This document shows, one piece after another, positions 1-64,000 of a stretch of DNA of 64,000 bases. Source of the stretch: Bdellovibrio reynosensis (GTDB lineage Bacteria > Bdellovibrionota > Bdellovibrionia > Bdellovibrionales > Bdellovibrionaceae); NCBI RefSeq assembly GCF_022814725.1, contig NZ_CP093442.1, positions 1,116,001-1,180,000 on the forward strand. Reading direction: 5' to 3'. Below the pieces are notes generated by a model. The model ran no database searches. It saw only the letters and a list, made by a program, of their open reading frames with translations, and was not told the origin of the DNA. A program made the position numbers and the translations under genes. Every line of letters begins with the position of its first letter. Position 1 is the stretch's first letter.

Positions 1-20
1 GCATTCTCATTTTAAAATAA

Positions 21-45
21 AAAAGGAGGCCTATAGCCTCCTTTT
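21..45 (-). terminator. Intrinsic terminator after rpoZ
   Basis: A perfect 10-bp inverted repeat (AAAAGGAGGC / GCCTCCTTTT) with a 5-base loop starts 24 bases past the rpoZ stop. On the minus strand the 3' arm runs into A/T-rich sequence, as expected of a Rho-independent terminator closing the mutL-to-rpoZ run. Confidence 0.85.
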
Positions 46-68
46 ATTCAATCTGAAAAACGACTCAA

Positions 69-308
69 TTATTTATTAAGGTCTTTCTCGATTTGCTTAA
101 TAGCTTCTTCATTAGCCATAGCTTCTTGGTATCCCACGTTTCCGATAGCTACTTCGCGAAGAGCGCTCACAATATATTTATTACTGCGAGTAGAAACTGT
201 CGCTTCTGCACCTTTAAGAAGTTGCTTAGCTCTTTTAGAAACCATCAAAACTAGAGCAAATCTATTAGGGACTTTTTCCAAGCAATCTTCAACAGTTACA
301 CGAGCCAT
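69..308 (-). CDS. rpoZ: DNA-directed RNA polymerase omega subunit
   Basis: The 79-residue product is the small omega subunit, which helps assemble beta' into RNA polymerase and in many bacteria contributes to ppGpp binding. The N-terminus ([20 protein letters not shown]) and the following SKRAKQL segment match the omega family, and the length is normal. It is the last gene of the run, 39 bases after gmk. The gmk-rpoZ neighbourhood is conserved in many proteobacteria, where spoT often follows; here the run ends at a terminator instead. Confidence 0.95.
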
Positions 309-347
309 TTCGCCTCCAGGCAGATATCTAATCCGGCTAAATTACCG

Positions 348-908
348 CTAAGCTAGCAATTCTTCAACGATTTTTTTAAATTGGGCGTAGGAATGTTCAA
401 AGTTATCATTCACGATCTGATAATCGAACTTTGAGGCCTCTTTGATCTCTTTTTCGGCGTTCGCCATACGAACTTCGATATCTTTAGGAACCTTGCCGTC
501 ACGCTTTTCAATGCGGCGACGCAGCTCATCAATCGACGGGGGAAGGATAAAAATCGTCTTTGCGTCCTCTGGGAACTTGGTTTTAAAGGTCACGACACCC
601 TGGATATCAATATCCATGATCGCGCACTTACCCTGCTCCCAAGTATCATTGATGGATTTATAGGAAGTTCCGTAATAGTTCGTGTGAACTTTGGCCCATT
701 CTACGAAAAAGCCCTCTTTGACCTTTTTTTGGAAGTCTTCAGAATCGATGAAGTGGTACGGGTGGCCTTCAGACTCCCCTTTACGCATTTCCCGGGTAGT
801 AAAAGTAATGACGTCGACTAAGCGAGGATCTTCCTTGCTAATCTTTTCGACAAAGCTACTTTTTCCTGCGCCACTTGGAGCGGCGACAATAATCAACCGA
901 GTCTTCAT
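348..908 (-). CDS. gmk: Guanylate kinase
   Basis: Cytosolic guanylate kinase converts GMP and ATP to GDP and ADP in purine nucleotide synthesis. The P-loop APSGAGKSS is at residues 10-18. The GMP-binding TTRxxRxGExxGxxYxF signature lies at about 37-53. The 186-residue length is near the usual ~200, and the start is fixed by the canonical short N-terminus before the P-loop. The gene overlaps the end of yicC by 4 bases, implying translational coupling, and is followed by rpoZ. Confidence 0.97.
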   Translation of the reverse strand: MKTRLIIVAAPSGAGKSSFVEKISKEDPRLVDVITFTTREMRKGESEGHPYHFIDSEDFQKKVKEGFFVEWAKVHTNYYGTSYKSINDTWEQGKCAIMDIDIQGVVTFKTKFPEDAKTIFILPPSIDELRRRIEKRDGKVPKDIEVRMANAEKEIKEASKFDYQIVNDNFEHSYAQFKKIVEELLA

Positions 909-1783
909 TGTACGTTTTGTACCTGTTCTCTAAGTCTTTCAATAAGGGTTTTAGCTTCTACCACAGCCTGGGTGATCTTGGCTACCTGAGACTTTGAGCC
1001 AATCGTATTCACTTCGCGCAGCAGCTCTTGAGTGTAAAAATCTAACTTCTTACCTTCCGCCTGCTGAGAGCCCACCAATTGGCGGTAGTTTTTAATATGC
1101 TCACTTAAGCGGCTTAGTTCTTCGTTGATATCTGCTTTTTCAAGCTGAATCACAATTTCCTGGGACAAACGAGCCGGATCAAGATCATTGCCTTTAAGGC
1201 GAGCGCGGATCTTTTGCTCGAACTTTTCTTGAAGCTGAGTATTAGCTTCTTCGCGCAACTCGCTGATGGTCTTCACTTGTTTTTCTAACGAGATCAAAAG
1301 CTTTTCCAGATCTTTTCTTAAAGCTTTACCTTCACGCACGCGTTCACGGTCACAATTTTTACAAGCTTCCGTGAAGGCTTTCTTTAAGATCTTTTCTTCA
1401 CCTGGAAGAAGTTCGTAAGTGTCTTCGACTTTAATTACGTCAGGCAGACGGGCTAAAGCTTCAAGGTGAACTTGATATGGCAGTGAAAGTTCTTTAGATA
1501 GATGCTTGTAGGCGCTAACGTATTTCTTCGCTAAACCGTCATTCACAGTCATCACAGCTTTTGCTGCGGAACTTTTCACTCGACGGGAAACGAAGATATC
1601 AATCGTTCCGCGGTGCAAGCTTTGACCAAGGGTTTTTTTAAGCTCCCCTTCATGGGCGACGAATTCACGCGGCAAATGAAAGCGAGTTTCCAAAAAGCGT
1701 CCATTCACTGCACGAATACTCACTTCAACAGTAACGTCTTTTGCTTGAACTCTCGCGGTGCCGTAACCAGTCATGCTTCTCAT
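905..1783 (-). CDS. yicC: YicC family endoribonuclease
   Basis: The 292-residue product starts with the family signature MRSMTGYG and ends with the conserved LLREVNTIGSK region and a helical tail. YicC proteins are endoribonucleases; the E. coli member acts on small RNAs such as RyhB. The middle (about residues 130-200) is rich in charged heptad-like sequence, consistent with the family's long helices. The gene sits 35 bases after miaA and overlaps gmk by 4 bases. The yicC-gmk-rpoZ order is widely conserved. Confidence 0.93.
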   Translation of the reverse strand: MRSMTGYGTARVQAKDVTVEVSIRAVNGRFLETRFHLPREFVAHEGELKKTLGQSLHRGTIDIFVSRRVKSSAAKAVMTVNDGLAKKYVSAYKHLSKELSLPYQVHLEALARLPDVIKVEDTYELLPGEEKILKKAFTEACKNCDRERVREGKALRKDLEKLLISLEKQVKTISELREEANTQLQEKFEQKIRARLKGNDLDPARLSQEIVIQLEKADINEELSRLSEHIKNYRQLVGSQQAEGKKLDFYTQELLREVNTIGSKSQVAKITQAVVEAKTLIERLREQVQNVQ

Positions 1784-1818
1784 AGTCTCTCCATTGTGCT
1801 TAACGCCCTATTCTGGGG

Positions 1819-2751
1819 TCAAGAGTTCAGAAATTTCTCGACCATATCTCTTGCTTCAGGGAAACCGGTTGCGCCTGCAAACCAGTGAATATCTTTGTCA
1901 CGTTGAAACCAAGTGCGCTGTCTTTTTGCTAGCTGTCGTGTGTTTTTCGAAATTTCTTGGAGCAAATCCTGGGAAGTTAACTCACCCTTTAAGTGCGCAA
2001 TGCTTTCCTTGTATCCGACACTGCTCATTGGCGCCCAAGTTTCCAAACCTTGGTCCAGAAGGGATTTCACTTCTTCCAGTAACCCCTGCTGCAACATTTT
2101 TTCCGTTCGCAAATGAATGCGGTCTTTTAAAACTTCACGATCCCAACTTGGTCCGATTTTTAAAAGTGGATAAGGGAATTTTTCCTGAACATCTGCGAAT
2201 TCTTTTTGAATTTGCGTGACGGTTTTGTTTTGTGAACGCATCAGTTCGATAGCGCGACCGATACGATAGTGATCGGAAAGATGAATTTTTGCGCCGTACT
2301 CTGGATCTTTTACTAATAATTCTTGATGAAGTTTTTCTGCGCCACCATCAGCCGCTAATTCATCAGCGACCTGCTTTTGAATTTCTGCAGGCATTGGTAA
2401 AACAGGATACATGCCTTTTTCAATAGCCATAAAATAAAAGCCTGTGCCACCCACCACAAACACGGCCTTATCTTCGGGAATTTCTTTTAAACAATTAAAA
2501 AAATCACGATGATACTTCCCCGCAGTCATCTCGTGCGGAGGCAGAACGTAATCAAACAAATAGTGCGGCACTAACTTCATTTCTTCTTTTGAAGGCTTCG
2601 CCGCACCGATATCAACATGCTTATAAAGCTGAATGGAATCACAGTTAACGATGACGCCGTTGAATTCTTGCGCAAGCTTTAGTGCCCACTCGGATTTTCC
2701 AGTGGCCGTTGCTCCGACGACAAAAATCACTTTTCTAGAAGCCACCATCAC
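1819..2751 (-). CDS. miaA: tRNA dimethylallyltransferase
   Basis: MiaA transfers a dimethylallyl group to N6 of A37 in tRNAs reading UNN codons. The P-loop GATATGKS is near residues 13-20. It is followed by the DSxQxYxxxDIGxAKP motif at about 38-54 and the GGTGFYFMA motif near 100. Length (310) is normal. The first codons overlap the mutL stop by 4 bases, so the two are probably translated together. mutL-miaA linkage is also seen in E. coli (mutL-miaA-hfq). Confidence 0.96.
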   Translation of the reverse strand: MMVASRKVIFVVGATATGKSEWALKLAQEFNGVIVNCDSIQLYKHVDIGAAKPSKEEMKLVPHYLFDYVLPPHEMTAGKYHRDFFNCLKEIPEDKAVFVVGGTGFYFMAIEKGMYPVLPMPAEIQKQVADELAADGGAEKLHQELLVKDPEYGAKIHLSDHYRIGRAIELMRSQNKTVTQIQKEFADVQEKFPYPLLKIGPSWDREVLKDRIHLRTEKMLQQGLLEEVKSLLDQGLETWAPMSSVGYKESIAHLKGELTSQDLLQEISKNTRQLAKRQRTWFQRDKDIHWFAGATGFPEARDMVEKFLNS

Positions 2752-4628
2752 ACGATTCGTCCGAAATCTTTTTCTAATTTATAAAATGGATATTCCACGC
2801 TGACAGGTCTGCCATGAGGGCAGAAGCTAGAAAGTGGGAATGTATCCATATCACGCAGCAATGTTTTCATTTGGTCCAAGCCTAATGCTTGGCCGGCACG
2901 AACCACTGAGTGGCAGGCCATAGTGGCGCAGATATCACCAACGACACGCTCTAATGAAAAGCTTCCGCCTTGTTCGACAATCTCGTGGGCCATTTTATCT
3001 AGGACACTGCCTAAGATGGATTCTTTAATCATCAAAGGTGCTGCTTTAACACCGATCGTTCCTGGGCCTAGAGCTTCAATGAAAACTCCCAGCCGTTCGA
3101 TTTCTTTTCCTAAAGTCAAAATCGCTTCGACTTTTTCTGGCGACATATCGATTGCCAGAGGGAATAAAAAATCCTGCACATCAACTTTTCCGCCCTTCCA
3201 CGCACTCATCAGTTTTTCAAAAACGACGCGTTCGTGGGCCGCGTGTTGATCGACGAAAATAATTTTATCGCGGCTTTGGGTGACGATGTAAGTAAGATTG
3301 GCCTGACCTAGAACTTCCAGCGAAGACCAGTAGCCTTGCGGTTCCTGATTTTTTTCAGGTTGATATTGCGGGACAGACTGTTGATGGGCGGGTGGTGTTT
3401 CAAAATTATCTCTTGAAGCAGCCGCATCCGCCAAACACTGATAGTTCAACTTTGGTTGCTGCAAGTTCGCTGATGGGAAATGAAAATCCTTCTTTTGAAA
3501 CGTCGTTGTGTTTAACGAAGAATCTTGGAAAGTTAGATTTTCTTTTGGCGTCACCGCTGCGAAATTTGGAAGACCTTGAGTTGATTTATAATCGCCGGCA
3601 GAAACGCCTTCTAAAGGCGCCGGTCCTGGTTTAGGTGCGTTTGCTCCCAACCACGGTGCTTGCTCTAAAGTTCCGCGCAACGACGCTGCAACAGCTCTAA
3701 AAGCCAAGGACGCGTTTTGAAATTTCACCTGGGATTTCGTTGGGTGAATGTTCACGTCAACGCAATCTGGATCCGTTTCAACCCACACCACAGCGATAGG
3801 ATATTCGCCGTGCATTAGTAAACTGCGATAAGCTTCATTCACTGCCGCTTGCAAACTGCGATCTTGGATCCAACGATTCTGGGCAAAAAGCCAAATATTT
3901 TTAGCGGTCTTTGCGACATTGTGTGGATCTGCGAACACCGCATACGCTTTTACGTTTTCGCGGGAAGCTTCCCCTTCAAACAACGGTTTGATCTCTAAAA
4001 TTTGTTCAACACGATCTTTGCGGGTTTTGCAAGCTGGCCAGAAACTAACAAGCTTCCCGTTTTCCTGAATACGAATTTCTACGTTATAGTGAGATAACGC
4101 CATGGCTTTAAGCGTGGTTTTAATCGCCCCATTTTCAGCCGCATCGGATTTTAAAAACTTTAAACGTGCTGGCGTATTATCAAAAAGATTTTCCATTAAG
4201 ATCGTGGTCCCTTGGGAACCACCAACCTTGTCGATGTCACGTTTCTTGCCGTATTCGCAAATCAACTGGTGAGCCTGCTCATCACCTTCACGGCGCGAAG
4301 TGATGGTAAGCTTACTAACCGCAGAGATACTCGCTAAGGCTTCACCTCGGAATCCGAAAGTTTTTAAACTCCACAGGTCATCGGTTTTTGAAATTTTACT
4401 GGTCGCGAATCGCTCTAAAGATTTTGGCAAATCTTCAGGGGCCATGCCTTTTCCGTTGTCGATCACTTTGACGATTCGTCCGCCGTCAAAAAATTCAATG
4501 TGCACGCGTGTGGCACCAGCATCGATGCTGTTTTCGACAAGTTCTTTTACCAGATGCGCGGGACGCTCTACGACTTCGCCAGCGGCGATTTGATCGACTA
4601 CTTCAGGAGGCAAGACATGGATTGACAT
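2748..4628 (-). CDS. mutL: DNA mismatch repair protein MutL with endonuclease motif
   Basis: MutL couples mismatch recognition by MutS to strand incision. The N-terminal GHKL ATPase motifs are present: ENSIDAGA, DNGKGM and FGFRGEALASI. A proline/glutamine-rich linker separates them from the C-terminal dimerization domain. That domain carries DQHAAHERVVFE, matching the endonuclease motif DQHA(X)2E(X)4E, plus the ACHSVVRAG and CPHGRP metal-site motifs. This MutL is therefore probably a nicking enzyme that needs no MutH. An upstream in-frame start at 4664 exists, but MSIHVLPPEVVDQIAAGEVV at 4628 is the standard family N-terminus. It is the first gene of the run mutL-miaA-yicC-gmk-rpoZ. Confidence 0.95.
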   Translation of the reverse strand: MSIHVLPPEVVDQIAAGEVVERPAHLVKELVENSIDAGATRVHIEFFDGGRIVKVIDNGKGMAPEDLPKSLERFATSKISKTDDLWSLKTFGFRGEALASISAVSKLTITSRREGDEQAHQLICEYGKKRDIDKVGGSQGTTILMENLFDNTPARLKFLKSDAAENGAIKTTLKAMALSHYNVEIRIQENGKLVSFWPACKTRKDRVEQILEIKPLFEGEASRENVKAYAVFADPHNVAKTAKNIWLFAQNRWIQDRSLQAAVNEAYRSLLMHGEYPIAVVWVETDPDCVDVNIHPTKSQVKFQNASLAFRAVAASLRGTLEQAPWLGANAPKPGPAPLEGVSAGDYKSTQGLPNFAAVTPKENLTFQDSSLNTTTFQKKDFHFPSANLQQPKLNYQCLADAAASRDNFETPPAHQQSVPQYQPEKNQEPQGYWSSLEVLGQANLTYIVTQSRDKIIFVDQHAAHERVVFEKLMSAWKGGKVDVQDFLFPLAIDMSPEKVEAILTLGKEIERLGVFIEALGPGTIGVKAAPLMIKESILGSVLDKMAHEIVEQGGSFSLERVVGDICATMACHSVVRAGQALGLDQMKTLLRDMDTFPLSSFCPHGRPVSVEYPFYKLEKDFGRIV

Positions 4629-4666
4629 AGAGGGAATTTGCCGGAAGGAACCCCGCAAGTCCACTG

Positions 4667-5248
4667 TTATTCAGGCTGCGCGCAGTCCTCAAACTGCTGG
4701 CATTTTAGCAGCTTCATTCTAAGCTGTTTTAATTCTGAAAGAGTAAGCTCCATTTCCTCATCAAAACCATGGCGCACGCCTCCAAAATCTGAGAGGGATT
4801 TATACAGAGTTTTACTGTCGAATTGATCTGGTCTTAGTCGTAAATCCGAAAAGGTTTCAAAGTTCATCTTCCTTGGAAACTTCGCCAGGTTATATAAAAA
4901 ACGCTGACGTTGGGATTTCACTTTTTCCAACGCTTGCTTTTGATTTTTCCAGCATTTGACTTCGGAAACTAAGACGACTTTTGCTGTATTACGGTCGATG
5001 ATAACAATATCAAGCTCCCCCAAGGTCAGCTCCCCGGTTGAATATTCAATCCCTGAAGCAAGAATGTAATCACTAGAGGGATAATCTTGCGCATATTGCA
5101 ACAGGCCCACCATTTCGCAGATAGCCCCATCGGGTTCGTAATTAACGCGGGATTGTTTTAAGGCTTCAAAGTAGGGTTCGATGTCGGCAGCAGAGGCAGT
5201 GAATGAAATAAACAATACAGTTAGCGAAATTAGAAAACGCATCGACAC
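4667..5248 (-). CDS. Secreted PD-(D/E)XK nuclease-like protein
   Basis: The 193-residue product begins with a clear Sec signal peptide (about residues 1-20, ending TASA). The mature part has an acidic residue in a helix (E45), then GELD at 77-80, then SEVKCW at 95-100. These follow the E...GxxD...ExK layout of PD-(D/E)XK nucleases and resemble the YraN pattern GELDLI...VEVK. A nuclease fold is inferred from the motif; no activity is shown. The gene ends 38 bases before mutL on the same strand, but nothing suggests a repair role for an exported protein. Confidence 0.6.
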   Translation of the reverse strand: MSMRFLISLTVLFISFTASAADIEPYFEALKQSRVNYEPDGAICEMVGLLQYAQDYPSSDYILASGIEYSTGELTLGELDIVIIDRNTAKVVLVSEVKCWKNQKQALEKVKSQRQRFLYNLAKFPRKMNFETFSDLRLRPDQFDSKTLYKSLSDFGGVRHGFDEEMELTLSELKQLRMKLLKCQQFEDCAQPE

Positions 5249-5309
5249 CCCTTGTACGGGGCCAGATCTACAACAGAACTTGTCTTGATTCTAAGAAAAT
5301 CGCGCTGCG

Positions 5310-6152
5310 TTAGAATTCGTAACCTAAACTAAGACCATAGCCATAATACTTGGTGCGTTCCCAATAATAACGAGCGTCCGTTTTTAAAGAAAAAGCACCG
5401 AAGCGGAAAGCCAATCCCACATCAAATACAGCTCCCAAAGTCATATCATCAGCAGAATATGTGATTGTTTCGGTACCATCTGGAACGTCAATATTGAAGT
5501 GAGAGTAGCGAAACATCGGACCGAAACCATAATAAAATAAATGGGTTTTACTTTGTGGTAGAACGGTCTGCAGAAGGAAGTTTGCCATGAAAATGTAACC
5601 GTCAGCGGGTTTGCCAGTATAATCTTGATAATATCCAGGAGCACCGAAATGGAAAAGGATGCTGGCGTCAGTGTAGATTTCACCGTCAAACAAAGTGTTT
5701 TCGCCACTGAATTTAAAACCATAGAAAGTTAAAAATTTCGCGCGTTCGGATCCCAGCGTATCCTCGGTATAGTTAATAAAATCTAAGACCGGCCCACGAT
5801 AGCGAGTCGCATGAAAAGGTTTTTTTCGTGTGTCCTTTTTATCTTTTTTTGCCTCTTTAGGTTTTTCTAATTTCACTACACCCAATTGCACATCGGTGTC
5901 GGAAATCCAACCAAGGCTGCCAGGCTTTAAGCGAATTTTATAAAACGCGCCTTTTTTATTCTTAGAGATGCTGTAAACAGCTCCCCTTTTCACGGTGTTA
6001 ATTACGGGCGAATCAAAATCAGCATCTTGATAAATCAAGGCGCCATCAAGAACCACAGTCGCTTGCTGGGACTGCGCCCAGCATAGGAGTGGAAATAGAA
6101 ATGTAAGTAAAAGGGCCGCCGCCGTTTTATTTAAAACGCATGATCCAAACAC
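5310..6152 (-). CDS. SH3-domain protein with C-terminal outer-membrane barrel
   Basis: A signal peptide (about 1-27, ending CWAQ) precedes a bacterial SH3-like domain. Its repeating pattern (GALIYQDADFDSPV, then GAFYKIRL and GWISDTDV) spans about residues 30-90. A lysine-rich linker (about 95-112) leads to a C-terminal part of alternating beta strands ending GYGLSLGYEF. The terminal Phe is typical of outer-membrane barrels. SH3-like domains often bind peptidoglycan, so the protein may link wall and outer membrane (inference). Translation uses a GTG start that overlaps the upstream glycosyltransferase gene by 26 bases. Confidence 0.65.
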   Translation of the reverse strand: MFGSCVLNKTAAALLLTFLFPLLCWAQSQQATVVLDGALIYQDADFDSPVINTVKRGAVYSISKNKKGAFYKIRLKPGSLGWISDTDVQLGVVKLEKPKEAKKDKKDTRKKPFHATRYRGPVLDFINYTEDTLGSERAKFLTFYGFKFSGENTLFDGEIYTDASILFHFGAPGYYQDYTGKPADGYIFMANFLLQTVLPQSKTHLFYYGFGPMFRYSHFNIDVPDGTETITYSADDMTLGAVFDVGLAFRFGAFSLKTDARYYWERTKYYGYGLSLGYEF

Positions 6153-6822
6153 GATAGAAGGCCTCGATGACGATTTTTAATGACATTTTACTTTGGCCAA
6201 CGCGACGGTCTTCAAACACTATCGGAGACTCTGCACCTTTGAAGCCTTTTTTAAGCGCTTTGTATTTTAATTCGATTTGAAAACTATAACCGTTAGATTC
6301 GACAGTCGATAAATCAATGCCAATGAGAACTTCTTTTTTCCAGGCATTAAATCCACCCGTCCAATCATTTAATGGAAAGCCCAAAATCATGCGAGCATAA
6401 ATGCCGCCACCACGAGAAATGATCTTACGAATAAGGCCCCAGTTAACAGTTCTGCCACCAGAAATATAGCGAGATCCTACTGCGAAGTCATGGGTTTGAA
6501 GTTTTGAAAGCAAGGGACCCAAATCTTCGGGACGGTGGGAAAAGTCCGCATCCATCTCTGTAATCGCTTCGTATCCATGATCCATTCCCCAGCGGAAACC
6601 CGCAATATAAGCTTTGCCCAACCCCTGTTTTCCGGGGCGAGAAAGCAAATGCAGCTGAGGAATTGATTTTTGCATTTCGCGTACAATAGCACCCGTTCCA
6701 TCCGGAGAGTTGTCATCAACGACAAGAATATCCACGCTTAGATTTTGCGCCAAAACCGCTGGAACAATAGCTTGGATATTTTCTTTTTCGTTATACGTCG
6801 GGATCACTATAAGTGTTTTCAT
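6127..6822 (-). CDS. Polyprenol-monophosphomannose synthase-type glycosyltransferase
   Basis: A family 2 glycosyltransferase of 231 residues resembling dolichol/polyprenol-phosphate mannose synthases, which load a sugar from a nucleotide donor onto a lipid phosphate at the cytoplasmic face. The start MKTLIVIPTYNEKENI is canonical. DDNSPDGTG lies at about 37-45. The metal-binding DAD (EMDADFSH) and GSRYISGG motifs follow. There is no C-terminal GtrA-like membrane domain, so this is the short soluble form. It overlaps the next gene by 26 bases. The acceptor and donor cannot be told from sequence. Confidence 0.85.
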   Translation of the reverse strand: MKTLIVIPTYNEKENIQAIVPAVLAQNLSVDILVVDDNSPDGTGAIVREMQKSIPQLHLLSRPGKQGLGKAYIAGFRWGMDHGYEAITEMDADFSHRPEDLGPLLSKLQTHDFAVGSRYISGGRTVNWGLIRKIISRGGGIYARMILGFPLNDWTGGFNAWKKEVLIGIDLSTVESNGYSFQIELKYKALKKGFKGAESPIVFEDRRVGQSKMSLKIVIEAFYRVWIMRFK

Positions 6823-6890
6823 GCCGGGTTAGACTGACATAAACCCAGCCGATAGGCAAGAAAGATGGCCTTGATTACGAGATTAGAAAA

Positions 6891-7331
6891 TTAGATGGAA
6901 CGAGAAACGAGCTTACCCTTGCCTTTAGATTGCAAAGCCTCTGCTTTTTGCTTTGGAATTGCAGGCAAATTAAGCGGTTTCGCCAATAGATATTTAGGAT
7001 CTTGCTTGCGGATGTCTAATTGCTCTTTCACCTTCTGCGCCGCAGATTCAGGATCTTTAAGATACAACACCGGATCAAATCCACAAGAACGGCATACAAC
7101 AGAAAGGCGCCAGCGAATTTTCACGAAGACTTCAGAAATTGCTAAGCACACCACAAAAGCAATCATCACCCGCGGATCATACTGCTGCCAAATCGCGAAC
7201 ATCACGACCACCGAAGCAAAGGCACTGGCAATAATATTCATAAACGAAACGCTTCGTTTACGATAAATACGGCGAGGACTTTTACAAAAGGCGCAATAAC
7301 AGTTGTGACGTTCTTTAAACATGGCAAACAT
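6891..7331 (-). CDS. Small membrane protein with split zinc-ribbon cysteines
   Basis: This 146-residue protein is not recognised. It has a CxCxxC cluster near the start (about residues 11-16), two hydrophobic segments (about 32-50 and 55-72), then a CxxC (CRSC) at about 81-84. A Lys/Gln-rich cytoplasmic tail follows. The two cysteine groups flank the membrane hairpin and could together bind one metal ion (inference). Two ATGs at 7331 and 7322 are possible starts, with no clear ribosome binding site. It is divergent from the barrel gene at 7411. Confidence 0.55.
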   Translation of the reverse strand: MFAMFKERHNCYCAFCKSPRRIYRKRSVSFMNIIASAFASVVVMFAIWQQYDPRVMIAFVVCLAISEVFVKIRWRLSVVCRSCGFDPVLYLKDPESAAQKVKEQLDIRKQDPKYLLAKPLNLPAIPKQKAEALQSKGKGKLVSRSI

Positions 7332-7410
7332 ATATCTAGTGTGCCGGATTTGAGGTCTAGAACGAAAGATGAATTTTTGAAAAATGACATTGCCTTGCTA
7401 GAATTAAGAA

Positions 7411-8076
7411 ATGCAAATATCAAAAACAATCCAATTCGTTCTGATCTTTTTAAGCTTACTTTCCGCTCCCACTTTGGTCCAGGCCGCAGGCACGGATCGC
7501 GATGGAGATTATGAAGAAGTCAGCTATGACGACCTCCTTAACGAGCTCAATGCCAAGAAAAAGAACTTGGTGAAAACTTCTACCAGTTCGTTTGATGACG
7601 TTCGTTTGCATGCGGGAATTGGCTACGTAAATTCTTTTATGAATATTGCCACGAACAATCGAAACTTCAATCGTCACGCTAGCGGAATTCAGCTTTCGAT
7701 GGGCATGGATTTATTTTCACCACACTGGTTTGCTGAAGGTGTGTTTAGAAACTATGGAGTCACAGACACAGGTTCTGAAGAACTGACCATGCGAGAGATT
7801 GACTTAAAAATCGGTCATTCGAATTTGTTAGAGTCTATTTGGAATTATTCAGTCAGCGCGGGTCTATCAAACCGCTTTATGAAATTCCAAGATCCTGCCA
7901 AAAATATTGATGTGAATGACACGACTCCTTCCTTGGTGATCTCGACGGGCTTTCATGCCCAAGTTCATAAAAACCTTTCTTTAGGCGCCGAGGTTAGCGC
8001 CCGCAACGCTGTCATCAGTCGTACGGCAGATAAAAACAGCTTTGACTTTGCTTTTCGCTTAAACACTTCCCTATAA
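7411..8076 (+). CDS. Predicted outer-membrane beta-barrel protein
   Basis: A 221-residue protein with a signal peptide (about 1-26, ending VQAA) and a short acidic and lysine-rich segment. Alternating-hydrophobicity strands follow (for example GIQLSMGMDLFSP and LSLGAEVSARNAV), ending in FAFRLNTSL. The size fits an 8-stranded barrel. No family is recognised. The GTG start of the next gene lies 7 bases downstream, so the two are probably co-transcribed. Confidence 0.6.
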   Translation: MQISKTIQFVLIFLSLLSAPTLVQAAGTDRDGDYEEVSYDDLLNELNAKKKNLVKTSTSSFDDVRLHAGIGYVNSFMNIATNNRNFNRHASGIQLSMGMDLFSPHWFAEGVFRNYGVTDTGSEELTMREIDLKIGHSNLLESIWNYSVSAGLSNRFMKFQDPAKNIDVNDTTPSLVISTGFHAQVHKNLSLGAEVSARNAVISRTADKNSFDFAFRLNTSL

Positions 8077-8083
8077 TTGGGAA

Positions 8084-8752
8084 GTGGATTTAATTGTCTT
8101 CGCTCTTAGTCTATCCGTTTTTATTTTAGGCCTCGCGGTTTTTGCAAACCGCGCTCGAGCCCGCAAAGACATTCCGTTTGAATTGACACCGAACTGTTTG
8201 CTGACCCGTTGGCCAATTCTTTTTGTTACCGGGCCTCGTTCTATTTTTTATTTTAGTAAATTCTGGAATCTGCATCCGGTGTTTTTAACTGAGCATGGCT
8301 ATGAAGTCTTCACCGTGCATTTGCCCTGGAAGAATGCCGATCAACGTCGCCAACGATTTGAGGAATTCCTATCTCAGCAGGAAAATCATAAAAGACATTT
8401 TCATCTTGTGGTGGATAGCCCAACTTTCACTGAACTAGAATCTGTTTTGCGCGGACGTCGCTCTAGCGCGATAAAAAGCATCACCGAAATGACCGACGAT
8501 TCTTCAAAGCAAGAGTCAAAGTCACTTTTTGCCCTGCCCGTTCCCTTTGCCACGATCGAATGCCGCCTATCAAAAGCAGAACCGAAACTTTTAAAACTCT
8601 CTTACCGACTTCATAAATACATGGTGAAACCCATTCGTCCCGCAAGCCTAAGCACCTTGGGTGCGATAGATGAAACTGCTATCCAAAATTGCCAGCTGCT
8701 TTTGGAAAGAGCGAGCAACCTTGCTGAAATGGATTTGCGCGACGAAACTTAA
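8084..8752 (+). CDS. Membrane-anchored lipase-fold-like protein lacking the nucleophile motif
   Basis: A GTG start follows 7 bases after the barrel gene, with GGGAA nearby as ribosome binding site. The 222-residue product has one N-terminal transmembrane helix (about 3-21). Its next segment, PILFVTGPRSIFYF...LTEHGYEVFTVHLP, resembles the opening strands of triacylglycerol lipases (PIVLVHG...L..GYxV). The expected GHSxG nucleophile elbow is replaced by HFHLVVDSPT, and the oxyanion HG is TG. If the fold assignment is right it is a non-catalytic relative. The assignment is tentative. Confidence 0.45.
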   Translation: MDLIVFALSLSVFILGLAVFANRARARKDIPFELTPNCLLTRWPILFVTGPRSIFYFSKFWNLHPVFLTEHGYEVFTVHLPWKNADQRRQRFEEFLSQQENHKRHFHLVVDSPTFTELESVLRGRRSSAIKSITEMTDDSSKQESKSLFALPVPFATIECRLSKAEPKLLKLSYRLHKYMVKPIRPASLSTLGAIDETAIQNCQLLLERASNLAEMDLRDET

Positions 8753-8829
8753 AACACACGCTTTAGCGAAATTATTCACGCTAAAATTGAAGTGTTGCCT
8801 CTAACCTGGACTAATGTTGAAATGGTCCC

Positions 8830-9405
8830 ATGACAGACTATAGAGACGTTACGAATTCAGCGAAAACTCACCAAGACACTGCCAAAGAAGTTGTTAAATA
8901 TTTATTCAACTTCTTGAAACACCCGATTGAAAAAATCAAACACCTTCCTGATTGGAGCTGGCCAGTTCTAATCATAACTCTAGTTGCAGTTTCCATAATT
9001 TCAGGTGTAGCGACTGGATTAGTACCCCCCAACTTTTTTAGAATCATGGGCGGCATTATCATCTCTCCGATCGTAGGCGTAGCTACTACCTGCATCGGCG
9101 CTCTGTTTATTTATTATTACTTCCAAGTCTTCGAAAAAAGAACGTGTTCACTTCGCAAGCTTTTCACATTGATCTTACTTGCGAACATCCCTTTCTTCAT
9201 TTTCCAAATTGGTTCAGAAATCATCCCACCCATCAGCTTGGTAGGCTTTGCATTCACAAGCATGTTGATGGCCGTAGGACTAACTGAAAACTTCCAAATG
9301 CAAAAAAGAAGAGCGATCCGCTTGGTATCAATCATCTTCGCCATCGTATTCTTATTGTGGCTATGGAACAGAATTGATATCAGTCGCCTAGAACGCCTAG
9401 GCTGA
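8830..9405 (+). CDS. Yip1-like polytopic membrane protein
   Basis: A 191-residue protein with a hydrophilic start, then about five transmembrane helices between residues 44 and 185. The pattern (HPIEKIKHLPD before the first helix, small-residue-rich helices, F-P and P-P breaks) resembles the bacterial Yip1/YIP1-domain family, whose function is largely unknown. It stands alone between the barrel operon and the terminator/repeat at 9421. The short C-terminal tail is basic and cytoplasmic by the positive-inside rule. Confidence 0.5.
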   Translation: MTDYRDVTNSAKTHQDTAKEVVKYLFNFLKHPIEKIKHLPDWSWPVLIITLVAVSIISGVATGLVPPNFFRIMGGIIISPIVGVATTCIGALFIYYYFQVFEKRTCSLRKLFTLILLANIPFFIFQIGSEIIPPISLVGFAFTSMLMAVGLTENFQMQKRRAIRLVSIIFAIVFLLWLWNRIDISRLERLG

Positions 9406-9420
9406 AAATTTACGAATAAA

Positions 9421-9447
9421 AAAGCCTGCGATAAGCAGGCTTTTTTT
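9421..9447 (+). terminator. Intrinsic terminator
   Basis: Nine-bp stem AAAGCCTGC / GCAGGCTTT with a GATAA loop and a run of seven Ts, 15 bases after the Yip1-like gene. Confidence 0.9.
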
Positions 9448-9470
9448 ATTCCCCTTCTACCCAGAACCAA

Positions 9471-9593
9471 GGCGAATCAAAAGGGTCCAAGCGCAAGGCG
9501 GAGGGTTTTTCGCGAAACGGAGGCGTACTCCTAGTACGTCGGAGAGAAGCGAAAGGCCCGACAACGCAGTCGATTGGGCCCTTTTCATTCGCC
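9471..9593. repeat. Structured dispersed repeat, copy A
   Basis: A ~123-bp element lies between convergent genes and ends 3 bases from the dut stop. Its outer arms GGCGAATcAAAAGGG and CCCTTTTcATTCGCC pair. Inside are a stem TTTTCGC/GCGAAAG and a hairpin GGCGTACtcctaGTACGTC. It shares the core CGCAAGGCGGAGG...CGGAGAGAAGC...ACAACGCAGT with three other copies at 21643, 42700 (inverted) and 43533. Confidence 0.85.
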
Positions 9594-9596
9594 GAC

Positions 9597-10049
9597 TTAA
9601 GCGCGGCCGGTTGAGCCAAATCCGCCAGCTCCTCTTTCTGTGCTTCCTAGTTCATTCACAACTTCAAAGATCGCTTGATAAACTGGTGCAATCACCAATT
9701 GAGCGCAGCGTTCTTGATCGTTGATTGTGAATGGTTCGTTGCCAAGGTTGATTAAGATGATTTTTACTTCACCACGATAGTCAGCATCGATGGTTCCTGG
9801 AGTATTTAATACTGTCAGACCATTTTTTGCTGCCAAACCCGAACGAGGACGTGCTTGGATTTCGTAACCCAATGGGATTTCGAAAGACAACCCTGTTGGG
9901 ATCATTGCCTTTTCACCTGGGTTTAAAACCACGGGACCTGAAAGTTGCGCACGAACGTCAAAGCCGCTGGCGCCTGCAGATTGGTAAGCTGGCAATTCGC
10001 CGTGGAAGTTTTCTAGTTTTTTGATTTTTACTTTAAGTGTTTGCATCAC
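9597..10049 (-). CDS. dut: dUTP diphosphatase
   Basis: Trimeric dUTPase hydrolyses dUTP to dUMP and pyrophosphate, keeping uracil out of DNA and supplying the dTMP precursor. The family motifs are in order: GFDVRA, PRSGLAAKNGLTV, GTIDADYRGE, INLG and the C-terminal arm RGAGGFGSTG. Length (150) is normal. It starts 19 bases after the M16 peptidase gene, so they may share a transcript. A structured repeat sits directly after the stop. Confidence 0.96.
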   Translation of the reverse strand: MMQTLKVKIKKLENFHGELPAYQSAGASGFDVRAQLSGPVVLNPGEKAMIPTGLSFEIPLGYEIQARPRSGLAAKNGLTVLNTPGTIDADYRGEVKIILINLGNEPFTINDQERCAQLVIAPVYQAIFEVVNELGSTERGAGGFGSTGRA

Positions 10050-10068
10050 AATTCCTTGTACTAACTTC

Positions 10069-11337
10069 TTATAAAGAAAGATTTTCCCACCAGTGTTTTA
10101 ACTCGGTCACTCCAGGTCCTAAAAGAACGCCGGAAGTTTTATCCAAGTTAATCTCATGGCGGATATAATGATTTACTGAATCTACCGATACTTTCTTGAT
10201 TTCATCAATCACTGACTCAACAGATCTAAAACGGCCAAAGACCATTTCATTCACAGCCAACGAAGTCATACGATTATCAAGATCATCAGAACCTAACAAG
10301 ATGCTACCGATAACTTGGGTTTTAAACATTTCCACATCGTGTTTTGAAACACCTTGTTTGCGGATCTTTTTAAACTCTTTAGAAATCAAATCCCCCACTT
10401 TACGCGCATTCTTAGCTTCTGTTCCCGCATAAATAGTCATCATGCCGGAATCAATGTGGGTATTAAGACTAGAGCCAATGGTGTAAACCAAGCCTCTTTT
10501 TTCACGCACACTTTGATAAAGCTTCGAGGTCATGCCTCCGCCTAAAAGTGTGTTCGTGATCACAGCTTCAAAGCGATATTTGTCTTTAAAGCTCGCTGTT
10601 TCAAATCCCATCAACATGTGCACTTGTTCAGCTTGTTTTTCAACGACATGGCGGCGCTCTAACCAACGCGGCACTTTTCTTTTAGATTTAAGATTGGACT
10701 TTTTCTTGTGGGCCAGGCGCTTTTCAATGCCCTTCATAAGCTCATCATGATCCAAACATCCCGCCGCACTGACGATGATGTTTTTGCCGGTGTAGGTCTG
10801 TTTATAATAGTCCATCACCTGATTTTGTTTCATCACGGCGATGGATTCAGGTGTCCCTAAGATCGAACGACCAATGGGATGTTTTCCATACACTTGGTCA
10901 TAGAAAAGATCGTACACGATTTCTTCATGGCTATCTTCTGACATGGCGATTTCTTGCAAGATCACGCTTTTTTCTAAAGCGAACTCTTTTTGTGTCAGAT
11001 GCATGTTGGAAACTAAATCAGAAAGTACATCTAAGGCTTTTTCCCAATGGTCTTTTAAAACCATCGCGGTATAAACCGTGTACTCGCGGGTCGTGTAAGC
11101 ATTCAAATCACCACCAAGGGCTTCCAAGGACTTAGCAATCTGATAGGCCGAACGAGTCTTCGTTCCTTTAAAAACAAGATGTTCTAAAAGATGGGAAATA
11201 CCTGCGACATCAGGAGTTTCGTCACGGGTTCCAGTCAAAACCCAGATACTTAATGAAACCGCGCGAGACGCTGGATGAAGTTCACTGACAACGCGGATTC
11301 CGTTAGATAATTCAGTTTTATTGAACTGAGTGCTCAT
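10069..11337 (-). CDS. M16 family zinc metallopeptidase
   Basis: A single-chain peptidase of the insulinase/mitochondrial-processing-peptidase type (422 residues from the chosen start). The inverted zinc motif HLLEH is at residues 49-53, and the downstream glutamates fall in EKSVILQEIAMSED. A second, inactive M16 half follows. The in-frame start at 11364 would lie inside the pnp terminator, so MSTQFNKTELSNGI at 11337 with CGGAGC just upstream is preferred. Relatives sit next to pnp and dut in many alpha- and deltaproteobacteria. The substrate is unknown. No signal peptide, so probably cytosolic. Confidence 0.9.
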   Translation of the reverse strand: MSTQFNKTELSNGIRVVSELHPASRAVSLSIWVLTGTRDETPDVAGISHLLEHLVFKGTKTRSAYQIAKSLEALGGDLNAYTTREYTVYTAMVLKDHWEKALDVLSDLVSNMHLTQKEFALEKSVILQEIAMSEDSHEEIVYDLFYDQVYGKHPIGRSILGTPESIAVMKQNQVMDYYKQTYTGKNIIVSAAGCLDHDELMKGIEKRLAHKKKSNLKSKRKVPRWLERRHVVEKQAEQVHMLMGFETASFKDKYRFEAVITNTLLGGGMTSKLYQSVREKRGLVYTIGSSLNTHIDSGMMTIYAGTEAKNARKVGDLISKEFKKIRKQGVSKHDVEMFKTQVIGSILLGSDDLDNRMTSLAVNEMVFGRFRSVESVIDEIKKVSVDSVNHYIRHEINLDKTSGVLLGPGVTELKHWWENLSL

Positions 11338-11350
11338 TGTGCTCCGGATA

Positions 11351-11381
11351 AAAAAAAGGCGCATCTATGGTAAGATGCGCC
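11351..11381 (-). terminator. Intrinsic terminator after pnp
   Basis: Perfect 9-bp stem GGCGCATCT / AGATGCGCC with a six-base loop, followed on the minus strand by eight Ts. It separates pnp from the peptidase gene and excludes the 11364 start for that gene. Confidence 0.92.
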
Positions 11382-11396
11382 CCTTAAAATTGAAAA

Positions 11397-13490
11397 CTAC
11401 TGCAATAGAGCTTTACGAGAAAGTTTCACGCGACCAGAACGGTCAACTTCAAGAACTTTCACGTCGATGAACTCGCCCTCTTTAAGCACGTCAGTCACTG
11501 CACGCACTCTCTCGTTAGAGATTTCAGAGATGTGTAGAAGACCTTGCGTGTTCGGAAGGATTTCAACGAATGCTCCGAATTCAGCGATCTTAACAACACG
11601 ACCTTTATAAGTCTTACCCACTTCAGCTTCAGCAACGATGTCATTGATCATGCCGATAGCTTTTTTAGTAGCTTCTGGATCTGCAGACGCGATGTGGATT
11701 GTACCGTCATCTTCGATTTCGATTTTAACACCCGTAGCTTCAGTGATTCCGCGGATAACTTTACCGCCAGAACCGATAACTTCACGGATTTTATCTGGTT
11801 TAATTTTGATCGTCTCGATTCGCGGAGCAAATTCAGAGATTTGACCACGTGCCGTTCTGATCACTTTTTCCATTTCAGCTAGAATGTGATTACGACCATC
11901 TTTAGCTTGCGCCAAAGCTTGTTCCATCACTTCAAAAGAAACAGAGTCGATTTTGATATCCATTTGAAGAGCTGTGATACCAGTAGTTGTACCAGCCACT
12001 TTAAAGTCCATGTCACCCAAGTGATCTTCGTCACCAAGGATGTCCGTCAATACAGCTACACGGTCGCCTTCTTTAATAAGACCCATCGCGATACCCGCAA
12101 CGTTTCCTTTAATAGGCACACCAGCATCAAGCATTGATAAAGTACCAGCACAAACAGAACCCATTGATGAAGAACCGTTTGATTCAAGAACTTCAGAAAC
12201 TACACGGATTGTGTAAGGGAATTTTTCATGGTCAGGAAGAACAGCTTTAAGAGCGCGCTCTGCCAAGTTACCGTGGCCGATTTCACGACGACCTTGACCA
12301 CCGAAACGACCCACTTCACCTACAGAGAATGGAGGGAAGTTGTAGTGAAGCATGAAACGGCGTTTTTGTGTGCCCAGTAGAGCATCAACCATTTGTTCAT
12401 CATCACCAGTACCCAAAGTTACAGTACCCAAGCACTGAGTCTCACCACGAGTGAAAAGACCAGAACCATGGGCGCGAGGAAGGAAACCGACTTCGTTGGC
12501 GATAGAACGAACCGTTTTTACATCACGGCCATCGATACGAACTTTTTTATCAAGGATCATTGAACGAGCTTCTTGATATTTGATTTCTTCAACAATTGCA
12601 GAAAGTTCTTTTTTACGTTGTTTAGCAAGGTCTTTATCAGTGATTGAACCCAATAAAGCCGTTTCCGCTTCAGCAGAAGCAGCAGCTACAGCTGCGTAAC
12701 GGTCTTGCTTAACTTTGATAGACAATGCTTGTGCAATCTTAGATTGAAGCATGCTCACAGCTTGCGCTTTGAAATCTGCATCAATAGATGGCGCCGTGAA
12801 AGCACGTTTCGCAGCAGAACCAGTTTTTTCACGAAGTTCATCTTGCGCATTCAACAAAGGCATCATTGATTGGTGACCGAATTTCAATGCTGCCAAAACG
12901 TCAGCCTCAGAGATGAATTTCGTTTCACCTTCAACCATCAACAAACCATTGCGAGTACCAGCAACGATGATGTCCATGTCTGATTTTTCAAGTTGTTGTG
13001 GAGTTGGATTTGCTACGAATTGACCGTCAACGCGAGCCACTTGTACAGCAGCTGTTGGGCCATTGAACGGAATATCAGAAACATGAAGCGCGGCAGAAGC
13101 ACCTAAGCTTGCCAAAATTTCCAATGGGAAAGCGCCATCGGCAGAAAGAACCGTCGCCACAACTTGAGTTTCGTTTCTGAAACCTTCTGGGAAAGAGGGA
13201 CGAATTGGACGGTCGATTAAACGTGCAGTTAAAACTGCATCTGTTGTCGGCTTACCTTCACGTTTGAAGTAGCCACCCGGAATTTTACCAGTTGCATAGA
13301 ATTTTTCGATGTATTCAACAGTCAGAGGAAAGAAATCCAGTTCTGATGCTTTCTTAGAACAAACTGCAGTAACAAGAACCATGTTGTTACCACTAGAGAC
13401 AAGCACTGATCCATCTGCTTGTTTTGCCAAACGGCCTGTTTCGATGGTGATTTGTTTTCCGCCCACCGAAGTAGTTACAGTCGTTTTCAT
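11397..13490 (-). CDS. pnp: Polyribonucleotide nucleotidyltransferase
   Basis: PNPase degrades RNA 3'-to-5' by phosphorolysis and can add tails; it forms a trimer in the cytosol and often the degradosome. The 697-residue product has two RNase PH domains joined by a helical domain. A KH domain follows (DKIREVIGSGGKVI, near residue 565), then a C-terminal S1 domain (GKTYKGRVVKIAEFGAFVEI, about 625-690). The ribosome binding site AAGGAG precedes the ATG. It follows rpsO, the order found in most bacteria, but its own terminator and 5' hairpin imply separate control. Confidence 0.98.
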   Translation of the reverse strand: MKTTVTTSVGGKQITIETGRLAKQADGSVLVSSGNNMVLVTAVCSKKASELDFFPLTVEYIEKFYATGKIPGGYFKREGKPTTDAVLTARLIDRPIRPSFPEGFRNETQVVATVLSADGAFPLEILASLGASAALHVSDIPFNGPTAAVQVARVDGQFVANPTPQQLEKSDMDIIVAGTRNGLLMVEGETKFISEADVLAALKFGHQSMMPLLNAQDELREKTGSAAKRAFTAPSIDADFKAQAVSMLQSKIAQALSIKVKQDRYAAVAAASAEAETALLGSITDKDLAKQRKKELSAIVEEIKYQEARSMILDKKVRIDGRDVKTVRSIANEVGFLPRAHGSGLFTRGETQCLGTVTLGTGDDEQMVDALLGTQKRRFMLHYNFPPFSVGEVGRFGGQGRREIGHGNLAERALKAVLPDHEKFPYTIRVVSEVLESNGSSSMGSVCAGTLSMLDAGVPIKGNVAGIAMGLIKEGDRVAVLTDILGDEDHLGDMDFKVAGTTTGITALQMDIKIDSVSFEVMEQALAQAKDGRNHILAEMEKVIRTARGQISEFAPRIETIKIKPDKIREVIGSGGKVIRGITEATGVKIEIEDDGTIHIASADPEATKKAIGMINDIVAEAEVGKTYKGRVVKIAEFGAFVEILPNTQGLLHISEISNERVRAVTDVLKEGEFIDVKVLEVDRSGRVKLSRKALLQ

Positions 13491-13510
13491 TAAATCTCCT
13501 TGAAGTGTGC

Positions 13511-13530
13511 ACAGAGCTTTTTTGCTCTGT
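13511..13530 (-). promoter_or_regulatory. Hairpin in the pnp 5' leader
   Basis: A 7-bp stem ACAGAGC / GCTCTGT with a six-base loop lies 21 bases upstream of the pnp ATG. The minus strand just upstream of it is very A/U-rich. In E. coli a leader hairpin is cut by RNase III and then PNPase to give autoregulation; a similar role here is an inference. A possible promoter TTGCAA-17-CAGAAT lies further upstream. Confidence 0.45.
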
Positions 13531-13602
13531 TCTTTTATATATTTTTACTTATTTATTTTTTTTGATTCTGAATCAGGATGGCTGTTATTGCAACAACCGC
13601 CT

Positions 13603-13632
13603 TAAAAAGCTGAAGGGGCCTTGTGGCCCCTT
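13603..13632 (-). terminator. Terminator after rpsO
   Basis: Eight-bp GC-rich stem AAGGGGCC / GGCCCCTT with a four-base loop starts 10 bases past the rpsO stop, followed on the minus strand by CAGCTTTTT. Confidence 0.8.
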
Positions 13633-13642
13633 CGCAACTGCA

Positions 13643-13912
13643 TTACTTACGGATATCAAGAGCTTTAATAAGCGCTTGGTAACGAGTACCATCTTTACGA
13701 TGCAAGTAGTCCAAAAGTTTTCTTCTTTTGTTAACCATTGTTACAAGACCGCGACGACCGTGGTGGTCTTTTTTGTGAGTCGCAAAGTGAGTTGTCAAAT
13801 CATTGATTTTAGCTGTCAAAAGAGCAACTTGAACTTCTGGAGATCCAGTATCTAGATCCGCAGTTTGGAATTTTTTAACGATTTGCCCTTTAGTATCTTT
13901 AGTGACTGCCAT
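13643..13912 (-). CDS. rpsO: 30S ribosomal protein S15
   Basis: S15 binds the central domain of 16S rRNA early in small-subunit assembly. The 89-residue length is exactly that of the family. Typical segments are [20 protein letters not shown] and [20 protein letters not shown]. An in-frame start upstream at 13984 would add 24 non-conserved residues; MAVTKD at 13912 with AAGGAG upstream is the real start. It lies between truB and pnp, with its own promoter and terminator. Confidence 0.98.
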
Positions 13913-14010
13913 TAAAGTCTCCTTATTTTTGAGTCTCTTAAACTCGGTTTTTATCATCACCCCATCGGCCGTCATGGCTGACAAACCGCAGAGTTTTTTA
14001 AAGTTCTAAA
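13913..14010 (-). promoter_or_regulatory. rpsO leader, possible S15 autoregulatory site
   Basis: The ~98-nt leader (minus strand) holds the G/U-rich GATGGGGTGATGATAAAAACC and a GAGT...ACTC hairpin ending just before the ribosome binding site AAGGAG. S15 leaders in other bacteria bind S15 through G-U/G-C pairs and block translation. The type of fold here cannot be assigned by eye. Confidence 0.35.
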
Positions 14011-14039
14011 CTTCTATCTATAATTGGGTAGCACGTCAA
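14011..14039 (-). promoter_or_regulatory. Candidate sigma-70 promoter for rpsO
   Basis: TTGACG and TAGAAG are separated by 17 bases on the minus strand, about 100 bases upstream of the rpsO ATG and after the truB stop. A hairpin (AGCGAAG...CTTCGCT, 14048-14068) sits just upstream. Confidence 0.5.
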
Positions 14040-14085
14040 GCTGGTTCAGCGAAGCCCCGGTCTTCGCTCTCCGCCCTCCGGGCCC

Positions 14086-15006
14086 CTAATACTTAAAGAC
14101 CCTTTTAAGAGCAAAGCCCTTGCCCGGATCAAGGCCAATCAAAGCCAATAACTGACCGCCATCTTGGTCAATAACTTGAATATATTGATCCTCAGCAGGC
14201 TTAAAAGCGGTTATAAGCTGGCTGCGCAGGTCATGGCTAATCTGCCCATTCGTTAAAAGGACGCGATCCTGCCCTTTAACCCTGATTCTTTTTACCTGGG
14301 GCAAAGCCAAATCCATAGGAACGAAAGCCGCCCCCGCGCTCCCACCTTTTACAGTGGTTTCGATCTGCTCAAGGGTTTGAGCCTGGGGAATTAAATAGGG
14401 AGCTGACCATGTGCGCCGCAATGAACTCATCGCGGCCCCACACCCCAGCGCTTTCCCTAAAAGATCTACCCAAGTACGGATGTAGCTGCCTTTAGAGCAT
14501 TTAATATCAAATTCAGCCCAATCAGGGCCGACATCCACAGGGGAAATATCCCAGAACTTCATGACCTTTTTAGGGACTTGAACTTCCTCTTCCCCACGGG
14601 CGTATTCGTAAAGCTTTTTACCTTGAACCTTGATCGCGGAATAGATGGGAACTTCCACTTCCATTTCGCCATGCAGTTTCGCAGCTTCAGCTAGAATCAT
14701 TTCTTTAGTTAAATCGACTGGCTTGGTTTCTAAAACTTGCCCGGTGGTATCTAAGGTATCAGTGCGAACGCCAAACTGAGCGCGCACGCGATAACCCTTA
14801 TCACCTTCTAAAATGTATTGGCTAAGTTTCGTACCTTCGTTGATTAAGCAAACCATCAAGCCTGAAGCCAAAGGATCCAAAGTTCCCGAGTGGCCCACGG
14901 CTTTGGTTTGCAAAATGCGACGCAAACGCGCCACCACGTCGTGACTGGAAATCCCTGAAGGTTTATCAACCAACAAAAGACCGTTAAATGTAGAGTTATT
15001 CGTCAT
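14086..15006 (-). CDS. truB: tRNA pseudouridine-55 synthase
   Basis: TruB makes pseudouridine 55 in the T-loop of nearly all tRNAs. The motif GLLLVDKPSGISSHDVV opens the protein. The catalytic Asp is in GHSGTLDPLASGLM, and KGSYIRTWVDLLG is conserved. An in-frame start at 15048 exists, but MTNNSTFNGLLLVDK at 15006 gives the usual N-terminus and 306 residues. It overlaps the end of rbfA by 11 bases. A C-terminal PUA-like part follows (RVLLTNGQI). Confidence 0.96.
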   Translation of the reverse strand: MTNNSTFNGLLLVDKPSGISSHDVVARLRRILQTKAVGHSGTLDPLASGLMVCLINEGTKLSQYILEGDKGYRVRAQFGVRTDTLDTTGQVLETKPVDLTKEMILAEAAKLHGEMEVEVPIYSAIKVQGKKLYEYARGEEEVQVPKKVMKFWDISPVDVGPDWAEFDIKCSKGSYIRTWVDLLGKALGCGAAMSSLRRTWSAPYLIPQAQTLEQIETTVKGGSAGAAFVPMDLALPQVKRIRVKGQDRVLLTNGQISHDLRSQLITAFKPAEDQYIQVIDQDGGQLLALIGLDPGKGFALKRVFKY

Positions 15007-15397
15007 CAGATTCGTCGTCGGTACTTTCACCATGAGCTTTTCGTTCAATCTCTAGCTCATGAAGAATTTTTTCTACTTTCAAAACCTGATCCGTCGTGTG
15101 ATCCGCATAGAAAGTCAGTTTAGGGCAGTAGCGCATTTTCAATTCTTTACCGATAAAGTTTTGAATTTCAAAAGCGCGTTCTTGCAGAAGTTCAATAGCT
15201 TCTTCTTTTTGTTCATCAGAGCCAAGAACGCTGATGTACACTTTTGCAGTACGCAAATCCGCAGGCATTCTCACCGATGCCACCGTCACAAGACCTGGCA
15301 ATGGTGATTTAAATCCACGAATCAAAAACTGGGCAACAGTTGCTTGAATCTCTCTTTCTACGCGAGCGACTCTGCGCCCATCACCCATATTTTTCAT
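14996..15397 (-). CDS. rbfA: 30S ribosome-binding factor A
   Basis: RbfA is a KH-fold factor needed for late 16S rRNA processing and 30S maturation. MGDGRRVARVEREIQ at the start, LVTVASVRMPADLRTAKVYISVLG in the middle, and RYCPKLTFYADHT near the end match the family. Length is 133 residues with an acidic tail. The ATG overlaps the infB stop by one base, and truB overlaps its own end, so the three are tightly coupled. Confidence 0.95.
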   Translation of the reverse strand: MKNMGDGRRVARVEREIQATVAQFLIRGFKSPLPGLVTVASVRMPADLRTAKVYISVLGSDEQKEEAIELLQERAFEIQNFIGKELKMRYCPKLTFYADHTTDQVLKVEKILHELEIERKAHGESTDDESDDE

Positions 15398-18348
15398 TAG
15401 CGACCTGCATCCAATTCGCGAGCTACTTCTTTTTTAATATAAGCTTCCATCATATCGCCGACTTTAACGTCGTTGTAGTTTTCAATGCCGATACCGCACT
15501 CGTAGCCTTGCGCCACTTCTTTAGCATCATCTTTGAAACGTTTAAGGGAAGCGATCTTACCTTCGTAAACGATTTTATTTTCACGAAGAAGACGGATCAT
15601 ATTGTTACGTTGGATCTTACCGTCGATCACGAAGCAACCTGCAATAGTTCCCACTTTAGGAACGTTGAAGGTGTTACGTACTTCCACGCGACCCATAACT
15701 TCTTCAACAACGTCTGGACTTAATAGACCACCCATTGCCAATTTCATTTGATCAATCAATTCGTAAACGATGGAGTATGTTCTTACATCCACACCCATTT
15801 GTTTCGCCTTAGCCTGTGCGCCCAAGTCAGGACGTACGTTGAAACCAAGAACGATACCTTTTGCTGTGTGCGCAAGAGTAATATCACCTTCGTTAATACC
15901 ACCCACTGCAGAGTGAATAACTTTCGCCTTCACTTCCGGAGTAGAGATCTTAGAAAGCATGCCGTTGATCGCTTCCAAAGAACCATGCACGTCGGCTTTA
16001 AGCACGATCGCAAGTTCTTTCACGTCACCTGACTTCACTTTCGCAAAGATGTCTTCTAAAGACATTTTCGCGTTCGGAGTCGTAGCCGCTTTTTCAGCTT
16101 GTTCTTTTCTTAAAGTCGAAACTTCATTTGCCGTGTCTTCATCTTTAACGATGTCGAACTTATCACCGGCAGCAGGTACTGCTTCAAGACCCAAAACTTC
16201 GGCTGGCAAACCAGGACCGACAGATTGGATTCTTTCGCCTTTATCATTTGTCAATGAACGAACGCGGCCTTTCATAGTACCAGCAACGATGTACTGACCT
16301 ACTTCAACTGTTCCGTCTTTCACTAGAAGTGTAGCAACAGGTCCTTTTCCTTTTTCCATTTTCGCTTCGATAACGATACCTGTACCAGAGCGTTTCGGAT
16401 TGGCTTTAAGTTCAGCCACTTCCGCAAGAAGTTTTACTTGCTCTAGCATTTCTTTGATACCGGTTTTCTTTAAAGCGGAAACTTCACAGAAAATCGTGTT
16501 ACCGCCCCATTCTTCTGGGACGACTTCAAGTTCAGTTAATTGTTGTTTAATACGGTCTGGATTTGCGCCTGGCTTATCCATTTTGTTGACCGCAACGATC
16601 ATCGGCACGCCCGCTGCTTTCGCATGGTTCACGGCCTCTTGTGTTTGCGGCATCATACCGTCATCTGCTGCCACCACGATGATCGCGATGTCAGTAGCAT
16701 TCGCACCACGGGCACGCATAGCTGTGAAAGCCTCATGGCCCGGAGTATCTAGGAATGTAATCAGGTTACCGTCTTCAATTTTAACACTGTAAGCACCAAT
16801 GTGCTGAGTGATACCGCCAGCCTCGCCCGCTGCCACATCGGCATTGCGGATAGCATCAAGAAGTGATGTTTTACCATGGTCAACGTGACCCATAACAGTC
16901 ACAACTGGAGGACGAATCACAGCTTCTGCATTCAATTCACCGAACGCGGTTTCTTCTGCAACGGCATCCGCAGTTTTGAATACGTTTTGCGCTTCCCAAC
17001 CGAACTCTGGAACGATCAAAGCGATCGTATCGAAATCAAGATCCATGTTCATGTTGGCCATAACACCATTCTTCATCAAAACTTTAACCAATTGAGGAGC
17101 TTTCAAGCCCATCTCCATCGCCAAGTCTGATACTTTCATGGTGTTATTCACTTTCACCACGCGTTTATGCGCTGATGGTGTTGTGATTTGGGTCTTCATC
17201 GCTTCGCGATCAAGCATTCCCTTTTTCTTTTTAGGTTGGAAGACCATTTCACGTTTACGGAATTCAACCGCGTTGAATACCGCTACTTCTTCTTCCTTCT
17301 CTTTTTCTTTCTCGCCACCTCTGCCAGGACCAGCAACTGGTGCAGGACCGGCTTTTTTACGACGATCAAAATCAGAACGGAAACCAGTATCCGGCATTGG
17401 CTCTGGAGGTGCTGATGCTACGAAACCAGTACGAATGTTACGTGTTGGCGCACCACCCGCTGGACGGTTGAAACCACCCGGACGAGGTCCACCGAAACCA
17501 GTGCCTTGTCCTTGAGGGCGATCACCACCACCTTGACCACGTTGATATCCGCCGCCGCCTTGATAACCGCCACCTTGTGGACGATCACCTTGTTGACGTT
17601 GCGGAGTTTGTGGCTGCACACGAGAAAGGTCCATACGACCGATAATATTTCTTTTTGGTGTTGTCGCCGGAGTTGAAGAACTTGCAACACCGCTCGTACC
17701 AACCACAACTTCTTTTTTACGAGCTTGTGGTGCTGGAGCTGCAGGTGCTGCTGCTTGAGCCGGAGCCGCTGCAGGAATTTCTTTTGCTACTGCTGGTTCC
17801 GCTTTTTTAGCTTCAACTGGAGCTGCTGCAGCTGCTGGAGTTTCTTTCACTTCCGCAGGAGCCGCTGGCGCTTCTTTTACTTTTGCTGCCGGAGCTTTTT
17901 CTTCAACCGGAGCCGCTTCAACTGCAGGTGCTGGAGCTGCTTCTTCCTCGGCTTTCGGAGCTGTCTTTTTAACAACTACGCGAGCCTTTGGAGCTGCAGC
18001 TTCTTCACCAGCTTCCGCTGTTGCAGCTTTAGCCTTAGGAGCTTCTTCTTCTTTTTTACGGCGAATAACAGGAGCTTTAGCCTGAGGAGCTGGCGCTGCT
18101 TCACCTTCAGCTACTGGAGCCGCCGCTTTTTTCGCTGGCGCTTTACGAGTCGCTGCTTTTTTAGGCTTAGCCTCTTCAGCTGGAGCTGAACCACCGCTAA
18201 GTTTAATTTTAATTTGCGCAAGCATTTCTGGCTCAAGCTCAGCCATATGACTTTTCACCGGCAAATGCCATTCACGGATTTTATCCATGAGGGCTAGCGG
18301 GGTCATCCCGATCTCTTTTGCAAATTCAAAAACCTTTGGATTACTCAC
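15397..18348 (-). CDS. infB: Translation initiation factor IF-2
   Basis: IF-2 is the GTPase that places initiator tRNA on the 30S subunit and promotes subunit joining. At 983 residues it is a long version. An IF2_N domain opens the protein, then an Ala/Pro/Lys/Glu-rich stretch runs to about residue 225. A Gly/Gln/Arg-rich segment covers about 247-310. A second IF2_N-like domain is near 395-440 and the G domain begins at GHVDHGKTSLL (about 487). NKMDKP and DTPGHEAFTAMRARG are intact. It lies between nusA and rbfA. The glycine-rich block is unusual in base composition and looks intrinsically disordered. Confidence 0.98.
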   Translation of the reverse strand: MSNPKVFEFAKEIGMTPLALMDKIREWHLPVKSHMAELEPEMLAQIKIKLSGGSAPAEEAKPKKAATRKAPAKKAAAPVAEGEAAPAPQAKAPVIRRKKEEEAPKAKAATAEAGEEAAAPKARVVVKKTAPKAEEEAAPAPAVEAAPVEEKAPAAKVKEAPAAPAEVKETPAAAAAPVEAKKAEPAVAKEIPAAAPAQAAAPAAPAPQARKKEVVVGTSGVASSSTPATTPKRNIIGRMDLSRVQPQTPQRQQGDRPQGGGYQGGGGYQRGQGGGDRPQGQGTGFGGPRPGGFNRPAGGAPTRNIRTGFVASAPPEPMPDTGFRSDFDRRKKAGPAPVAGPGRGGEKEKEKEEEVAVFNAVEFRKREMVFQPKKKKGMLDREAMKTQITTPSAHKRVVKVNNTMKVSDLAMEMGLKAPQLVKVLMKNGVMANMNMDLDFDTIALIVPEFGWEAQNVFKTADAVAEETAFGELNAEAVIRPPVVTVMGHVDHGKTSLLDAIRNADVAAGEAGGITQHIGAYSVKIEDGNLITFLDTPGHEAFTAMRARGANATDIAIIVVAADDGMMPQTQEAVNHAKAAGVPMIVAVNKMDKPGANPDRIKQQLTELEVVPEEWGGNTIFCEVSALKKTGIKEMLEQVKLLAEVAELKANPKRSGTGIVIEAKMEKGKGPVATLLVKDGTVEVGQYIVAGTMKGRVRSLTNDKGERIQSVGPGLPAEVLGLEAVPAAGDKFDIVKDEDTANEVSTLRKEQAEKAATTPNAKMSLEDIFAKVKSGDVKELAIVLKADVHGSLEAINGMLSKISTPEVKAKVIHSAVGGINEGDITLAHTAKGIVLGFNVRPDLGAQAKAKQMGVDVRTYSIVYELIDQMKLAMGGLLSPDVVEEVMGRVEVRNTFNVPKVGTIAGCFVIDGKIQRNNMIRLLRENKIVYEGKIASLKRFKDDAKEVAQGYECGIGIENYNDVKVGDMMEAYIKKEVARELDAGR

Positions 18349-18362
18349 TCAGTCTCCTGTTA

Positions 18363-19760
18363 TTATTCTTCGTCCGCTTCTTGAGCGTCGAGTTTTTTCA
18401 ACTCTTGTTTCAGAAGTAAATCAGCTTGTTCTTTTGCAGAAACATTGGAACCTTTGTCTTTAGAAGCCGTAGGTGCAGTTGGTACTGGCACTCCGTCAGC
18501 TTCATATTTAGCAACAAGGGCTTTTGCTTCTTTCATTAATTTTTCAGCTTTATCTGGATCGTCATATCCAGGGATTGTCATCAACTCTTCCACTGAAGAG
18601 TTAGCAACAGATTGGAATGAACCGAAACCAGATTGGAAAATATTTTGGGCCATAGTTTCGCTCATGCCTGGAATCAACATCAAGTTGAAAATTGATTCTG
18701 CAGTACGAGACGCCGCTGAAGACTCAGAAATAATGTCTAATTTCCAGCCTGTAAGTTTAGCAGCTAAACGAACGTTTTGACCGCGTTTGCCGATTGCCAA
18801 ACTTAATTGACTGTCAGGCACTACGATTTCCATTTCACGGTTCGCATCATCCAAGAATACGCGAGAAATTTCCGCTGGAGCCAAAGCGTTACACGCAAAA
18901 CGTGTTACGTCTTCATCCCAAGGAACGATATCGATTTTTTCGCCACGAAGTTCTTGTACGATGTTTTGTACACGAGAACCCTTCATACCAACGCAAGCAC
19001 CCACTGGATCAACAGAGTTGTCCTTAGAACGAACTGCGATTTTAGCGCGTTGACCTGGCTCACGAGCGGCAGCCATGATTTCAACAACACCGTCATAGAT
19101 TTCTGGAACTTCCATTTCAAAAAGTTTCATCAAATATCGCTCGTCCGCGCGAGACATGATGATTTGCGGACCACGAGTGGTTTGACGAACTTCAGACAAG
19201 TAACCTTGCAAACGGTCACCTGGTTTGTATTGTTCACCAGGGATTTGTTCACGAGGTGGGATGTACGCTTCAGTACGGCCCAAATCGACAACGATCGCGC
19301 CTTTTTCCACGCGACGAGCGATACCAGATGCGATCTCGCCTTTTCTTTCTTCAAACTCATTGAAGATGATAGAGCGTTCAGCATCACGGACTTTTTGCAT
19401 GATGATTTGTTTTGCTGTTTGTGCAGCGATACGACCAAGATCAGAGGCTTCAAGCTTGATACCTACAGAGTCATCAAGTTGAACGTTTGGATCCAACTTC
19501 ACAGCTTCGTCGTAAGGAATTTCAACTTCTTCATCGATGAATTTTTCACGAGGAACAACTTCTTTGAACTCAAAAAGTTCAACTTCGCCAGTTTCTTCGT
19601 TATAAGCAGCTTCAATTTCACGGTAAGTACCGTATTTTTTACGAGCAGCTACAAGCATACCTTGAGTGATTGCATCGATAACTACTTGCTTATCGATTCC
19701 TTTGTCTTTTCCGACTTGATCAATCACTTTGGAAAGATCTGAAAACATATTTTCAGCCAT
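18363..19760 (-). CDS. nusA: Transcription termination/antitermination factor NusA
   Basis: NusA binds RNA polymerase and modulates pausing, intrinsic termination and antitermination. The 465-residue protein has the N-terminal polymerase-binding domain and an S1 domain (about 135-200). Two KH domains follow (GACVGMKGSRVQNIV and SLAIGKRGQNVRLAAKL). The C-terminal region has helix-hairpin-helix-like repeats (LMLIPGMSETMAQNIF, LMTIPGYDDPDKAEKLM). Gaps to rimP and infB are 13 and 14 bases. Because the leader of this operon holds a terminator-like hairpin, NusA may regulate itself (inference). Confidence 0.97.
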   Translation of the reverse strand: MAENMFSDLSKVIDQVGKDKGIDKQVVIDAITQGMLVAARKKYGTYREIEAAYNEETGEVELFEFKEVVPREKFIDEEVEIPYDEAVKLDPNVQLDDSVGIKLEASDLGRIAAQTAKQIIMQKVRDAERSIIFNEFEERKGEIASGIARRVEKGAIVVDLGRTEAYIPPREQIPGEQYKPGDRLQGYLSEVRQTTRGPQIIMSRADERYLMKLFEMEVPEIYDGVVEIMAAAREPGQRAKIAVRSKDNSVDPVGACVGMKGSRVQNIVQELRGEKIDIVPWDEDVTRFACNALAPAEISRVFLDDANREMEIVVPDSQLSLAIGKRGQNVRLAAKLTGWKLDIISESSAASRTAESIFNLMLIPGMSETMAQNIFQSGFGSFQSVANSSVEELMTIPGYDDPDKAEKLMKEAKALVAKYEADGVPVPTAPTASKDKGSNVSAKEQADLLLKQELKKLDAQEADEE

Positions 19761-19773
19761 GATTTACCTCTCG

Positions 19774-20295
19774 TTACTTTTTCTGACCTTTGGTCATTTC
19801 AAAAATTACTTTAGCTTTGTCGATCATTTCGTAAGGCACATTCAGCTCTACGCCTTTGATGACAAATCGGATGCCCTTTTCATCAGCCGACTCTAATACG
19901 TCCTCGACTGTTTTACCGGCTTTCCACTTTTTGTCTGTTACGCCTGCGCTTTCAAAAGCCTTGGTAGTTTTAACGTAAATTTTCTTACCCACTGCTTTTT
20001 GAAAGTGCCAAGGTTGTTTTAAATGGCGCTCAAGACCTGGAGTTGAAACTTCTAAATTGTACGCTTCACCAGGAATAAGATTTTCATCAGCATCAAGAAC
20101 TTCGTTCAATGCCTTTGAAACATTTGAACAATCATCAATCGTGACGTTGCCATCTTCTCTATCAATGAAAACACGCAAGGTACGGCCTTTTCCAAGTCCG
20201 ACAAATTCAACGTCATACAGTAGACAACCTTGTTCGGTTGCTGCTGTTTGTGCCATATTTTTTACTGTTTCCATCCACGATGGGGTCTCTGACAT
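19774..20295 (-). CDS. rimP: Ribosome maturation factor RimP
   Basis: RimP assists 30S subunit maturation. It shows the conserved LRVFIDREDGNVTIDDCSNVSKALNEVLD segment split over residues 45-75, and YNLEVSTPGLERHLKQPWHF after it. The C-terminal SH3-like domain ends in the basic KGQKK. Length is 173. It is the first gene of rimP-nusA-infB-rbfA-truB and is preceded by a long structured leader. Confidence 0.95.
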   Translation of the reverse strand: MSETPSWMETVKNMAQTAATEQGCLLYDVEFVGLGKGRTLRVFIDREDGNVTIDDCSNVSKALNEVLDADENLIPGEAYNLEVSTPGLERHLKQPWHFQKAVGKKIYVKTTKAFESAGVTDKKWKAGKTVEDVLESADEKGIRFVIKGVELNVPYEMIDKAKVIFEMTKGQKK

Positions 20296-20325
20296 TTAAG
20301 ACAATCCTTTATAACATACACTGCT

Positions 20326-20403
20326 CCTGGACGGGGTCCAGTTTCTCGAGCTTCGAGAGCACTGCATGTTTGCCGGATCATTCGGCATTGCAACCCGTCC
20401 GGG
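20326..20403 (-). promoter_or_regulatory. Structured leader of rimP-nusA-infB
   Basis: A 78-nt fold on the minus strand is closed by a 10-bp stem (20326-20335 with 20394-20403, one G-U pair). It encloses GCCG/CGGC and CTCGA/TCGAG hairpins. The inner strand of the closing stem is shared with an alternative perfect hairpin CTGGAC-CCC-GTCCAG (20327-20341), so two structures exclude one another. This resembles a regulatory switch. Gammaproteobacteria have a described rimP leader; whether this is related is unknown. Confidence 0.5.
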
Positions 20404-20407
20404 TAGC

Positions 20408-20434
20408 AAAAAAAATGGGCCTTGTTAGGCCCAT
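20408..20434 (-). terminator. Terminator hairpin at the start of the rimP leader
   Basis: Seven-bp stem ATGGGCC / GGCCCAT followed on the minus strand by eight Ts. It would end rimI transcripts, but it also lies just downstream of the candidate rimP promoter (20446-20474), so it could attenuate the nusA operon as well. Confidence 0.8.
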
Positions 20435-20445
20435 GGAACGACCTG

Positions 20446-20474
20446 AAGCTAGCAAGAAAAATCAACCATGGCAA
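20446..20474 (-). promoter_or_regulatory. Candidate sigma-70 promoter for rimP-nusA-infB
   Basis: TTGCCA and TAGCTT with a 17-base spacer on the minus strand, between the rimI stop and the terminator hairpin. The predicted start is near 20439. Confidence 0.4.
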
Positions 20475-20511
20475 GGGTTTATCCGCTTAAAGCACCGGTG
20501 ACCGATGGCTT

Positions 20512-20949
20512 TTAAGAATGTGAGTACAAAACTGCAGTCGCCCCGTCCTTATAATAACGAGGTCGCCTTCTAGTTTCTTTAAAACCCAACTTTTCATAAA
20601 GTTTTTGGGCGGCAACGTTCTCCTCATGAACTTCAAGCCAAAGCTCCTTATCCTGACCCTTAGCGGCAATTAAATACTGAAAGAGCTCCACCATGGCACC
20701 TTTGCGGCGGTGATCGGGATGACTTGCGACCAAAGAAATTTCCCAAGCTTGGGGTAAATCACGATAAAGAACGAAACCTAAGAGCAGCTCCCCTTCAAAA
20801 ATACCGACAGCTTCTGCGGTGGCAAGCTCAGCCCCCAAAAGTTCCTTCGGCCAATAAAACTGCGGCAAAAGCCCTTGGGCCTCATGGATCGCTTCAACTA
20901 AAGCGCGCATCGCCGGTTTATGTGGACTAAAAAGAGCTTCGATATGCAT
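20512..20949 (-). CDS. RimI-like GNAT N-acetyltransferase
   Basis: A 145-residue GNAT acetyltransferase. The acetyl-CoA-binding segment VASHPDHRRKGAMVELFQYL matches the V..(R/Q)xxGxG/A motif, and LEVHEENVAAQKLYEKLGF matches RimI-type motif B. RimI acetylates the N-terminal alanine of S18. The family is broad, so the substrate is an inference. Its ATG overlaps the stop of the upstream SurA-like gene by one base (TAATG), so the two are coupled. A terminator follows. Confidence 0.8.
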   Translation of the reverse strand: MHIEALFSPHKPAMRALVEAIHEAQGLLPQFYWPKELLGAELATAEAVGIFEGELLLGFVLYRDLPQAWEISLVASHPDHRRKGAMVELFQYLIAAKGQDKELWLEVHEENVAAQKLYEKLGFKETRRRPRYYKDGATAVLYSHS

Positions 20950-21572
20950 TAGTTAGTAAAATTGCGAACTTTGTATTTGCGCATGATCACTTCAAACCAA
21001 GAGCGAATTCGCTCTTCCAACTGCTGCTGCGCCAAGTAGGTTTTAATATTATCTTTGAACGAGGCAAACGGAAGACTTCCGAACTTCACGCGGTTTCTTT
21101 CGTAGTACATTTGTGCTTCTTGGTCCGTGATAATCCCCGACATAGAGTTCGTCTTAAACTTTAAGAAAGCCTTGGAAGTCAGTTTGCGAGAAAGAATTTT
21201 TTGAAGTTCCGCTTCTGAAACTTCCAAAGATGCCCAATAGGCCTTTCCCGCCACCGCTCTTTGCACCGTCGTCATAGCATTCTTGATTTCTTCCGGGGTT
21301 ACGTTCGCCACATTAAAGTTTTCAGCTTCAAGAGCAACCACTGTTTCTAATAAAATATTAGTCACAGCCCCCTGAAATTCCGGAGCCCCCGGCCTAATTT
21401 CATAAATCTTAGGAGCAACACCCTTTGCCGGGAAAAGAATATGCTCTGCCACCACAGCAATCTGCACTTCCCGAGAAGTAATAACATACTCAGAAACCTG
21501 CCCCACCGTCTCAGTAACAATAGTCGCAGCATATGCATTCAAAGAAAAAATCAGACTTAAGATAATCCCCAT
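20949..21572 (-). CDS. Secreted SurA N-terminal-like protein without a rotamase domain
   Basis: The product has a signal peptide (about 15 hydrophobic residues ending NAYAA). The next segment, VTETVGQVSEYVITSREVQI, resembles the start of SurA-type periplasmic chaperones (VAxVNxxxITxxEL). A helical domain and C-terminal helices follow (KFGSLPFASFKDNIKTYLAQ), typical of SurA/parvulin-chaperone ends. No parvulin domain fits in about 207 residues, so it would be a chaperone-only relative. An alternative TTG start at 21590 adds six residues; the ATG at 21572 is preferred, though neither has a good ribosome binding site. Confidence 0.6.
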   Translation of the reverse strand: MGIILSLIFSLNAYAATIVTETVGQVSEYVITSREVQIAVVAEHILFPAKGVAPKIYEIRPGAPEFQGAVTNILLETVVALEAENFNVANVTPEEIKNAMTTVQRAVAGKAYWASLEVSEAELQKILSRKLTSKAFLKFKTNSMSGIITDQEAQMYYERNRVKFGSLPFASFKDNIKTYLAQQQLEERIRSWFEVIMRKYKVRNFTN

Positions 21573-21642
21573 AAAAAAACTATGAAGCAATCAAACCACG
21601 AAGTAAAGCATTCCCCCACACCACAAAACGTCGTCTGCAGGA

Positions 21643-21764
21643 GACTGATCAAAAGGGTCCATATGCAAGGCGGAGGATCTTTTGCGAAACGGAGGCGTGG
21701 CAGCGCCACGTCGGAGAGAAGCAAAAGACCGCACAACGCAGTCAGATGGGCCCTTTTCATCAGT
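21643..21764. repeat. Structured dispersed repeat, copy B
   Basis: Shares the core of copy A, but the outer arms are ACTGATcAAAAGGG / CCCTTTTcATCAGT. The inner stem is CTTTTGC/GCAAAAG and the hairpin GGCGTGGcagcgCCACGTC. Each stem has changed on both sides relative to copy A. It lies between the terminator of the barrel gene and the SurA-like gene. Confidence 0.85.
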
Positions 21765-21771
21765 TTCCGAA

Positions 21772-21807
21772 AAAAACAAACCCCAGGTCATTTCTGAACT
21801 GGGGTTT
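21772..21807 (-). terminator. Intrinsic terminator of the barrel-protein gene
   Basis: Stem AAACCCCAG / CTGGGGTTT with an inner TCA/TGA extension; the minus strand continues into GTTTTTTT. Confidence 0.88.
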
Positions 21808-21846
21808 GTAAACCACTTGAGGAATTATTAACTTGTTTTGATTATG

Positions 21847-23040
21847 TTAGAAGTTCGCGCGAGCTACAAGCGACATCACATAATACTGAAGCTTTTCGAT
21901 CGGAGTTCCATACTGAGGTCCAGTCATCCAGTTGTTGGAAGCATTCACACGGCTGGAAAGATTGAACATATAACGGAAATCCAAACCTAAAGAGTACTTT
22001 GGAGAGAACTCTAGGTCAGCACCCACGATTGTACCGATATCGATCGCATGAGAGTTTGCAGTGTTGCTGTTATTTGCATAGCTATAGTTGTCGTTAGCCC
22101 AAGCAAATGTTCTGTAAGAGTAAGCAACCACACCACCGATAACTGGTTTTACGATACCGCTGAACAATTGAACCTTCGCAGCCAATGAACCTGTGTATTG
22201 GTTTACGTCGATATTGTTCGGGATGTAGTAACCACCGTTGTAAGCATTTGGATAGTAGTTGTTATTATTGATGTTTGAATAATAACCATTGTTATCCAAA
22301 GTGTAGTTTGAATAAAGGAATGAACCTTCGATCACGAAGTTGTCATATTTATTACCGAAAGCCACACCCAAGGCATAGTTACCTTTTACGTTGATAACAT
22401 CTGGATAGTCTCCGATTCCAAGGATACCACCAACATATTTAGTTTCGATCGGAAGAATAGCTGTTTCTTCTTCAACTTTCATCGCCGCAGCGATTTCTTC
22501 ACGAACGATGTCGCGTGTGTTTTCTTTTGGTTCTTCAACTTGTTGAACTTGTACCTGTTGAACAGGCATAGCTTGTACAGGTTGTTGTTGAACTTGTTGG
22601 TTGTTTAATTCATTGAATTTATCGCCAAAAAGAACACTCGCTCTTTTCTTTTCATCTTCCATACGAGAGTGTTCTAGTTTTTCAACGATTCTTTGTTCAG
22701 TCGCCACTTCCGCATCTTGACGAGCACGGCGGATTTGTTCTGCGCGAGACTCTGTCAATGGCGAAGCTTCAATAACAGTCGTTGGCTGTTTTTGAATTTG
22801 TGATTGTTGCAGTTGAGCAGTTGAAGTTGGAGTCGCCTGATTTAAAATATAAATCGGCTGACCGCTCACTGGGGCTGATGAAGCGATAGCTGCTTGAGCT
22901 TGTGGTTGCGCCACAGGTTGAGCTTGTACGTTGGAATACATTTGATCCAACTCTGCATCAACATCGCTTTCGATGCTTTGAGCAAGGGCGAAGTTAGGCG
23001 CCATGCTTAAAGCCGCAAGGATATAGATATACTTTTTCAT
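21847..23040 (-). CDS. Outer-membrane beta-barrel protein with Gln-rich linker
   Basis: A 397-residue protein with a signal peptide (1-20, ending ALAQ). A Gln/Pro/Ala-rich region and a charged helical segment (about 85-130, SRAEQIRRARQDAEVATEQR) follow. A second QQVQ-rich stretch leads to a C-terminal barrel domain from about 200 onward. The barrel has Asn/Tyr-rich loops (NNNGYYSNINNNNYY-like) and ends LVARANF with the usual terminal Phe. It is probably an OmpW/OmpA-like small barrel whose N-terminal part stays in the periplasm. The gene stands alone with a good terminator. The ribosome binding site is GAGGAG. Confidence 0.7.
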   Translation of the reverse strand: MKKYIYILAALSMAPNFALAQSIESDVDAELDQMYSNVQAQPVAQPQAQAAIASSAPVSGQPIYILNQATPTSTAQLQQSQIQKQPTTVIEASPLTESRAEQIRRARQDAEVATEQRIVEKLEHSRMEDEKKRASVLFGDKFNELNNQQVQQQPVQAMPVQQVQVQQVEEPKENTRDIVREEIAAAMKVEEETAILPIETKYVGGILGIGDYPDVINVKGNYALGVAFGNKYDNFVIEGSFLYSNYTLDNNGYYSNINNNNYYPNAYNGGYYIPNNIDVNQYTGSLAAKVQLFSGIVKPVIGGVVAYSYRTFAWANDNYSYANNSNTANSHAIDIGTIVGADLEFSPKYSLGLDFRYMFNLSSRVNASNNWMTGPQYGTPIEKLQYYVMSLVARANF

Positions 23041-23318
23041 AAAGTCTCCTCAGGGTTCTGGTTTAAAACCTTTAGTCACCCTGGCGCTTAGAGCAAGCCT
23101 GATGCCAAGAACGCCAAATTTCGTCCTCACTGTCTAAGTCCTTGATATCTAAACGGTCCTGGGATTGACCCCTTAGCCATGGCATCCCCCGTGCAAGCCC
23201 GATTGTGACAACTTACAAGACGCTTTATGAAAGCCTTACAAAGCGGAGCCATTTTGCCCCTAAACGCCGATAGTTGGGAAAATTGTCTAAGAAGATTGTC
23301 TATATATAAGGAGCCGCT

Positions 23319-24212
23319 GTGACCTCTTCCGCTATTAAAATCTCTATGACATTGGTTTTTGCGAGCCTATTAGCGGCCTGTGCGGAAAGATCTCAAAACG
23401 CCATGGGTTTGAATGCGGAAGCAGCCAACGCCCCAAAATGCCAGGCAGAGGCTTCCATTCGCAATGGTATCGTCGGCGGATCCGTTCTTACTGACGGAGA
23501 TCTAAGTTCTTCGACGGTTTTACTGATTACCGAACTTGATGATGGCACTTCGAGTATTTGCACAGGAACTTTGATTGCGGAAAATAAAGTCCTAACGGCT
23601 GCTCATTGTATTAAGAAAACTAGCAAGAAAATGTATGCTTCATTTGTTAAAAACTCTGCTTGTATCAACTCTTTAAAGACTTTGAGAGAAGTGACCCATA
23701 AGGCCTTAAAAACCGATCACGATTTTACCCAAAGTGTGCCCATCGATAAAGCTCAAGATGATTTGGCTGTCGTTCGTTTTGAAGGCAAAGCTCCGAAAGG
23801 CACGACGATTCGTCCTTTACCTGGGGAGCAATTCACCGCCACTGAAGGTGAAGAGTTAGTGATGGCTGGTTATGGGACCACGGGAATGGCCAACGCTGAT
23901 GGCGGACTTCTGCGCCACGTGACCGTTCCAGGAAAGCAGTTAGTGAAGAGCTTTTATGACCCTAGAAACAAGGACTATTTTGCAGTTTTGAATACCCATA
24001 TTGTTTTGCAGCCTGAAAAAGGTGTCTGCGTTGGAGATTCAGGCGGTCCTTTGTATGTGAAGACTTATGAAGGGCTTGTCTTATATGGAATTACTTCGAT
24101 GGGATTTAATCCCGATTCCGAGGATTCTACGAAAACGTGCAACGGGATCTCTCTTTTTGCGGACGTAAGGCATCATCTGGATTGGATTAATAAACAATTA
24201 AAAGAGCTATAA
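23319..24212 (+). CDS. Trypsin-like serine protease lipoprotein
   Basis: A GTG start with AAGGAG at 23308. The signal peptide ends in the lipobox LLAAC (Cys21), so the protein is a lipoprotein. NGIVGG at 49-54 is the classical activation site of chymotrypsin-family zymogens. The triad is complete: His96 in TAAHC, Asp148 in DDLAVV, and Ser241 in GDSGGP. Length is normal for S1 peptidases plus a 50-residue leader. Bdellovibrio-type predators encode many such proteases for digesting prey protein; a role in predation is inference. It is divergent from the barrel gene. Confidence 0.9.
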   Translation: MTSSAIKISMTLVFASLLAACAERSQNAMGLNAEAANAPKCQAEASIRNGIVGGSVLTDGDLSSSTVLLITELDDGTSSICTGTLIAENKVLTAAHCIKKTSKKMYASFVKNSACINSLKTLREVTHKALKTDHDFTQSVPIDKAQDDLAVVRFEGKAPKGTTIRPLPGEQFTATEGEELVMAGYGTTGMANADGGLLRHVTVPGKQLVKSFYDPRNKDYFAVLNTHIVLQPEKGVCVGDSGGPLYVKTYEGLVLYGITSMGFNPDSEDSTKTCNGISLFADVRHHLDWINKQLKEL

Positions 24213-24255
24213 TTGGTCATTTCTTGGGCATAATTAACTTTTTTAAAAAAAGACC

Positions 24256-24284
24256 TTGAGTATTAGCCACAATTTCTTTAAAAA
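24256..24284 (+). promoter_or_regulatory. Possible promoter of tRNA-Leu
   Basis: TTGAGT and TAAAAA with a 17-base spacer; the predicted start lies a few bases before the mature tRNA at 24295. Confidence 0.35.
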
Positions 24285-24294
24285 AGTTCCTCAC

Positions 24295-24380
24295 GCGGGT
24301 GTGGTGTAATGGTAGCCACGAGAGACTCAAAATCTCTTGGATTCACGTCCGTGGGGGTTCAAGTCCCTCCACCCGCACCA
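24295..24380 (+). tRNA. tRNA-Leu (CAA anticodon)
   Basis: Acceptor arms GCGGGTG (24295-24301) and CACCCGC pair fully and the 3' ACCA is encoded. The D-arm has GTGTAATGGTAGCCAC. The anticodon stem AGAGA/TCTCT encloses loop CTCAAAA with anticodon CAA, reading UUG. A long variable arm (class II) and the T-loop GGTTCAAGTCC complete a leucine tRNA. Total length is 86 including CCA. Confidence 0.95.
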
Positions 24381-24383
24381 AAT

Positions 24384-24413
24384 AAAAAACCGCCCTTCTG
24401 GCGGTTTTTTTAT
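24384..24413 (+). terminator. Terminator of tRNA-Leu
   Basis: Stem AAAAACCGCC / GGCGGTTTTT with loop CTTCT-like bases and a run of seven Ts, 4 bases after the tRNA. Confidence 0.9.
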
Positions 24414-24425
24414 TTTGCCTGTCTG

Positions 24426-24579
24426 CACTTCGGCTTTGCCGAAGTGGGTTCTGAAGTTTCCCGCCTTGTTCGTTAGCTTTTGTTTTGTCGTTTTCTGCCG
24501 CCGGCAGAAAACTCCCCAGTTTTTTTTGGCTTATTTTACTACCGAATCGGTTCTGCGATGCGATACCGATGCGGTAGTA
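24426..24579. repeat. Three consecutive palindromes downstream of tRNA-Leu
   Basis: Three inverted repeats follow one another: CACTTCGGC/GCCGAAGTG (24426-24446), GTTTTCTGCCG/CGGCAGAAAAC (24490-24512), and a longer one TACTACCG...ATCGGT with ACCGAT...CGGTAGTA (24537-24579). No gene is convincing between 24414 and 24678. Function is unknown. Confidence 0.7.
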
Positions 24580-24649
24580 ATATTTTGTTTTTAATTTGTT
24601 GGTATCTCTTAACTTAAGCCTAACTTGAGTGGGATTGATTTGTTCACTT

Positions 24650-24680
24650 ATAAGAAGCCTCTTTGAAAGGAACTTCTTAT
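24650..24680 (+). promoter_or_regulatory. Hairpin covering ribosome binding site and start codon
   Basis: Eight-bp stem ATAAGAAG (24650-24657) / CTTCTTAT (24673-24680). The AAAGGA ribosome binding site is in the loop and the first two bases of the ATG are in the 3' arm. Confidence 0.45.
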
Positions 24681-25041
24681 GAAAACGGTATTGGTTGCTT
24701 CTATTTTATCTATTGGTGTTTCCGCTTCTGCTGCGAATGTTTTTGTTCATCCTAATGTTTACCTCGCTTCAGGACCTGCTACTGCGAACTACTTTTCTAA
24801 CTTGGGTGTTTTGCAGACTGAATTTTCTAAAGTGTCTTCTGCTGAATTAGGTAAACTTACCTTTAATGGCGCTTCGGTGAAGGACGATGGTTCTGTGGTT
24901 TATACCTTCCATCGTTTTGAATCTGAAAGTGCTAAGGAAGTCTGCTGGTCTTCTTTGACTTTCACTCGTTCTGGGTCAGAACAAGCGCCGGTTGTTAGCG
25001 ATGTTCAGGCGGAGTTGAGTTGCACTTCGAATCAAGACTAA
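24679..25041 (+). CDS. Small secreted protein, function unknown
   Basis: Not recognised. A 120-residue product with a signal peptide ending in SASAAN. The mature domain is about 100 residues with two cysteines (CWSS and LSCTS) that could form a disulfide, and a predicted beta-rich pattern. The gene stands alone after the tRNA-Leu region. Its ribosome binding site and start lie in a hairpin. Codon use is T-rich, somewhat different from the ribosomal genes. Confidence 0.65.
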   Translation: MKTVLVASILSIGVSASAANVFVHPNVYLASGPATANYFSNLGVLQTEFSKVSSAELGKLTFNGASVKDDGSVVYTFHRFESESAKEVCWSSLTFTRSGSEQAPVVSDVQAELSCTSNQD

Positions 25042-25094
25042 GTGTTTTATTTTTTGAAGCAATGAAGGCACTGATTTTTTCGGTGCCAACTTCT

Positions 25095-26348
25095 TTAATT
25101 GAGATAACTTATGTCGACAATGTATTTACCTGCAGCCTTTAGTAAATCAGAGTCGATAGTAATCTTGCCTACTGAAAAGTTATAATCGGCTGGTGACAAG
25201 GTCTTACCATTTAGTGTGATGCTAACTATTTCTTTCGCTGACTTATCGATTAAAAACGAGTTTGCCACTTCTTGGCTTAAATCTGATGTTAGCCTTGAGA
25301 AATAGGCCGACCAGTCAGTTGCGCAGATATCAAAAGCCAATCCTGCGGTTTCTTTTACCAGGCTTAGGTATGCAGTTCCCTTTTGTACTCCACAGGTGCT
25401 TGATCCTGAAATGATCCCGTAGGTTTTGAAACCACTGTCCGTGGGAAAAGCCATTAGCATTCTTTGAGTGAATGTCGCTGCAGTGATAAAGGTTTTATTT
25501 TCGTTCACCGCTGTTCCTGTAGAGTCATCATCACTTACAAAAACGAAAACCTTTTCAGATCCTGGTCTCAAAAATGATTTTAATGAACCGAAGACCTCTT
25601 GATACTTCCCGCCTGCAAAACTAGAACAAAAAGCATCGTTTGTTTGAATACCGCACATTGCTACTGCGGCAAGTAGTAACGGCTCTGAGCTTTGAACGTT
25701 ATGGGAAACTTGCACTGCATTTTTTAATTCGGCAGAGAAGGAGATACCTGTTCCACTTGTTCCGTATCTTGTGATTAGCGCGATTCTTAAATCACTTTTC
25801 TTCGCAAGATCCTTAGCAAAAGGCCCAAAGTTCTTACGCAAAATTTCAGCACTGGCTGCCATTCCACCAGAATTATCTACGACCCAAACCATATCTACAG
25901 ATCTGGAAGTGATCTCAACGTTGAAACTATCGGTCTTCTTAATAGGCGCTGGTGCATTTGTAGTTGCGCCTGAATCTTTAGAACTTAAACCATCTTTGTT
26001 TGTCTTATCAGAATCGGAAGATTTCGAATCATTAGATACAACTAAATTTCCCTGCGAAGTACTGCCTTCGGGCGTTTCTTTAACCGAATTCGGATCAGAC
26101 AAAGATGAAGATGCAACTGTGCTATCAACCGCACCGGGACTGGTTGAGGAACTCATTGACGTACTGACCGCTGATGATGACGAAGCTGCTGGTAAGTTTG
26201 AGGCGTTGCTTTGCGCAGGCTGTTCTGCTGTAAGCGATGCGGGCGTGAGAACCTCCGTCGCATCCTCTTCAGGATTCGACGGAGCGCAGTTTTGAAAGAA
26301 TAAAGATAAACAAAGAGCTAGCACAACAAAGGCAATGTGTGTTTTCAT
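25095..26348 (-). CDS. VWA-like lipoprotein with Ser-rich stalk
   Basis: A 417-residue lipoprotein whose signal ends FFQNC (Cys21), a lipobox form common in Bdellovibrio. A long Ser/Thr/Ala/Asp-rich low-complexity stalk runs to about residue 135. A von Willebrand A-like domain follows, with MVWVVDNSGGM where the MIDAS DxSxS would be; the second serine is Gly, so metal binding may be altered. FVFVSDDDST is a later strand. The C-terminal ~70 residues (VVSITLNGKTLSPADYNFSV) look like a small beta domain. A surface adhesion role is plausible but unproven. It follows the NHL lipoprotein gene by 38 bases, probably in one operon. Confidence 0.7.
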   Translation of the reverse strand: MKTHIAFVVLALCLSLFFQNCAPSNPEEDATEVLTPASLTAEQPAQSNASNLPAASSSSAVSTSMSSSTSPGAVDSTVASSSLSDPNSVKETPEGSTSQGNLVVSNDSKSSDSDKTNKDGLSSKDSGATTNAPAPIKKTDSFNVEITSRSVDMVWVVDNSGGMAASAEILRKNFGPFAKDLAKKSDLRIALITRYGTSGTGISFSAELKNAVQVSHNVQSSEPLLLAAVAMCGIQTNDAFCSSFAGGKYQEVFGSLKSFLRPGSEKVFVFVSDDDSTGTAVNENKTFITAATFTQRMLMAFPTDSGFKTYGIISGSSTCGVQKGTAYLSLVKETAGLAFDICATDWSAYFSRLTSDLSQEVANSFLIDKSAKEIVSITLNGKTLSPADYNFSVGKITIDSDLLKAAGKYIVDISYLN

Positions 26349-26386
26349 ATTTTCCTATACGTTCAAGAAAGCCTTTTAACTAAAAA

Positions 26387-28219
26387 CTATTCAGCCTGAA
26401 TACTTCCATCTGTCGTACTAAATTTTTTAACAACACTATTCCCAGAATCAGCCACAAAGAGGTCATCATGTTGATCTATGGTCATGCCGAACGGCATACT
26501 TAAGCTTCCCGAAGTGTATGTTGTGACGAAAGTTCCATTGGCTTCGAAAACATATACCTTATTTCCAAGAGCTGCAGAAACGTAAATGCGTCCTTTTGAA
26601 TCCGTCGCTACACCAAGAGACATGCCAATAGCACCTGAAGTTGCTAGGTCAAAATTTGTGGATGCTAACGTTCCGTCAGCATTAAAACGTTTAGGTGTCG
26701 TGGTCGTTCCACCAACGATATCTATCACTATAACAGTTCCATCTTTTTGTGCCGAAACCGCAGCAGGGACGTCGTAATTACCTGTACCGAATGCAGCCGC
26801 CACTTCGGTTGACAACGGTATTTTATACACAGATGCACCATCTGCGACATACAGGGTTGTTTTATCTTTATCGATAGATAGTCCCATAGGTTGCGCACCG
26901 GGACCCGCGAAAGTAATCGTGCCTTGCGCAGTTCCATCGAAACTATATTTATAAATTAACCCCGATGTCGTAGGATCCACTGCATAAAGTACCGAGTCAG
27001 AAGCCGCTAAGCCATAAATCATCCGACCTGCTGCAAAGGACTCTTGCCATTCACCTTTAGCATTATATCTGTGAATTCCATTTCCAGAACCCACATAAAA
27101 GGTTCCGTTCGCAAGTCGAACAACTGAAGCTGCACCTGTCATTCTTTGCTTATGATTTCCGGCATATGTGCCATCACTATTATAAATAGCAACTTCATCT
27201 CGGAAGCCTACGTAATACTTATTATTATACTTTGAGACATACATAAGGTTGCCGTTGAAAACTGGATAATCTGCGTCGTTTCGGTCGCTCCCGTCTTTTG
27301 CCCATAAAAAGGTACCCGCTGAGCTGAATGCGACAACGAAGCCTTCATTACCCATGTACTCTGTTAACACAAAACTTCCATCTGTATTTCTAATAATGCT
27401 TCCAGGAATACCTTGAATGTTAACTGGAATCCCGCTGGTGTTATCAATATAATCAATTTGTTTTGGCCAGGTAATTTTACTTACAAAATCACCGTTTGAA
27501 TCAAACTTTTGCAAACGTGTCGTGTAGTCATCAACAACGTAAACTGCGCCATCCGATTCTACGTAGTAGACAGGATTTCCTTGAATAAAACCATCAGCTG
27601 CGCCATGGCCCAAACCTATCGTATCTTGTAAGACCCCAGCTGCGTTGTATTTTCTAATTTCACTAAAAATTGCGACATAAACTGTACCATCACTCGTAAC
27701 GAAAGGTGACGAAGGGCGTCCGACCACATAAGTGTTAGAGTCATTAGGATCAGCATCTGAAGGATTTCCATCTTCGTCACCATAGGTTACAAGGTTTCCT
27801 ATCACTGTACCATCTAGTTCGAATTTCTTAAGGTATCTAGTAAAGTTAGGAAGAACTGAATCTGTACAGGTGATATAAAGTTTATTATTAGAATCAACAG
27901 CGATACCAGTCACCTCACCGACTGCAGGAGTAAAGCGATGTAAAACCGCTCCCAAACTGTCAGTAACAACAATTTCATTAGTGAAGGTTTTGAAAACAAA
28001 TTTACCGTCGGCAGTCGACTTTAAAAACATTTTATGTTCAGTAGTAAAACCAAAAGCGCCTAAAGGAAAGGAACCTTTGACCTTAGCAGCACCCGTACCC
28101 GGGTCAGTAGCAGGTGTCTTCGATGAATCGTCAGACCAGCCAAAAAGTGCGGCGTTGAATGAGCATGCTGTCTGTGTGAGTAGTAGGATCGCGAGTAGTG
28201 ACTTATAAAGTGTTCCCAT
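26387..28219 (-). CDS. NHL-repeat beta-propeller lipoprotein
   Basis: The 610-residue product has a signal peptide ending LTQTACS (Cys19, lipobox). Repeats of about 45 residues carry the NHL/SMP-30 pattern (for example GIAVDSNNKLYITC, GVATDSKGRIYVSA, GMTIDQHDDLFVADSGN). Twelve or more blades can be counted loosely, enough for two six-bladed propellers. Such domains bind proteins or carbohydrates. It is surface- or periplasm-facing. It is the first gene of a two-gene unit with the VWA lipoprotein. Confidence 0.8.
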   Translation of the reverse strand: MGTLYKSLLAILLLTQTACSFNAALFGWSDDSSKTPATDPGTGAAKVKGSFPLGAFGFTTEHKMFLKSTADGKFVFKTFTNEIVVTDSLGAVLHRFTPAVGEVTGIAVDSNNKLYITCTDSVLPNFTRYLKKFELDGTVIGNLVTYGDEDGNPSDADPNDSNTYVVGRPSSPFVTSDGTVYVAIFSEIRKYNAAGVLQDTIGLGHGAADGFIQGNPVYYVESDGAVYVVDDYTTRLQKFDSNGDFVSKITWPKQIDYIDNTSGIPVNIQGIPGSIIRNTDGSFVLTEYMGNEGFVVAFSSAGTFLWAKDGSDRNDADYPVFNGNLMYVSKYNNKYYVGFRDEVAIYNSDGTYAGNHKQRMTGAASVVRLANGTFYVGSGNGIHRYNAKGEWQESFAAGRMIYGLAASDSVLYAVDPTTSGLIYKYSFDGTAQGTITFAGPGAQPMGLSIDKDKTTLYVADGASVYKIPLSTEVAAAFGTGNYDVPAAVSAQKDGTVIVIDIVGGTTTTPKRFNADGTLASTNFDLATSGAIGMSLGVATDSKGRIYVSAALGNKVYVFEANGTFVTTYTSGSLSMPFGMTIDQHDDLFVADSGNSVVKKFSTTDGSIQAE

Positions 28220-28493
28220 AAAAAACCTTCCTGGTACAAACTATCGGGATTTTAATAATTCCCTACAGGACCATTTACCTTCCTTATCAAAACTTCTTAA
28301 TTGAGAAACAATTTGCGTGTTTCACTTTGAGATTTTTTGCTGTCGAATCGAAGTGATTCTTGTAAAAAGTTAGCCTTTTCTCGCGAAACATCTCTTTGTA
28401 AACAAGAAATCTTTGCCAACAATGGTCTTAATTAAGTCTAGAACTGGGCGAACGGTCTTTTATGTTACACACGAGTCACCTAACACTCGAGGG

Positions 28494-29282
28494 ATGACAA
28501 AATACAAAAGACAAAAACCTTTTTTATTCGTTGGAAACCTTAACCTTAAACATGTGGCTGGACTTCTTAGTCTAGCTTTCTTAGTAAGCTGTGCCGGCGC
28601 TGATGACGGAGAATGGGCCTCAGGAGAGCCCGATTCAACAGAAGCAATAACTGAAACTCCACAGGACACAAGCCCTTCTGAAGAGGATGCAGCGGCTGCA
28701 ATCATTGCGCCTGACCATACCCTGCACTTTTCATTCTTTGAAAAAACCGTGAAGTTAGCCCATGGTCCTGGGAAGACCTGGAATGGCTGCGATCCGTTGG
28801 CTATGGTTCGCGGAGGCTATAATAGTACGAAGTGTGGTAACGGAACTGTTCACCCGAACTATGCGGAACATTTAAATAAGTACTTTTTTGGCTGCGTAGA
28901 AAAAAGCGCCAGAGTCGCTGGATACGCCCAACCAGAAAGAGTCTTCATCTCTCACTATGGGACTTACGCCAACCGCAACGCTAGAAATTCTTCAAAGTTA
29001 AGCATGCATGCCTATGCCCGTGCGATTGATATCAAAGATTTTATTCTTTATGATCGCGACAAAAAAACGACGAAAGTCAGCACGAACGTAAAAGACTTTA
29101 AAGGCACCACTGCGAAGTTCTACAATGCTTTTAGGCAATGTTGGAAGGACACTCTGCCCTCGAAGTGCCGTCCAGGGCAAAGAGAGTATAGTGGTTCTAT
29201 AGGTATTCCAGGATCAGCGATGGGCGGTAACAGCCTTCACAATGATCACATCCATCTTTCATTTCCACTGTGTGCGGGGTAA
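28494..29282 (+). CDS. Lipoprotein with M15/extensin-like peptidase domain
   Basis: An upstream ATG at 28413 adds 27 unlikely residues; MTKYKRQKPF at 28494 gives a normal lipoprotein signal ending LVSCAG. A short acidic linker leads to a domain of about 190 residues with six cysteines. SMHAYARAIDI and NDHIHLSF fit the HxxxxxxD...HxH zinc site of the LAS (M15, VanY, extensin-C) peptidases, which cut peptidoglycan or cell-wall peptides. The metal site is visible, the substrate is inferred. The next gene starts 2 bases after the stop. Confidence 0.7.
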   Translation: MTKYKRQKPFLFVGNLNLKHVAGLLSLAFLVSCAGADDGEWASGEPDSTEAITETPQDTSPSEEDAAAAIIAPDHTLHFSFFEKTVKLAHGPGKTWNGCDPLAMVRGGYNSTKCGNGTVHPNYAEHLNKYFFGCVEKSARVAGYAQPERVFISHYGTYANRNARNSSKLSMHAYARAIDIKDFILYDRDKKTTKVSTNVKDFKGTTAKFYNAFRQCWKDTLPSKCRPGQREYSGSIGIPGSAMGGNSLHNDHIHLSFPLCAG

Positions 29283-29284
29283 TT

Positions 29285-29725
29285 ATGAAAAATAAAAATA
29301 TCTTTTTAGCAGGAATCTTATTAGCAGTTTCATCTCAAGCTTTCGCGGCGACGGACGTTGTTGGTGAAAAAACCATTCAACTTAAAGATAACAAGGGCGA
29401 GGCCATTGTTATTTCTCGCGAAAATGAAGAAGGTATGGGACGTCCCTACACTATTGAATTGCGTGTGAATTGCACCGGATCGAAAACCAAGTGGGAAACA
29501 CTTCCTGTGGTTGAGTCTGAATCAGTGTGCGACGTGAAACCTCGTTCAGCAAGATTGACTGGCGACGGTAAAAGCGTTGCGATCATGATTCGTGAAACGG
29601 ATTCAGATGAATACAACCGTTTATCTAAGACTATGGATCCAGCAGCACTGGGTGAAATGAAACCTATCTGTAAAAAGGCCGCTAAAGAGCTTCGCTTTTC
29701 TTTAGAAGGTCATTGCAAAAAATAA
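29285..29725 (+). CDS. Small secreted protein, function unknown
   Basis: Not recognised. Start MKNKNIFLAG at 29285 (an in-frame upstream start at 29270 lies inside the preceding gene). The signal peptide ends AFAAT. The mature part has three or four cysteines (VNCTG, SVCDV, ICKK, HCKK), suggesting disulfides. It directly follows the M15-like lipoprotein gene and precedes a bidirectional terminator, so both are likely one transcript. Confidence 0.65.
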   Translation: MKNKNIFLAGILLAVSSQAFAATDVVGEKTIQLKDNKGEAIVISRENEEGMGRPYTIELRVNCTGSKTKWETLPVVESESVCDVKPRSARLTGDGKSVAIMIRETDSDEYNRLSKTMDPAALGEMKPICKKAAKELRFSLEGHCKK

Positions 29726-29743
29726 TCAACTAACTAGAAAAAC

Positions 29744-29781
29744 AAAAAGCCCCACCTTTTTAAGGATGGGGCTTTTTGTTT
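29744..29781. terminator. Bidirectional terminator
   Basis: Stem AAAAAGCCCC...GGGGCTTTTT with an imperfect ACCTTTTTAAGGAT centre. T-runs are present on both strands, between convergent genes. Confidence 0.88.
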
Positions 29782-29797
29782 TAAGAAACTATTAAAA

Positions 29798-30289
29798 CTA
29801 TTCTTCGAAAGATTCGCCGTTATCCCAATCGCGCTCTGCTTCAGTCAAAGTCACGTTCACATAGGAATTTCCAACGATTTTGCCTACGGTGCACTCTGCT
29901 AGAACTTCATCAAGGTTTGCGTTTTCATCTTCCAAGGCATCGTAATCAACTTCACAAGCACCTGTATCCCAAGCTTTTGCTGAATAAACGATTTTATAAG
30001 CTACTAACGACTTCCCAGAATAAACAGCCTCTACCAGGTCTAAAACCACAGGCTCATTGCTAGAAATATAATCGCCTTCAAGAATAGTATCGCCCCAAAT
30101 CCATGATTCTTTTTCAGCCAAAGCAGATAATTGAGTCCACTGTTTAGCTGAGAAAGAAGTCTGAGGAACTTCAACAAGAGAATACTTACCAGGGTTTTTG
30201 GAAATATCAGCAACGACATCATTTAAAGAGTTTGCGTTAGCCGCTAAAGAAGTCAGGATAAGAGCACATGCCAGAACTACGTTTTTCAT
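29798..30289 (-). CDS. Small acidic secreted protein, function unknown
   Basis: Not recognised. A 163-residue product with signal peptide ending ANANS. Its mature part is acidic (DDxDALEDENANLDE near 130 and WDNGESFEE at the end) and holds two cysteines (GACEVD and AECTVG), probably a disulfide. It could be a calcium-binding or structural secreted protein; nothing decides it. It has its own transcript facing the terminator at 29744. Confidence 0.6.
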   Translation of the reverse strand: MKNVVLACALILTSLAANANSLNDVVADISKNPGKYSLVEVPQTSFSAKQWTQLSALAEKESWIWGDTILEGDYISSNEPVVLDLVEAVYSGKSLVAYKIVYSAKAWDTGACEVDYDALEDENANLDEVLAECTVGKIVGNSYVNVTLTEAERDWDNGESFEE

Positions 30290-30522
30290 AATGATTCCTT
30301 GTTAGTTGTATGAACGAGCTTTTAGCGCATTTGGCCCATAAAGCAAAACTTAAGACAGTTAATTTGATATGCATAAAATGAATACTGGAGATTTTTCCTG
30401 GTTGTCGCCAAACACGGGACTGCCAAAGCCCTCGCCCACGGATGTATCCCCGCAAAACTCAAGCTCCCATTTTTACAAGGCCCTTAATAAGGTTTATTTT
30501 GAACTCTCTGGAAGGAGCCAAA

Positions 30523-30660
30523 ATGCCCGAAGAAAAAGATAAAAACCAGAAGGATATCCCAAAACCAGTAAAGCACTTTTTAGGGGGAAGTCTGGGATTA
30601 TTTATCCTAGGAATAATTTTAGCCGTTCTAGGGTACTTCACTTTTGTTGTGAACAAATAG
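30523..30660 (+). CDS. 45-residue single-span membrane protein
   Basis: Start at 30523 (MPEEKDKNQKD), chosen over the in-frame 30442 because GGAAGGAG lies 6-13 bases upstream. A charged N-terminus of about 20 residues precedes one transmembrane helix (SLGLFILGIILAVLGYFTF) and the tail VVNK. Not recognised. A second small membrane protein follows after 23 bases, and both open the stress-type region. Confidence 0.6.
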   Translation: MPEEKDKNQKDIPKPVKHFLGGSLGLFILGIILAVLGYFTFVVNK

Positions 30661-30683
30661 TCGCCCACGAAGCAAGGAGGCGT

Positions 30684-30905
30684 ATGGGATTTCTAAGAGC
30701 TATTCTTTTAATTTCTGCTGGCGTTGGCATCGGCGTTATCGCTGCAGCCACGTCTAAAAAAACCATGACTAAAGAACGACGCGGCCGCGTTGAAAATTTC
30801 GATGAAGCTTCTGACTTAATCGAAGAAAGTTCTATGGAATCGTTCCCGGCAAGCGATCCACCCAGTTGGACTCCGTCTTCAAAAGACCCTTCTAAATATC
30901 ACTAA
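30684..30905 (+). CDS. Small membrane protein with ESFPASDPPSW motif
   Basis: A 73-residue protein with an N-terminal hydrophobic helix (LRAILLISAGVGIGVIAAA), a basic hinge and the C-terminal SSMESFPASDPPSWTPSS. The FPASDPPSW motif occurs in many short uncharacterised proteins across proteobacteria, often near stress genes. Function is unknown. The ribosome binding site AAGGAGG is strong. Followed by a bidirectional terminator. Confidence 0.65.
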   Translation: MGFLRAILLISAGVGIGVIAAATSKKTMTKERRGRVENFDEASDLIEESSMESFPASDPPSWTPSSKDPSKYH

Positions 30906-30908
30906 AAA

Positions 30909-30938
30909 GAAAAGCCACCTTATTAGAAGGTGGCTTTC
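30909..30938. terminator. Bidirectional terminator
   Basis: Stem AAAGCCACCT...AGGTGGCTTT with loop TATTA-like bases, between convergent genes; T-rich tails are short. Confidence 0.75.
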
Positions 30939-30963
30939 TCCTCTTAAGGCCATAATTCCATAT

Positions 30964-31437
30964 TTATGGAAAAGGCTGTTGAGGACGCTCAGCTGGCATA
31001 GATGGAACTTCGGGATAAAGTCGGCTACGCAAATCATCGACGCTGACTAAATTTAAATCCTTAGCAATTTCTTGCGATATTAACGCTTTGACTTCTCTTC
31101 CAAGAAGGTTGCGCAAGCGTCCTAAAAATTGAGGTTCCGCGATTAAAATCAAATCATCAAAGTTTTTTTGTAAAAGGCATTCATCTAAAAAGTCCGAAAC
31201 CTTAATTGCAAATTCTTGCGCCACGCGATCCGTTGGCCCCTCTTTTTTTTCTTGTCTTGAGCCATGGGACATCAAGGTTGCGAACACTCCCCATTTATCA
31301 GCATTGATATCTTGCGCTCTTAAGCGCCCACGGGGATTATCTAGTTTTGTCACAAACTCGATGCCATCACCTCGCTTGTTTGTGCATGCAAATACCTTCG
31401 CTTGAGTTCTATTAACGACAACAATCCAGGTTTTCAT
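30964..31437 (-). CDS. Host-attachment-family protein (baeRF, eRF1-like)
   Basis: The 157-residue protein opens MKTWIVVVNRTQAKVFACTN and contains KLDNPRGRLRAQDI. Both match the family named host attachment protein after an Agrobacterium gene, now placed among bacterial eRF1-like (baeRF) domains. It has no GGQ peptide-release motif. A role in translation quality control or stalled ribosomes is proposed for the superfamily, not shown. It is divergent from another baeRF-type gene at 31591, with about 150 bases between. Confidence 0.75.
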   Translation of the reverse strand: MKTWIVVVNRTQAKVFACTNKRGDGIEFVTKLDNPRGRLRAQDINADKWGVFATLMSHGSRQEKKEGPTDRVAQEFAIKVSDFLDECLLQKNFDDLILIAEPQFLGRLRNLLGREVKALISQEIAKDLNLVSVDDLRSRLYPEVPSMPAERPQQPFP

Positions 31438-31590
31438 GTAAGCCTCTCTTCGCGTCGGGTTAATATTACTTCTTTATGATATCGAGGCTTCCTAACTGCT
31501 CGCAACATGACCCCTCACACTAGACTGTTAAATGACTTTTTGAGTTCACCAAAGCATCGAGAGATGATTATTTTTTCCTATGAGGTATGT

Positions 31591-32736
31591 ATGCTCGAAA
31601 AAATGACTCACGAGGATCTATTACGACTCACCTCTGTCCAGGACGGCCCTTGCATCTCTATTTATATTCCCTCTATGCCTGCTAAAACCTTAGAGCTAGA
31701 GTATGAGGCCTTGGTCCGTCGTGCGAGCTACCTTCTAAGTTGCGACCCGCGCAAAGACCAGCAGCGCGAAGAGATGCGTAAAACTTTGTTAGAGACTCTT
31801 TATAATTTTGATCCCACTGAACTTCTGGGGGGACGTGAACAAGGACTTGCACTATTTGTGAATAAGCATTGGCGCAGTTACTTTTTAGCAGGGCATGAAC
31901 TTCCATCTAAAGTGGTGGTTGCAGAATCCTTTCACTTAAAACCGCTTATCGAAGACATTCAGGGCGAACACATTTACCATATTCTAACTTTGACCGGGGA
32001 AGAAGCTGTCCTGCTTGCCTGTGACGGCGATACTGGAAATGATGTGCACACTTTCCTATTTCATCAAGGATCCCATAGCAGCAGCATCCACTGGAAACAT
32101 GGTGATGACAGCGAAACTGCGCAAATTCCTCATTTAAAATCGACCCTGCGTGGACGTGGGGCTGACGATAATAAATTTAAAAAGAAAACCAGTGTGAAGC
32201 TTTTCTTGCGTTGGATCGAAGCTAAAATCAGTAAAGAGCCTGGGTATAAAACCCATCCGCTATTGATTTTTACTAACGAAACGATGTTTCATGCTTATAA
32301 GGAAATCTCTTCTCACCCTGCTCCCGTACTTTGTAAGATAGATCCTAGCAAGGGAGTGCCGCGCACAGATGCATTGATCCATCAGGCCAACGATCATATT
32401 AAAAAGAACATTGCCCAGCACAAACATCATTCTGCCCAAGAAATTGATGAAATGGCTCGCCAGCGTCGAGTTATTGATGATTTAGTAAAGATCTCGCGAG
32501 CTGCCTTAAGTGGCCAGGTGCGAACTCTGTTTTTACGAAATAATATAGAGTTATGGGGGCAGTTCCATCGTCAAAGTGCGCAGTTCACGCTGCATCCAAA
32601 ACAAATGGATGCTAAGGATGATGACATCTTAGATGACATCGCCTGTGAAGTGATCCGCCATGGAGGCGAAGTCATTGTCGTTAATGATAAGGACATGCCT
32701 TCAGCTTCACCTGCTGCAGCCATTTTAAATCAGTAG
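31591..32736 (+). CDS. baeRF family (bacterial eRF1-like) protein
   Basis: The in-frame start at 31507 is rejected for ATG 31591 (MLEKMTHEDLLRLTSVQDGP), which has GAGG five bases upstream; the product is 381 residues. The opening PCISIYIPSMPA, the NKHWRSYFL region, the LTGEEAVLLACDGD strand and the C-terminal CEVIRHGGEVIVV agree with baeRF_3/7-type domains of the archaeo-eukaryotic release factor superfamily. No GGQ motif is present. In many bacteria such genes lie among universal-stress and DUF883-type genes, as here. A function in ribosome rescue is proposed for the family only. Confidence 0.7.
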   Translation: MLEKMTHEDLLRLTSVQDGPCISIYIPSMPAKTLELEYEALVRRASYLLSCDPRKDQQREEMRKTLLETLYNFDPTELLGGREQGLALFVNKHWRSYFLAGHELPSKVVVAESFHLKPLIEDIQGEHIYHILTLTGEEAVLLACDGDTGNDVHTFLFHQGSHSSSIHWKHGDDSETAQIPHLKSTLRGRGADDNKFKKKTSVKLFLRWIEAKISKEPGYKTHPLLIFTNETMFHAYKEISSHPAPVLCKIDPSKGVPRTDALIHQANDHIKKNIAQHKHHSAQEIDEMARQRRVIDDLVKISRAALSGQVRTLFLRNNIELWGQFHRQSAQFTLHPKQMDAKDDDILDDIACEVIRHGGEVIVVNDKDMPSASPAAAILNQ

Positions 32737-34547
32737 TGTTCAAAGTCCCAGGCTTCCTCAGAACGCTCTAGGTATTCGTTTTCTTTTTGAAGCATCTGCT
32801 CCAAATCGGCGCGGGCCTGTTTTGCACGGGATATCGTTTCATCCTGATTTCCCCTGGTTGAAAACAGATCTTCGACCATTTTAATATTGTGATCGCGGAA
32901 AATATTTGCTGCAACCACACTTTGATACGCAGGCCACCCCAATTTACGCAAAACCTGAGAGCCCATGCGCAAAGAAGACTCAAATGTTTCACGCTCAATC
33001 ACATCAACTTTTAATTCCATCAAAGAATGCATGTGGGCTAAGTTTCTAGCTCTAGCGAAAATCTGCAAATGAGGAAAGGCTCTTCTGGCTTCTTCGACTA
33101 AGCGCAAGCTGTCTTCGACATTATCAATGGCAACAATAAGGATGCTGGCCTTCTCAGCTCCGGCAGCGATCAGTAAATCAATACGGGTCGCATCGCCGTA
33201 ATAAACTTTAAATCCAAATTTACGCAGCATTTCGATCTGACCAGGCTCATGATCAAGAACTGTAGCTGAAACACCATTGGCATAAAGCAGGCGACCTATG
33301 ATTTGGCCAAATCGACCAAACCCTGCGATGATCACAGAGTGCTCTTCTGATTCAATCTTGTCAGGGACTTGTTTTGGTTTGCGATCCATGAACGGCAAAA
33401 CCAACTTGTCATAAAGAAGCATCACAATGGGTGTCATTAACAAAGATAAAGCCACAACCCCCACCAAAAACTCGGAAGTGCTTGGCTCTAAAATACGTAA
33501 AGCGAGCGCTGTACCTACAAGGACAAAGGCAAACTCCCCTACTTGAGATAATAACAGGGCAAAAAATAGTATCTGGTTTCGCGGAATCTTAAATAGAAAT
33601 CCAAGTCCCACGTGTAAAAGTGATTTTAAAATATAAACTAAGACAGCTGCGCCAACAAATAATCCAGGCTCATTTAATACACGCGTGATATTCACGGACG
33701 TTCCCACCGAAATGAAAAATAAACCCATCAGCAAACCCTTAAACGGCTCGATATCGGCTTCTAAAGCATGGCGATATTCACTGTCTGCCAAAAGGACGCC
33801 GGCGATAAAGGCTCCTAGAGCCATCGAAACTCCCAGTTCGTGCATCACGTAGGACATACCGATGACTAAGAATAACGCAAAGGCCGTGAAAATATCTCGT
33901 AAGTGTTGGGTGGCGATCCATCTTAACACCGGTCTTAATAAGAATCTTCCGCCGACAACTAATGCTGATAAAATCAAAACGATCTTAGAAAACTCTAAAA
34001 AATTATTTTTTGAAGACGTGTCCACCGACGTTTTTGCAAGCAATGGCAACAGCGCGATCATCACGATCACAGCAATGTCTTGGAATAATAAAATAGAAAA
34101 CGCAGAACGCCCGCCACTCGTGTTCATCTGCCCGCGTTCCGCTAAGATTTGTAAGCCCATTGCGGTTGATGACAGTACAAACGACATTCCGACGATGATC
34201 GCAGCACCAATATTGCTGCCAAAATAAAGACTTGCAACAAAGGCTAACAGCAAACCGCCCAATAAAACTTGCATTCCACCTAAAGCAAAGATGCTGGTAC
34301 GCAGATCCCATAGTTTACGCGGTTCAAGCTCTAAACCGATGATGAACATCAGAAAGACCACACCAAACTCTGAAAGGTGCATTAGGTCTTCGACCCGGGT
34401 GATAATCTTTAAACCAAAGGGTCCTAAAATTAATCCGGCTAAAAGATAACCAAGCACAGAACCAAACCCCAAGCGCTTACAAATAGGCACGCAGACTAAG
34501 GCCGTTAACAATATGACTGTGCCGGTGAATAAATAACTTTCGTTCAT
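32730..34547 (-). CDS. KefB/KefC-type monovalent cation:proton antiporter
   Basis: A CPA2-family antiporter of 605 residues. It has 12-13 transmembrane helices over residues 1-385, with the family segments RLGFGSVLGYLLAGLILGP and MGALxAGVLLADSEYRHALE-like. An RCK/TrkA-N domain follows from about 400 with the nucleotide-binding GFGRFGQIIGRLL. The C-terminal tail is charged and helical. In E. coli, KefC exports K+ when glutathione adducts bind, acidifying the cytosol to protect against electrophiles. The neighbouring oxidoreductase gene (4-base overlap) is its usual activator, which supports the assignment. The last 7 bases overlap the convergent baeRF gene. Confidence 0.9.
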   Translation of the reverse strand: MNESYLFTGTVILLTALVCVPICKRLGFGSVLGYLLAGLILGPFGLKIITRVEDLMHLSEFGVVFLMFIIGLELEPRKLWDLRTSIFALGGMQVLLGGLLLAFVASLYFGSNIGAAIIVGMSFVLSSTAMGLQILAERGQMNTSGGRSAFSILLFQDIAVIVMIALLPLLAKTSVDTSSKNNFLEFSKIVLILSALVVGGRFLLRPVLRWIATQHLRDIFTAFALFLVIGMSYVMHELGVSMALGAFIAGVLLADSEYRHALEADIEPFKGLLMGLFFISVGTSVNITRVLNEPGLFVGAAVLVYILKSLLHVGLGFLFKIPRNQILFFALLLSQVGEFAFVLVGTALALRILEPSTSEFLVGVVALSLLMTPIVMLLYDKLVLPFMDRKPKQVPDKIESEEHSVIIAGFGRFGQIIGRLLYANGVSATVLDHEPGQIEMLRKFGFKVYYGDATRIDLLIAAGAEKASILIVAIDNVEDSLRLVEEARRAFPHLQIFARARNLAHMHSLMELKVDVIERETFESSLRMGSQVLRKLGWPAYQSVVAANIFRDHNIKMVEDLFSTRGNQDETISRAKQARADLEQMLQKENEYLERSEEAWDFEHY

Positions 34548-35086
34548 GGATAAACCTCTCCCAGGGATTCAGAAGTATAATCAATCAGTGTCTGCTTGAT
34601 CTTTTCAGCATGACGAAGAATCTCTTCGTTGCCTGCGCGTCCTGTTCCTTCAAGCACCATGGGCTCTAACCAATCCATTCCACACAATGAAATGGTTCGT
34701 TGATAGGGCGTGAAATACAAATCTAAACCAGGAACTCCGCCGGGATCACCGATGCCACCCGTTGTGACTGATAACAAAAAGTCTTTGCCCTGAAGCTTAG
34801 ATCCATTGGGCCCGTAGGCAAAGCCTCTGCGCAAAACTTCGTCGCACCATTGTTTCATCAACGCCGGCATGCTGAACCAGTAAAGGGGATGTTGCCACAC
34901 AATCAAATCGTGTTCTAAAAGCAGGCGCTGTTCTTGCTCTATGTTTATGTGAAAGTACGGGTATTCTTCATAAAGGTCGTGGATATAAATATTTTCCAGC
35001 CCCTTAAGTTGGTCCATGATGACTCTATGTACTCGAGATTTTTTGGATAATGGATGGGCAAAGATAACTAACACTTTTTTCATCAC
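34544..35086 (-). CDS. KefF/KefG-type NAD(P)H oxidoreductase
   Basis: A flavodoxin-like fold protein of 180 residues. The start VLVIFAHPLSKKSRVHRVI, the WQHPLYWFSMPALMKQWCDEV motif and TTGGIGDPGG are typical of the quinone oxidoreductase family that binds and activates Kef antiporters. Its stop overlaps the kefC-like start by 4 bases, so expression is coupled. Upstream lies an inverted repeat that could be an operator. Confidence 0.88.
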   Translation of the reverse strand: MMKKVLVIFAHPLSKKSRVHRVIMDQLKGLENIYIHDLYEEYPYFHINIEQEQRLLLEHDLIVWQHPLYWFSMPALMKQWCDEVLRRGFAYGPNGSKLQGKDFLLSVTTGGIGDPGGVPGLDLYFTPYQRTISLCGMDWLEPMVLEGTGRAGNEEILRHAEKIKQTLIDYTSESLGEVYP

Positions 35087-35112
35087 TTGATCCTAGATGA
35101 CTGTGTCACCGA

Positions 35113-35156
35113 GGTCAAATGGGGCAATCTTCCCAACGTGTATGGGCAATTTGACC
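35113..35156. promoter_or_regulatory. Inverted repeat in the divergent kef/DUF883 region
   Basis: Perfect 8-bp arms GGTCAAAT (35113-35120) and ATTTGACC (35149-35156), 28 bases apart and each next to a GGGCAAT-like half. It sits between the kefF/G-like start and the sigma-54 promoter at 35196. It could be an operator for an electrophile-responsive regulator or a leader hairpin of the minus transcript. Confidence 0.4.
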
Positions 35157-35195
35157 TGTGCCCATTTCTTTTTTCAAGCAAGTGAGTGATGGCGT

Positions 35196-35210
35196 TGGCA
35201 CCATTTATGC
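35196..35210 (+). promoter_or_regulatory. Candidate sigma-54 promoter for the DUF883 gene
   Basis: TGGCAC-N5-ATGC preserves the GG and GC elements at exact -24/-12 spacing and differs from the consensus TGGCAC-N5-TTGC in one base. It lies 59 bases before the ATG of the DUF883 gene. A sigma-54 activator gene lies 1 kb away. Confidence 0.55.
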
Positions 35211-35268
35211 TTCTATATCATTCAGAAACTTAATTGCTTCCCAACAAAATACAAAAAGGAGTGGAAAC

Positions 35269-35547
35269 ATGGAACCAACACCCAATGATTTCAAGCGCGA
35301 CCTTGGCAACATCAAAGACAATCTAAAATCAGGCGCAGAAAATGTGCGAAAAAACGTAAAACAAGGGATTGAAGAAACGAACTGGAGAGAGAAATATGAA
35401 GATCTCCAAGAACAAATTCAATCACGCGCTAGCGATGCGGTTGATGCTTCTGAAGACTTTATTAAAGAGCATCCTTTTTATACAGTCTTAGGTGCTGCAG
35501 CAGTGGGATTGGTTGCAGGATTGTTGATTCGTGGTGGCAGAGATTAA
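35269..35547 (+). CDS. DUF883 (ElaB/YqjD-like) membrane-tail protein
   Basis: Start at 35269 (MEPTPNDFKRDLGNI) with AAAAGGAG upstream; the longer reading from 35158 would cross the promoter region. The 92-residue product has an amphipathic helical part of about 65 residues, then one C-terminal transmembrane helix (YTVLGAAAVGLVAGLLI) after HPF and the GGRD end. This is the ElaB/YqjD/YgaM architecture, in which the E. coli proteins tether to the inner membrane and can bind ribosomes in stationary phase. The YqjE-like gene follows after 90 bases. Confidence 0.85.
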   Translation: MEPTPNDFKRDLGNIKDNLKSGAENVRKNVKQGIEETNWREKYEDLQEQIQSRASDAVDASEDFIKEHPFYTVLGAAAVGLVAGLLIRGGRD

Positions 35548-35637
35548 TGCAGATCTGCGTGCGCAGGCTGCGGTCGTTTAACAATCAGGAGGTCTTGTAA
35601 CAAAGATCTCCTTTTCATCTTTGAGGAGTACCGGAAC

Positions 35638-36231
35638 ATGCATTGGTTAGGAATGATTGCGAAGTTTCTTTTTTCACGTATGAGCAGCAGTAACCGCCCC
35701 CATAAATCCTTAAAAGATTCAGCTGTTGAAGTCTTTGAGGAAATAAGCAAAAAAAGCCGAAAAATTGTCACGCTTTCTATTATGGCGATTGGCGGTGTAT
35801 TGCTTTTCGTTGCTGGCTTTTTCATCGCGCTACTGAATCTAACCATGCAATATGACCGTGTCGGTTATGTGAGCTTCACAGCGACCCTAGGTGCTGGCGT
35901 GGGCTTAATGGTTGTTGCTGCAGCTATGTTTGCGTGGATTTTCTTAGGCGCGTGGCCTGGCGCTTCGGACACAAGAAAGGCTGTGAAAAAAGCGAAAAAA
36001 GAAGTCAAAGATTTTAAAGACAGAGCTGCTGAAACACCGAATACCTTGGAAGGCGCTATATCTTTGCTAGTACTTGATTACGTCAAAGAACGCCAAGAAA
36101 AACGCGATATGTATGCTGCCGCTCGCGCTTCCAGAGTTTCAACGCTGTCTGCTGAAGAGCGCATGAATATTCATGAAGAACCAGGCATTGAAAGAGAGCC
36201 GCACCGCAACTCTCCTGATTCAATTCACTGA
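35638..36231 (+). CDS. YqjE-like two-span membrane protein
   Basis: A 197-residue protein with an amphipathic start, two transmembrane helices (about 48-68 and 82-105), and a long charged helical tail. The two-helix layout beside a DUF883 gene matches E. coli YqjD-YqjE, which are cotranscribed stress genes of unknown role; the C-terminal half here is longer. The ATG has GAGGAG 11 bases upstream. Its 3' end overlaps the convergent sigma-54 activator gene by 7 bases. Confidence 0.65.
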   Translation: MHWLGMIAKFLFSRMSSSNRPHKSLKDSAVEVFEEISKKSRKIVTLSIMAIGGVLLFVAGFFIALLNLTMQYDRVGYVSFTATLGAGVGLMVVAAAMFAWIFLGAWPGASDTRKAVKKAKKEVKDFKDRAAETPNTLEGAISLLVLDYVKERQEKRDMYAAARASRVSTLSAEERMNIHEEPGIEREPHRNSPDSIH

Positions 36232-37175
36232 ACCCGGCACTGAATTTTGCGATAAAGGGTCTTGCGATCAATTCCAAGATCCTTTGCCGTTTTTTCGCGG
36301 GCACCGTTATTAACCTGCAAAGCGTATTCGATATAGTGATTACAAACTTCTTCTAAAGATAGCAGTCGCCCTTCTTTTTGACAGATTCTTTCAAAAATTG
36401 ATTCCATATTCACAAATCTTCGTTGGCCACCATCTAAGTCATTGACCGAGATAACATCACTCATCGACAGAACCACAGACCGTTCAATGGTATTTTCTAA
36501 CTCTCGCACATTTCCTAACCATGAATGAGAAAGCAAATAAGCCGGAACATCATCCGCAAATCTTTTTTCGCTCGCATGATGCTTCAATGAATATTTTTTT
36601 AAAAAATAATGAGCTAACGGCATGATGTCTTCGGTACGCTCCCTTAATGGCGGGATCGCGATCGGAACCACATTGAGTCTAAAATATAAGTCTTCCCTAA
36701 ATTTTTTGTGCTGCACATCTTCGCTTAAATCATTGTGGGTCGCAGCCAAAATGCGAATGTTAAGTGGGCGATAATGATTTTCCCCCACACGCTTCACTTT
36801 TTTTTCCTGAAGCACTCTTAAAAGTTTTGCCTGCAGATGTAAATCTAGGTCGCCGATTTCATCCAAAAACAAAGTGCCACCGTTGGCTTCTTCAAAAAGC
36901 CCAGCTTTTGCGACCGCGGCACCGGTAAAGGCACCCCTAGCAAAACCGAAAAGCTCTGATTCAAGCAACTGATCAGGGATTGCAGAACAATTGATTGGGA
37001 CAAAAACATCTTTGCTGCGCGGGCTTAAATCATGAATGTAGCGGGCAACGATTTCTTTTCCTGTGCCGCTTTCACCGGTAATTAACACATTGGCTGAACT
37101 AGCGGCCACTCGTTTTGCCACATTCAATACATCTTTAAAGCGTCCATTGTGCGCGATAATTTGCGATGAATCCAT
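36225..37175 (-). CDS. Sigma-54-dependent activator without receiver domain
   Basis: A 316-residue AAA+ enhancer-binding protein. Walker A GESGTGKE is at 34-41, the sigma-54 contact loop GAFTGA at 81-86, Walker B TLFLDEIGDL at 101-110, and a Fis-type helix-turn-helix (AKDLGIDRKTLYRKIQ) at the end. There is no N-terminal receiver, PAS or GAF domain, so it is either always active or controlled by a partner, as PspF is. It begins 1 base after the DJ-1-like gene on the same strand and lies 1 kb from a candidate sigma-54 promoter it may control. Confidence 0.92.
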   Translation of the reverse strand: MDSSQIIAHNGRFKDVLNVAKRVAASSANVLITGESGTGKEIVARYIHDLSPRSKDVFVPINCSAIPDQLLESELFGFARGAFTGAAVAKAGLFEEANGGTLFLDEIGDLDLHLQAKLLRVLQEKKVKRVGENHYRPLNIRILAATHNDLSEDVQHKKFREDLYFRLNVVPIAIPPLRERTEDIMPLAHYFLKKYSLKHHASEKRFADDVPAYLLSHSWLGNVRELENTIERSVVLSMSDVISVNDLDGGQRRFVNMESIFERICQKEGRLLSLEEVCNHYIEYALQVNNGAREKTAKDLGIDRKTLYRKIQCRVQ

Positions 37176-37928
37176 CTACAGACCTCGATGTTCTTGGCTA
37201 GAGCTTTTCCAATCACACCAATTTTGTTCAGGCAGACTGCGGCCTTCTTCTTGAAACTGTAACACTTCAACCAGCGCCTGCCCTAATGCTTGCGCGGAAG
37301 CTGGATTTTGCCCGGTGATCAACCGGCCACTTTTTACGACGTGACAAGTGAATTTAGGCGCTGACGTATGGTGGGCACCCCGTTCTTTTAGTTTTGTTTC
37401 TAATAGAAACGGAACTATTCGTTCCATTCCTACGGTTTCTTCTTCTTCATCTGTGAATGACGAAACCTCATGCCCGCTGACGAGGTAATCACCGTCTTTA
37501 AGCTTGATGTTCACTAGTCCGGCAGGACCATGACAAACAGCTGCGACAATGCCGTTGGCTTCATAAATATCTTTTGTGATTTTTTGAAGGTCTCTATTTT
37601 CTGGGAAATCAAACATAGTCCCGTGGCCACCAGCAAAAAATATAGCGGAATAATCTTGTGCTTTAACTTGCGCGGGCTTTAAAGTTTTTTCGATTTTTTC
37701 TAAAAACTCTTCATCATTCATCCAGGTGGCGTTAATGGGATCATCCATTTTCACCCCGTCTAAGGGAACTTTTCCCCCTTGGGGACTGACCATATCGATA
37801 GAATATCCGGCTTTGGTAAGTTCTTCATAAGGATGGGTGATTTCAGAAAGATAGGCGCCGGTTTTATGACCGGAAGTTCCTAAGGTATTGGTACTGGTCA
37901 GGACAAAAAGCACCTTACGACTGGGCAT
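37176..37928 (-). CDS. DJ-1/PfpI (Hsp31-like) family protein
   Basis: A 250-residue class I glutamine-amidotransferase-like protein. The nucleophile elbow is AAVCHGPAGL (Cys about 132), with the glutamate/histidine partner regions FFAGGHGTMFDFP and SGHEVSSFTDEEE. Hsp31-type members act as glyoxalase III/deglycases and holdases against reactive carbonyls. That fits a neighbourhood with KefC and its oxidoreductase (electrophile defence). The following activator gene starts 1 base after its stop. Confidence 0.88.
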   Translation of the reverse strand: MPSRKVLFVLTSTNTLGTSGHKTGAYLSEITHPYEELTKAGYSIDMVSPQGGKVPLDGVKMDDPINATWMNDEEFLEKIEKTLKPAQVKAQDYSAIFFAGGHGTMFDFPENRDLQKITKDIYEANGIVAAVCHGPAGLVNIKLKDGDYLVSGHEVSSFTDEEEETVGMERIVPFLLETKLKERGAHHTSAPKFTCHVVKSGRLITGQNPASAQALGQALVEVLQFQEEGRSLPEQNWCDWKSSSQEHRGL

Positions 37929-38039
37929 AATTTCCCCTTTTGGTGTATAGGCACTTTCAGAATGGACTAATCAAACCGTGAACTCAAATTTTTGAAACTT
38001 CATTTGCAAATCAACATCAGGGCTGACTAGACTTTCTTC

Positions 38040-38789
38040 ATGAGCAAAGAATTTAAAGATCTCTTTTCTGAGAAATCAAATGACTATAAAAACTTTCGCC
38101 CAACATATCCTGCACAGCTTTTTGATTATTTGGCAGGTTTGGTTCACGAACATGCATTAGCCATTGATATCGGCACTGGTAACGGACAAGCCGCGATGGA
38201 ATTAACAAAACATTTTAACAAAGTGTTGGCCACGGATCCTAGCGCTCAGCAAATTGCTGAAGCTTCTTCGCACAACAAAATTAAATTTGAAGTAGGAACT
38301 GCTGAACAAATAAATGCTGCTGATAACAGTGCTGACTTAATCACCGTCGCCCAAGCCTTTCACTGGTTTAAGCACGATCTTTTTTTTAAAGAAGTGCAAA
38401 GAGTTTTAAAACCCGAAGGCATTTTAGCTATCTGGGTTTATGGTTTATGTTCAATCACTGCCGAAATTGATAAACCTGTATTAAGACTTTACGAAGAAAC
38501 CTTGGGCGCCTACTGGGAACCAGAACGCCGCTTGCTTGAAGAAAATTTTAAGAATATCAAATTTCCCTTTGATGAAATTTCATCGCAAAGTTTTTTGATG
38601 GAAAAAAACTGGAGCCTTGATTATTTTCTTGGTTACCTTTCTACCTGGTCGGCTTTGAAACATTATCAAAAATCAACGAGCCACAATCCCTTAACAAAGC
38701 TTCGCGAAGAACTAAAAAAATATTGGCCCGAAAAGGAAGTTCTTAAGATCCAGTGGCAGATCCATCCCCGCCTTTTCCGCCAGCGATAA
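38040..38789 (+). CDS. SAM-dependent class I methyltransferase
   Basis: The 249-residue product has the AdoMet motif AIDIGTGNGQAAMEL (near 41-54), motif II LATDPSAQQI, and the post-II segment DLITVAQAFHWFKHDLFF with LKPEGILAIWVYG. This is the layout of the type 11 group close to trans-aconitate methyltransferases. The substrate is unknown. It is divergent from the DJ-1-like gene and stands alone. Confidence 0.85.
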   Translation: MSKEFKDLFSEKSNDYKNFRPTYPAQLFDYLAGLVHEHALAIDIGTGNGQAAMELTKHFNKVLATDPSAQQIAEASSHNKIKFEVGTAEQINAADNSADLITVAQAFHWFKHDLFFKEVQRVLKPEGILAIWVYGLCSITAEIDKPVLRLYEETLGAYWEPERRLLEENFKNIKFPFDEISSQSFLMEKNWSLDYFLGYLSTWSALKHYQKSTSHNPLTKLREELKKYWPEKEVLKIQWQIHPRLFRQR

Positions 38790-38986
38790 AGCTTCGGCAG
38801 CCATTTAAAAAATCCAAAAAAGTAATTCGATATGAGACGTTCTGCATACGGAACACAGTTCCTCGCATTACATTTTACGGAACAGGTCCTCTTAAAGGTC
38901 TAGAATCAAATCAACCTTCATAAAGTCAGCATTTAGAAAACCGATCTGAAAACTACCACCGCCAACAATTTGACAAGGGAGTTTTC

Positions 38987-39607
38987 ATGACAATAAAGCT
39001 ATTGTCAGCCATCGCTAGTTTATTCTTCATCGCCCCTGCATTCGCTCAGAACCAAGCGCCGCCGGTGGATCTTACTAAGTACGACTACGTAGATCCAAAA
39101 AGAGAAATTCCAACGCAAGCTTTGACCAAAGCTTTGACCTACTATGATGTGTATTACAATCGTATTGCCAATAAGAACTATCTTACGGTGATCGACTTTA
39201 CTAAGACGTCAGATCAAAAGCGCATGTTCATTGTGGATATGAAAACAGGCTTAGTGACGCGTTACTTGGTTGCGCACGGCAAAGGCTCAGATCCAAAACA
39301 CAGTGGGATGGCGAAAAAATTTTCTAATATCGAAGGTTCGCAAATGTCCTCTTATGGTATGTACGTGACTGGCCCGGAATACAGTGGTAAACACGGTCGC
39401 TCTATGCGCTTAGTGGGATTAGAAAAATCCAATGATCAAGCGATGAGTCGCGCGATCGTTGTGCATGGAGCCTGGTATGTAGACCCTCAGTATAAGCCCC
39501 TGGGTCGCAGTCAGGGCTGCCCCGCGGTGGAACAGAAATACATCAACACCGTCGTTAGCCAGCTTAAGGGCGGCAGCGTTTATTATATTTGGGCTGGGCA
39601 ACAATAG
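38987..39607 (+). CDS. Murein L,D-transpeptidase-like protein
   Basis: A 206-residue secreted enzyme; the signal peptide ends APAFAQ. The catalytic region contains IVVHGAWYVDP (His160) and GRSQGCPAV (Cys178), matching the HxxxxxxxxxSxGC motif of the L,D-transpeptidase family in its YkuD-related branch. Such enzymes link or trim peptidoglycan at meso-diaminopimelate. In bdellovibrios secreted L,D-transpeptidases remodel prey wall; whether this one acts on self or prey wall is unknown. The next gene, truC, starts 39 bases later. Confidence 0.85.
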   Translation: MTIKLLSAIASLFFIAPAFAQNQAPPVDLTKYDYVDPKREIPTQALTKALTYYDVYYNRIANKNYLTVIDFTKTSDQKRMFIVDMKTGLVTRYLVAHGKGSDPKHSGMAKKFSNIEGSQMSSYGMYVTGPEYSGKHGRSMRLVGLEKSNDQAMSRAIVVHGAWYVDPQYKPLGRSQGCPAVEQKYINTVVSQLKGGSVYYIWAGQQ

Positions 39608-39646
39608 GCCACTGGAATCAATTCCGGTGAAAGCCGGAGTGATCAA

Positions 39647-40336
39647 ATGGAACTGATTTATCGGGATGAATACTTTATAGCTGTGAATAAACCATCGGGT
39701 TTTCACGTTCATCCCCATGAAAATGTTCAACATCGCGTTTCTCGCGACAAAATCTGCCTTTACCACGCTCGGCGCATGATGAAACAACATGTTTATCCTG
39801 TGCACCGGTTGGATGCCGCTACTAGCGGCGTCTTGCTTTTTGCACTGTCTTCCGAATCAGCAAGCCGTATCTGTAAACTATTTTCTGAGCGATCCCCGCA
39901 AAAAACCTATCAAGCCGTGGTTCGCGGGTATGTGAAGGAAAGTGATAAAATTGACATTCCTTTAGAGCTTGATTCCACGGGGGACCTGGTTGAAGCCAGT
40001 ACCTCTTACCGCCGTTTAGGAACCAAAGAGTTCCCGATTGCCGTAGGGAAGCGTTTTCCGACGGCTCGCTATTCTTTAATTGAAGCCACCCCCCACACTG
40101 GCCGTTACCATCAGATCCGTCGCCACTTTAATCGTATCTCACACCCGCTTTTAGGGGATGCTGTTCATGGTGATTCCCACCACAATCGTTTCTTTAGAAA
40201 CGAAGTAGGTATTGAAGGCCTTTGCCTAAAGGCGCTTAAGCTAGAATTCACCCATCCGTGGAGTGGCGAAAATGTCTCTATAACTGCTCCTGACTGTGAA
40301 AAATGGAATAAAATTCAAGATCTGTTCAGGGTTTGA
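39647..40336 (+). CDS. truC: tRNA pseudouridine-65 synthase-like protein
   Basis: A RluA-type pseudouridine synthase of 229 residues with the catalytic VHRLDAATSGVLLFAL (Asp near 54), the RGYV strand and HTGRYHQIRRHF. HVHPHEN at the start and GDAVHGDSHHNRFFR are typical of TruC, which modifies U65 of some tRNAs. No S4 domain is present. The ribosome binding site is weak (GGAG, 9 bases). Its end lies 48 bases before the M1-type peptidase gene. Confidence 0.85.
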   Translation: MELIYRDEYFIAVNKPSGFHVHPHENVQHRVSRDKICLYHARRMMKQHVYPVHRLDAATSGVLLFALSSESASRICKLFSERSPQKTYQAVVRGYVKESDKIDIPLELDSTGDLVEASTSYRRLGTKEFPIAVGKRFPTARYSLIEATPHTGRYHQIRRHFNRISHPLLGDAVHGDSHHNRFFRNEVGIEGLCLKALKLEFTHPWSGENVSITAPDCEKWNKIQDLFRV

Positions 40337-40384
40337 CCTGTAAGGGCGTCGGGCGTAAAAAAAGTCCCGCTTTAGAGGTTATTC

Positions 40385-42457
40385 ATGTCCAAGTCCCAAG
40401 CAATGCACAAGTTGATGATTGTTGTTGGTTTGCTATTGATTTTGCTCGTGACGATGCAATCCCACGGCGCTCCGATGCATCACAAGATGCAAGTGGAAGT
40501 TCATCCGGGTTTAAAGATGATCAAAGCCACGGTCACTGTGAACTTTCCGAAAACCACTCCGCGCAAACTAAGTTTTTTAATTCATAAAGATCTGCAAATT
40601 ACTTTAACAAGCAAAGATGATACTTTGGTTTTACTGCATGGCCCAACCACAAGCGCGCCTTACTCTGAATATGGTTTGGCATTAGGAAGCCAAGATTCTG
40701 CAGCGAGTTTTCACTATCAGGGGATCATCCACGACCCGGTGAAACAACAAAAGTCTGACGGTTTGATTGATCCAGAGGGTGCAGTTTTATTCGGAAGTTC
40801 TTATTGGTATCCCGTATTTTTAGATGCTCCAAAAAGTTTTGATCTAACTATTCAAACGCCGGCAGAATGGCGTTCATTATCCCAGGGTCAAATCACTTCC
40901 ACCGAAGTTCGCGGCAATGCTCGCATCACGCGTTTTGTTGAAATCTATCCCCAAGACGAAATCTATCTTGTGGCAGGTCCGTTATTTTCATATGAAACTG
41001 AATCTAAGGGTGGCAAAAAAATCCAAGTTTTACTTCGTAAGGATGATCCTTCACTAGCGCAGACTTTTCTTTCTACTGTCCCCGCTTATATCGAAGAGTA
41101 TTCAAATCTGATTGGCGACTATCCGTATTCCAGTTTCGCTGTGGTAGAAAACTTTTGGGAGACGGGTTATGGAATGCCTAGCTTTACCCTCTTAGGTCCT
41201 TCGGTTTTGCGATTGCCGTTCATTTTAAACTCTTCCCTGCCCCATGAAGTTTTACACAACTGGTGGGGAAACAGTGTTTACGTTGATTATGACAAAGGCA
41301 ACTGGAGCGAAGGGCTTACAACTTACATGGCTGATTATTATCAGCAAGAAAAGCTGGGTAAAGACAAAGACTACCGTCGCACCGTACTTACAAACTATGA
41401 AGATTTTGTGACAGCAAATCCAGAACGAGATTTCCCACTCAAAGATTTTAAAGGACGACACAACCAAAGTTCCCAGGCTGTGGGCTATGGCAAGACAATG
41501 ATGATCTTTCACATGCTTGAAAAACGGTTCGGTAAAGATTTATTTTTAAAGTCCTTGCAAAGCTTTTATAAGGAAAATCTTTTTACCCGCGCCACGTTTG
41601 CTGAAATTCAAACAGGCTTTGAAAAAACCACGGGCCAAAACTTAGAAGTCTTCTTTAAACAGTGGCTTGATCAAAGTGGTGCGCCACAAATTGAACTGAA
41701 TGATGTGAAAGTCATGCGGTGGTTGGATGGCTCTTACAGCAGCACGTATCTAATTTCTCAAACTCAGAAATCAATCTATGATTTACAGATCCCCGTGGTG
41801 TGGACTTTAGAAAATGGTGAACTGGTTAAACAGCTTATTCAATTAAACCAAGCCTCCCAAATCTATTCCTTAGTTACTAAGTTCCGCCCGACAAAAATTT
41901 CAGTAGATCCAGAATTTAATTTATTTAGAAAGATCTATACCGAAGAACGCCCAGCTACGTTATCAGCGGTTTTTGGAAGTTCGGACGTTCACTTTTATTT
42001 TGATCCTAGTCAAAAGGGTGTGAATGACTTTATCCAAGTATGGCAAAATTCTTTGGAAGGAAAAAAGCACCTTCATCCAGTGAAGGATTCGTTTCAGATT
42101 GAAAAAACGGGCGCCATCGTTTTTGTTGGCGAAAAAGAAGCTTTTCAAAATTTCGTGAAGAACGAACTGCAAGGTCAAAACTTTGAGCTGACCCATCAAA
42201 CCATCACTGTTGAAGGTCAAAAATACAACCTTAGTGAAGCAAGTTCCGTAATCACCCAGCGCTTAAAACAAAACTCTAAGCAAACCCTGGTTTGGGTGCG
42301 CTGGAGCCCCGATAACAATCCCGCCGAATGGGCCCAGCGTTTGACCCATTACGGAAGTTTTGGTTTGGTGATTTTTAGAGGACGCCCTGCAGTTCTAAAA
42401 AGTCATTGGCCCACACTGAATTCACCTCTGCAACGAGAGCTGCAAAAAGCTTTGTAA
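40385..42457 (+). CDS. M1 family zinc aminopeptidase-like protein
   Basis: The 690-residue protein has an N-terminal signal or anchor (about 8-27). The zinc site HEVLH is at 287-291 and NWSEG places the third ligand at Glu309. That spacing is 17 residues where M1 peptidases usually have 18, which could shift the ligand. The Glu of the usual GxMEN motif is not obvious; GYGMPSFTLLG stands there instead. The C-terminal ~200 residues are an extra domain of unknown role. Probably periplasmic and possibly a non-standard peptidase. Preceded by truC. Confidence 0.75.
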   Translation: MSKSQAMHKLMIVVGLLLILLVTMQSHGAPMHHKMQVEVHPGLKMIKATVTVNFPKTTPRKLSFLIHKDLQITLTSKDDTLVLLHGPTTSAPYSEYGLALGSQDSAASFHYQGIIHDPVKQQKSDGLIDPEGAVLFGSSYWYPVFLDAPKSFDLTIQTPAEWRSLSQGQITSTEVRGNARITRFVEIYPQDEIYLVAGPLFSYETESKGGKKIQVLLRKDDPSLAQTFLSTVPAYIEEYSNLIGDYPYSSFAVVENFWETGYGMPSFTLLGPSVLRLPFILNSSLPHEVLHNWWGNSVYVDYDKGNWSEGLTTYMADYYQQEKLGKDKDYRRTVLTNYEDFVTANPERDFPLKDFKGRHNQSSQAVGYGKTMMIFHMLEKRFGKDLFLKSLQSFYKENLFTRATFAEIQTGFEKTTGQNLEVFFKQWLDQSGAPQIELNDVKVMRWLDGSYSSTYLISQTQKSIYDLQIPVVWTLENGELVKQLIQLNQASQIYSLVTKFRPTKISVDPEFNLFRKIYTEERPATLSAVFGSSDVHFYFDPSQKGVNDFIQVWQNSLEGKKHLHPVKDSFQIEKTGAIVFVGEKEAFQNFVKNELQGQNFELTHQTITVEGQKYNLSEASSVITQRLKQNSKQTLVWVRWSPDNNPAEWAQRLTHYGSFGLVIFRGRPAVLKSHWPTLNSPLQRELQKAL

Positions 42458-42588
42458 AACCACACATTCCCTCTTGTTGGCGCCAATCTTGCTTTCTTAA
42501 TGATCATAGGGAGTAGGTCCTCTTTATTTTTTCAAGGATGAGAAAATGGGAGGATTTATGCCCCGTAGTCACTAAAGAGGGAGGAAAT

Positions 42589-42699
42589 ATGCAACGCCTA
42601 AAAGACGAAGCAGGGAAGATCGGCTGGATCTTATTGTGGGCCTTAGGAGTTCCGATTCCGATTCTAATCGTCCTGTACCTAATCCGCGGCTGCACCTAG
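42589..42699 (+). CDS. 36-residue membrane peptide (RGCT-tail family)
   Basis: Start ATG at 42589 with GGGAGG just upstream; the product is MQRLKDEAGKIGWILLWALG..., ending LIRGCT. One transmembrane helix (about 12-32) contains a VPIPI kink. The GxPxP...L..RGCT pattern recurs, as I recall, in small uncharacterised proteins of several bacterial phyla. A longer in-frame start at 42538 (53 residues) has no spaced ribosome binding site and is less likely. The stop abuts repeat copy C. Function is unknown. Confidence 0.55.
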   Translation: MQRLKDEAGKIGWILLWALGVPIPILIVLYLIRGCT

Positions 42700-42828
42700 G
42701 GCGGTCGTCGATAAGGACCCATCTGACTGCGTTGTGCGGTTCCTCGCTTCACTCCGACGTACCCTACGGGTACGCCTCCGCTGCACGAGGAATCCTCCGC
42801 CTTGCATATGGATCCTTCTCGCCAACCT
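42700..42828. repeat. Structured dispersed repeat, copy C (inverted)
   Basis: Reverse-complement copy of the element. The inner stem is TTCCTCG/CGAGGAA where A, B and D have TTTCGC/GCGAAA-type arms, and the hairpin is GGCGTACCCgtaGGGTACGTC. It starts directly at the stop of the 36-residue peptide gene. Confidence 0.83.
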
Positions 42829-42862
42829 GGTCCCTCATTTCAGGGAATTTGGCTTAAAATTC

Positions 42863-42896
42863 GAAAGGAGCTCTTTGAGCTCCTTTCTCTTTTTTC
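42863..42896 (+). terminator. Intrinsic terminator
   Basis: Perfect 11-bp stem GAAAGGAGCTC / GAGCTCCTTTC with a TTT loop and a pyrimidine-T tail, downstream of repeat copy C. Confidence 0.88.
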
Positions 42897-42987
42897 GCTT
42901 TGGTTTGGGGAAATTTTTCTTGTTTTGTTTCTTTGCTGGTTTTATCACTTGGGGTTTTGCATAAGTTAGGTCTTAGAGGAAATTTTT

Positions 42988-43446
42988 GTGAAACAGACTG
43001 ATGTTGTTAAAGTTTTGGGTTCGGTTCTTGGTGCTACTTCGGTTGATGAAGTTAATAAGGCTCTAAAGGCTAAAGAGAACGCCACTGTAAAGTTTAAAAT
43101 TATGGGTAAGTCTTTAGGGTATCTTGGATTTACTGGCGTTGTAAAAGCGGTCACTGATGATGGCGTAAAGGTCGTTAACGTTAACAAAGTTTCTTTAATT
43201 AAATTTTCTGAAATTGAATCTTTTGAAAAAGCAAAACCTAAGACTGAACGTCACACAAAGCCTAGAGCTCTGAAAGTAGTAGTAGAAGAAGAAATCGAAA
43301 TTCCTGATGACATTCCAGAAGGAACAGTCTTAATCTTCGACGAACCAGGCGAAGGCGAATTCGCTGACCTAAGAGCCAAAAAACACAAACCAAAAAAGAA
43401 AATGGTCGGAAAATCGGGAAGCAAATTCATCCCAAAACCAAAATAA
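42988..43446 (+). CDS. Basic-tailed protein of unknown function
   Basis: Not recognised. A 152-residue cytosolic-looking protein (no signal peptide). The first ~80 residues hold a small beta-rich domain (KFKIMGKSLGYLGFTGVVKAV), an acidic middle (EEEIEIPDDIPEGT), and a Lys-rich tail (KKHKPKKKMVGKSGSK). The mix suggests nucleic-acid or protein binding. A GTG start is possible but the ATG/GTG nearest a GAGG is used. A terminator follows. Confidence 0.6.
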   Translation: MKQTDVVKVLGSVLGATSVDEVNKALKAKENATVKFKIMGKSLGYLGFTGVVKAVTDDGVKVVNVNKVSLIKFSEIESFEKAKPKTERHTKPRALKVVVEEEIEIPDDIPEGTVLIFDEPGEGEFADLRAKKHKPKKKMVGKSGSKFIPKPK

Positions 43447-43465
43447 AACCCCAAAGCGAAAAAAT

Positions 43466-43495
43466 AAAAAAGGAGCTCGAAACGAGCTCCTTTTT
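43466..43495 (+). terminator. Intrinsic terminator
   Basis: Stem GGAGCTCG / CGAGCTCC with AAA loop, flanked by six As and five Ts, so it can work in both directions. Confidence 0.9.
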
Positions 43496-43532
43496 GCATT
43501 TTAAGCCAGAAGTCCCCCCAACCGAGAACCAA

Positions 43533-43657
43533 GGTTGGCGAGAAGTGGTCAAGCGCAAGGCAGAGGATCTTTCGCGAAACGCAGGCGTACCTGGAAGGTA
43601 CGTCGGAGAGAAGCGAAAGACCGCACAACGCAGTCGATTGGCCGCTTATCGGCGACC
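43533..43657. repeat. Structured dispersed repeat, copy D
   Basis: Direct-orientation copy between convergent genes, 3 bases from the stop of the His-rich protein gene. Inner stem CTTTCGC/GCGAAAG, hairpin GGCGTACCtggaaGGTACGTC, outer arms GGTtGGCGA...TCGGCGACC. Confidence 0.83.
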
Positions 43658-43660
43658 GCC

Positions 43661-44041
43661 TTATAAAGCTTCTGCTCTTTTCATAACCATGTATGCCACT
43701 TGCTGGTCATTCAAAGAAGCTGCTTCAGCTACTTGCGCTCTTGCTAAGAAATTTCTTTCATAGTTCATTGCTTGAGCAAGTGCCGGAGTTGGTTCGCCGC
43801 CTTCTGCTAGGAAGATCGCTGCGTCTTCGTCAGCGTTTAAGTAAACAGCTTCTGCGTGATGAGCTGTTAGATCGCTGAAGAATAATGTTGCTGTTGAAAG
43901 CAACAAACCTGCGATAAGGCCTTCGCCGAAATCGTCACCGCCTCTATGATGTCCGCCACCACGGTGGTGACCGCGACCAGCCATTGCTGAAGATGCGCAA
44001 AAGCTCACAAGTAACAACGCTGCCATTACAAAATTTTTCAT
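43661..44041 (-). CDS. His/Gly-rich secreted protein
   Basis: A 126-residue protein starting at the second of two adjacent ATGs (44041), which is better spaced from AGGAGG. The signal peptide ends SAMAG. A His/Gly/Arg-rich stretch (RGHHRGGGHHRGG) follows, which may bind metal ions, then a hydrophobic segment (GLIAGLLLSTATLFF) and a helical tail. No family is known. The start overlaps the stop of the DUF4105 gene (TGATG), so the two are translated together. Confidence 0.6.
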   Translation of the reverse strand: MKNFVMAALLLVSFCASSAMAGRGHHRGGGHHRGGDDFGEGLIAGLLLSTATLFFSDLTAHHAEAVYLNADEDAAIFLAEGGEPTPALAQAMNYERNFLARAQVAEAASLNDQQVAYMVMKRAEAL

Positions 44042-45912
44042 CATAACCTCCTACGGTTTGTTAATAATTCTAGATTCTGTTTGATACCTTTTAATTCTTC
44101 GTCAACCTCGGGGAATTTTTTAAGCAGAAGATCTTGATATTGACCTCCCCACTTTCTGCCCTCTTGCACTTTCAATCCCACTGCTTCATCAGTAAGAACT
44201 TCTGTTTGCAAAGGAACCCCGTAACCACCATGGGCCAAACGCCATGGCAGACGATCTTGTGAAGCTTCCACAAGCTTGTCAATCACTTCTGAAAGAGAGT
44301 GATCCTGGTTATTTTGCAAACTAGTTGAGATTAATTTCTGCTGCTTTCTTTGCTGCACCAAGGCCACATATTTTTCGATCAAGTAAGCGCGTCCAATTTC
44401 TTCAAAAGACTCTAGCTCTGCATAGACACTTCTTCGCTCTAAGGCTGATGAATATTCTGCGAACTCGGCAAGTGATGCGTAGTTAGAAAAGTGATCATTC
44501 ATTTTGCTGAAGGCACGATCTAAAGATTCTTTTTGCGATGGAAAGAAGTAACCTTTTCGCTGTGCCTCTTTAGGATCGATCACTAATTGCGAATCAACCA
44601 CGCCATAGCGAATTAGATTTTTGTACATTCCCTTTGGACTTGCTGCAAAACTATCTTGGTAAGAATGATTTTTAGTTAAGGCAGCCCGCACCAGTTGATC
44701 GGTTTCAGAGGCACAATTATTCGTTAAGAATTTATAATCCCCAGCATAACTCCAATAATGTTCCAACGCGCTTTGTACTAAAAGATTTTTCTGTGCTTCA
44801 CTGATTCTTAACGGCAAGCTGATCAGATCACGCCACTGCCCGCGGGTATATTCATCAATCACTTCAGGCATTGAAAAAGCCATCAGCTGCGAAGGGTATT
44901 TTCCGGTGAGGCCATCCCAGTAATTGATGATCACATCATCGATGTTGGCGCGATAACTTAAAACTAAATGAAATGCGACGTCGGTTAAACACTCAGGGCC
45001 GACAACGGTGCGGAATGGAGCACACACCACCAGTCGCAACATCGAGTGGCCCCAGCGGCTCATCATTTCTTCACCCTTTGATGCATAAAGGAAGTGGACT
45101 TGGTAAACCTTTTCTGGCGCGATATCGATCTTCCAAGCACCGGTGCTAGTGAAAATGTGGGAAACCCCTTGGCAGCTTCCTGCTGGGAACGGCCGACGTC
45201 CCGTCAAAGCCACGAAGTAAGAATGAAATGCTGGTTTACGGCATTCAAAATCTGGGTTTAATAAAAATTCTGAAAAATGGATGGCAAAGTGTTCACTTGC
45301 TGAATCCGTTTCGTGCTCGTTAAGCAAACGCAGATCTAATTTATTTTTACTGTGTAGCCTTTGTCCTTTGTAATCAGAAAGATTGCGATAATTGGCAGAG
45401 CCTGAAACTCGAAAGCGGTTTTCTAGATAATATTGGCAGCGCGGTGAAAGCGGTGCTTTTCGATCTTGTTGATGTTCGCTTTCACATTGCGCTAAGGCCG
45501 CTTGATCGGCTTTGTTTTGCCAATGTCCTGGCGATTGATCATAAAGACTTGCTACTTGGAAGAGCAATGCTTTCTTTGCTAGCTCTGAAGCCGTCGTATG
45601 TGGGCATGAAAGCTTTTGTTCGGGGTAAACTTTCAAGTAAATGCGTTTTCTTAACCCTAAGAAGTCAGTCCTTACCAGGCCGTCTAAATTCACATGAGTA
45701 TTACAGATATCAGCAGGTAATTCCCTTTCAACATACTCCACTTTGTAGGTTTTAATGGCTGCTTTAACTGAGGTTGGAATTCTTGAATCCACGTCTTTGA
45801 TGAATTGAGTAAAGGACGCCGAAGCTGATTTTGGACCTGCCGACAACGTCTGTGCATGGGTGCTCATTGTAAATACTAGGGTCATCACTAGGAACGAGAA
45901 TTTGTAAGGCAT
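44041..45912 (-). CDS. DUF4105 (Lnb-type) secreted protein
   Basis: A 623-residue protein with signal peptide (about 1-20, ending THAQ). The middle shows the DUF4105 features: the SRWGHSMLRLVVC strand, DDVIINYWDGLTGKYPS and the Cys of FLTNNCASETDQLVRAAL. This domain is a predicted cysteine-peptidase/transglutaminase-like fold. Its function is uncharacterised. The long N-terminal part (about 1-260) is not recognised. It is coupled to the His-rich gene downstream. Confidence 0.75.
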   Translation of the reverse strand: MPYKFSFLVMTLVFTMSTHAQTLSAGPKSASASFTQFIKDVDSRIPTSVKAAIKTYKVEYVERELPADICNTHVNLDGLVRTDFLGLRKRIYLKVYPEQKLSCPHTTASELAKKALLFQVASLYDQSPGHWQNKADQAALAQCESEHQQDRKAPLSPRCQYYLENRFRVSGSANYRNLSDYKGQRLHSKNKLDLRLLNEHETDSASEHFAIHFSEFLLNPDFECRKPAFHSYFVALTGRRPFPAGSCQGVSHIFTSTGAWKIDIAPEKVYQVHFLYASKGEEMMSRWGHSMLRLVVCAPFRTVVGPECLTDVAFHLVLSYRANIDDVIINYWDGLTGKYPSQLMAFSMPEVIDEYTRGQWRDLISLPLRISEAQKNLLVQSALEHYWSYAGDYKFLTNNCASETDQLVRAALTKNHSYQDSFAASPKGMYKNLIRYGVVDSQLVIDPKEAQRKGYFFPSQKESLDRAFSKMNDHFSNYASLAEFAEYSSALERRSVYAELESFEEIGRAYLIEKYVALVQQRKQQKLISTSLQNNQDHSLSEVIDKLVEASQDRLPWRLAHGGYGVPLQTEVLTDEAVGLKVQEGRKWGGQYQDLLLKKFPEVDEELKGIKQNLELLTNRRRL

Positions 45913-46131
45913 GTCTCCCCCGGGAAGGAATTTGATATATGCGTGTTTACAGACGGAAACAACACCAAATTAATAAGGTTTTTTCACCTGTAATGCTGCT
46001 GAATTTCTATGAAAAAAGTCGTCGGGGCCAAAATGCCTAAGTGGTTAAGATATTTTTGCAATTTAAATCTCAGAATAGACTTTATAGGTTCTTTGGGGCT
46101 ATACCTACTTCCCACCTTGGAGAATTAAGAA

Positions 46132-46968
46132 ATGACACATTTTTTACTCGTTCTAGTATTCCTCCCACTTTTATTAGGCTTTGCTCCGACATCATCGTTA
46201 GAGGGTTACAGCAAAGTTGAAAAGGTCATTGATTTGACTGAAATCGGTGGCAACCTTTCAGGCATTACCTACAACTACGACACTCAAACTTATTTTTTAA
46301 TTCAAAACAATTACGGACATATTTTTGAATATGACAGTTCGTTTTCAAAACCTTTGCGTGTCATCGCGATGAACAATCTTGAAGACAAAGACACTGAAGA
46401 TATCGTTTACTTGGGGCAAGAACAGTATGCTATTGCATCTGAAACCAATAAGATTTTGATCGTAACTATCAAAGCAGGCCAAACTGAAATCGACTTGGAT
46501 GCGGCTCGTGAAGACGTTCAACTTTTTCAACTTCCGGAACCAAACAAAAAAAATCTGGGCCTTGAAGGCGTTTGTTATTCAAAACGAACCAATCAATTTT
46601 TTGCCGTTCAAGAAGACAAACCAAAACGTCTATTCCGCTTCACAAAACCCCACGATAATTTAGACTACCGTGATGCTAACGATCTCAACTTTGATGAGCC
46701 TTTCGATGCGTTTAATAAATCTGGCTTCTTCGATATTTTTAAAAGTAAAATGGCAGATCTTTCTTCATGCCTGTTTGATGAGCGCACAGGGCACCTGATC
46801 CTTATGAGCCATGAATCGTCCCGCCTAATGGAATTAGATGCGAAGGGCTCTATTGTTAGAACTTTGGACCTTTCGACAGTGGTTCCCCAATATGAGGGAA
46901 TGACCATTGGCCCCCAAAAAGAGCTGATCCTAGTCAGCGAGCCTAACAGCATCGTGATCATGAAATAG
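46132..46968 (+). CDS. YjiK/SdiA-regulated family beta-propeller protein
   Basis: A 278-residue secreted protein (signal peptide about 1-17, LLLGFAP). The LSGITYNYDTQTYFLIQNN and EDIVYLGQEQYAIASE blades, NLGLEGVCYSKRTNQFFAVQE and LSSCLFDERTGHLILMSHESSRL match the YjiK/SdiA-regulated propeller. Biochemical role is not known. It is followed by the structured leader of the ABC-F gene. Confidence 0.8.
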   Translation: MTHFLLVLVFLPLLLGFAPTSSLEGYSKVEKVIDLTEIGGNLSGITYNYDTQTYFLIQNNYGHIFEYDSSFSKPLRVIAMNNLEDKDTEDIVYLGQEQYAIASETNKILIVTIKAGQTEIDLDAAREDVQLFQLPEPNKKNLGLEGVCYSKRTNQFFAVQEDKPKRLFRFTKPHDNLDYRDANDLNFDEPFDAFNKSGFFDIFKSKMADLSSCLFDERTGHLILMSHESSRLMELDAKGSIVRTLDLSTVVPQYEGMTIGPQKELILVSEPNSIVIMK

Positions 46969-46990
46969 GCAAAAGCCTGTATCCCTTACA

Positions 46991-47043
46991 CCCTCGATAA
47001 GGCAGAGAGTTTATAAGCCTCTCTGCCCGGCTTCCCTCGAGGG
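46991..47043 (+). promoter_or_regulatory. Nested hairpin leader of the ABC-F gene
   Basis: Outer stem CCCTCGA (46991-46997) / TCGAGGG (47037-47043) encloses a perfect 9-bp stem GGCAGAGAG / CTCTCTGCC (47001-47027). No T-run follows. It ends 41 bases before the ABC-F start and could be a terminator of the yjiK-like gene or an attenuator. Confidence 0.5.
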
Positions 47044-47084
47044 TCCTGTTGATATTTGTCCCCATTCAGAGTATCTAATCACCC

Positions 47085-48692
47085 ATGATTAGCACTTCAA
47101 ATGTCAGTTTAAGATTCGGTGGAAAAAAGCTATTTGAGGACGTAAATGTGAAGTTTACTCCGGGCAACTGTTATGGCCTTATTGGCGCTAACGGTGCTGG
47201 CAAAACCACTTTCCTAAAAGTTCTTTCAAAAGAAATCGAGCCTAATACCGGTGAAGTAATTATTCCCGGCAACTTACGCCTTTCCGTACTAAAACAAGAT
47301 CACTATGCCTTTGACGAAATCTCGGTCCTAAAAACCGTGTTGATGGGTAATCAGCGCCTATTCAAAGTGATGGAAGAAAAAGATGCGCTTTACGCAAAGC
47401 CTGATTTTTCTGAAGCCGATGGTGAAAGAGCTTCTGTCTTAGAATCTGAATTTGCAGAGCTTAACGGCTGGGAAGCAGAATCCGAAGCAGGAGTCATGCT
47501 TGCAGGCCTTGGCATCAAAGATGAGCTTCATCAAAAATTAATGAAAGAATTAGATCCCGGCGACAAAGTGAAAGTACTTTTAGCCCAAGCCCTGTTTGGC
47601 CAACCCGATATCTTGTTACTGGATGAGCCAACGAATCACTTGGATATTTACGCAATCCAATGGCTTGAAGAATTTCTTTATAACTTTCAAAACACCGTTA
47701 TCGTTGTATCCCATGATCGCCACTTCTTAAACAAAGTGTGCACTCACATGGCTGATATCGATTTTGGTAAAGTGACGATATATTCTGGAAACTATGAGTT
47801 CTGGCGTCAATCCACTGAACTTGCGCAGCGCTTACGTTCTGATCAAGCCAAGAAAAATTCAGATAAAGCGGAAGAGCTTAAAAGCTTCATTGCACGCTTC
47901 AGTGCCAATGCTTCTAAGTCTCGTCAGGCTTCTTCCCGTCAAAAACAGTTAGAAAAGCTAGATCTTGGCGATCTTCCAGTTTCAACTCGCCGTATTCCGT
48001 TTGTGGGTTTTGATCCAAAACGTGAAGCTGGTAACGATCTTTTGACCGTGCAAGGCCTTTCAAAAACCATCAATGGTGAAGTGCTATTAAAAAATCTTAG
48101 CTTCACAATTAAAAAAGGCGACAAAGTTGCTTTAGTGGGTCGTAACGACGTAGCTAAAACGGTGTTGCTTGAAATCCTAGCTGGCGAGATGGAACCAGAC
48201 TCTGGAAGTTTCGCGTGGGGTATTACAACTACTCGCAGCTACTTCCCTACTGATAATTCAAAATACTTTGATACAGATGCGGGAAGTCTTGTGGAGTGGC
48301 TGCGTGAATATTCAGACGACAAAGATGAATCCTTCTTACGGGGCTTCTTAGGTAAAATGTTATTCAGTGGCGAAGACGCTTTAAAAAAGCCCCGCGTGCT
48401 ATCAGGGGGCGAAAAGGTCCGCTGCATGCTTTCTAAAATGATGTTGTCTGGCGCTAACGTTTTGTTGTTAGACGGACCTACAGCGCATTTGGATTTAGAA
48501 AGTATTTCTGCTGTAAATGAAGGCGTGAAACGCTTTAAGGGAACAGTGCTATTTACTTCCCATGACCATGAGTTCGTACAAACCGTTGCCAATCGTATTA
48601 TTGAAATTGATGGCGGCGTAAAAGAAGACCTTAGCGTTACTTATGATGAATACCTTGAACTTAAAAAGAATCAGCTAGAGGGAGCTCGCTAG
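47085..48692 (+). CDS. ABC-F ATPase of the YbiT type with degenerate second ATP site
   Basis: A 535-residue tandem-ATPase protein of the ABC-F group, members of which act on the ribosome. NBD1 has Walker A GANGAGKT (34-41) and DEPTNHLD, with a degenerate signature (LDPGDK) that E. coli YbiT also shows. In NBD2 the P-loop reads GRNDVAKT (352-359) instead of GxNGxGKS/T. The catalytic Glu is replaced by Gly (LLLDGPTAHLD, G464), while LSGGEK and SHD are kept. It may bind but not turn over ATP there. Followed by hflX with a one-base overlap. Confidence 0.88.
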   Translation: MISTSNVSLRFGGKKLFEDVNVKFTPGNCYGLIGANGAGKTTFLKVLSKEIEPNTGEVIIPGNLRLSVLKQDHYAFDEISVLKTVLMGNQRLFKVMEEKDALYAKPDFSEADGERASVLESEFAELNGWEAESEAGVMLAGLGIKDELHQKLMKELDPGDKVKVLLAQALFGQPDILLLDEPTNHLDIYAIQWLEEFLYNFQNTVIVVSHDRHFLNKVCTHMADIDFGKVTIYSGNYEFWRQSTELAQRLRSDQAKKNSDKAEELKSFIARFSANASKSRQASSRQKQLEKLDLGDLPVSTRRIPFVGFDPKREAGNDLLTVQGLSKTINGEVLLKNLSFTIKKGDKVALVGRNDVAKTVLLEILAGEMEPDSGSFAWGITTTRSYFPTDNSKYFDTDAGSLVEWLREYSDDKDESFLRGFLGKMLFSGEDALKKPRVLSGGEKVRCMLSKMMLSGANVLLLDGPTAHLDLESISAVNEGVKRFKGTVLFTSHDHEFVQTVANRIIEIDGGVKEDLSVTYDEYLELKKNQLEGAR

Positions 48693-50122
48693 TGGAAGAT
48701 CTTAACGAAGCTAAACCCTTAAACGCTGTTCTTGTAAACGTTCAACTTCCCAGAGTTTCTGATGCTGATCGTGAAGCTTCTTTAGATGAACTTGCACGCC
48801 TTGTGACCACCTTAGGCTATAATGTTATCGGCCGCACCTCGCAACGTCGCAGCTCTGAACGCAGTGCTAACGTTTTAGGTGATGGTAAACTTAAAGATTT
48901 AGCTGAGTGGACTGGCGGAACTGGCGAAGTTCAACGTTTTGAAGCTAAAAAGAAGCACAAAGCGGCATTACGATTTGAAAAAAACAAAACTGAAGAAGAA
49001 GATGACATCGATTTCGAAGAAATCAGTGAAGAGTTCATTGAAGAAACCGCTCCTGAAGATACTTCGACTATCACTCATGAATCCCATGCTGAAAAAGCTC
49101 AGATCGTGATCGTTGATTGTGATCTTTCCCCTTCACAATTGCGTAACTTAGAAAGTGCGACAGGAGTTCCGGTTTTAGACCGAACTGGCGTGATCATTGA
49201 GATCTTCAGTCGCCATGCGCGCACTAGGGCTGCACGTTTGCAAGTTGAAATTGCGCGTTTGATGTATGTCGCCCCTCGTTTGCGTGAAACCGGTGGTGGT
49301 GAAGACCGCGGCGGTGGCGGAATCGGTGGTAAAGGTGCCGGTGAAACTACTGTTGAACTAGATAAGCGTAAAATCCGTGATCGTATTAAAGAACTGAAGC
49401 AAGAATTTGCCTCTATTGCTCGTGAACATGACACTCGCCGCGCCCGCCGCGAACAGGAAATTTCTGTAGCATTGGTTGGTTATACGAATGCTGGTAAATC
49501 TTCTTTGATGCGTGCGCTGACTAGCAGTGATGTTTATATCGCTGATAAGTTGTTTGCGACCTTAGACACGACAGTGCGTGTACTTTACCCAGAAACGAAA
49601 CCGAAAATTTTGATTTCTGATACTGTGGGATTTATTAAAAAGCTTCCGCATTCATTGGTCGCGTCCTTCAAATCCACGCTAGATGAAGCCTGCAATGCTT
49701 CTTTATTATTGTATGTGGTGGATGCGGCTGATTCGACCTTCCGTGCGCAATTAGAAGTCACGCGCTCTGTCTTGCGTGAAGTTGGCGCTGGTGAAGTTGA
49801 AAGTCTTTTAGTGCTAAATAAAGTGGATCGTTTGGCGCTTGAGGAACTTGATGCCTTAAAAGCAGAATTCCCAGACGCGATTTACTTATCCGCCTTGAAT
49901 CCTGAAGACGTAGCTAATTTGCGTTTACGCTTAGTAAAACACTTTGAAACAGCCATGGTCGATACCGACGTATTTATTCCTTATGACGTTCAAGGTGCTG
50001 TCGGCGAAATTCGTGCGAAATTAAAGGTTTTAGGTGAAGAATATGACGAGCGTGGGGTGACTTTGAAAGTCCGTGCTCATCAAGATGACATTAAACGCAT
50101 CAAAACTCGCTTCGGAATTTAA
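48692..50122 (+). CDS. hflX: Ribosome-associated GTPase HflX
   Basis: HflX splits or rescues stalled ribosomes under heat and stress. The GTG start overlaps the ABC-F stop (TAGTG). The 476-residue product has the N-terminal HflX domain with an insertion of about 60 charged residues (about 88-140, EEEDDIDFEEISEEF), then LRETGGGEDRGGG. The G1 loop GYTNAGKSS is at 263-271, and G3 DTVGFIKKLPH and G4 NKVD follow. Linkage with an ABC-F gene suggests both act on stalled ribosomes (inference). Confidence 0.93.
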   Translation: MEDLNEAKPLNAVLVNVQLPRVSDADREASLDELARLVTTLGYNVIGRTSQRRSSERSANVLGDGKLKDLAEWTGGTGEVQRFEAKKKHKAALRFEKNKTEEEDDIDFEEISEEFIEETAPEDTSTITHESHAEKAQIVIVDCDLSPSQLRNLESATGVPVLDRTGVIIEIFSRHARTRAARLQVEIARLMYVAPRLRETGGGEDRGGGGIGGKGAGETTVELDKRKIRDRIKELKQEFASIAREHDTRRARREQEISVALVGYTNAGKSSLMRALTSSDVYIADKLFATLDTTVRVLYPETKPKILISDTVGFIKKLPHSLVASFKSTLDEACNASLLLYVVDAADSTFRAQLEVTRSVLREVGAGEVESLLVLNKVDRLALEELDALKAEFPDAIYLSALNPEDVANLRLRLVKHFETAMVDTDVFIPYDVQGAVGEIRAKLKVLGEEYDERGVTLKVRAHQDDIKRIKTRFGI

Positions 50123-50155
50123 TAGTTAGCAAATCAAACGTTAATAGTCAGAAAG

Positions 50156-50190
50156 GAAGCAAAGAACCGTGGATTCGGAACCTTTGCTTC
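50156..50190 (+). terminator. Stem-loop after hflX
   Basis: Nine-bp stem GAAGCAAAG / CTTTGCTTC with a CCG...CGG centre, 34 bases after the hflX stop; the T-tail is weak, so it may be only a 3'-end hairpin. Confidence 0.55.
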
Positions 50191-50200
50191 TGATAAAAAG

Positions 50201-50226
50201 AGACCTTCTATATCAACTGGAGGTCT
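50201..50226 (+). promoter_or_regulatory. Hairpin hiding the ribosome binding site
   Basis: AGACCT (50201-50206) pairs with AGGTCT (50221-50226), closing a loop and covering most of the strong GGAGG at 50219-50223, immediately before the ATG at 50228. Confidence 0.5.
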
Positions 50227-50227
50227 T

Positions 50228-50620
50228 ATGAAATTCTGTCTTGGCGCTATGTTCGCTCTTTTAGTTTCATTTTCTGCAAACGCTTATGCGGTTGCAATTA
50301 GCTCTTGTGAGTCTGAATACGATATTTACAAGCTCACTTTAGAACAAGTAAATGATGATATTCTTATCTCTCTAGCGAATAAAGATTACGTAAAACAAGC
50401 TGATGAAAGCATTGGTAATGAACCGAAGTTAAAACTTGGTGCGCAAGAAACTGGCGTTTACAAAGTCTATAATACAAAACTGCAGGACTTCGCGAAATTA
50501 ACTTACACTCCCCGCACCCTTACACAACGTCTAATACTTGGAAATTTCAATTCTGCAGGAAATGAAGACATGTCGAGCGGTGACGCTAGTGCCTTAGTGA
50601 GCCGTTTGAGCTGTAAATAA
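50228..50620 (+). CDS. Small secreted protein, function unknown
   Basis: Not recognised. A 130-residue product with signal peptide ending ANAYAV and an N-terminal SSCESEYD, then a mainly helical/beta mature part and a C-terminal SRLSCK. Two cysteines suggest one disulfide across the whole domain. Its ribosome binding site lies in a hairpin. It stands alone between hflX and the terminator at 50648. Confidence 0.6.
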   Translation: MKFCLGAMFALLVSFSANAYAVAISSCESEYDIYKLTLEQVNDDILISLANKDYVKQADESIGNEPKLKLGAQETGVYKVYNTKLQDFAKLTYTPRTLTQRLILGNFNSAGNEDMSSGDASALVSRLSCK

Positions 50621-50647
50621 AAAATAAAGCTGCAAATTTAAAATAGA

Positions 50648-50673
50648 AGAGAGTCCCTAGGGGACTCTCTATT
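50648..50673 (+). terminator. Hairpin terminator
   Basis: Perfect 10-bp stem AGAGAGTCCC / GGGACTCTCT with a TAG loop; the T-tail (ATTCTTT) is moderate. Confidence 0.72.
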
Positions 50674-50744
50674 CTTTACTGGTATCAAGAAACTGCTCTA
50701 GCCTGAGCGACTGCCGCCGCTCCGGCTCTGGGGCCTCAAGGCCT

Positions 50745-51173
50745 TTAGTGTGTCGTATCCAACATCTTAACAACTTCTTCGATGTGTTCTGTTTCCATTC
50801 TAACCATAGAACGGATTAATTCTTCTAAAGCCACATCGTCACCACAGTGTTTAAGTACTTCTTTATATTTCCCTAAAGCTGCTTGTTCGAAATCCAAGCT
50901 TTCTTTAAGAATATCTAAAACTTTGTGGGTTTTAGTCTCTGGAACCGGCGCTGTTTTTAGTGATGGATGTCCACCTAATGCCGTGATCTTTTCACCGATA
51001 ATTGAAGCGTGTTGATAACCTTCGTTAGCTTGCTCATGGAACCATTTAACAATTGGAATACGGTTAGGACCTTTAATCATTAAAGCATAGTGAAGGTAAC
51101 GAATAACTCCAGATGCTTCCATTTCAAGGATCTCATTTAAAAGAGCGACGACTTTTTCATTATCATTTGCCAT
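50745..51173 (-). CDS. Bacterioferritin/ferritin-like protein
   Basis: A four-helix ferritin-like protein of 142 residues. Start MANDNEKVVALL at 51173 is chosen over 51197. LLNEILEMEASGVIRYLHYA and HEQANEGYQHASIIGEKI carry the Glu and His of the di-iron site, and ETEHIEEVV adds further ligands. No Met for heme can be assigned, so ferritin, DPS-like or bacterioferritin cannot be separated. It probably stores or detoxifies iron in the cytosol. Confidence 0.8.
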   Translation of the reverse strand: MANDNEKVVALLNEILEMEASGVIRYLHYALMIKGPNRIPIVKWFHEQANEGYQHASIIGEKITALGGHPSLKTAPVPETKTHKVLDILKESLDFEQAALGKYKEVLKHCGDDVALEELIRSMVRMETEHIEEVVKMLDTTH

Positions 51174-51320
51174 GTGGTTCTCCAGGGTCACAATCAATTG
51201 GTTTTCAATTACCCCTTAAGCAGACCACTTAGTTGTGATTACCTCAAGTCAAAACTGCTAATTTCCAGCCTTGGAGCGAGGAGTTGAACTGTGTGTACTG
51301 TGTGGTATCTCAAAAAAAGA

Positions 51321-51346
51321 AAGAGGAGCCATTGGCTCCTCTTTTT
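51321..51346 (-). terminator. Terminator of the pil operon
   Basis: Ten-bp stem AAGAGGAGCC / GGCTCCTCTT with an ATT loop, T-rich on both strands. On the minus strand it lies about 105 bases downstream of the pilR stop. Confidence 0.8.
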
Positions 51347-51451
51347 AATCTAATTGCTTTAATCTAATTGCTGCTGCTCCAGCCTGCCCGACTGGTCCAC
51401 ACTCCGACTTCGTCGGAGTACTCTGTCGTTCCGGCACTGCGGCCGTACGGC

Positions 51452-52858
51452 CTACTCATCATCTAATTCATCATCACCGACAACGCCGAGGTTGTATTTT
51501 TCTATGCGATATCGCATAGATCGGAAAGAGATATGAAGCAACTTCGCAGCTCTTTTCTTTACTCCGCCGGCTGAATGAATCGCTTTGATTAGCAATTCTT
51601 TTTCGATCTGTCCCATGACTTTATCTAAATCAACACCGTCATCGCCGATCTCGATTTCGTTTGATGAAGCCATTTTTCTGCCTGAAGAAGTGTTTACCAT
51701 TGGCGGTAAAGACTCTGGCAGAATTGTTGCGCCACCTTCAAGGGCCACGGTGCGTTCGATTAAGTTTTCAAGCTCACGCACGTTACCTGGGTAATCGTAT
51801 TTTTTTAAGATCTCCATAGCCTCAGCACTGATAGCACCGATGTTTTTATTCAGACGCTCATTGTACTTTTTAAGGAAGTGATTCGCTAATAACGGAATGT
51901 CGTCGCGACGCTCACGCAAGCCTGGAGTTTTAATATTGATTACGTTTAAGCGATAGAACAAATCTTGACGGAAACCGCCCTTTTGCACCATCTCTTCAAG
52001 ATTTCTATTTGTCGCCGCGATGATACGCACATCAACCTTATGGTCTTCCGTGGCACCGACTCTGCGGATCACGCGTTCTTGAATCGCGCGAAGTAATTTT
52101 ACCTGGATAGTTAAAGGCAACTCACCCACTTCATCTAGAAACAATGTTCCGCCGTCAGCCACTTCAAAAAGACCGGCTTTATCAGCAACGGCCCCCGTGA
52201 AGGAACCTTTTTTATGACCGAACATTTCTGATTCCATCAAGTTTTCAGGAATCGCACCGCAGTTCACGGTTACAAACGGACGATCTTTCAATGGACCGTT
52301 ATAGTGAATCGCTTTTGCAACAACCTCTTTACCCGTACCAGATTCCCCAGTGATAAGAACGTTTGTCGGAGTTTGCGAAACGCGTTTCACCATATCAAAA
52401 ATAGTGTGCATCGCCTGCGAATTACCGATCATGTTTTGGAATGAATATTCCTTAACAAGTTCTTTTTTAAGAGATCTATTTTCAACTTCTAAGTTGCGGG
52501 AACGAAGAGCATTTTGAATGTTCAAACGAACTTCATCGATTTTAAATGGCTTCGTCAAATAGTCATAGGCACCCATCTTCATCGCTTCTACAGCGGTTTC
52601 CGTGGTACCAAATGCAGTAATAAGCATGAATACGATATCTGGGTAAGATTCTTTGACGTGCTTTAAAAGCTCAATACCAGTCACATGGGGCATCTGAAGA
52701 TCAGAGATAATCATGTCGAATGATTTCTTAGCTAGAAGATCTTTAGCCTTTTGACCGTCTTCGGCCAAAGTAATCTCGTAACCTTCTTTCTTCAACATAA
52801 TCTCTAAAAACTCGCGAATTGATTCTTCGTCATCGACAACAAGAATTCTCGACTTCAT
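51452..52858 (-). CDS. pilR: PilR-like sigma-54 response regulator
   Basis: A 468-residue regulator with an N-terminal receiver (phospho-Asp53 in MIISDLQMP, after VVDDEE) and an AAA+ domain. Walker A is GESGTGKE and the sigma-54 loop GSFTGA has Ser in place of the usual Ala. A Fis-like HTH at the end reads RAAKLLHISFRSMRYRIEK. Its place behind pilB-pilC and a kinase gene points to PilR, which activates pilA from a sigma-54 promoter. The gap to the kinase gene is 35 bases. Confidence 0.85.
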   Translation of the reverse strand: MKSRILVVDDEESIREFLEIMLKKEGYEITLAEDGQKAKDLLAKKSFDMIISDLQMPHVTGIELLKHVKESYPDIVFMLITAFGTTETAVEAMKMGAYDYLTKPFKIDEVRLNIQNALRSRNLEVENRSLKKELVKEYSFQNMIGNSQAMHTIFDMVKRVSQTPTNVLITGESGTGKEVVAKAIHYNGPLKDRPFVTVNCGAIPENLMESEMFGHKKGSFTGAVADKAGLFEVADGGTLFLDEVGELPLTIQVKLLRAIQERVIRRVGATEDHKVDVRIIAATNRNLEEMVQKGGFRQDLFYRLNVINIKTPGLRERRDDIPLLANHFLKKYNERLNKNIGAISAEAMEILKKYDYPGNVRELENLIERTVALEGGATILPESLPPMVNTSSGRKMASSNEIEIGDDGVDLDKVMGQIEKELLIKAIHSAGGVKKRAAKLLHISFRSMRYRIEKYNLGVVGDDELDDE

Positions 52859-52893
52859 GTATACGCTCCCACGTCCTGTGTTAAACTATTCTC

Positions 52894-54462
52894 TCAAGTT
52901 GCTCTTGGGAAAGTCAAAATAAACTCAGTGCCCACGCCTACTTCACTTTCGACAAAAACGCGCGCACCATGGCCTTCCAAAATCTTATGAGTCACAGCTA
53001 GACCAAGGCCTGTGCCCTTTGGCTTCGTTGTATGAAATGGTTCAAACATTTTTCTTTTGGTAGTTTCATTCATTCCACAACCCGCATCACGAATGCGAAT
53101 TTCAATCTCTTTTTCTGAAGTGACAGCTTTTACTGCCAACCGCGGCTTTGCGGCTTCATTCATGGCTTGATAGGAATTGATCACAATATTTAGAAAGGCT
53201 TGTTTCAGCTTGTCTCTGCGACCCAGAATTTTAAGACTGGATTCAAATTCACGCACCTGTTCGATATCTTTTCTCACCTGATTGTTAACGAGCATCGAAT
53301 CAAGTACTTCTGTTAACAGTGAACTTAGATCCACAGGATCCGTCGGAGGAGTTTCAGGACGCGCATAATCCAAGAATTCTGTGATCAAGTTATTTAAGCG
53401 ATCGATCTCTCGTAAAACGATCTTCATCAGTTTACGATCATCATCATTGTTCACAGTTTGCGAAAGCATCTCGATACTGCCGCTAATTCCCGCTAGCGGG
53501 TTGCGAATTTCGTGGGCAATACCCGCGGCAAGACCACCCACTGCCGCCAATTTTTCATGTTGGCGTGCCGCGAATTCTAATTGGCGAATGCGGGTAAGAT
53601 CTTCAAATAAAGCAATGTAAAGTTGCTCTTGAAATTCAGGACTATAAATCTTTGAAACTGTCACGCCCAGAATCTTTTCAGCGCCATCGGCAGATACTTT
53701 TACATCCCCTTTGGTCAATTTCTGATCACCACTGACGTTAAACACTTTCAAAGGCTCAAAGTTTGAAAAATCATGCTGCGCTAAAATATCAGAAGCTGCC
53801 GCATTAGCACGAATGACTTCGCCCGCTTCAGTGAAAGACATCATTCCTGAAGGAATGTTTTCAACTAAAATATTGTTAAGCTCTTGCGCGGAACGAAGAC
53901 TAAGACCAGTTTTCTTAAGCTCGCTGCCCACCGTCTGTAACTGCTCGCTAAGATAACCAGCAAGCCCGGCGACAGAAAAGAAAGCGACGTTGTTTAAAGC
54001 TAAAAGGAAAAAGAAATTCAGCGCCTTCATTTCAGGTGAAAACAAAGCTGCCCCAGAAAAGAAAATGCTTGTGAAAAAGGCCACCGTCACTGCACCCACA
54101 CTGCGACAAGCGATGCCCGCCAGAAGAATGTTCACAAGGTGTAAGAACATAAAAAGGGATTGGTTAATCCCTGAATAATAAATCAATAACGAGATAAATA
54201 ATGAATCTAGAACGAAGCCCGATAACAACAAGGTGGGATGTTCTAAAACTTGTTCCCACTTTGTGAACCAAAATAAATGAAACGTAAAAGCTATTGTTAA
54301 AATCGTATAAAAAGGCCCTAGGATAGACCAATTTACGAAACCTTCTTGGGCGACACTTGATACGACACTGATAAGAAGAACTAAAACAAAAAGACTGAGG
54401 CGGACAAATTCCACCAACAGTCCATTTTGTCTATTATTCTGCAAAGCAAAGCTTAAGCGCAT
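52894..54462 (-). CDS. pilS: PilS-like membrane sensor histidine kinase
   Basis: The 522-residue kinase has about six transmembrane helices (residues 18-175), a PAS-like cytosolic domain (about 200-290) and the H-box AAGIAHEIRNPLAGI with His317. The ATPase domain has the G-box GKGLGLAV near the end. The six-span input is typical of PilS, which senses pilin in the membrane. It begins 1 base after pilC. Together with the response regulator it forms the pilus two-component pair. Confidence 0.87.
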   Translation of the reverse strand: MRLSFALQNNRQNGLLVEFVRLSLFVLVLLISVVSSVAQEGFVNWSILGPFYTILTIAFTFHLFWFTKWEQVLEHPTLLLSGFVLDSLFISLLIYYSGINQSLFMFLHLVNILLAGIACRSVGAVTVAFFTSIFFSGAALFSPEMKALNFFFLLALNNVAFFSVAGLAGYLSEQLQTVGSELKKTGLSLRSAQELNNILVENIPSGMMSFTEAGEVIRANAAASDILAQHDFSNFEPLKVFNVSGDQKLTKGDVKVSADGAEKILGVTVSKIYSPEFQEQLYIALFEDLTRIRQLEFAARQHEKLAAVGGLAAGIAHEIRNPLAGISGSIEMLSQTVNNDDDRKLMKIVLREIDRLNNLITEFLDYARPETPPTDPVDLSSLLTEVLDSMLVNNQVRKDIEQVREFESSLKILGRRDKLKQAFLNIVINSYQAMNEAAKPRLAVKAVTSEKEIEIRIRDAGCGMNETTKRKMFEPFHTTKPKGTGLGLAVTHKILEGHGARVFVESEVGVGTEFILTFPRAT

Positions 54463-55680
54463 CTATTGAACCACGTCCGCCATGCTGAAGATTGGTAAGT
54501 ACATTGCAATTACTAGGACGGCGATGATACCGCCTAGGACCACCATTAATAGTGGCTCTAACAGCGATGTCATGGCCTTCACCGCTGTTTCAACTTCATC
54601 TTCATAGAAGTCTGCGATCTTACCCAACATGATATCTAAAGTACCGGATTGTTCCCCGATAGAAATCATCTGCACGACCATGTCTGGAAAAGCTTTTTCT
54701 TTACCCAAAGGTGCCGCGAATGTACGACCTTGAGTTACTGATTCCTTGGAACGAAGCAACGCCTGCTCGATCACGATATTGCCTGCTGTTTTAGATGAAA
54801 TCTCAATGGCATCAATCAAACCCACACCTGAACCCAATAGGGTTGATAGAGTTCTTGTCAACCTAGCGATAGCTGATTTCTGGACAACTTCACCAAACAC
54901 CGGCGCACGCATAATAAAACGATCAAAGGAATCTTTTCCCGATTCAGTATTCAGCCATTGTTTGAAGGCGATGGGCCCAAGAACCGCAGCCCCGACATAT
55001 AAATACCAATTCGCAATCATGGAATTACTTAAAGCTACAACCGCCGCTGTTAAAGCAGGTGGTTCTTTACCTGATGACGAAAAAAATTCCATGAACTTAG
55101 GAATAATGAAAACCAAGATACCGGCAATAACGATCAAAGCAACAATGATGATAACGACGGGATAAACCAACGCACCCTTCACTTGGGCTTTTAGTTTTTC
55201 AGATTTTTCCATGTAACTTGCAAGACGTTGCAAGATTCCATCTAAGATACCGGCTTCCTCACCGGCTTGAATCATATTCACATAAAGTTTATCAAAAACG
55301 TTTGGCACCTGCGCCATTGAATCAGCCAGACGACGTCCACCTTCAATAGAAGTTTTAACCTGCGCTGATGCTTCTTTTAATAAGCCTGGGCGTAAACCTT
55401 CAGAAAGAATTTTTAATGAATCCACAACCGGAATACCGGCGTTGATCAAAGTCGCAAACTGACGAGTGAAAACCTGTAAGTCCTTGCCCTTCACTCGCGG
55501 CGCAAAAAGACTGGCGCTTTTACCTGCCGCTGCTCGCGAAGACCCAAATTGAACCACACGAACTGGCAATAACTGCTGAGCACGCAAGCGGATGATAGCT
55601 TCTTGCTGATTTGCAGCTTCAATTTCCCCTTGCACCATTTGGCCGGTGGAATTTTTGGCCTGATACTGGAACTTTGCCAT
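54463..55680 (-). CDS. pilC: Type IV pilus inner-membrane platform protein PilC
   Basis: A 405-residue GspF/PilC-type protein with two T2SSF domains (about 70-195 and 270-395). Each has its family segment (ITRQFATLINAGIPVVDSL-like and LTRTLSTLLGSGVGLIDAI). Transmembrane helices lie near 170-190, 220-240 and 380-400. The Ile/Val-rich end fits the third helix. It anchors the pilus motor in the inner membrane. It follows the degenerate PilT gene by 1 base. Confidence 0.95.
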   Translation of the reverse strand: MAKFQYQAKNSTGQMVQGEIEAANQQEAIIRLRAQQLLPVRVVQFGSSRAAAGKSASLFAPRVKGKDLQVFTRQFATLINAGIPVVDSLKILSEGLRPGLLKEASAQVKTSIEGGRRLADSMAQVPNVFDKLYVNMIQAGEEAGILDGILQRLASYMEKSEKLKAQVKGALVYPVVIIIVALIVIAGILVFIIPKFMEFFSSSGKEPPALTAAVVALSNSMIANWYLYVGAAVLGPIAFKQWLNTESGKDSFDRFIMRAPVFGEVVQKSAIARLTRTLSTLLGSGVGLIDAIEISSKTAGNIVIEQALLRSKESVTQGRTFAAPLGKEKAFPDMVVQMISIGEQSGTLDIMLGKIADFYEDEVETAVKAMTSLLEPLLMVVLGGIIAVLVIAMYLPIFSMADVVQ

Positions 55681-55681
55681 C

Positions 55682-56725
55682 TTAGATACCTACCTTCTTA
55701 AGAAGCTGATCAAGAGAATCTGGATCCCGAGAAACCTCAAAAGCGGTTTTCAGATCTACGCGACGTCGAATCAAATGCTGTAACAAAGATTGATTAAGTG
55801 TCAAAATTCCTGAATTTTCCAAAGAGCCCGTTAATAAGACATCGATGTTTTTAATATCTTCTTGTTCTATTAACTGACGAACTTGGGGTTTCATCAGCAA
55901 GACTTCGTGGGCAAAGATTTTTTCCCCCGCAAGGCTCGCGACCGGATATTGACCAGCAGCCAGACTTAGAACTTCAGCAAAGCGAGCAGCTCCATGCTCA
56001 GCGTAACGCTCGCTTAAAACCGACATGCAACGTCTTAAAGCATTCGTCACTGACGGCGCTTTCATAGAATAAATAACAAATAAACCTCTTTCTGCTAAAG
56101 CCATCGCTTCACAGAAAGACTGTTCATCAGAAAATCCATCAAATACGACCATGTCTACGCCGGCCATCAGGTTTTCCTGATCTTCAGCTCTGGCAAATTC
56201 ATGGTTGTGATACAAATAAACAGCTTTAGATTCTTTGACTTGCGGGAACGCTTTGCGGGAATAAACGACACCGACAAAGGATTTTTCTTCACTCATTTTC
56301 TGAAGAATTCGGTGTAAGGCCCATACCTGTCCTGCTTCGCCAGGACCTGAAAGCAAAACCAAACCTTTCATGCGTAAGCATGTTTCTAAAAGTGATGGCG
56401 GAAGTTGCACTTCCTGTTTGCCACCATCAAGGTTCATATCAAGTACAGCTTTCATGGTGCTGTCTTGTTGAAAGAATGAAAAACCGATGCGCACGCTTTC
56501 AAAGGATGCTTCACCACTGACCACACCCCGCGCATCTAACTGCGTTTTTTGTTGGGTGCTTAATAAACTTTGTTGCAACAGGTTCCATTCAGTCATCAGT
56601 GCTGGCGACTCTCGCAAGCTTGTCCATCCCGAAGGAAGACGAATGCGTGGCTCACTGCCGACGACGAATAAAAATTCTTCTGCTTTTTTTGCTTTCGCGC
56701 TTAAAAGAAGTTCCGTCAAACTCAT
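55682..56725 (-). CDS. Degenerate PilT-like protein (predicted inactive motor paralogue)
   Basis: The 347-residue protein has the length and position of PilT, and its C-terminal part (ALRRCMSVLSERYAEHGAARFAEVL) fits the PilT fold. All ATPase motifs have gone. Walker A reads GPGEAGQV (127-134) instead of GPTGSGKS/T. Walker B/Asp box reads MVVFDGFSD instead of VGExRD, and the His box is IYSMKAPS instead of TLHTN. It cannot hydrolyse ATP as PilT does. The reading frame is intact, so it is probably a regulatory or structural subunit. It overlaps pilB by one base and precedes pilC by 1 base. Confidence 0.8.
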   Translation of the reverse strand: MSLTELLLSAKAKKAEEFLFVVGSEPRIRLPSGWTSLRESPALMTEWNLLQQSLLSTQQKTQLDARGVVSGEASFESVRIGFSFFQQDSTMKAVLDMNLDGGKQEVQLPPSLLETCLRMKGLVLLSGPGEAGQVWALHRILQKMSEEKSFVGVVYSRKAFPQVKESKAVYLYHNHEFARAEDQENLMAGVDMVVFDGFSDEQSFCEAMALAERGLFVIYSMKAPSVTNALRRCMSVLSERYAEHGAARFAEVLSLAAGQYPVASLAGEKIFAHEVLLMKPQVRQLIEQEDIKNIDVLLTGSLENSGILTLNQSLLQHLIRRRVDLKTAFEVSRDPDSLDQLLKKVGI

Positions 56726-58425
56726 TATGTGTCCTTCACTGATGCATTGAGTACTTCTTCAATTGTGGTGATACCACGCTTTAATTTCAACAAAGCACTT
56801 CGGCGCAGGGTTCTCATCCCCTGTTCCCGGGCAAGATAACGAAGCTGTCCTGTGGAAGCTCCCTTTAAAATCGCCTCTTTCATTTTCTCGCTCATGTACA
56901 TAAGCTCGTAAATCGCAGCACGGCCTTTGATGCCTGTATTGTTGCAGTTAGCACACCCCTTACCATGACAGACCTTGTAGTCCGGCACTTCATTCGGCGG
57001 CACACCCAAATTCAACAAAGTTTGCGGGGGAACTTCGATCTGTGCTTTACATGATTCACAGATTTTACCCACAAGACGCTGGGCTACGATAAGATTCACA
57101 GTCGAAGTAATAATATACGGAGCAACACCCATCTCTGTTAAACGAATCACGGTCGACGGCGCATCGTTGGTATGCAAAGTACTAACAACCAAGTGACCTG
57201 TCGACGCGGCTTTAAATGCAATCTCTGCAGTTTCATAGTCACGAATCTCTCCCACCATGACCACATCCGGGTCCTGACGAAGGAAAGATTTCAGGGCACT
57301 TGCGAAGGTCAAATCAATATCAGGATTCATCTGCACCTGATTAATACCTTCTAAGTTGAACTCTACCGGATCTTCTGCTGTCGAAATATTCGTGTCGGGT
57401 TGATTTAGTTCGGCCAAAGCAGAATAAATCGTCGTCGTTTTACCAGATCCCGTTGGACCGGTAATAAGCACCATGCCTTGGGGCAGATTGATATTGGATT
57501 TAAATAATTTTAAGTCGTCTTCTTCAAAACCAAGCTTCGTCATATCTAACTGAAGATTGGATTTATCTAATAGACGAAGAACAACTTTTTCGCCCCATAA
57601 AGTTGGCAGAACGCTGACACGAAAATCCATTTCCTTCCCTTTGGAAGTACGAACTTTCAAACGACCATCTTGGGGACGGCGTTTTTCCGCGATATCAAGC
57701 TTAGACATGATTTTAATACGTGAAGCAATGGCGGCACCCGTTCCTGCCGGAGGAGCTGTTGCTTCTTGCAAGTTACCATCCAGGCGGAACCGCACGCGGT
57801 ATCTTTTTTCATAGGGCTCAAAGTGGATATCGGATACTTTTTTTCGAATGGCATCTGTTAAAATCGAATTCACGAATTTTACGATGGGCGCATCATCCAT
57901 CACGCCATCTTGGTCAATGACTTCTGCTGATGGAGTACCGACACTGAATTCTTCGTCAGCATCCGCACTCATGCTATTTAAACTTTTCGTACTGATGCTT
58001 CCGCCATAGTATTTTTCAATACCCGAAACGATGGCACTTTCAGTCCCGACGACCGCCTGTATACGACAGCGCGTGATGAAGCGTAAGTCTTCTTTAACAA
58101 TGATGTTACTAGGATCAGCAAAGGCCACTACCAAAGTAGTTCCGGCTTTTTGCAAAGGTATTAAAGTGTTCTTTTCACACACATCTTTTGGAATAAGAGA
58201 GATAACACTTTGATCGATTTCAAAGGTATTAACTTCCACCCCCGGAACCGCAAAATGTTTTTCAAGTGCGCGAAGTATTTGAGTATCTTTAAGAAAACCC
58301 AATTGAATGATTGACGACGTCAGCTTCTGACCCGTCTTTTTTTGTTCTTCAACAGCCAAAGATAACTGATCAGGTTTTAGCAAACCCTGCTTAACTAAGA
58401 TTTCACCTATTTTGAGTGAAGACAT
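56725..58425 (-). CDS. pilB: Type IV pilus extension ATPase PilB
   Basis: The 566-residue extension motor has the N-terminal MshEN/T2SSE-N domain. Walker A is GPTGSGKTTT (about 320-330), then TAEDPVEFN, the Asp box GEIRDYETAEI and the His box STLHTNDA. A zinc site CESCKAQ...CHGKGCANC lies near 460-495. All elements are intact. It starts the pilB-pilT-like-pilC-pilS-pilR unit, 47 bases after the AroE-like gene; the ATG follows GGGAG. Confidence 0.96.
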   Translation of the reverse strand: MSSLKIGEILVKQGLLKPDQLSLAVEEQKKTGQKLTSSIIQLGFLKDTQILRALEKHFAVPGVEVNTFEIDQSVISLIPKDVCEKNTLIPLQKAGTTLVVAFADPSNIIVKEDLRFITRCRIQAVVGTESAIVSGIEKYYGGSISTKSLNSMSADADEEFSVGTPSAEVIDQDGVMDDAPIVKFVNSILTDAIRKKVSDIHFEPYEKRYRVRFRLDGNLQEATAPPAGTGAAIASRIKIMSKLDIAEKRRPQDGRLKVRTSKGKEMDFRVSVLPTLWGEKVVLRLLDKSNLQLDMTKLGFEEDDLKLFKSNINLPQGMVLITGPTGSGKTTTIYSALAELNQPDTNISTAEDPVEFNLEGINQVQMNPDIDLTFASALKSFLRQDPDVVMVGEIRDYETAEIAFKAASTGHLVVSTLHTNDAPSTVIRLTEMGVAPYIITSTVNLIVAQRLVGKICESCKAQIEVPPQTLLNLGVPPNEVPDYKVCHGKGCANCNNTGIKGRAAIYELMYMSEKMKEAILKGASTGQLRYLAREQGMRTLRRSALLKLKRGITTIEEVLNASVKDT

Positions 58426-58472
58426 TGTGGCTCCCCTAGACTCACTTTACTCTAGGGTGCCATTTTTTGTAA

Positions 58473-59306
58473 CTAGACCGAAGAAGAGTTTTCTTTCAAA
58501 AACTGCATCCAACTTTCACGAAGATCTTCCACGGATAAGTAACTTCCGACTTCCAAGCGTTCTAACCACAACTTTGCCACCTGGGCATACAAAGCTTGCG
58601 GAATGAGAGTTTTAAGTTCAGCTTTGGTTGCTTCAAGCAAAAGTGGATTTTGCACCGGCAATAAATTGAAATCCAAAACATAGCCATCGTTACGCATAAA
58701 ATTGAAATAAGTCAGGTCGCGCATCAGTTCTTCGTTATCAGAAAGATCTACAGTGTTGATAATGATCCCAGCACTGATTGCTTGCACCGTTAGATCTTCA
58801 GGCACCACTGAATGAATTTTAATTCCTAATAAGGCGCGCATTAAACCCGCACGCAGCTCTTGCCCTTCGTCGCTTTCACCTACCAGATAAATTTCGGAAA
58901 CACCGACTTCCGCTAAGACATTGGCCGCGACGCGCGCAAGCTCCCCCGTACCGACGACAAAACCGGGGGCGCGATTATTCAGATCCCGAGCCTCTTGAAC
59001 CAAGATCAAGCGCAAAGATTCAGCAATCAGTAAGCGCGGGTACCACGTATTTTCCTCTTTAAAAAAAGAATCCACACAAAGGGAACTGCGCGATTCCGTA
59101 GAATGCATTTTTAACTGCGGCAGAATTTCTTTAGATAATCTTGTATCAACGTAGGCAGCTGACGCCCCTTGCAAAGCATCGAGCGAAAAATCAGTTAAAG
59201 TTTCAAACTGCCAGTCCCAGTTTTGTTCCCGGGCTAGGAATTGCAAAAAACCCACAAACAGGCCTGGCTCAGAGGAAGTAAACTCAACGATTTTGTGGTT
59301 TTTCAT
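58473..59306 (-). CDS. Shikimate-dehydrogenase-like protein, catalytic site not recognised
   Basis: A 277-residue protein whose C-terminal half looks like the NADP-binding Rossmann part of AroE: GTGELARVAANVLAEVG (119-135), then GIIINTVDL and the FNLLPVQNPLLLEA segment where AroE has VYNPxxTPLL. The N-terminal half lacks the shikimate-binding SxS, Lys-Asn-Asp pattern I would expect. It may be a redox-cofactor binder without shikimate activity. It overlaps ribF by 23 bases and precedes pilB. Confidence 0.55.
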   Translation of the reverse strand: MKNHKIVEFTSSEPGLFVGFLQFLAREQNWDWQFETLTDFSLDALQGASAAYVDTRLSKEILPQLKMHSTESRSSLCVDSFFKEENTWYPRLLIAESLRLILVQEARDLNNRAPGFVVGTGELARVAANVLAEVGVSEIYLVGESDEGQELRAGLMRALLGIKIHSVVPEDLTVQAISAGIIINTVDLSDNEELMRDLTYFNFMRNDGYVLDFNLLPVQNPLLLEATKAELKTLIPQALYAQVAKLWLERLEVGSYLSVEDLRESWMQFLKENSSSV

Positions 59307-60240
59307 GAAAGTACCTGCGTGCTTCAGTGACGTCCTGAAGGATTTGTTTTTTCAGCTCTTCAATTCCTGAAAATTTCATTTCATCGCGGATGAAGTGCAA
59401 AAGATAAACTTCCACTTCAACCCCGTACAGATGAGCATCAAAATCAAACAAGTGTGTTTCAATTTTGATGGGACCTTTTCCATTTTCAGTGAACGTAGGA
59501 TTCACACCAATGTTGGTAATTGAAGGATGCATGTGTCCACCAAATTTAGTAAGCGTGCAATACACTCCAAGTCTTGGCATGAATTCAACATCAGGATGAA
59601 TATTCGCAGTCGGCACACCAATTGTACGTCCGCGCTGAAATCCTTTTTCCACGTGCCCGCGCAAGTAGTAGGTTCTGCCTAAAAGTTCATTGGCTGATTC
59701 CACATCCCCATTTTTTAAGCTTTCCCTGATGCGCGTAGAAGAAACCACAGTCCCCTGATATTGAAACGGTGGAATAATAATCAGTTTGATACCTTTTTGC
59801 GCACAGTACTTTTCTAAAAATGGAATGTTGCCAGAGCGATCAGCTCCGAATGAAAAATCATGGCCGACTACCAAAGTTCTTGGGTGAAGCTGATTAAAGA
59901 TATATCGATCCAAAAATTCTTGCGGAGTGACCTTAGAAAACTCCTTAGTAAATTCTTCGATGATAACATTTTCTACACCCCGTTCAGCAAAACGCTCTTG
60001 CTGGTCTTTGAGGTCAAACAGTCGGTAGGTCGCCCGTTCAGGATGCAAAACCTTCACAGGATGGGGATGAAATGTATAAACCACTGACGGTACGCCTAGA
60101 AATTGAGCTTCACGAACAACGTTATCAACCAACTGCTGATGACCTAGATGAACCCCATCGAAATTCCCAATAGTGACCACCGAAGAGGTCAAAGAGGAGT
60201 CCATCTGTTTAATACCTTTATAGACGTGCATATTTTTCAA
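59284..60240 (-). CDS. ribF: Bifunctional riboflavin kinase/FMN adenylyltransferase
   Basis: RibF makes FMN from riboflavin and then FAD. The N-terminal adenylyltransferase has GNFDGVHLGHQQLV (near 24-37) and SSTRIRESL. The C-terminal flavokinase has GVPTANI and the NIGVNPTF motif. Length 318 is normal. An extra N-terminal segment of ~20 residues precedes the domain. It is the first gene of the ribF/AroE-like pair, upstream of the pil genes. Confidence 0.95.
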   Translation of the reverse strand: MKNMHVYKGIKQMDSSLTSSVVTIGNFDGVHLGHQQLVDNVVREAQFLGVPSVVYTFHPHPVKVLHPERATYRLFDLKDQQERFAERGVENVIIEEFTKEFSKVTPQEFLDRYIFNQLHPRTLVVGHDFSFGADRSGNIPFLEKYCAQKGIKLIIIPPFQYQGTVVSSTRIRESLKNGDVESANELLGRTYYLRGHVEKGFQRGRTIGVPTANIHPDVEFMPRLGVYCTLTKFGGHMHPSITNIGVNPTFTENGKGPIKIETHLFDFDAHLYGVEVEVYLLHFIRDEMKFSGIEELKKQILQDVTEARRYFHEKPQNR

Positions 60241-60303
60241 TATACCTAATTCTTCGCGCCACCGTAAGTGCTTTTAATAGTTGATATTTTTAATAAATTT
60301 GCT

Positions 60304-62178
60304 ATGTTGCAACGCGTGCAAAAAGCCTCTTTTCAACACCTTAAACTGCGCCTTGAAGTCCTGCTTCGATTCTTTTCCCGACGCCGGGGATTTTGGCTTC
60401 GTTGTTTATTGTGTTGGGGGATTGGTTGTCTTGCCCTTTCCAACGATGAAATCAATGCCTATGACCAGCGCTTTCACCTGCGCGGGGACCAAAAGGCTTC
60501 TTCACAAATCGTTTTAGTGACCATTCGCCAAAGCGACTTTGCGACGATCTATGATACGCGCACAAACTTTTTAGATAACATGAGTGAGGTCACAGACATC
60601 ACCGATAGTTATTTTTGGAACAAGCGCATTTGGTCTGAGTTGCTTATTAGAATTTTACGACAAAATCCAAAAGCCGTCGGTGTGACACTTTATTTTGGCG
60701 ATAATATCGGCAAAGTAGCCCTGACCCAAGAAGAGCAAAAACTTTTCTATGACATGCGAGTCTTTTGGTCCGCGACCACAAATAACTTAGATCGAGTTTT
60801 GAATCCGGCCTTCACAAGTCGCGACCTTAACAACATCGGAAGCAATGAAGTGCGCCGTGATGAAGATGGCGTTGTTCGCAGAGTCTTTCCCCAAAGAGCC
60901 GAGCTTCCGCACCTTGTAGAGAAAATCACGGGTAAGAAGTTTCCGACGACCCAAGCAGGTCTTCCGATAAACTTCCGCGGCTCTAACAAGGTATTCACAC
61001 AATATTCATTCAGCGAAATTATGTACGACGAAGTGCCGTTTGATGCCTTTACCAATAAAATCATTCTGATCGGTGCAGAGACTTCTTCAGGCCCGGTTTA
61101 CATCACCCCGATGGGAACTATTTCGCGCACTGAAATCTTAGCCCATACAACCGACACTGTTTTAGGCAATAAGTGGATCCAGCGGCTTTCAAACAGCTGG
61201 TATGCGGCTGGATTTTTTGTTTTGATGTTGATTGCGGTTTTCCTAATCACGACCTACCCGCAGTCGGTGGCGCTCTTCTTTATTTTGTGGATCGGAACGT
61301 TGCTAGCCGCCTTATCGGCATGGGTGTTTGATACTTTTTACTTCTGGTCCCCGGCATTTTCACCTTTTGTGCTTTTAGGTGCGTCGTGGATTATCTTTAT
61401 CGGCTACCAAGCAAGCAAAGTCGAAAGAAAGAACTTCCGTTTACAGCAAGAACAGCAGTACTTGCAGGAACTTGAACAGCTTAAAAATAATTTCGTAAGT
61501 TTGATTTCCCATGACTTAAAAACGCCTATTGCAAAGATCCAAGCCATCGTAGATCGATTGTTGGTTGAACATCAAAGCAAAGATGAAAGCTTAAGCCAAG
61601 ACTTGCAGTCCTTGCGTTTATTCGGCGACGAACTGAATCGCTACATTCAGTCGATTCTTAAAGTTCTACGTGTTGAATCCCGTGACTTTAAGATCAATAC
61701 CGAGGTGGGTGATATTAACGAAGTTGTTGAAGAAGCTTTGCAACAGCTTCGCCCCTTGGCCCGAGAAAAACACATCACTATTAATACCAGTTTAGAGCCG
61801 ATGTTTTCTTTAGAATTTGACACCACCTTGATCAAAGAGGTGGTTATCAATCTGGTTGAAAATGCAATTAAGTACACGCCCCACGGTGGAAGCATTGAAG
61901 TGATCTCGCAAGAAGAAGATGATTTAGTCCATGTGATCGTAAAAGATACCGGTGAAGGCATTAAGCCTGAAGACATGGAAAAGGTTTGGGGGAAATTCAC
62001 CCGTGGTAGTGATCAAGATATGAAAACCAAGGGAACTGGTTTAGGTCTTTATTTAGTAAAATATTTTATTGAACTGCATGGCGGTAAAGTAAAAATGGAA
62101 AGTGTTGTCGGCACTGGCACCACAGTTTCATTTACACTGCCACTGGATACAGAAAGTGAATCAGAGGTGTTAGCATGA
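60304..62178 (+). CDS. CHASE2-domain sensor histidine kinase
   Basis: A 624-residue membrane kinase from the ATG at 60304; a GTG at 60268 adds 12 residues. One helix near 30-50 anchors a CHASE2 extracytoplasmic domain (about 55-285, IVLVTIRQSDFA to IILIGAETSSGPVYITP). Three helices follow, then the histidine kinase core with H-box LISHDLKTPIAKIQ (His403). The ATPase domain has the N-box and GTGLGLYLVKYF. There is no PAS. The stop overlaps the response regulator start by 4 bases, so they are a pair. The signal sensed is unknown. Confidence 0.9.
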   Translation: MLQRVQKASFQHLKLRLEVLLRFFSRRRGFWLRCLLCWGIGCLALSNDEINAYDQRFHLRGDQKASSQIVLVTIRQSDFATIYDTRTNFLDNMSEVTDITDSYFWNKRIWSELLIRILRQNPKAVGVTLYFGDNIGKVALTQEEQKLFYDMRVFWSATTNNLDRVLNPAFTSRDLNNIGSNEVRRDEDGVVRRVFPQRAELPHLVEKITGKKFPTTQAGLPINFRGSNKVFTQYSFSEIMYDEVPFDAFTNKIILIGAETSSGPVYITPMGTISRTEILAHTTDTVLGNKWIQRLSNSWYAAGFFVLMLIAVFLITTYPQSVALFFILWIGTLLAALSAWVFDTFYFWSPAFSPFVLLGASWIIFIGYQASKVERKNFRLQQEQQYLQELEQLKNNFVSLISHDLKTPIAKIQAIVDRLLVEHQSKDESLSQDLQSLRLFGDELNRYIQSILKVLRVESRDFKINTEVGDINEVVEEALQQLRPLAREKHITINTSLEPMFSLEFDTTLIKEVVINLVENAIKYTPHGGSIEVISQEEDDLVHVIVKDTGEGIKPEDMEKVWGKFTRGSDQDMKTKGTGLGLYLVKYFIELHGGKVKMESVVGTGTTVSFTLPLDTESESEVLA

Positions 62179-63587
62179 TGAACAAACTCCACACACTTAT
62201 TGTTGATGACGAAGCGGAATTACGCCGTTCGGTCATTTCTATTTTAAAGTCAACAATGCCTGAAATTGATTTCACCATTGATGAAGCTTCTACTGGCAAA
62301 GAAGCCTTAGATAAAGTGAAGCAACAACAGTGGGATCTAGTCCTTATGGACGTAAAGATGCCAGAAATGAACGGTCTAGAAGCATTGACCGCTATTAAAG
62401 AACACGATCCCAGAACTTTCGTGGTTTTGATGACAGCGCATTCAAACTTAACTGATGCGGTTTTAGCGATTAAAGAAGGCGCCTACGACTATGTTGAAAA
62501 GCCAGTGAACCCACAGCTATTGACTGAAATTGTGCGTAAAAGCTTAGAAGCTCGTGACTTGGTTTCAAGTCTTGCGATGTCCAATCCTGTCTTCGATGAC
62601 GATATCGAAAGTGAATTTGTCGGTGACAATTCTAAAATGCGTGAAGTGTTTAATTTGATCTATCGTCTGTGCAAAGTGGACACGACAGTTCTTGTTCGCG
62701 GTGAAAATGGAACAGGTAAAGAACTTGTAGCCCGCGCGATTCACTTCAACTCCCCTCGCAAATCAGGAAGCTTTGTGGCCATTAACTGTGGCGCGATCCC
62801 TGAAAGCTTGATGGAAAGTGAATTGTTCGGCCATGAAAAAGGGGCTTTCACGGGCGCCCATGAACGTAAAATCGGCAAATTTCAAATGGCGAACAACGGC
62901 ACCCTTTTCTTGGACGAAATTGGGGAACTTCGCCCTGACATGCAGGTAAAATTATTGCGTGTCCTGCAAGAACGTAAATTCACCCCGGTGGGTGGAACTC
63001 GTGAAGTGAAAACCACAACACGCATTATTGCTGCAACCAACAGAAACTTAGAAAAGATGATGGAAGAAGGCACCTTCCGCGAGGACTTATTCTATCGCTT
63101 AAATGTGATGCCGATCTTCTTACCACCATTGCGTGAACGTACAGATGATATTGAAGCTCTTGCTTCAAACTTCATTAAAAAATTCTCTAAACAGCATGGT
63201 CGCGTGATTAACGGTGTGACGCCGGAAGCTTTGCAGTTATTAAAAAGCTACCGTTGGCCCGGAAATATCCGTGAGCTTGAAAACATGATTGAACGCACGT
63301 TCATCGTAGAAAACTCAAATCAGATCACTGCGGATTCGTTACCAGATTCTTTAAAAGCAGCTGCCGCCAAAGAAAGTCCTGAAAAGACAGCCCATGTGGG
63401 TTATTCAGGTCCTTTGGATTTTGATGCCTTTAAAGAAGAAATGGAAAAAGAATTTATCGTCAGCGCATTGAAGGCTAACAACGGTCGTATCAATCAAACT
63501 GTGGCTCAGGCGAATATTCCTAAGAACACTTTGCTACGTAAGATTCGTAAGTACGGCATTAACGTTAAAGACTTTACCGAAGAATAA
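62175..63587 (+). CDS. Sigma-54-dependent response regulator
   Basis: A 470-residue regulator: receiver with phospho-Asp59 (LVLMDVKMPE), a linker, then an AAA+ domain with Walker A GENGTGKE, GAFTGA and the LFLDEIGEL Walker B. A Fis-type HTH at the end reads NQTVAQANIPKNTLLRKIRK. Partner of the CHASE2 kinase by gene overlap; its target promoters are unknown. It ends 14 bases into the convergent glycosyltransferase gene. Confidence 0.92.
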   Translation: MMNKLHTLIVDDEAELRRSVISILKSTMPEIDFTIDEASTGKEALDKVKQQQWDLVLMDVKMPEMNGLEALTAIKEHDPRTFVVLMTAHSNLTDAVLAIKEGAYDYVEKPVNPQLLTEIVRKSLEARDLVSSLAMSNPVFDDDIESEFVGDNSKMREVFNLIYRLCKVDTTVLVRGENGTGKELVARAIHFNSPRKSGSFVAINCGAIPESLMESELFGHEKGAFTGAHERKIGKFQMANNGTLFLDEIGELRPDMQVKLLRVLQERKFTPVGGTREVKTTTRIIAATNRNLEKMMEEGTFREDLFYRLNVMPIFLPPLRERTDDIEALASNFIKKFSKQHGRVINGVTPEALQLLKSYRWPGNIRELENMIERTFIVENSNQITADSLPDSLKAAAAKESPEKTAHVGYSGPLDFDAFKEEMEKEFIVSALKANNGRINQTVAQANIPKNTLLRKIRKYGINVKDFTEE

Positions 63588-64000
63588 ATCCCGCAGTTTT
63601 AAGCACTTCTTCTGCAGAGATATTCTTCATACAGACATGGGTGCCAATCGGACAATGATGGTGCCCATGCTTCCCGCACGGACGACACTTTAATCCCGCT
63701 TGGTGAACGATATAACTTTCTGCGGACCACGGGCGGAATCCAAATTCGATAATAGTCGGACCAAACACGGCAATGAGCGGAGTTTCACACACAGCTGCCA
63801 AGTGAGTCGAAGCCGAGTCATTACCAATCACTAAAGCTGCACGTGCGATCAGTTGCGTGGATTCAATAACTTTGGTTTTTCCTGCAAGACAAATGGAACC
63901 GGGAATTTCTTTAGCTACCGATTCAGCTAAAACTTCTTCCCCAGGGCCACCCATGACATAGACCTGATAGCCTTTTTCCTGCAATGCTATACCCGCGTTT
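63574..64000 (-). CDS. Heptosyltransferase-type glycosyltransferase (partial, N-terminus outside window)
   Basis: Only the C-terminal 142 codons are in the window; the frame stays open to base 64000. GNDSASTHLAAVCETPLIAVFGPT is the donor-binding core of GT9 heptosyltransferases (split over 54-77 of the visible part). CRPCGKHGHHHCPIGTHVCM is the Cys/His-rich end seen in ADP-heptose transferases such as WaaF/RfaF. These act on the inner core of lipopolysaccharide. Acceptor cannot be told. Confidence 0.85.
   Translation of the reverse strand, partial: NAGIALQEKGYQVYVMGGPGEEVLAESVAKEIPGSICLAGKTKVIESTQLIARAALVIGNDSASTHLAAVCETPLIAVFGPTIIEFGFRPWSAESYIVHQAGLKCRPCGKHGHHHCPIGTHVCMKNISAEEVLKTAGFILR

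Follow-up and report, generated by a model that had tools for sequence, protein, structure and literature searches.

The gene between pilB and pilC in Bdellovibrio reynosensis, pilT1 (55682..56725, minus strand, in the 64,000-nucleotide stretch analyzed here, hereafter the window), almost certainly encodes a selected, functional pseudo-ATPase of the PilT lineage. Across the order an intact PilT is the usual occupant of this operon slot, and conversion to a pseudo-ATPase took place there at least four times. The best explanation overall, which we rate at about an even chance, is that an ancestral operonic PilT was turned into a non-enzymatic subunit that brakes the base of the pilus; the braking function taken by itself is a more tentative proposal.

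The pilT1 frame is single and open, begins with ATG and spans 347 codons encoding 347 residues. By orthology and by its pilB-pilT-pilC position it is the operonic PilT. As the initial annotation reported, its start codon overlaps the pilB stop by one base (TAATG), and a single base separates its stop from the pilC start (TAA-G-ATG). All of the following genes are on the minus strand. On one side lies pilB (56725..58425), encoding the intact extension ATPase (T2SSE and MshEN domains in Pfam), and on the other pilC (54463..55680), encoding the platform protein (T2SSF), followed by pilS (52894..54462; sensor kinase) and pilR (51452..52858; sigma-54 response regulator).

Two further genes lie upstream. 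A CHASE2-domain sensor histidine kinase (60268-62178, plus strand) diverges from the ribF-pil operon, and a 277-residue ORF (58473-59306, minus strand) sits between ribF and pilB. The latter has no match in Pfam and only a weak match to the Rossmann region of shikimate dehydrogenase (E 4e-6, far under the cut-off); many genomes of the order have an ORF of similar size upstream of pilB. Judging by sequence, it is possibly a second degenerate enzyme (a pseudo-AroE) of the same operon. In the B. reynosensis genome no aroE match exceeds the TIGR00507 cut-off. The sole match (45 bits, profile positions 2-128) is at G000:C1:2911820-2912188, inside a 618-residue frame that perhaps encodes a fused enzyme.

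The PilT1 protein matches no Pfam family at E≤1, T2SSE included. The pilT_fam profile (TIGR01420) scores 70.9 bits (E 1e-19) over residues 3-336, far under its curated cut-off of 319.1 bits, and PilT from A. aeolicus (2gsz) matches over its full length at 3e-17, with solved PilTs scoring about 1e-17. An AlphaFold model built on a 14-sequence alignment (pLDDT 83.7) has the PilT arrangement of an N2D and a CTD, and its best PDB matches are chains of Geobacter PilT4 (6ojx), with TM-scores reaching 0.84 and a sequence identity of about 22%. Given the full-length profile and PilT matches, and the PilT4 structures as best matches to the model, the window ORF descends from PilT and is predicted to fold like one; a structure unlike PilT, which would have spoken against the initial annotation, was not the outcome. 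PilT1 thus shares full-length homology, predicted domain organization and operon slot with PilT, but lacks the Walker A lysine, the Asp box, the catalytic glutamate, the His box, the N-domain arginines and the AIRNLIRE helix.

These losses were mapped against residues conserved in at least 90% of 32 motif-intact operonic PilTs of the order. At the former Walker A (GPGEAGQV, residues 127-134; 56324..56347, minus strand, as for all features of pilT1), T129, G130 and K133 are replaced, the lysine by glutamine, leaving no GxxxxGK[ST] motif, and the lysine is absent in 19/19 genus members. YSRKAFPQ (residues 155-162; 56240..56263) aligns where EDP[IV]E should be, and the Asp-box residues E157-E161 are gone. 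In the Walker B region (VDMVVFDGFSD, residues 190-200; 56126..56158), G196, E197 and R199 are replaced, the catalytic E197 by glycine, while the hydrophobic strand and the acidic D191 and D200 are retained. The former His box (GLFVIYSMKAPS, residues 214-225; 56051..56086) has lost H215, H222, T223 and N224, and with them both histidines. The initial annotation was right that every ATPase motif is lost, but misplaced one of them: the MVVFDGFSD stretch that it took for the Asp-box region aligns with the Walker B strand and catalytic-glutamate region.

Two arginines of the N2D-like N-terminal domain (residues 1-100; 56426..56725) are also replaced (R81 by G, R96 by D). They are 15 residues apart, as are the PilB arginine fingers R271 and R286 (PMC5424180), to which their positions appear to correspond by alignment and spacing. 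The AIRNLIRE helix, reported to be important for PilT function (PMC4237445), has given way to PQVRQLIEQE (helix position at residues 280-290; 55856..55888), within the most variable segment of the protein (281-300). The degenerate state is common to all 19 genus members, which puts it far beyond chance and rules out sequencing error or artefact as its source. A PilU-like accessory motor is ruled out as well. PilU (PDB 9n32) is likewise a second PilT-like protein serving one pilus, with a similar predicted fold, but it is an ATPase that acts as a PilT-dependent accessory in retraction (PMC6821130, PMC6762196), whereas PilT1 has neither a functional Walker A nor the other motifs.

The gene is present in 57 of 61 genomes of the window's GTDB family, and it lies between pilB and pilC in each of the 54 in which both neighbors are on the contig. 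None of the family's genes has an intact His box. Many early-branching members retain GK[ST], two of which (G018 and G017) also keep the first glutamate of the Asp box; in Bdellovibrio and its sister clade the Walker A is lost too. Several genera have gone further and lost the N2D altogether, leaving CTD-only forms of 208-250 residues (L044, L045, L046, L049, L051 and L063) whose frames start at or beside the pilB stop. A model of one such form keeps the fold of the PilT C-domain, with a tail of low confidence. One genus of the family (g5; L131 and L132 in genomes G023 and G004) has no pilT1, and its pilB abuts pilC; two further, incomplete genomes were left unscored for gene absence. As g5 carries PilB, PilC and an intact PilT2, it amounts to a natural knockout, and because its pilB is followed directly by pilC, pilT1 is dispensable in at least one lineage.

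In other families, a motif-intact PilT fills the pilB-pilC slot in 31 sampled operons. Degenerate forms outside the window's family occur in G064, in G112 and in a clade of three genomes (G063, G089 and G105). The G064 form (L109, 4001-5068) reads GPTRSGRST and ENPVE, has Asp for the Walker B Glu and has lost the His box, but is otherwise nearly intact (276 bits to pilT_fam); on its sequence it looks to be a conversion at an early stage. On a PilB+PilC tree the histidine of the His box was lost in four separate events, with SH-like support of 0.94-1.0 at the key nodes, a count that is a minimum because operons were sampled mostly from high-scoring matches. The surviving forms make up an intermediate series, from an ATP site kept without the catalytic glutamate or histidine, to an ATP site lost, to an N-domain lost.

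The genuine PilT that the initial annotation presumed to lie elsewhere in the genome is PilT2, encoded at G000:C1:2601420 with GPTGSGKS, EDPIE, GELRD and TLH. PilT2 is intact in 31/31 scanned loci from 30 genomes (G064 contributing two), and some genomes whose operonic PilT is intact carry PilT2-like genes as well. The two proteins have diverged in opposite ways. In the former nucleotide core (residues 101-230), intact operonic PilTs have a mean pairwise identity of 0.63 and the degenerate ones of the window's family 0.23; the AIRNLIRE segment gives 0.62 and 0.15, whereas the tail (residues 301-341) gives 0.48 and 0.46. The independently converted proteins reach 0.36 in the tail compared with 0.12-0.24 elsewhere. 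PilT2 has the reverse pattern, with 0.57 in the core, 0.53 in the AIRNLIRE segment and 0.20 in the tail. Because the core of PilT1 has diverged and its tail has been kept, and PilT2 does the opposite, the jobs of PilT seem to have been divided, with the motor in PilT2 and the tail in PilT1.

Whether pilT1 is simply decaying, as the absence of every catalytic motif, of the N-domain in some genera and of the whole gene in g5 might suggest, can be judged from substitution rates. In the five closest pairs of genomes, dN/dS is 0.009-0.035 for pilT1, compared with 0.005-0.019 for pilC and 0.004-0.017 for pilB; 19/19 Bdellovibrio genomes have exactly 347 codons, and 120 of 347 residues are invariant across the genus. 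Thus catalytic loss is combined with purifying selection, with neither relaxed constraint nor a broken frame, and a pseudogene on its way out is refuted for Bdellovibrio by dN/dS and fixed length, leaving that reading with practically no probability. The same values, unlike those of a pseudogene, bear out the functional non-ATPase anticipated by the initial annotation. Entropy within the genus is lowest near the N terminus and in the last 47 residues, the latter forming the conserved C-terminal helical tail (residues 301-347; 55685..55825). Selection might instead act on the nucleic acid, with pilT1 serving as a spacer or translational coupler that coordinates expression of pilB and pilC and provides the ribosome-binding site of pilC. 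From pilB through pilT1 to pilC, start and stop codons do overlap or nearly touch, and the end of the tail, at the KKVG codons (55688-55699), overlaps the Shine-Dalgarno-like sequence of pilC, AAGAAGGTAGGT. In the last five codons pS is lowered (0.535 versus 0.76), consistent with this overlapping site, and since synonymous variation is reduced there, not too much should be read into the invariant KKVGI at the C terminus. A signal in the DNA alone is thus partly accepted for these five codons, but it is ruled out for residues 301-341, where pS is an ordinary 0.76 and pN is half that of residues 1-300, which places the constraint at the level of the protein. With protein-level constraint over the whole ORF and with g5 simply joining pilB to pilC, a purely nucleic-acid role is very improbable.

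The lack of an ATP site was already published in 2014, for B. bacteriovorus PilT1 (Bd1510). Chanyi and Koval placed the gene in the operon pilB-pilT1-pilC-pilS-pilR, stated with a citation of Mahmoud and Koval (2010) that it has no Walker A, and deleted it (PMC4237445). Because all four published pilT1 primers match a genus member (G037; L014, 1501-2541) exactly at this slot, the window gene is the Bd1510 orthologue; the G037 copy is 81% identical to it. The two are the same gene in the same slot, and both are missing the Walker A.

The published deletions separate the two proteins. Biofilm remaining after predation was 35.4% for wild type, 27.9% for ΔpilT1, 92.5% for ΔpilT2 and 50.2% for the double mutant, and prey were cleared in 18, 15, 30 and 24 h, respectively (PMC4237445). 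Predation by the ΔpilT1 strain therefore equalled or slightly exceeded that of wild type, whereas ΔpilT2 failed on biofilm. By electron microscopy, piliated cells fell from 22.3% to 8.2% in ΔpilT1, whereas immunofluorescence rose (PMC4237445). The effects are modest, twitching could not be demonstrated in the prey-independent strain used, and the authors favored PilU-like stability or protease control as explanations (PMC4237445). From the primers, the in-frame deletion is predicted to leave an 80-codon scar joining residues 1-46 to 316-347, which retains most of the conserved tail, so if this fragment is made the ΔpilT1 phenotype may not be null. At the junction the paper names SpeI, and the primers carry GCATGC (PMC4237445). 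A genome-wide transposon study has pilT (Bd3852, that is, pilT2) among its hits, and Bd1510 is absent from its main text.

How a PilT without ATPase activity could act is suggested by these phenotypes. PilT1 would be the order's ancestral operon-encoded PilT, with retraction having been taken over by the intact PilT2 encoded elsewhere. It would still dock on PilC and/or PilB, where the type IVa pilus machine has its cytoplasmic base, mainly via its C-terminal domain and tail. Being unable to turn PilC, it would brake or lock the motor site and keep hold of the pilus until displaced or overridden by PilT2. Since the double mutant is partly restored (from 92.5% to 50.2% biofilm left), much of the ΔpilT2 defect needs PilT1, and a brake is favored because the single mutants differ and deletion of pilT1 partly suppresses that of pilT2. 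That piliation falls when scored by electron microscopy and yet not by immunofluorescence would fit pili that are held less firmly in ΔpilT1. The partner, PilC or PilB, is putative, and the phenotype may stem from the tail-bearing fragment. The initial annotation suggested that PilT1 might block a retraction ring; a whole ring that blocks the site is unlikely as the function of PilT1 across the family, to judge from the several genera that have lost the N-domain making the ring contact.

Two other readings also place PilT1 at the pilus base. It could be a dead docking adapter, bound to PilC and bringing in PilT2 as the source of ATPase activity. A precedent is the V. cholerae PilT K136A mutant, also a PilT acting in the pilus machine without ATPase activity, which still supports PilT functions when PilU is active (PMC9815625). 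An intact PilT2 always accompanies the dead operonic PilT, and as PilT2 lacks the operonic tail it could need a tail-bearing partner. K136A, however, is an engineered point mutant, whereas PilT1 evolved naturally under selection, and its knockout has a phenotype unlike that of losing the active partner. An adapter predicts that ΔpilT1, ΔpilT2 and the double mutant are alike, whereas the published phenotypes differ, with the caveat that the scar keeps residues 316-347. PilT2-like genes also stand beside an intact operonic PilT in some genomes, and g5 has PilT2 without PilT1, so we consider an adapter unlikely. The next best reading after a brake, because the usual N2D-CTD ring is out of reach for the CTD-only forms, is that PilT1 acts on PilB, as the initial annotation also suggested, its CTD and tail binding this extension ATPase and tuning assembly or activity of the PilB ring, for example as an assembly factor or cap. 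Those forms fit binding to the N2D of another ATPase better than a ring of their own, linkage to pilB is strict in all scorable family operons, with start and stop codons overlapping, and ΔpilT1 alters piliation without the predation loss seen for pilT2. Linkage to pilC is equally strict, however, and g5 retains PilB and PilC without PilT1; a PilB-directed regulator is a minority possibility, one chance in a handful.

Our literature search on PilT pseudoenzymes and degenerate Walker motifs found nothing besides the Bdellovibrio paper. What we regard as new, as it was not found in the searchable literature, is the repeated conversion of operonic PilT to a pseudo-ATPase with the tail preserved. 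The selected, order-wide pattern, the CTD-only forms, the preserved tail and the content of the scar are absent from the Bd1510 paper, and the PilU-like role that it suggests belongs to an active ATPase, while PilT1 lacks the motifs (PMC4237445).

These results account for the pilT annotation of a gene that cannot encode a retraction motor. Bdellovibrio needs type IV pili to prey, and the finding bears on how the extension and retraction motors swap on PilC. A natural PilT without ATPase activity, together with its intermediates, points to the tail as the part of PilT that is useful without ATP. More speculatively, PilT may have a second, ATP-independent job that resides in the tail, and within the order the two jobs may have been split repeatedly, with PilT2 as the motor and the operon copy as a dedicated ATP-free brake or regulator of the pilus base. 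If this is true, PilT1 would represent a pseudo-motor of type IV pili that has evolved repeatedly and is under selection.
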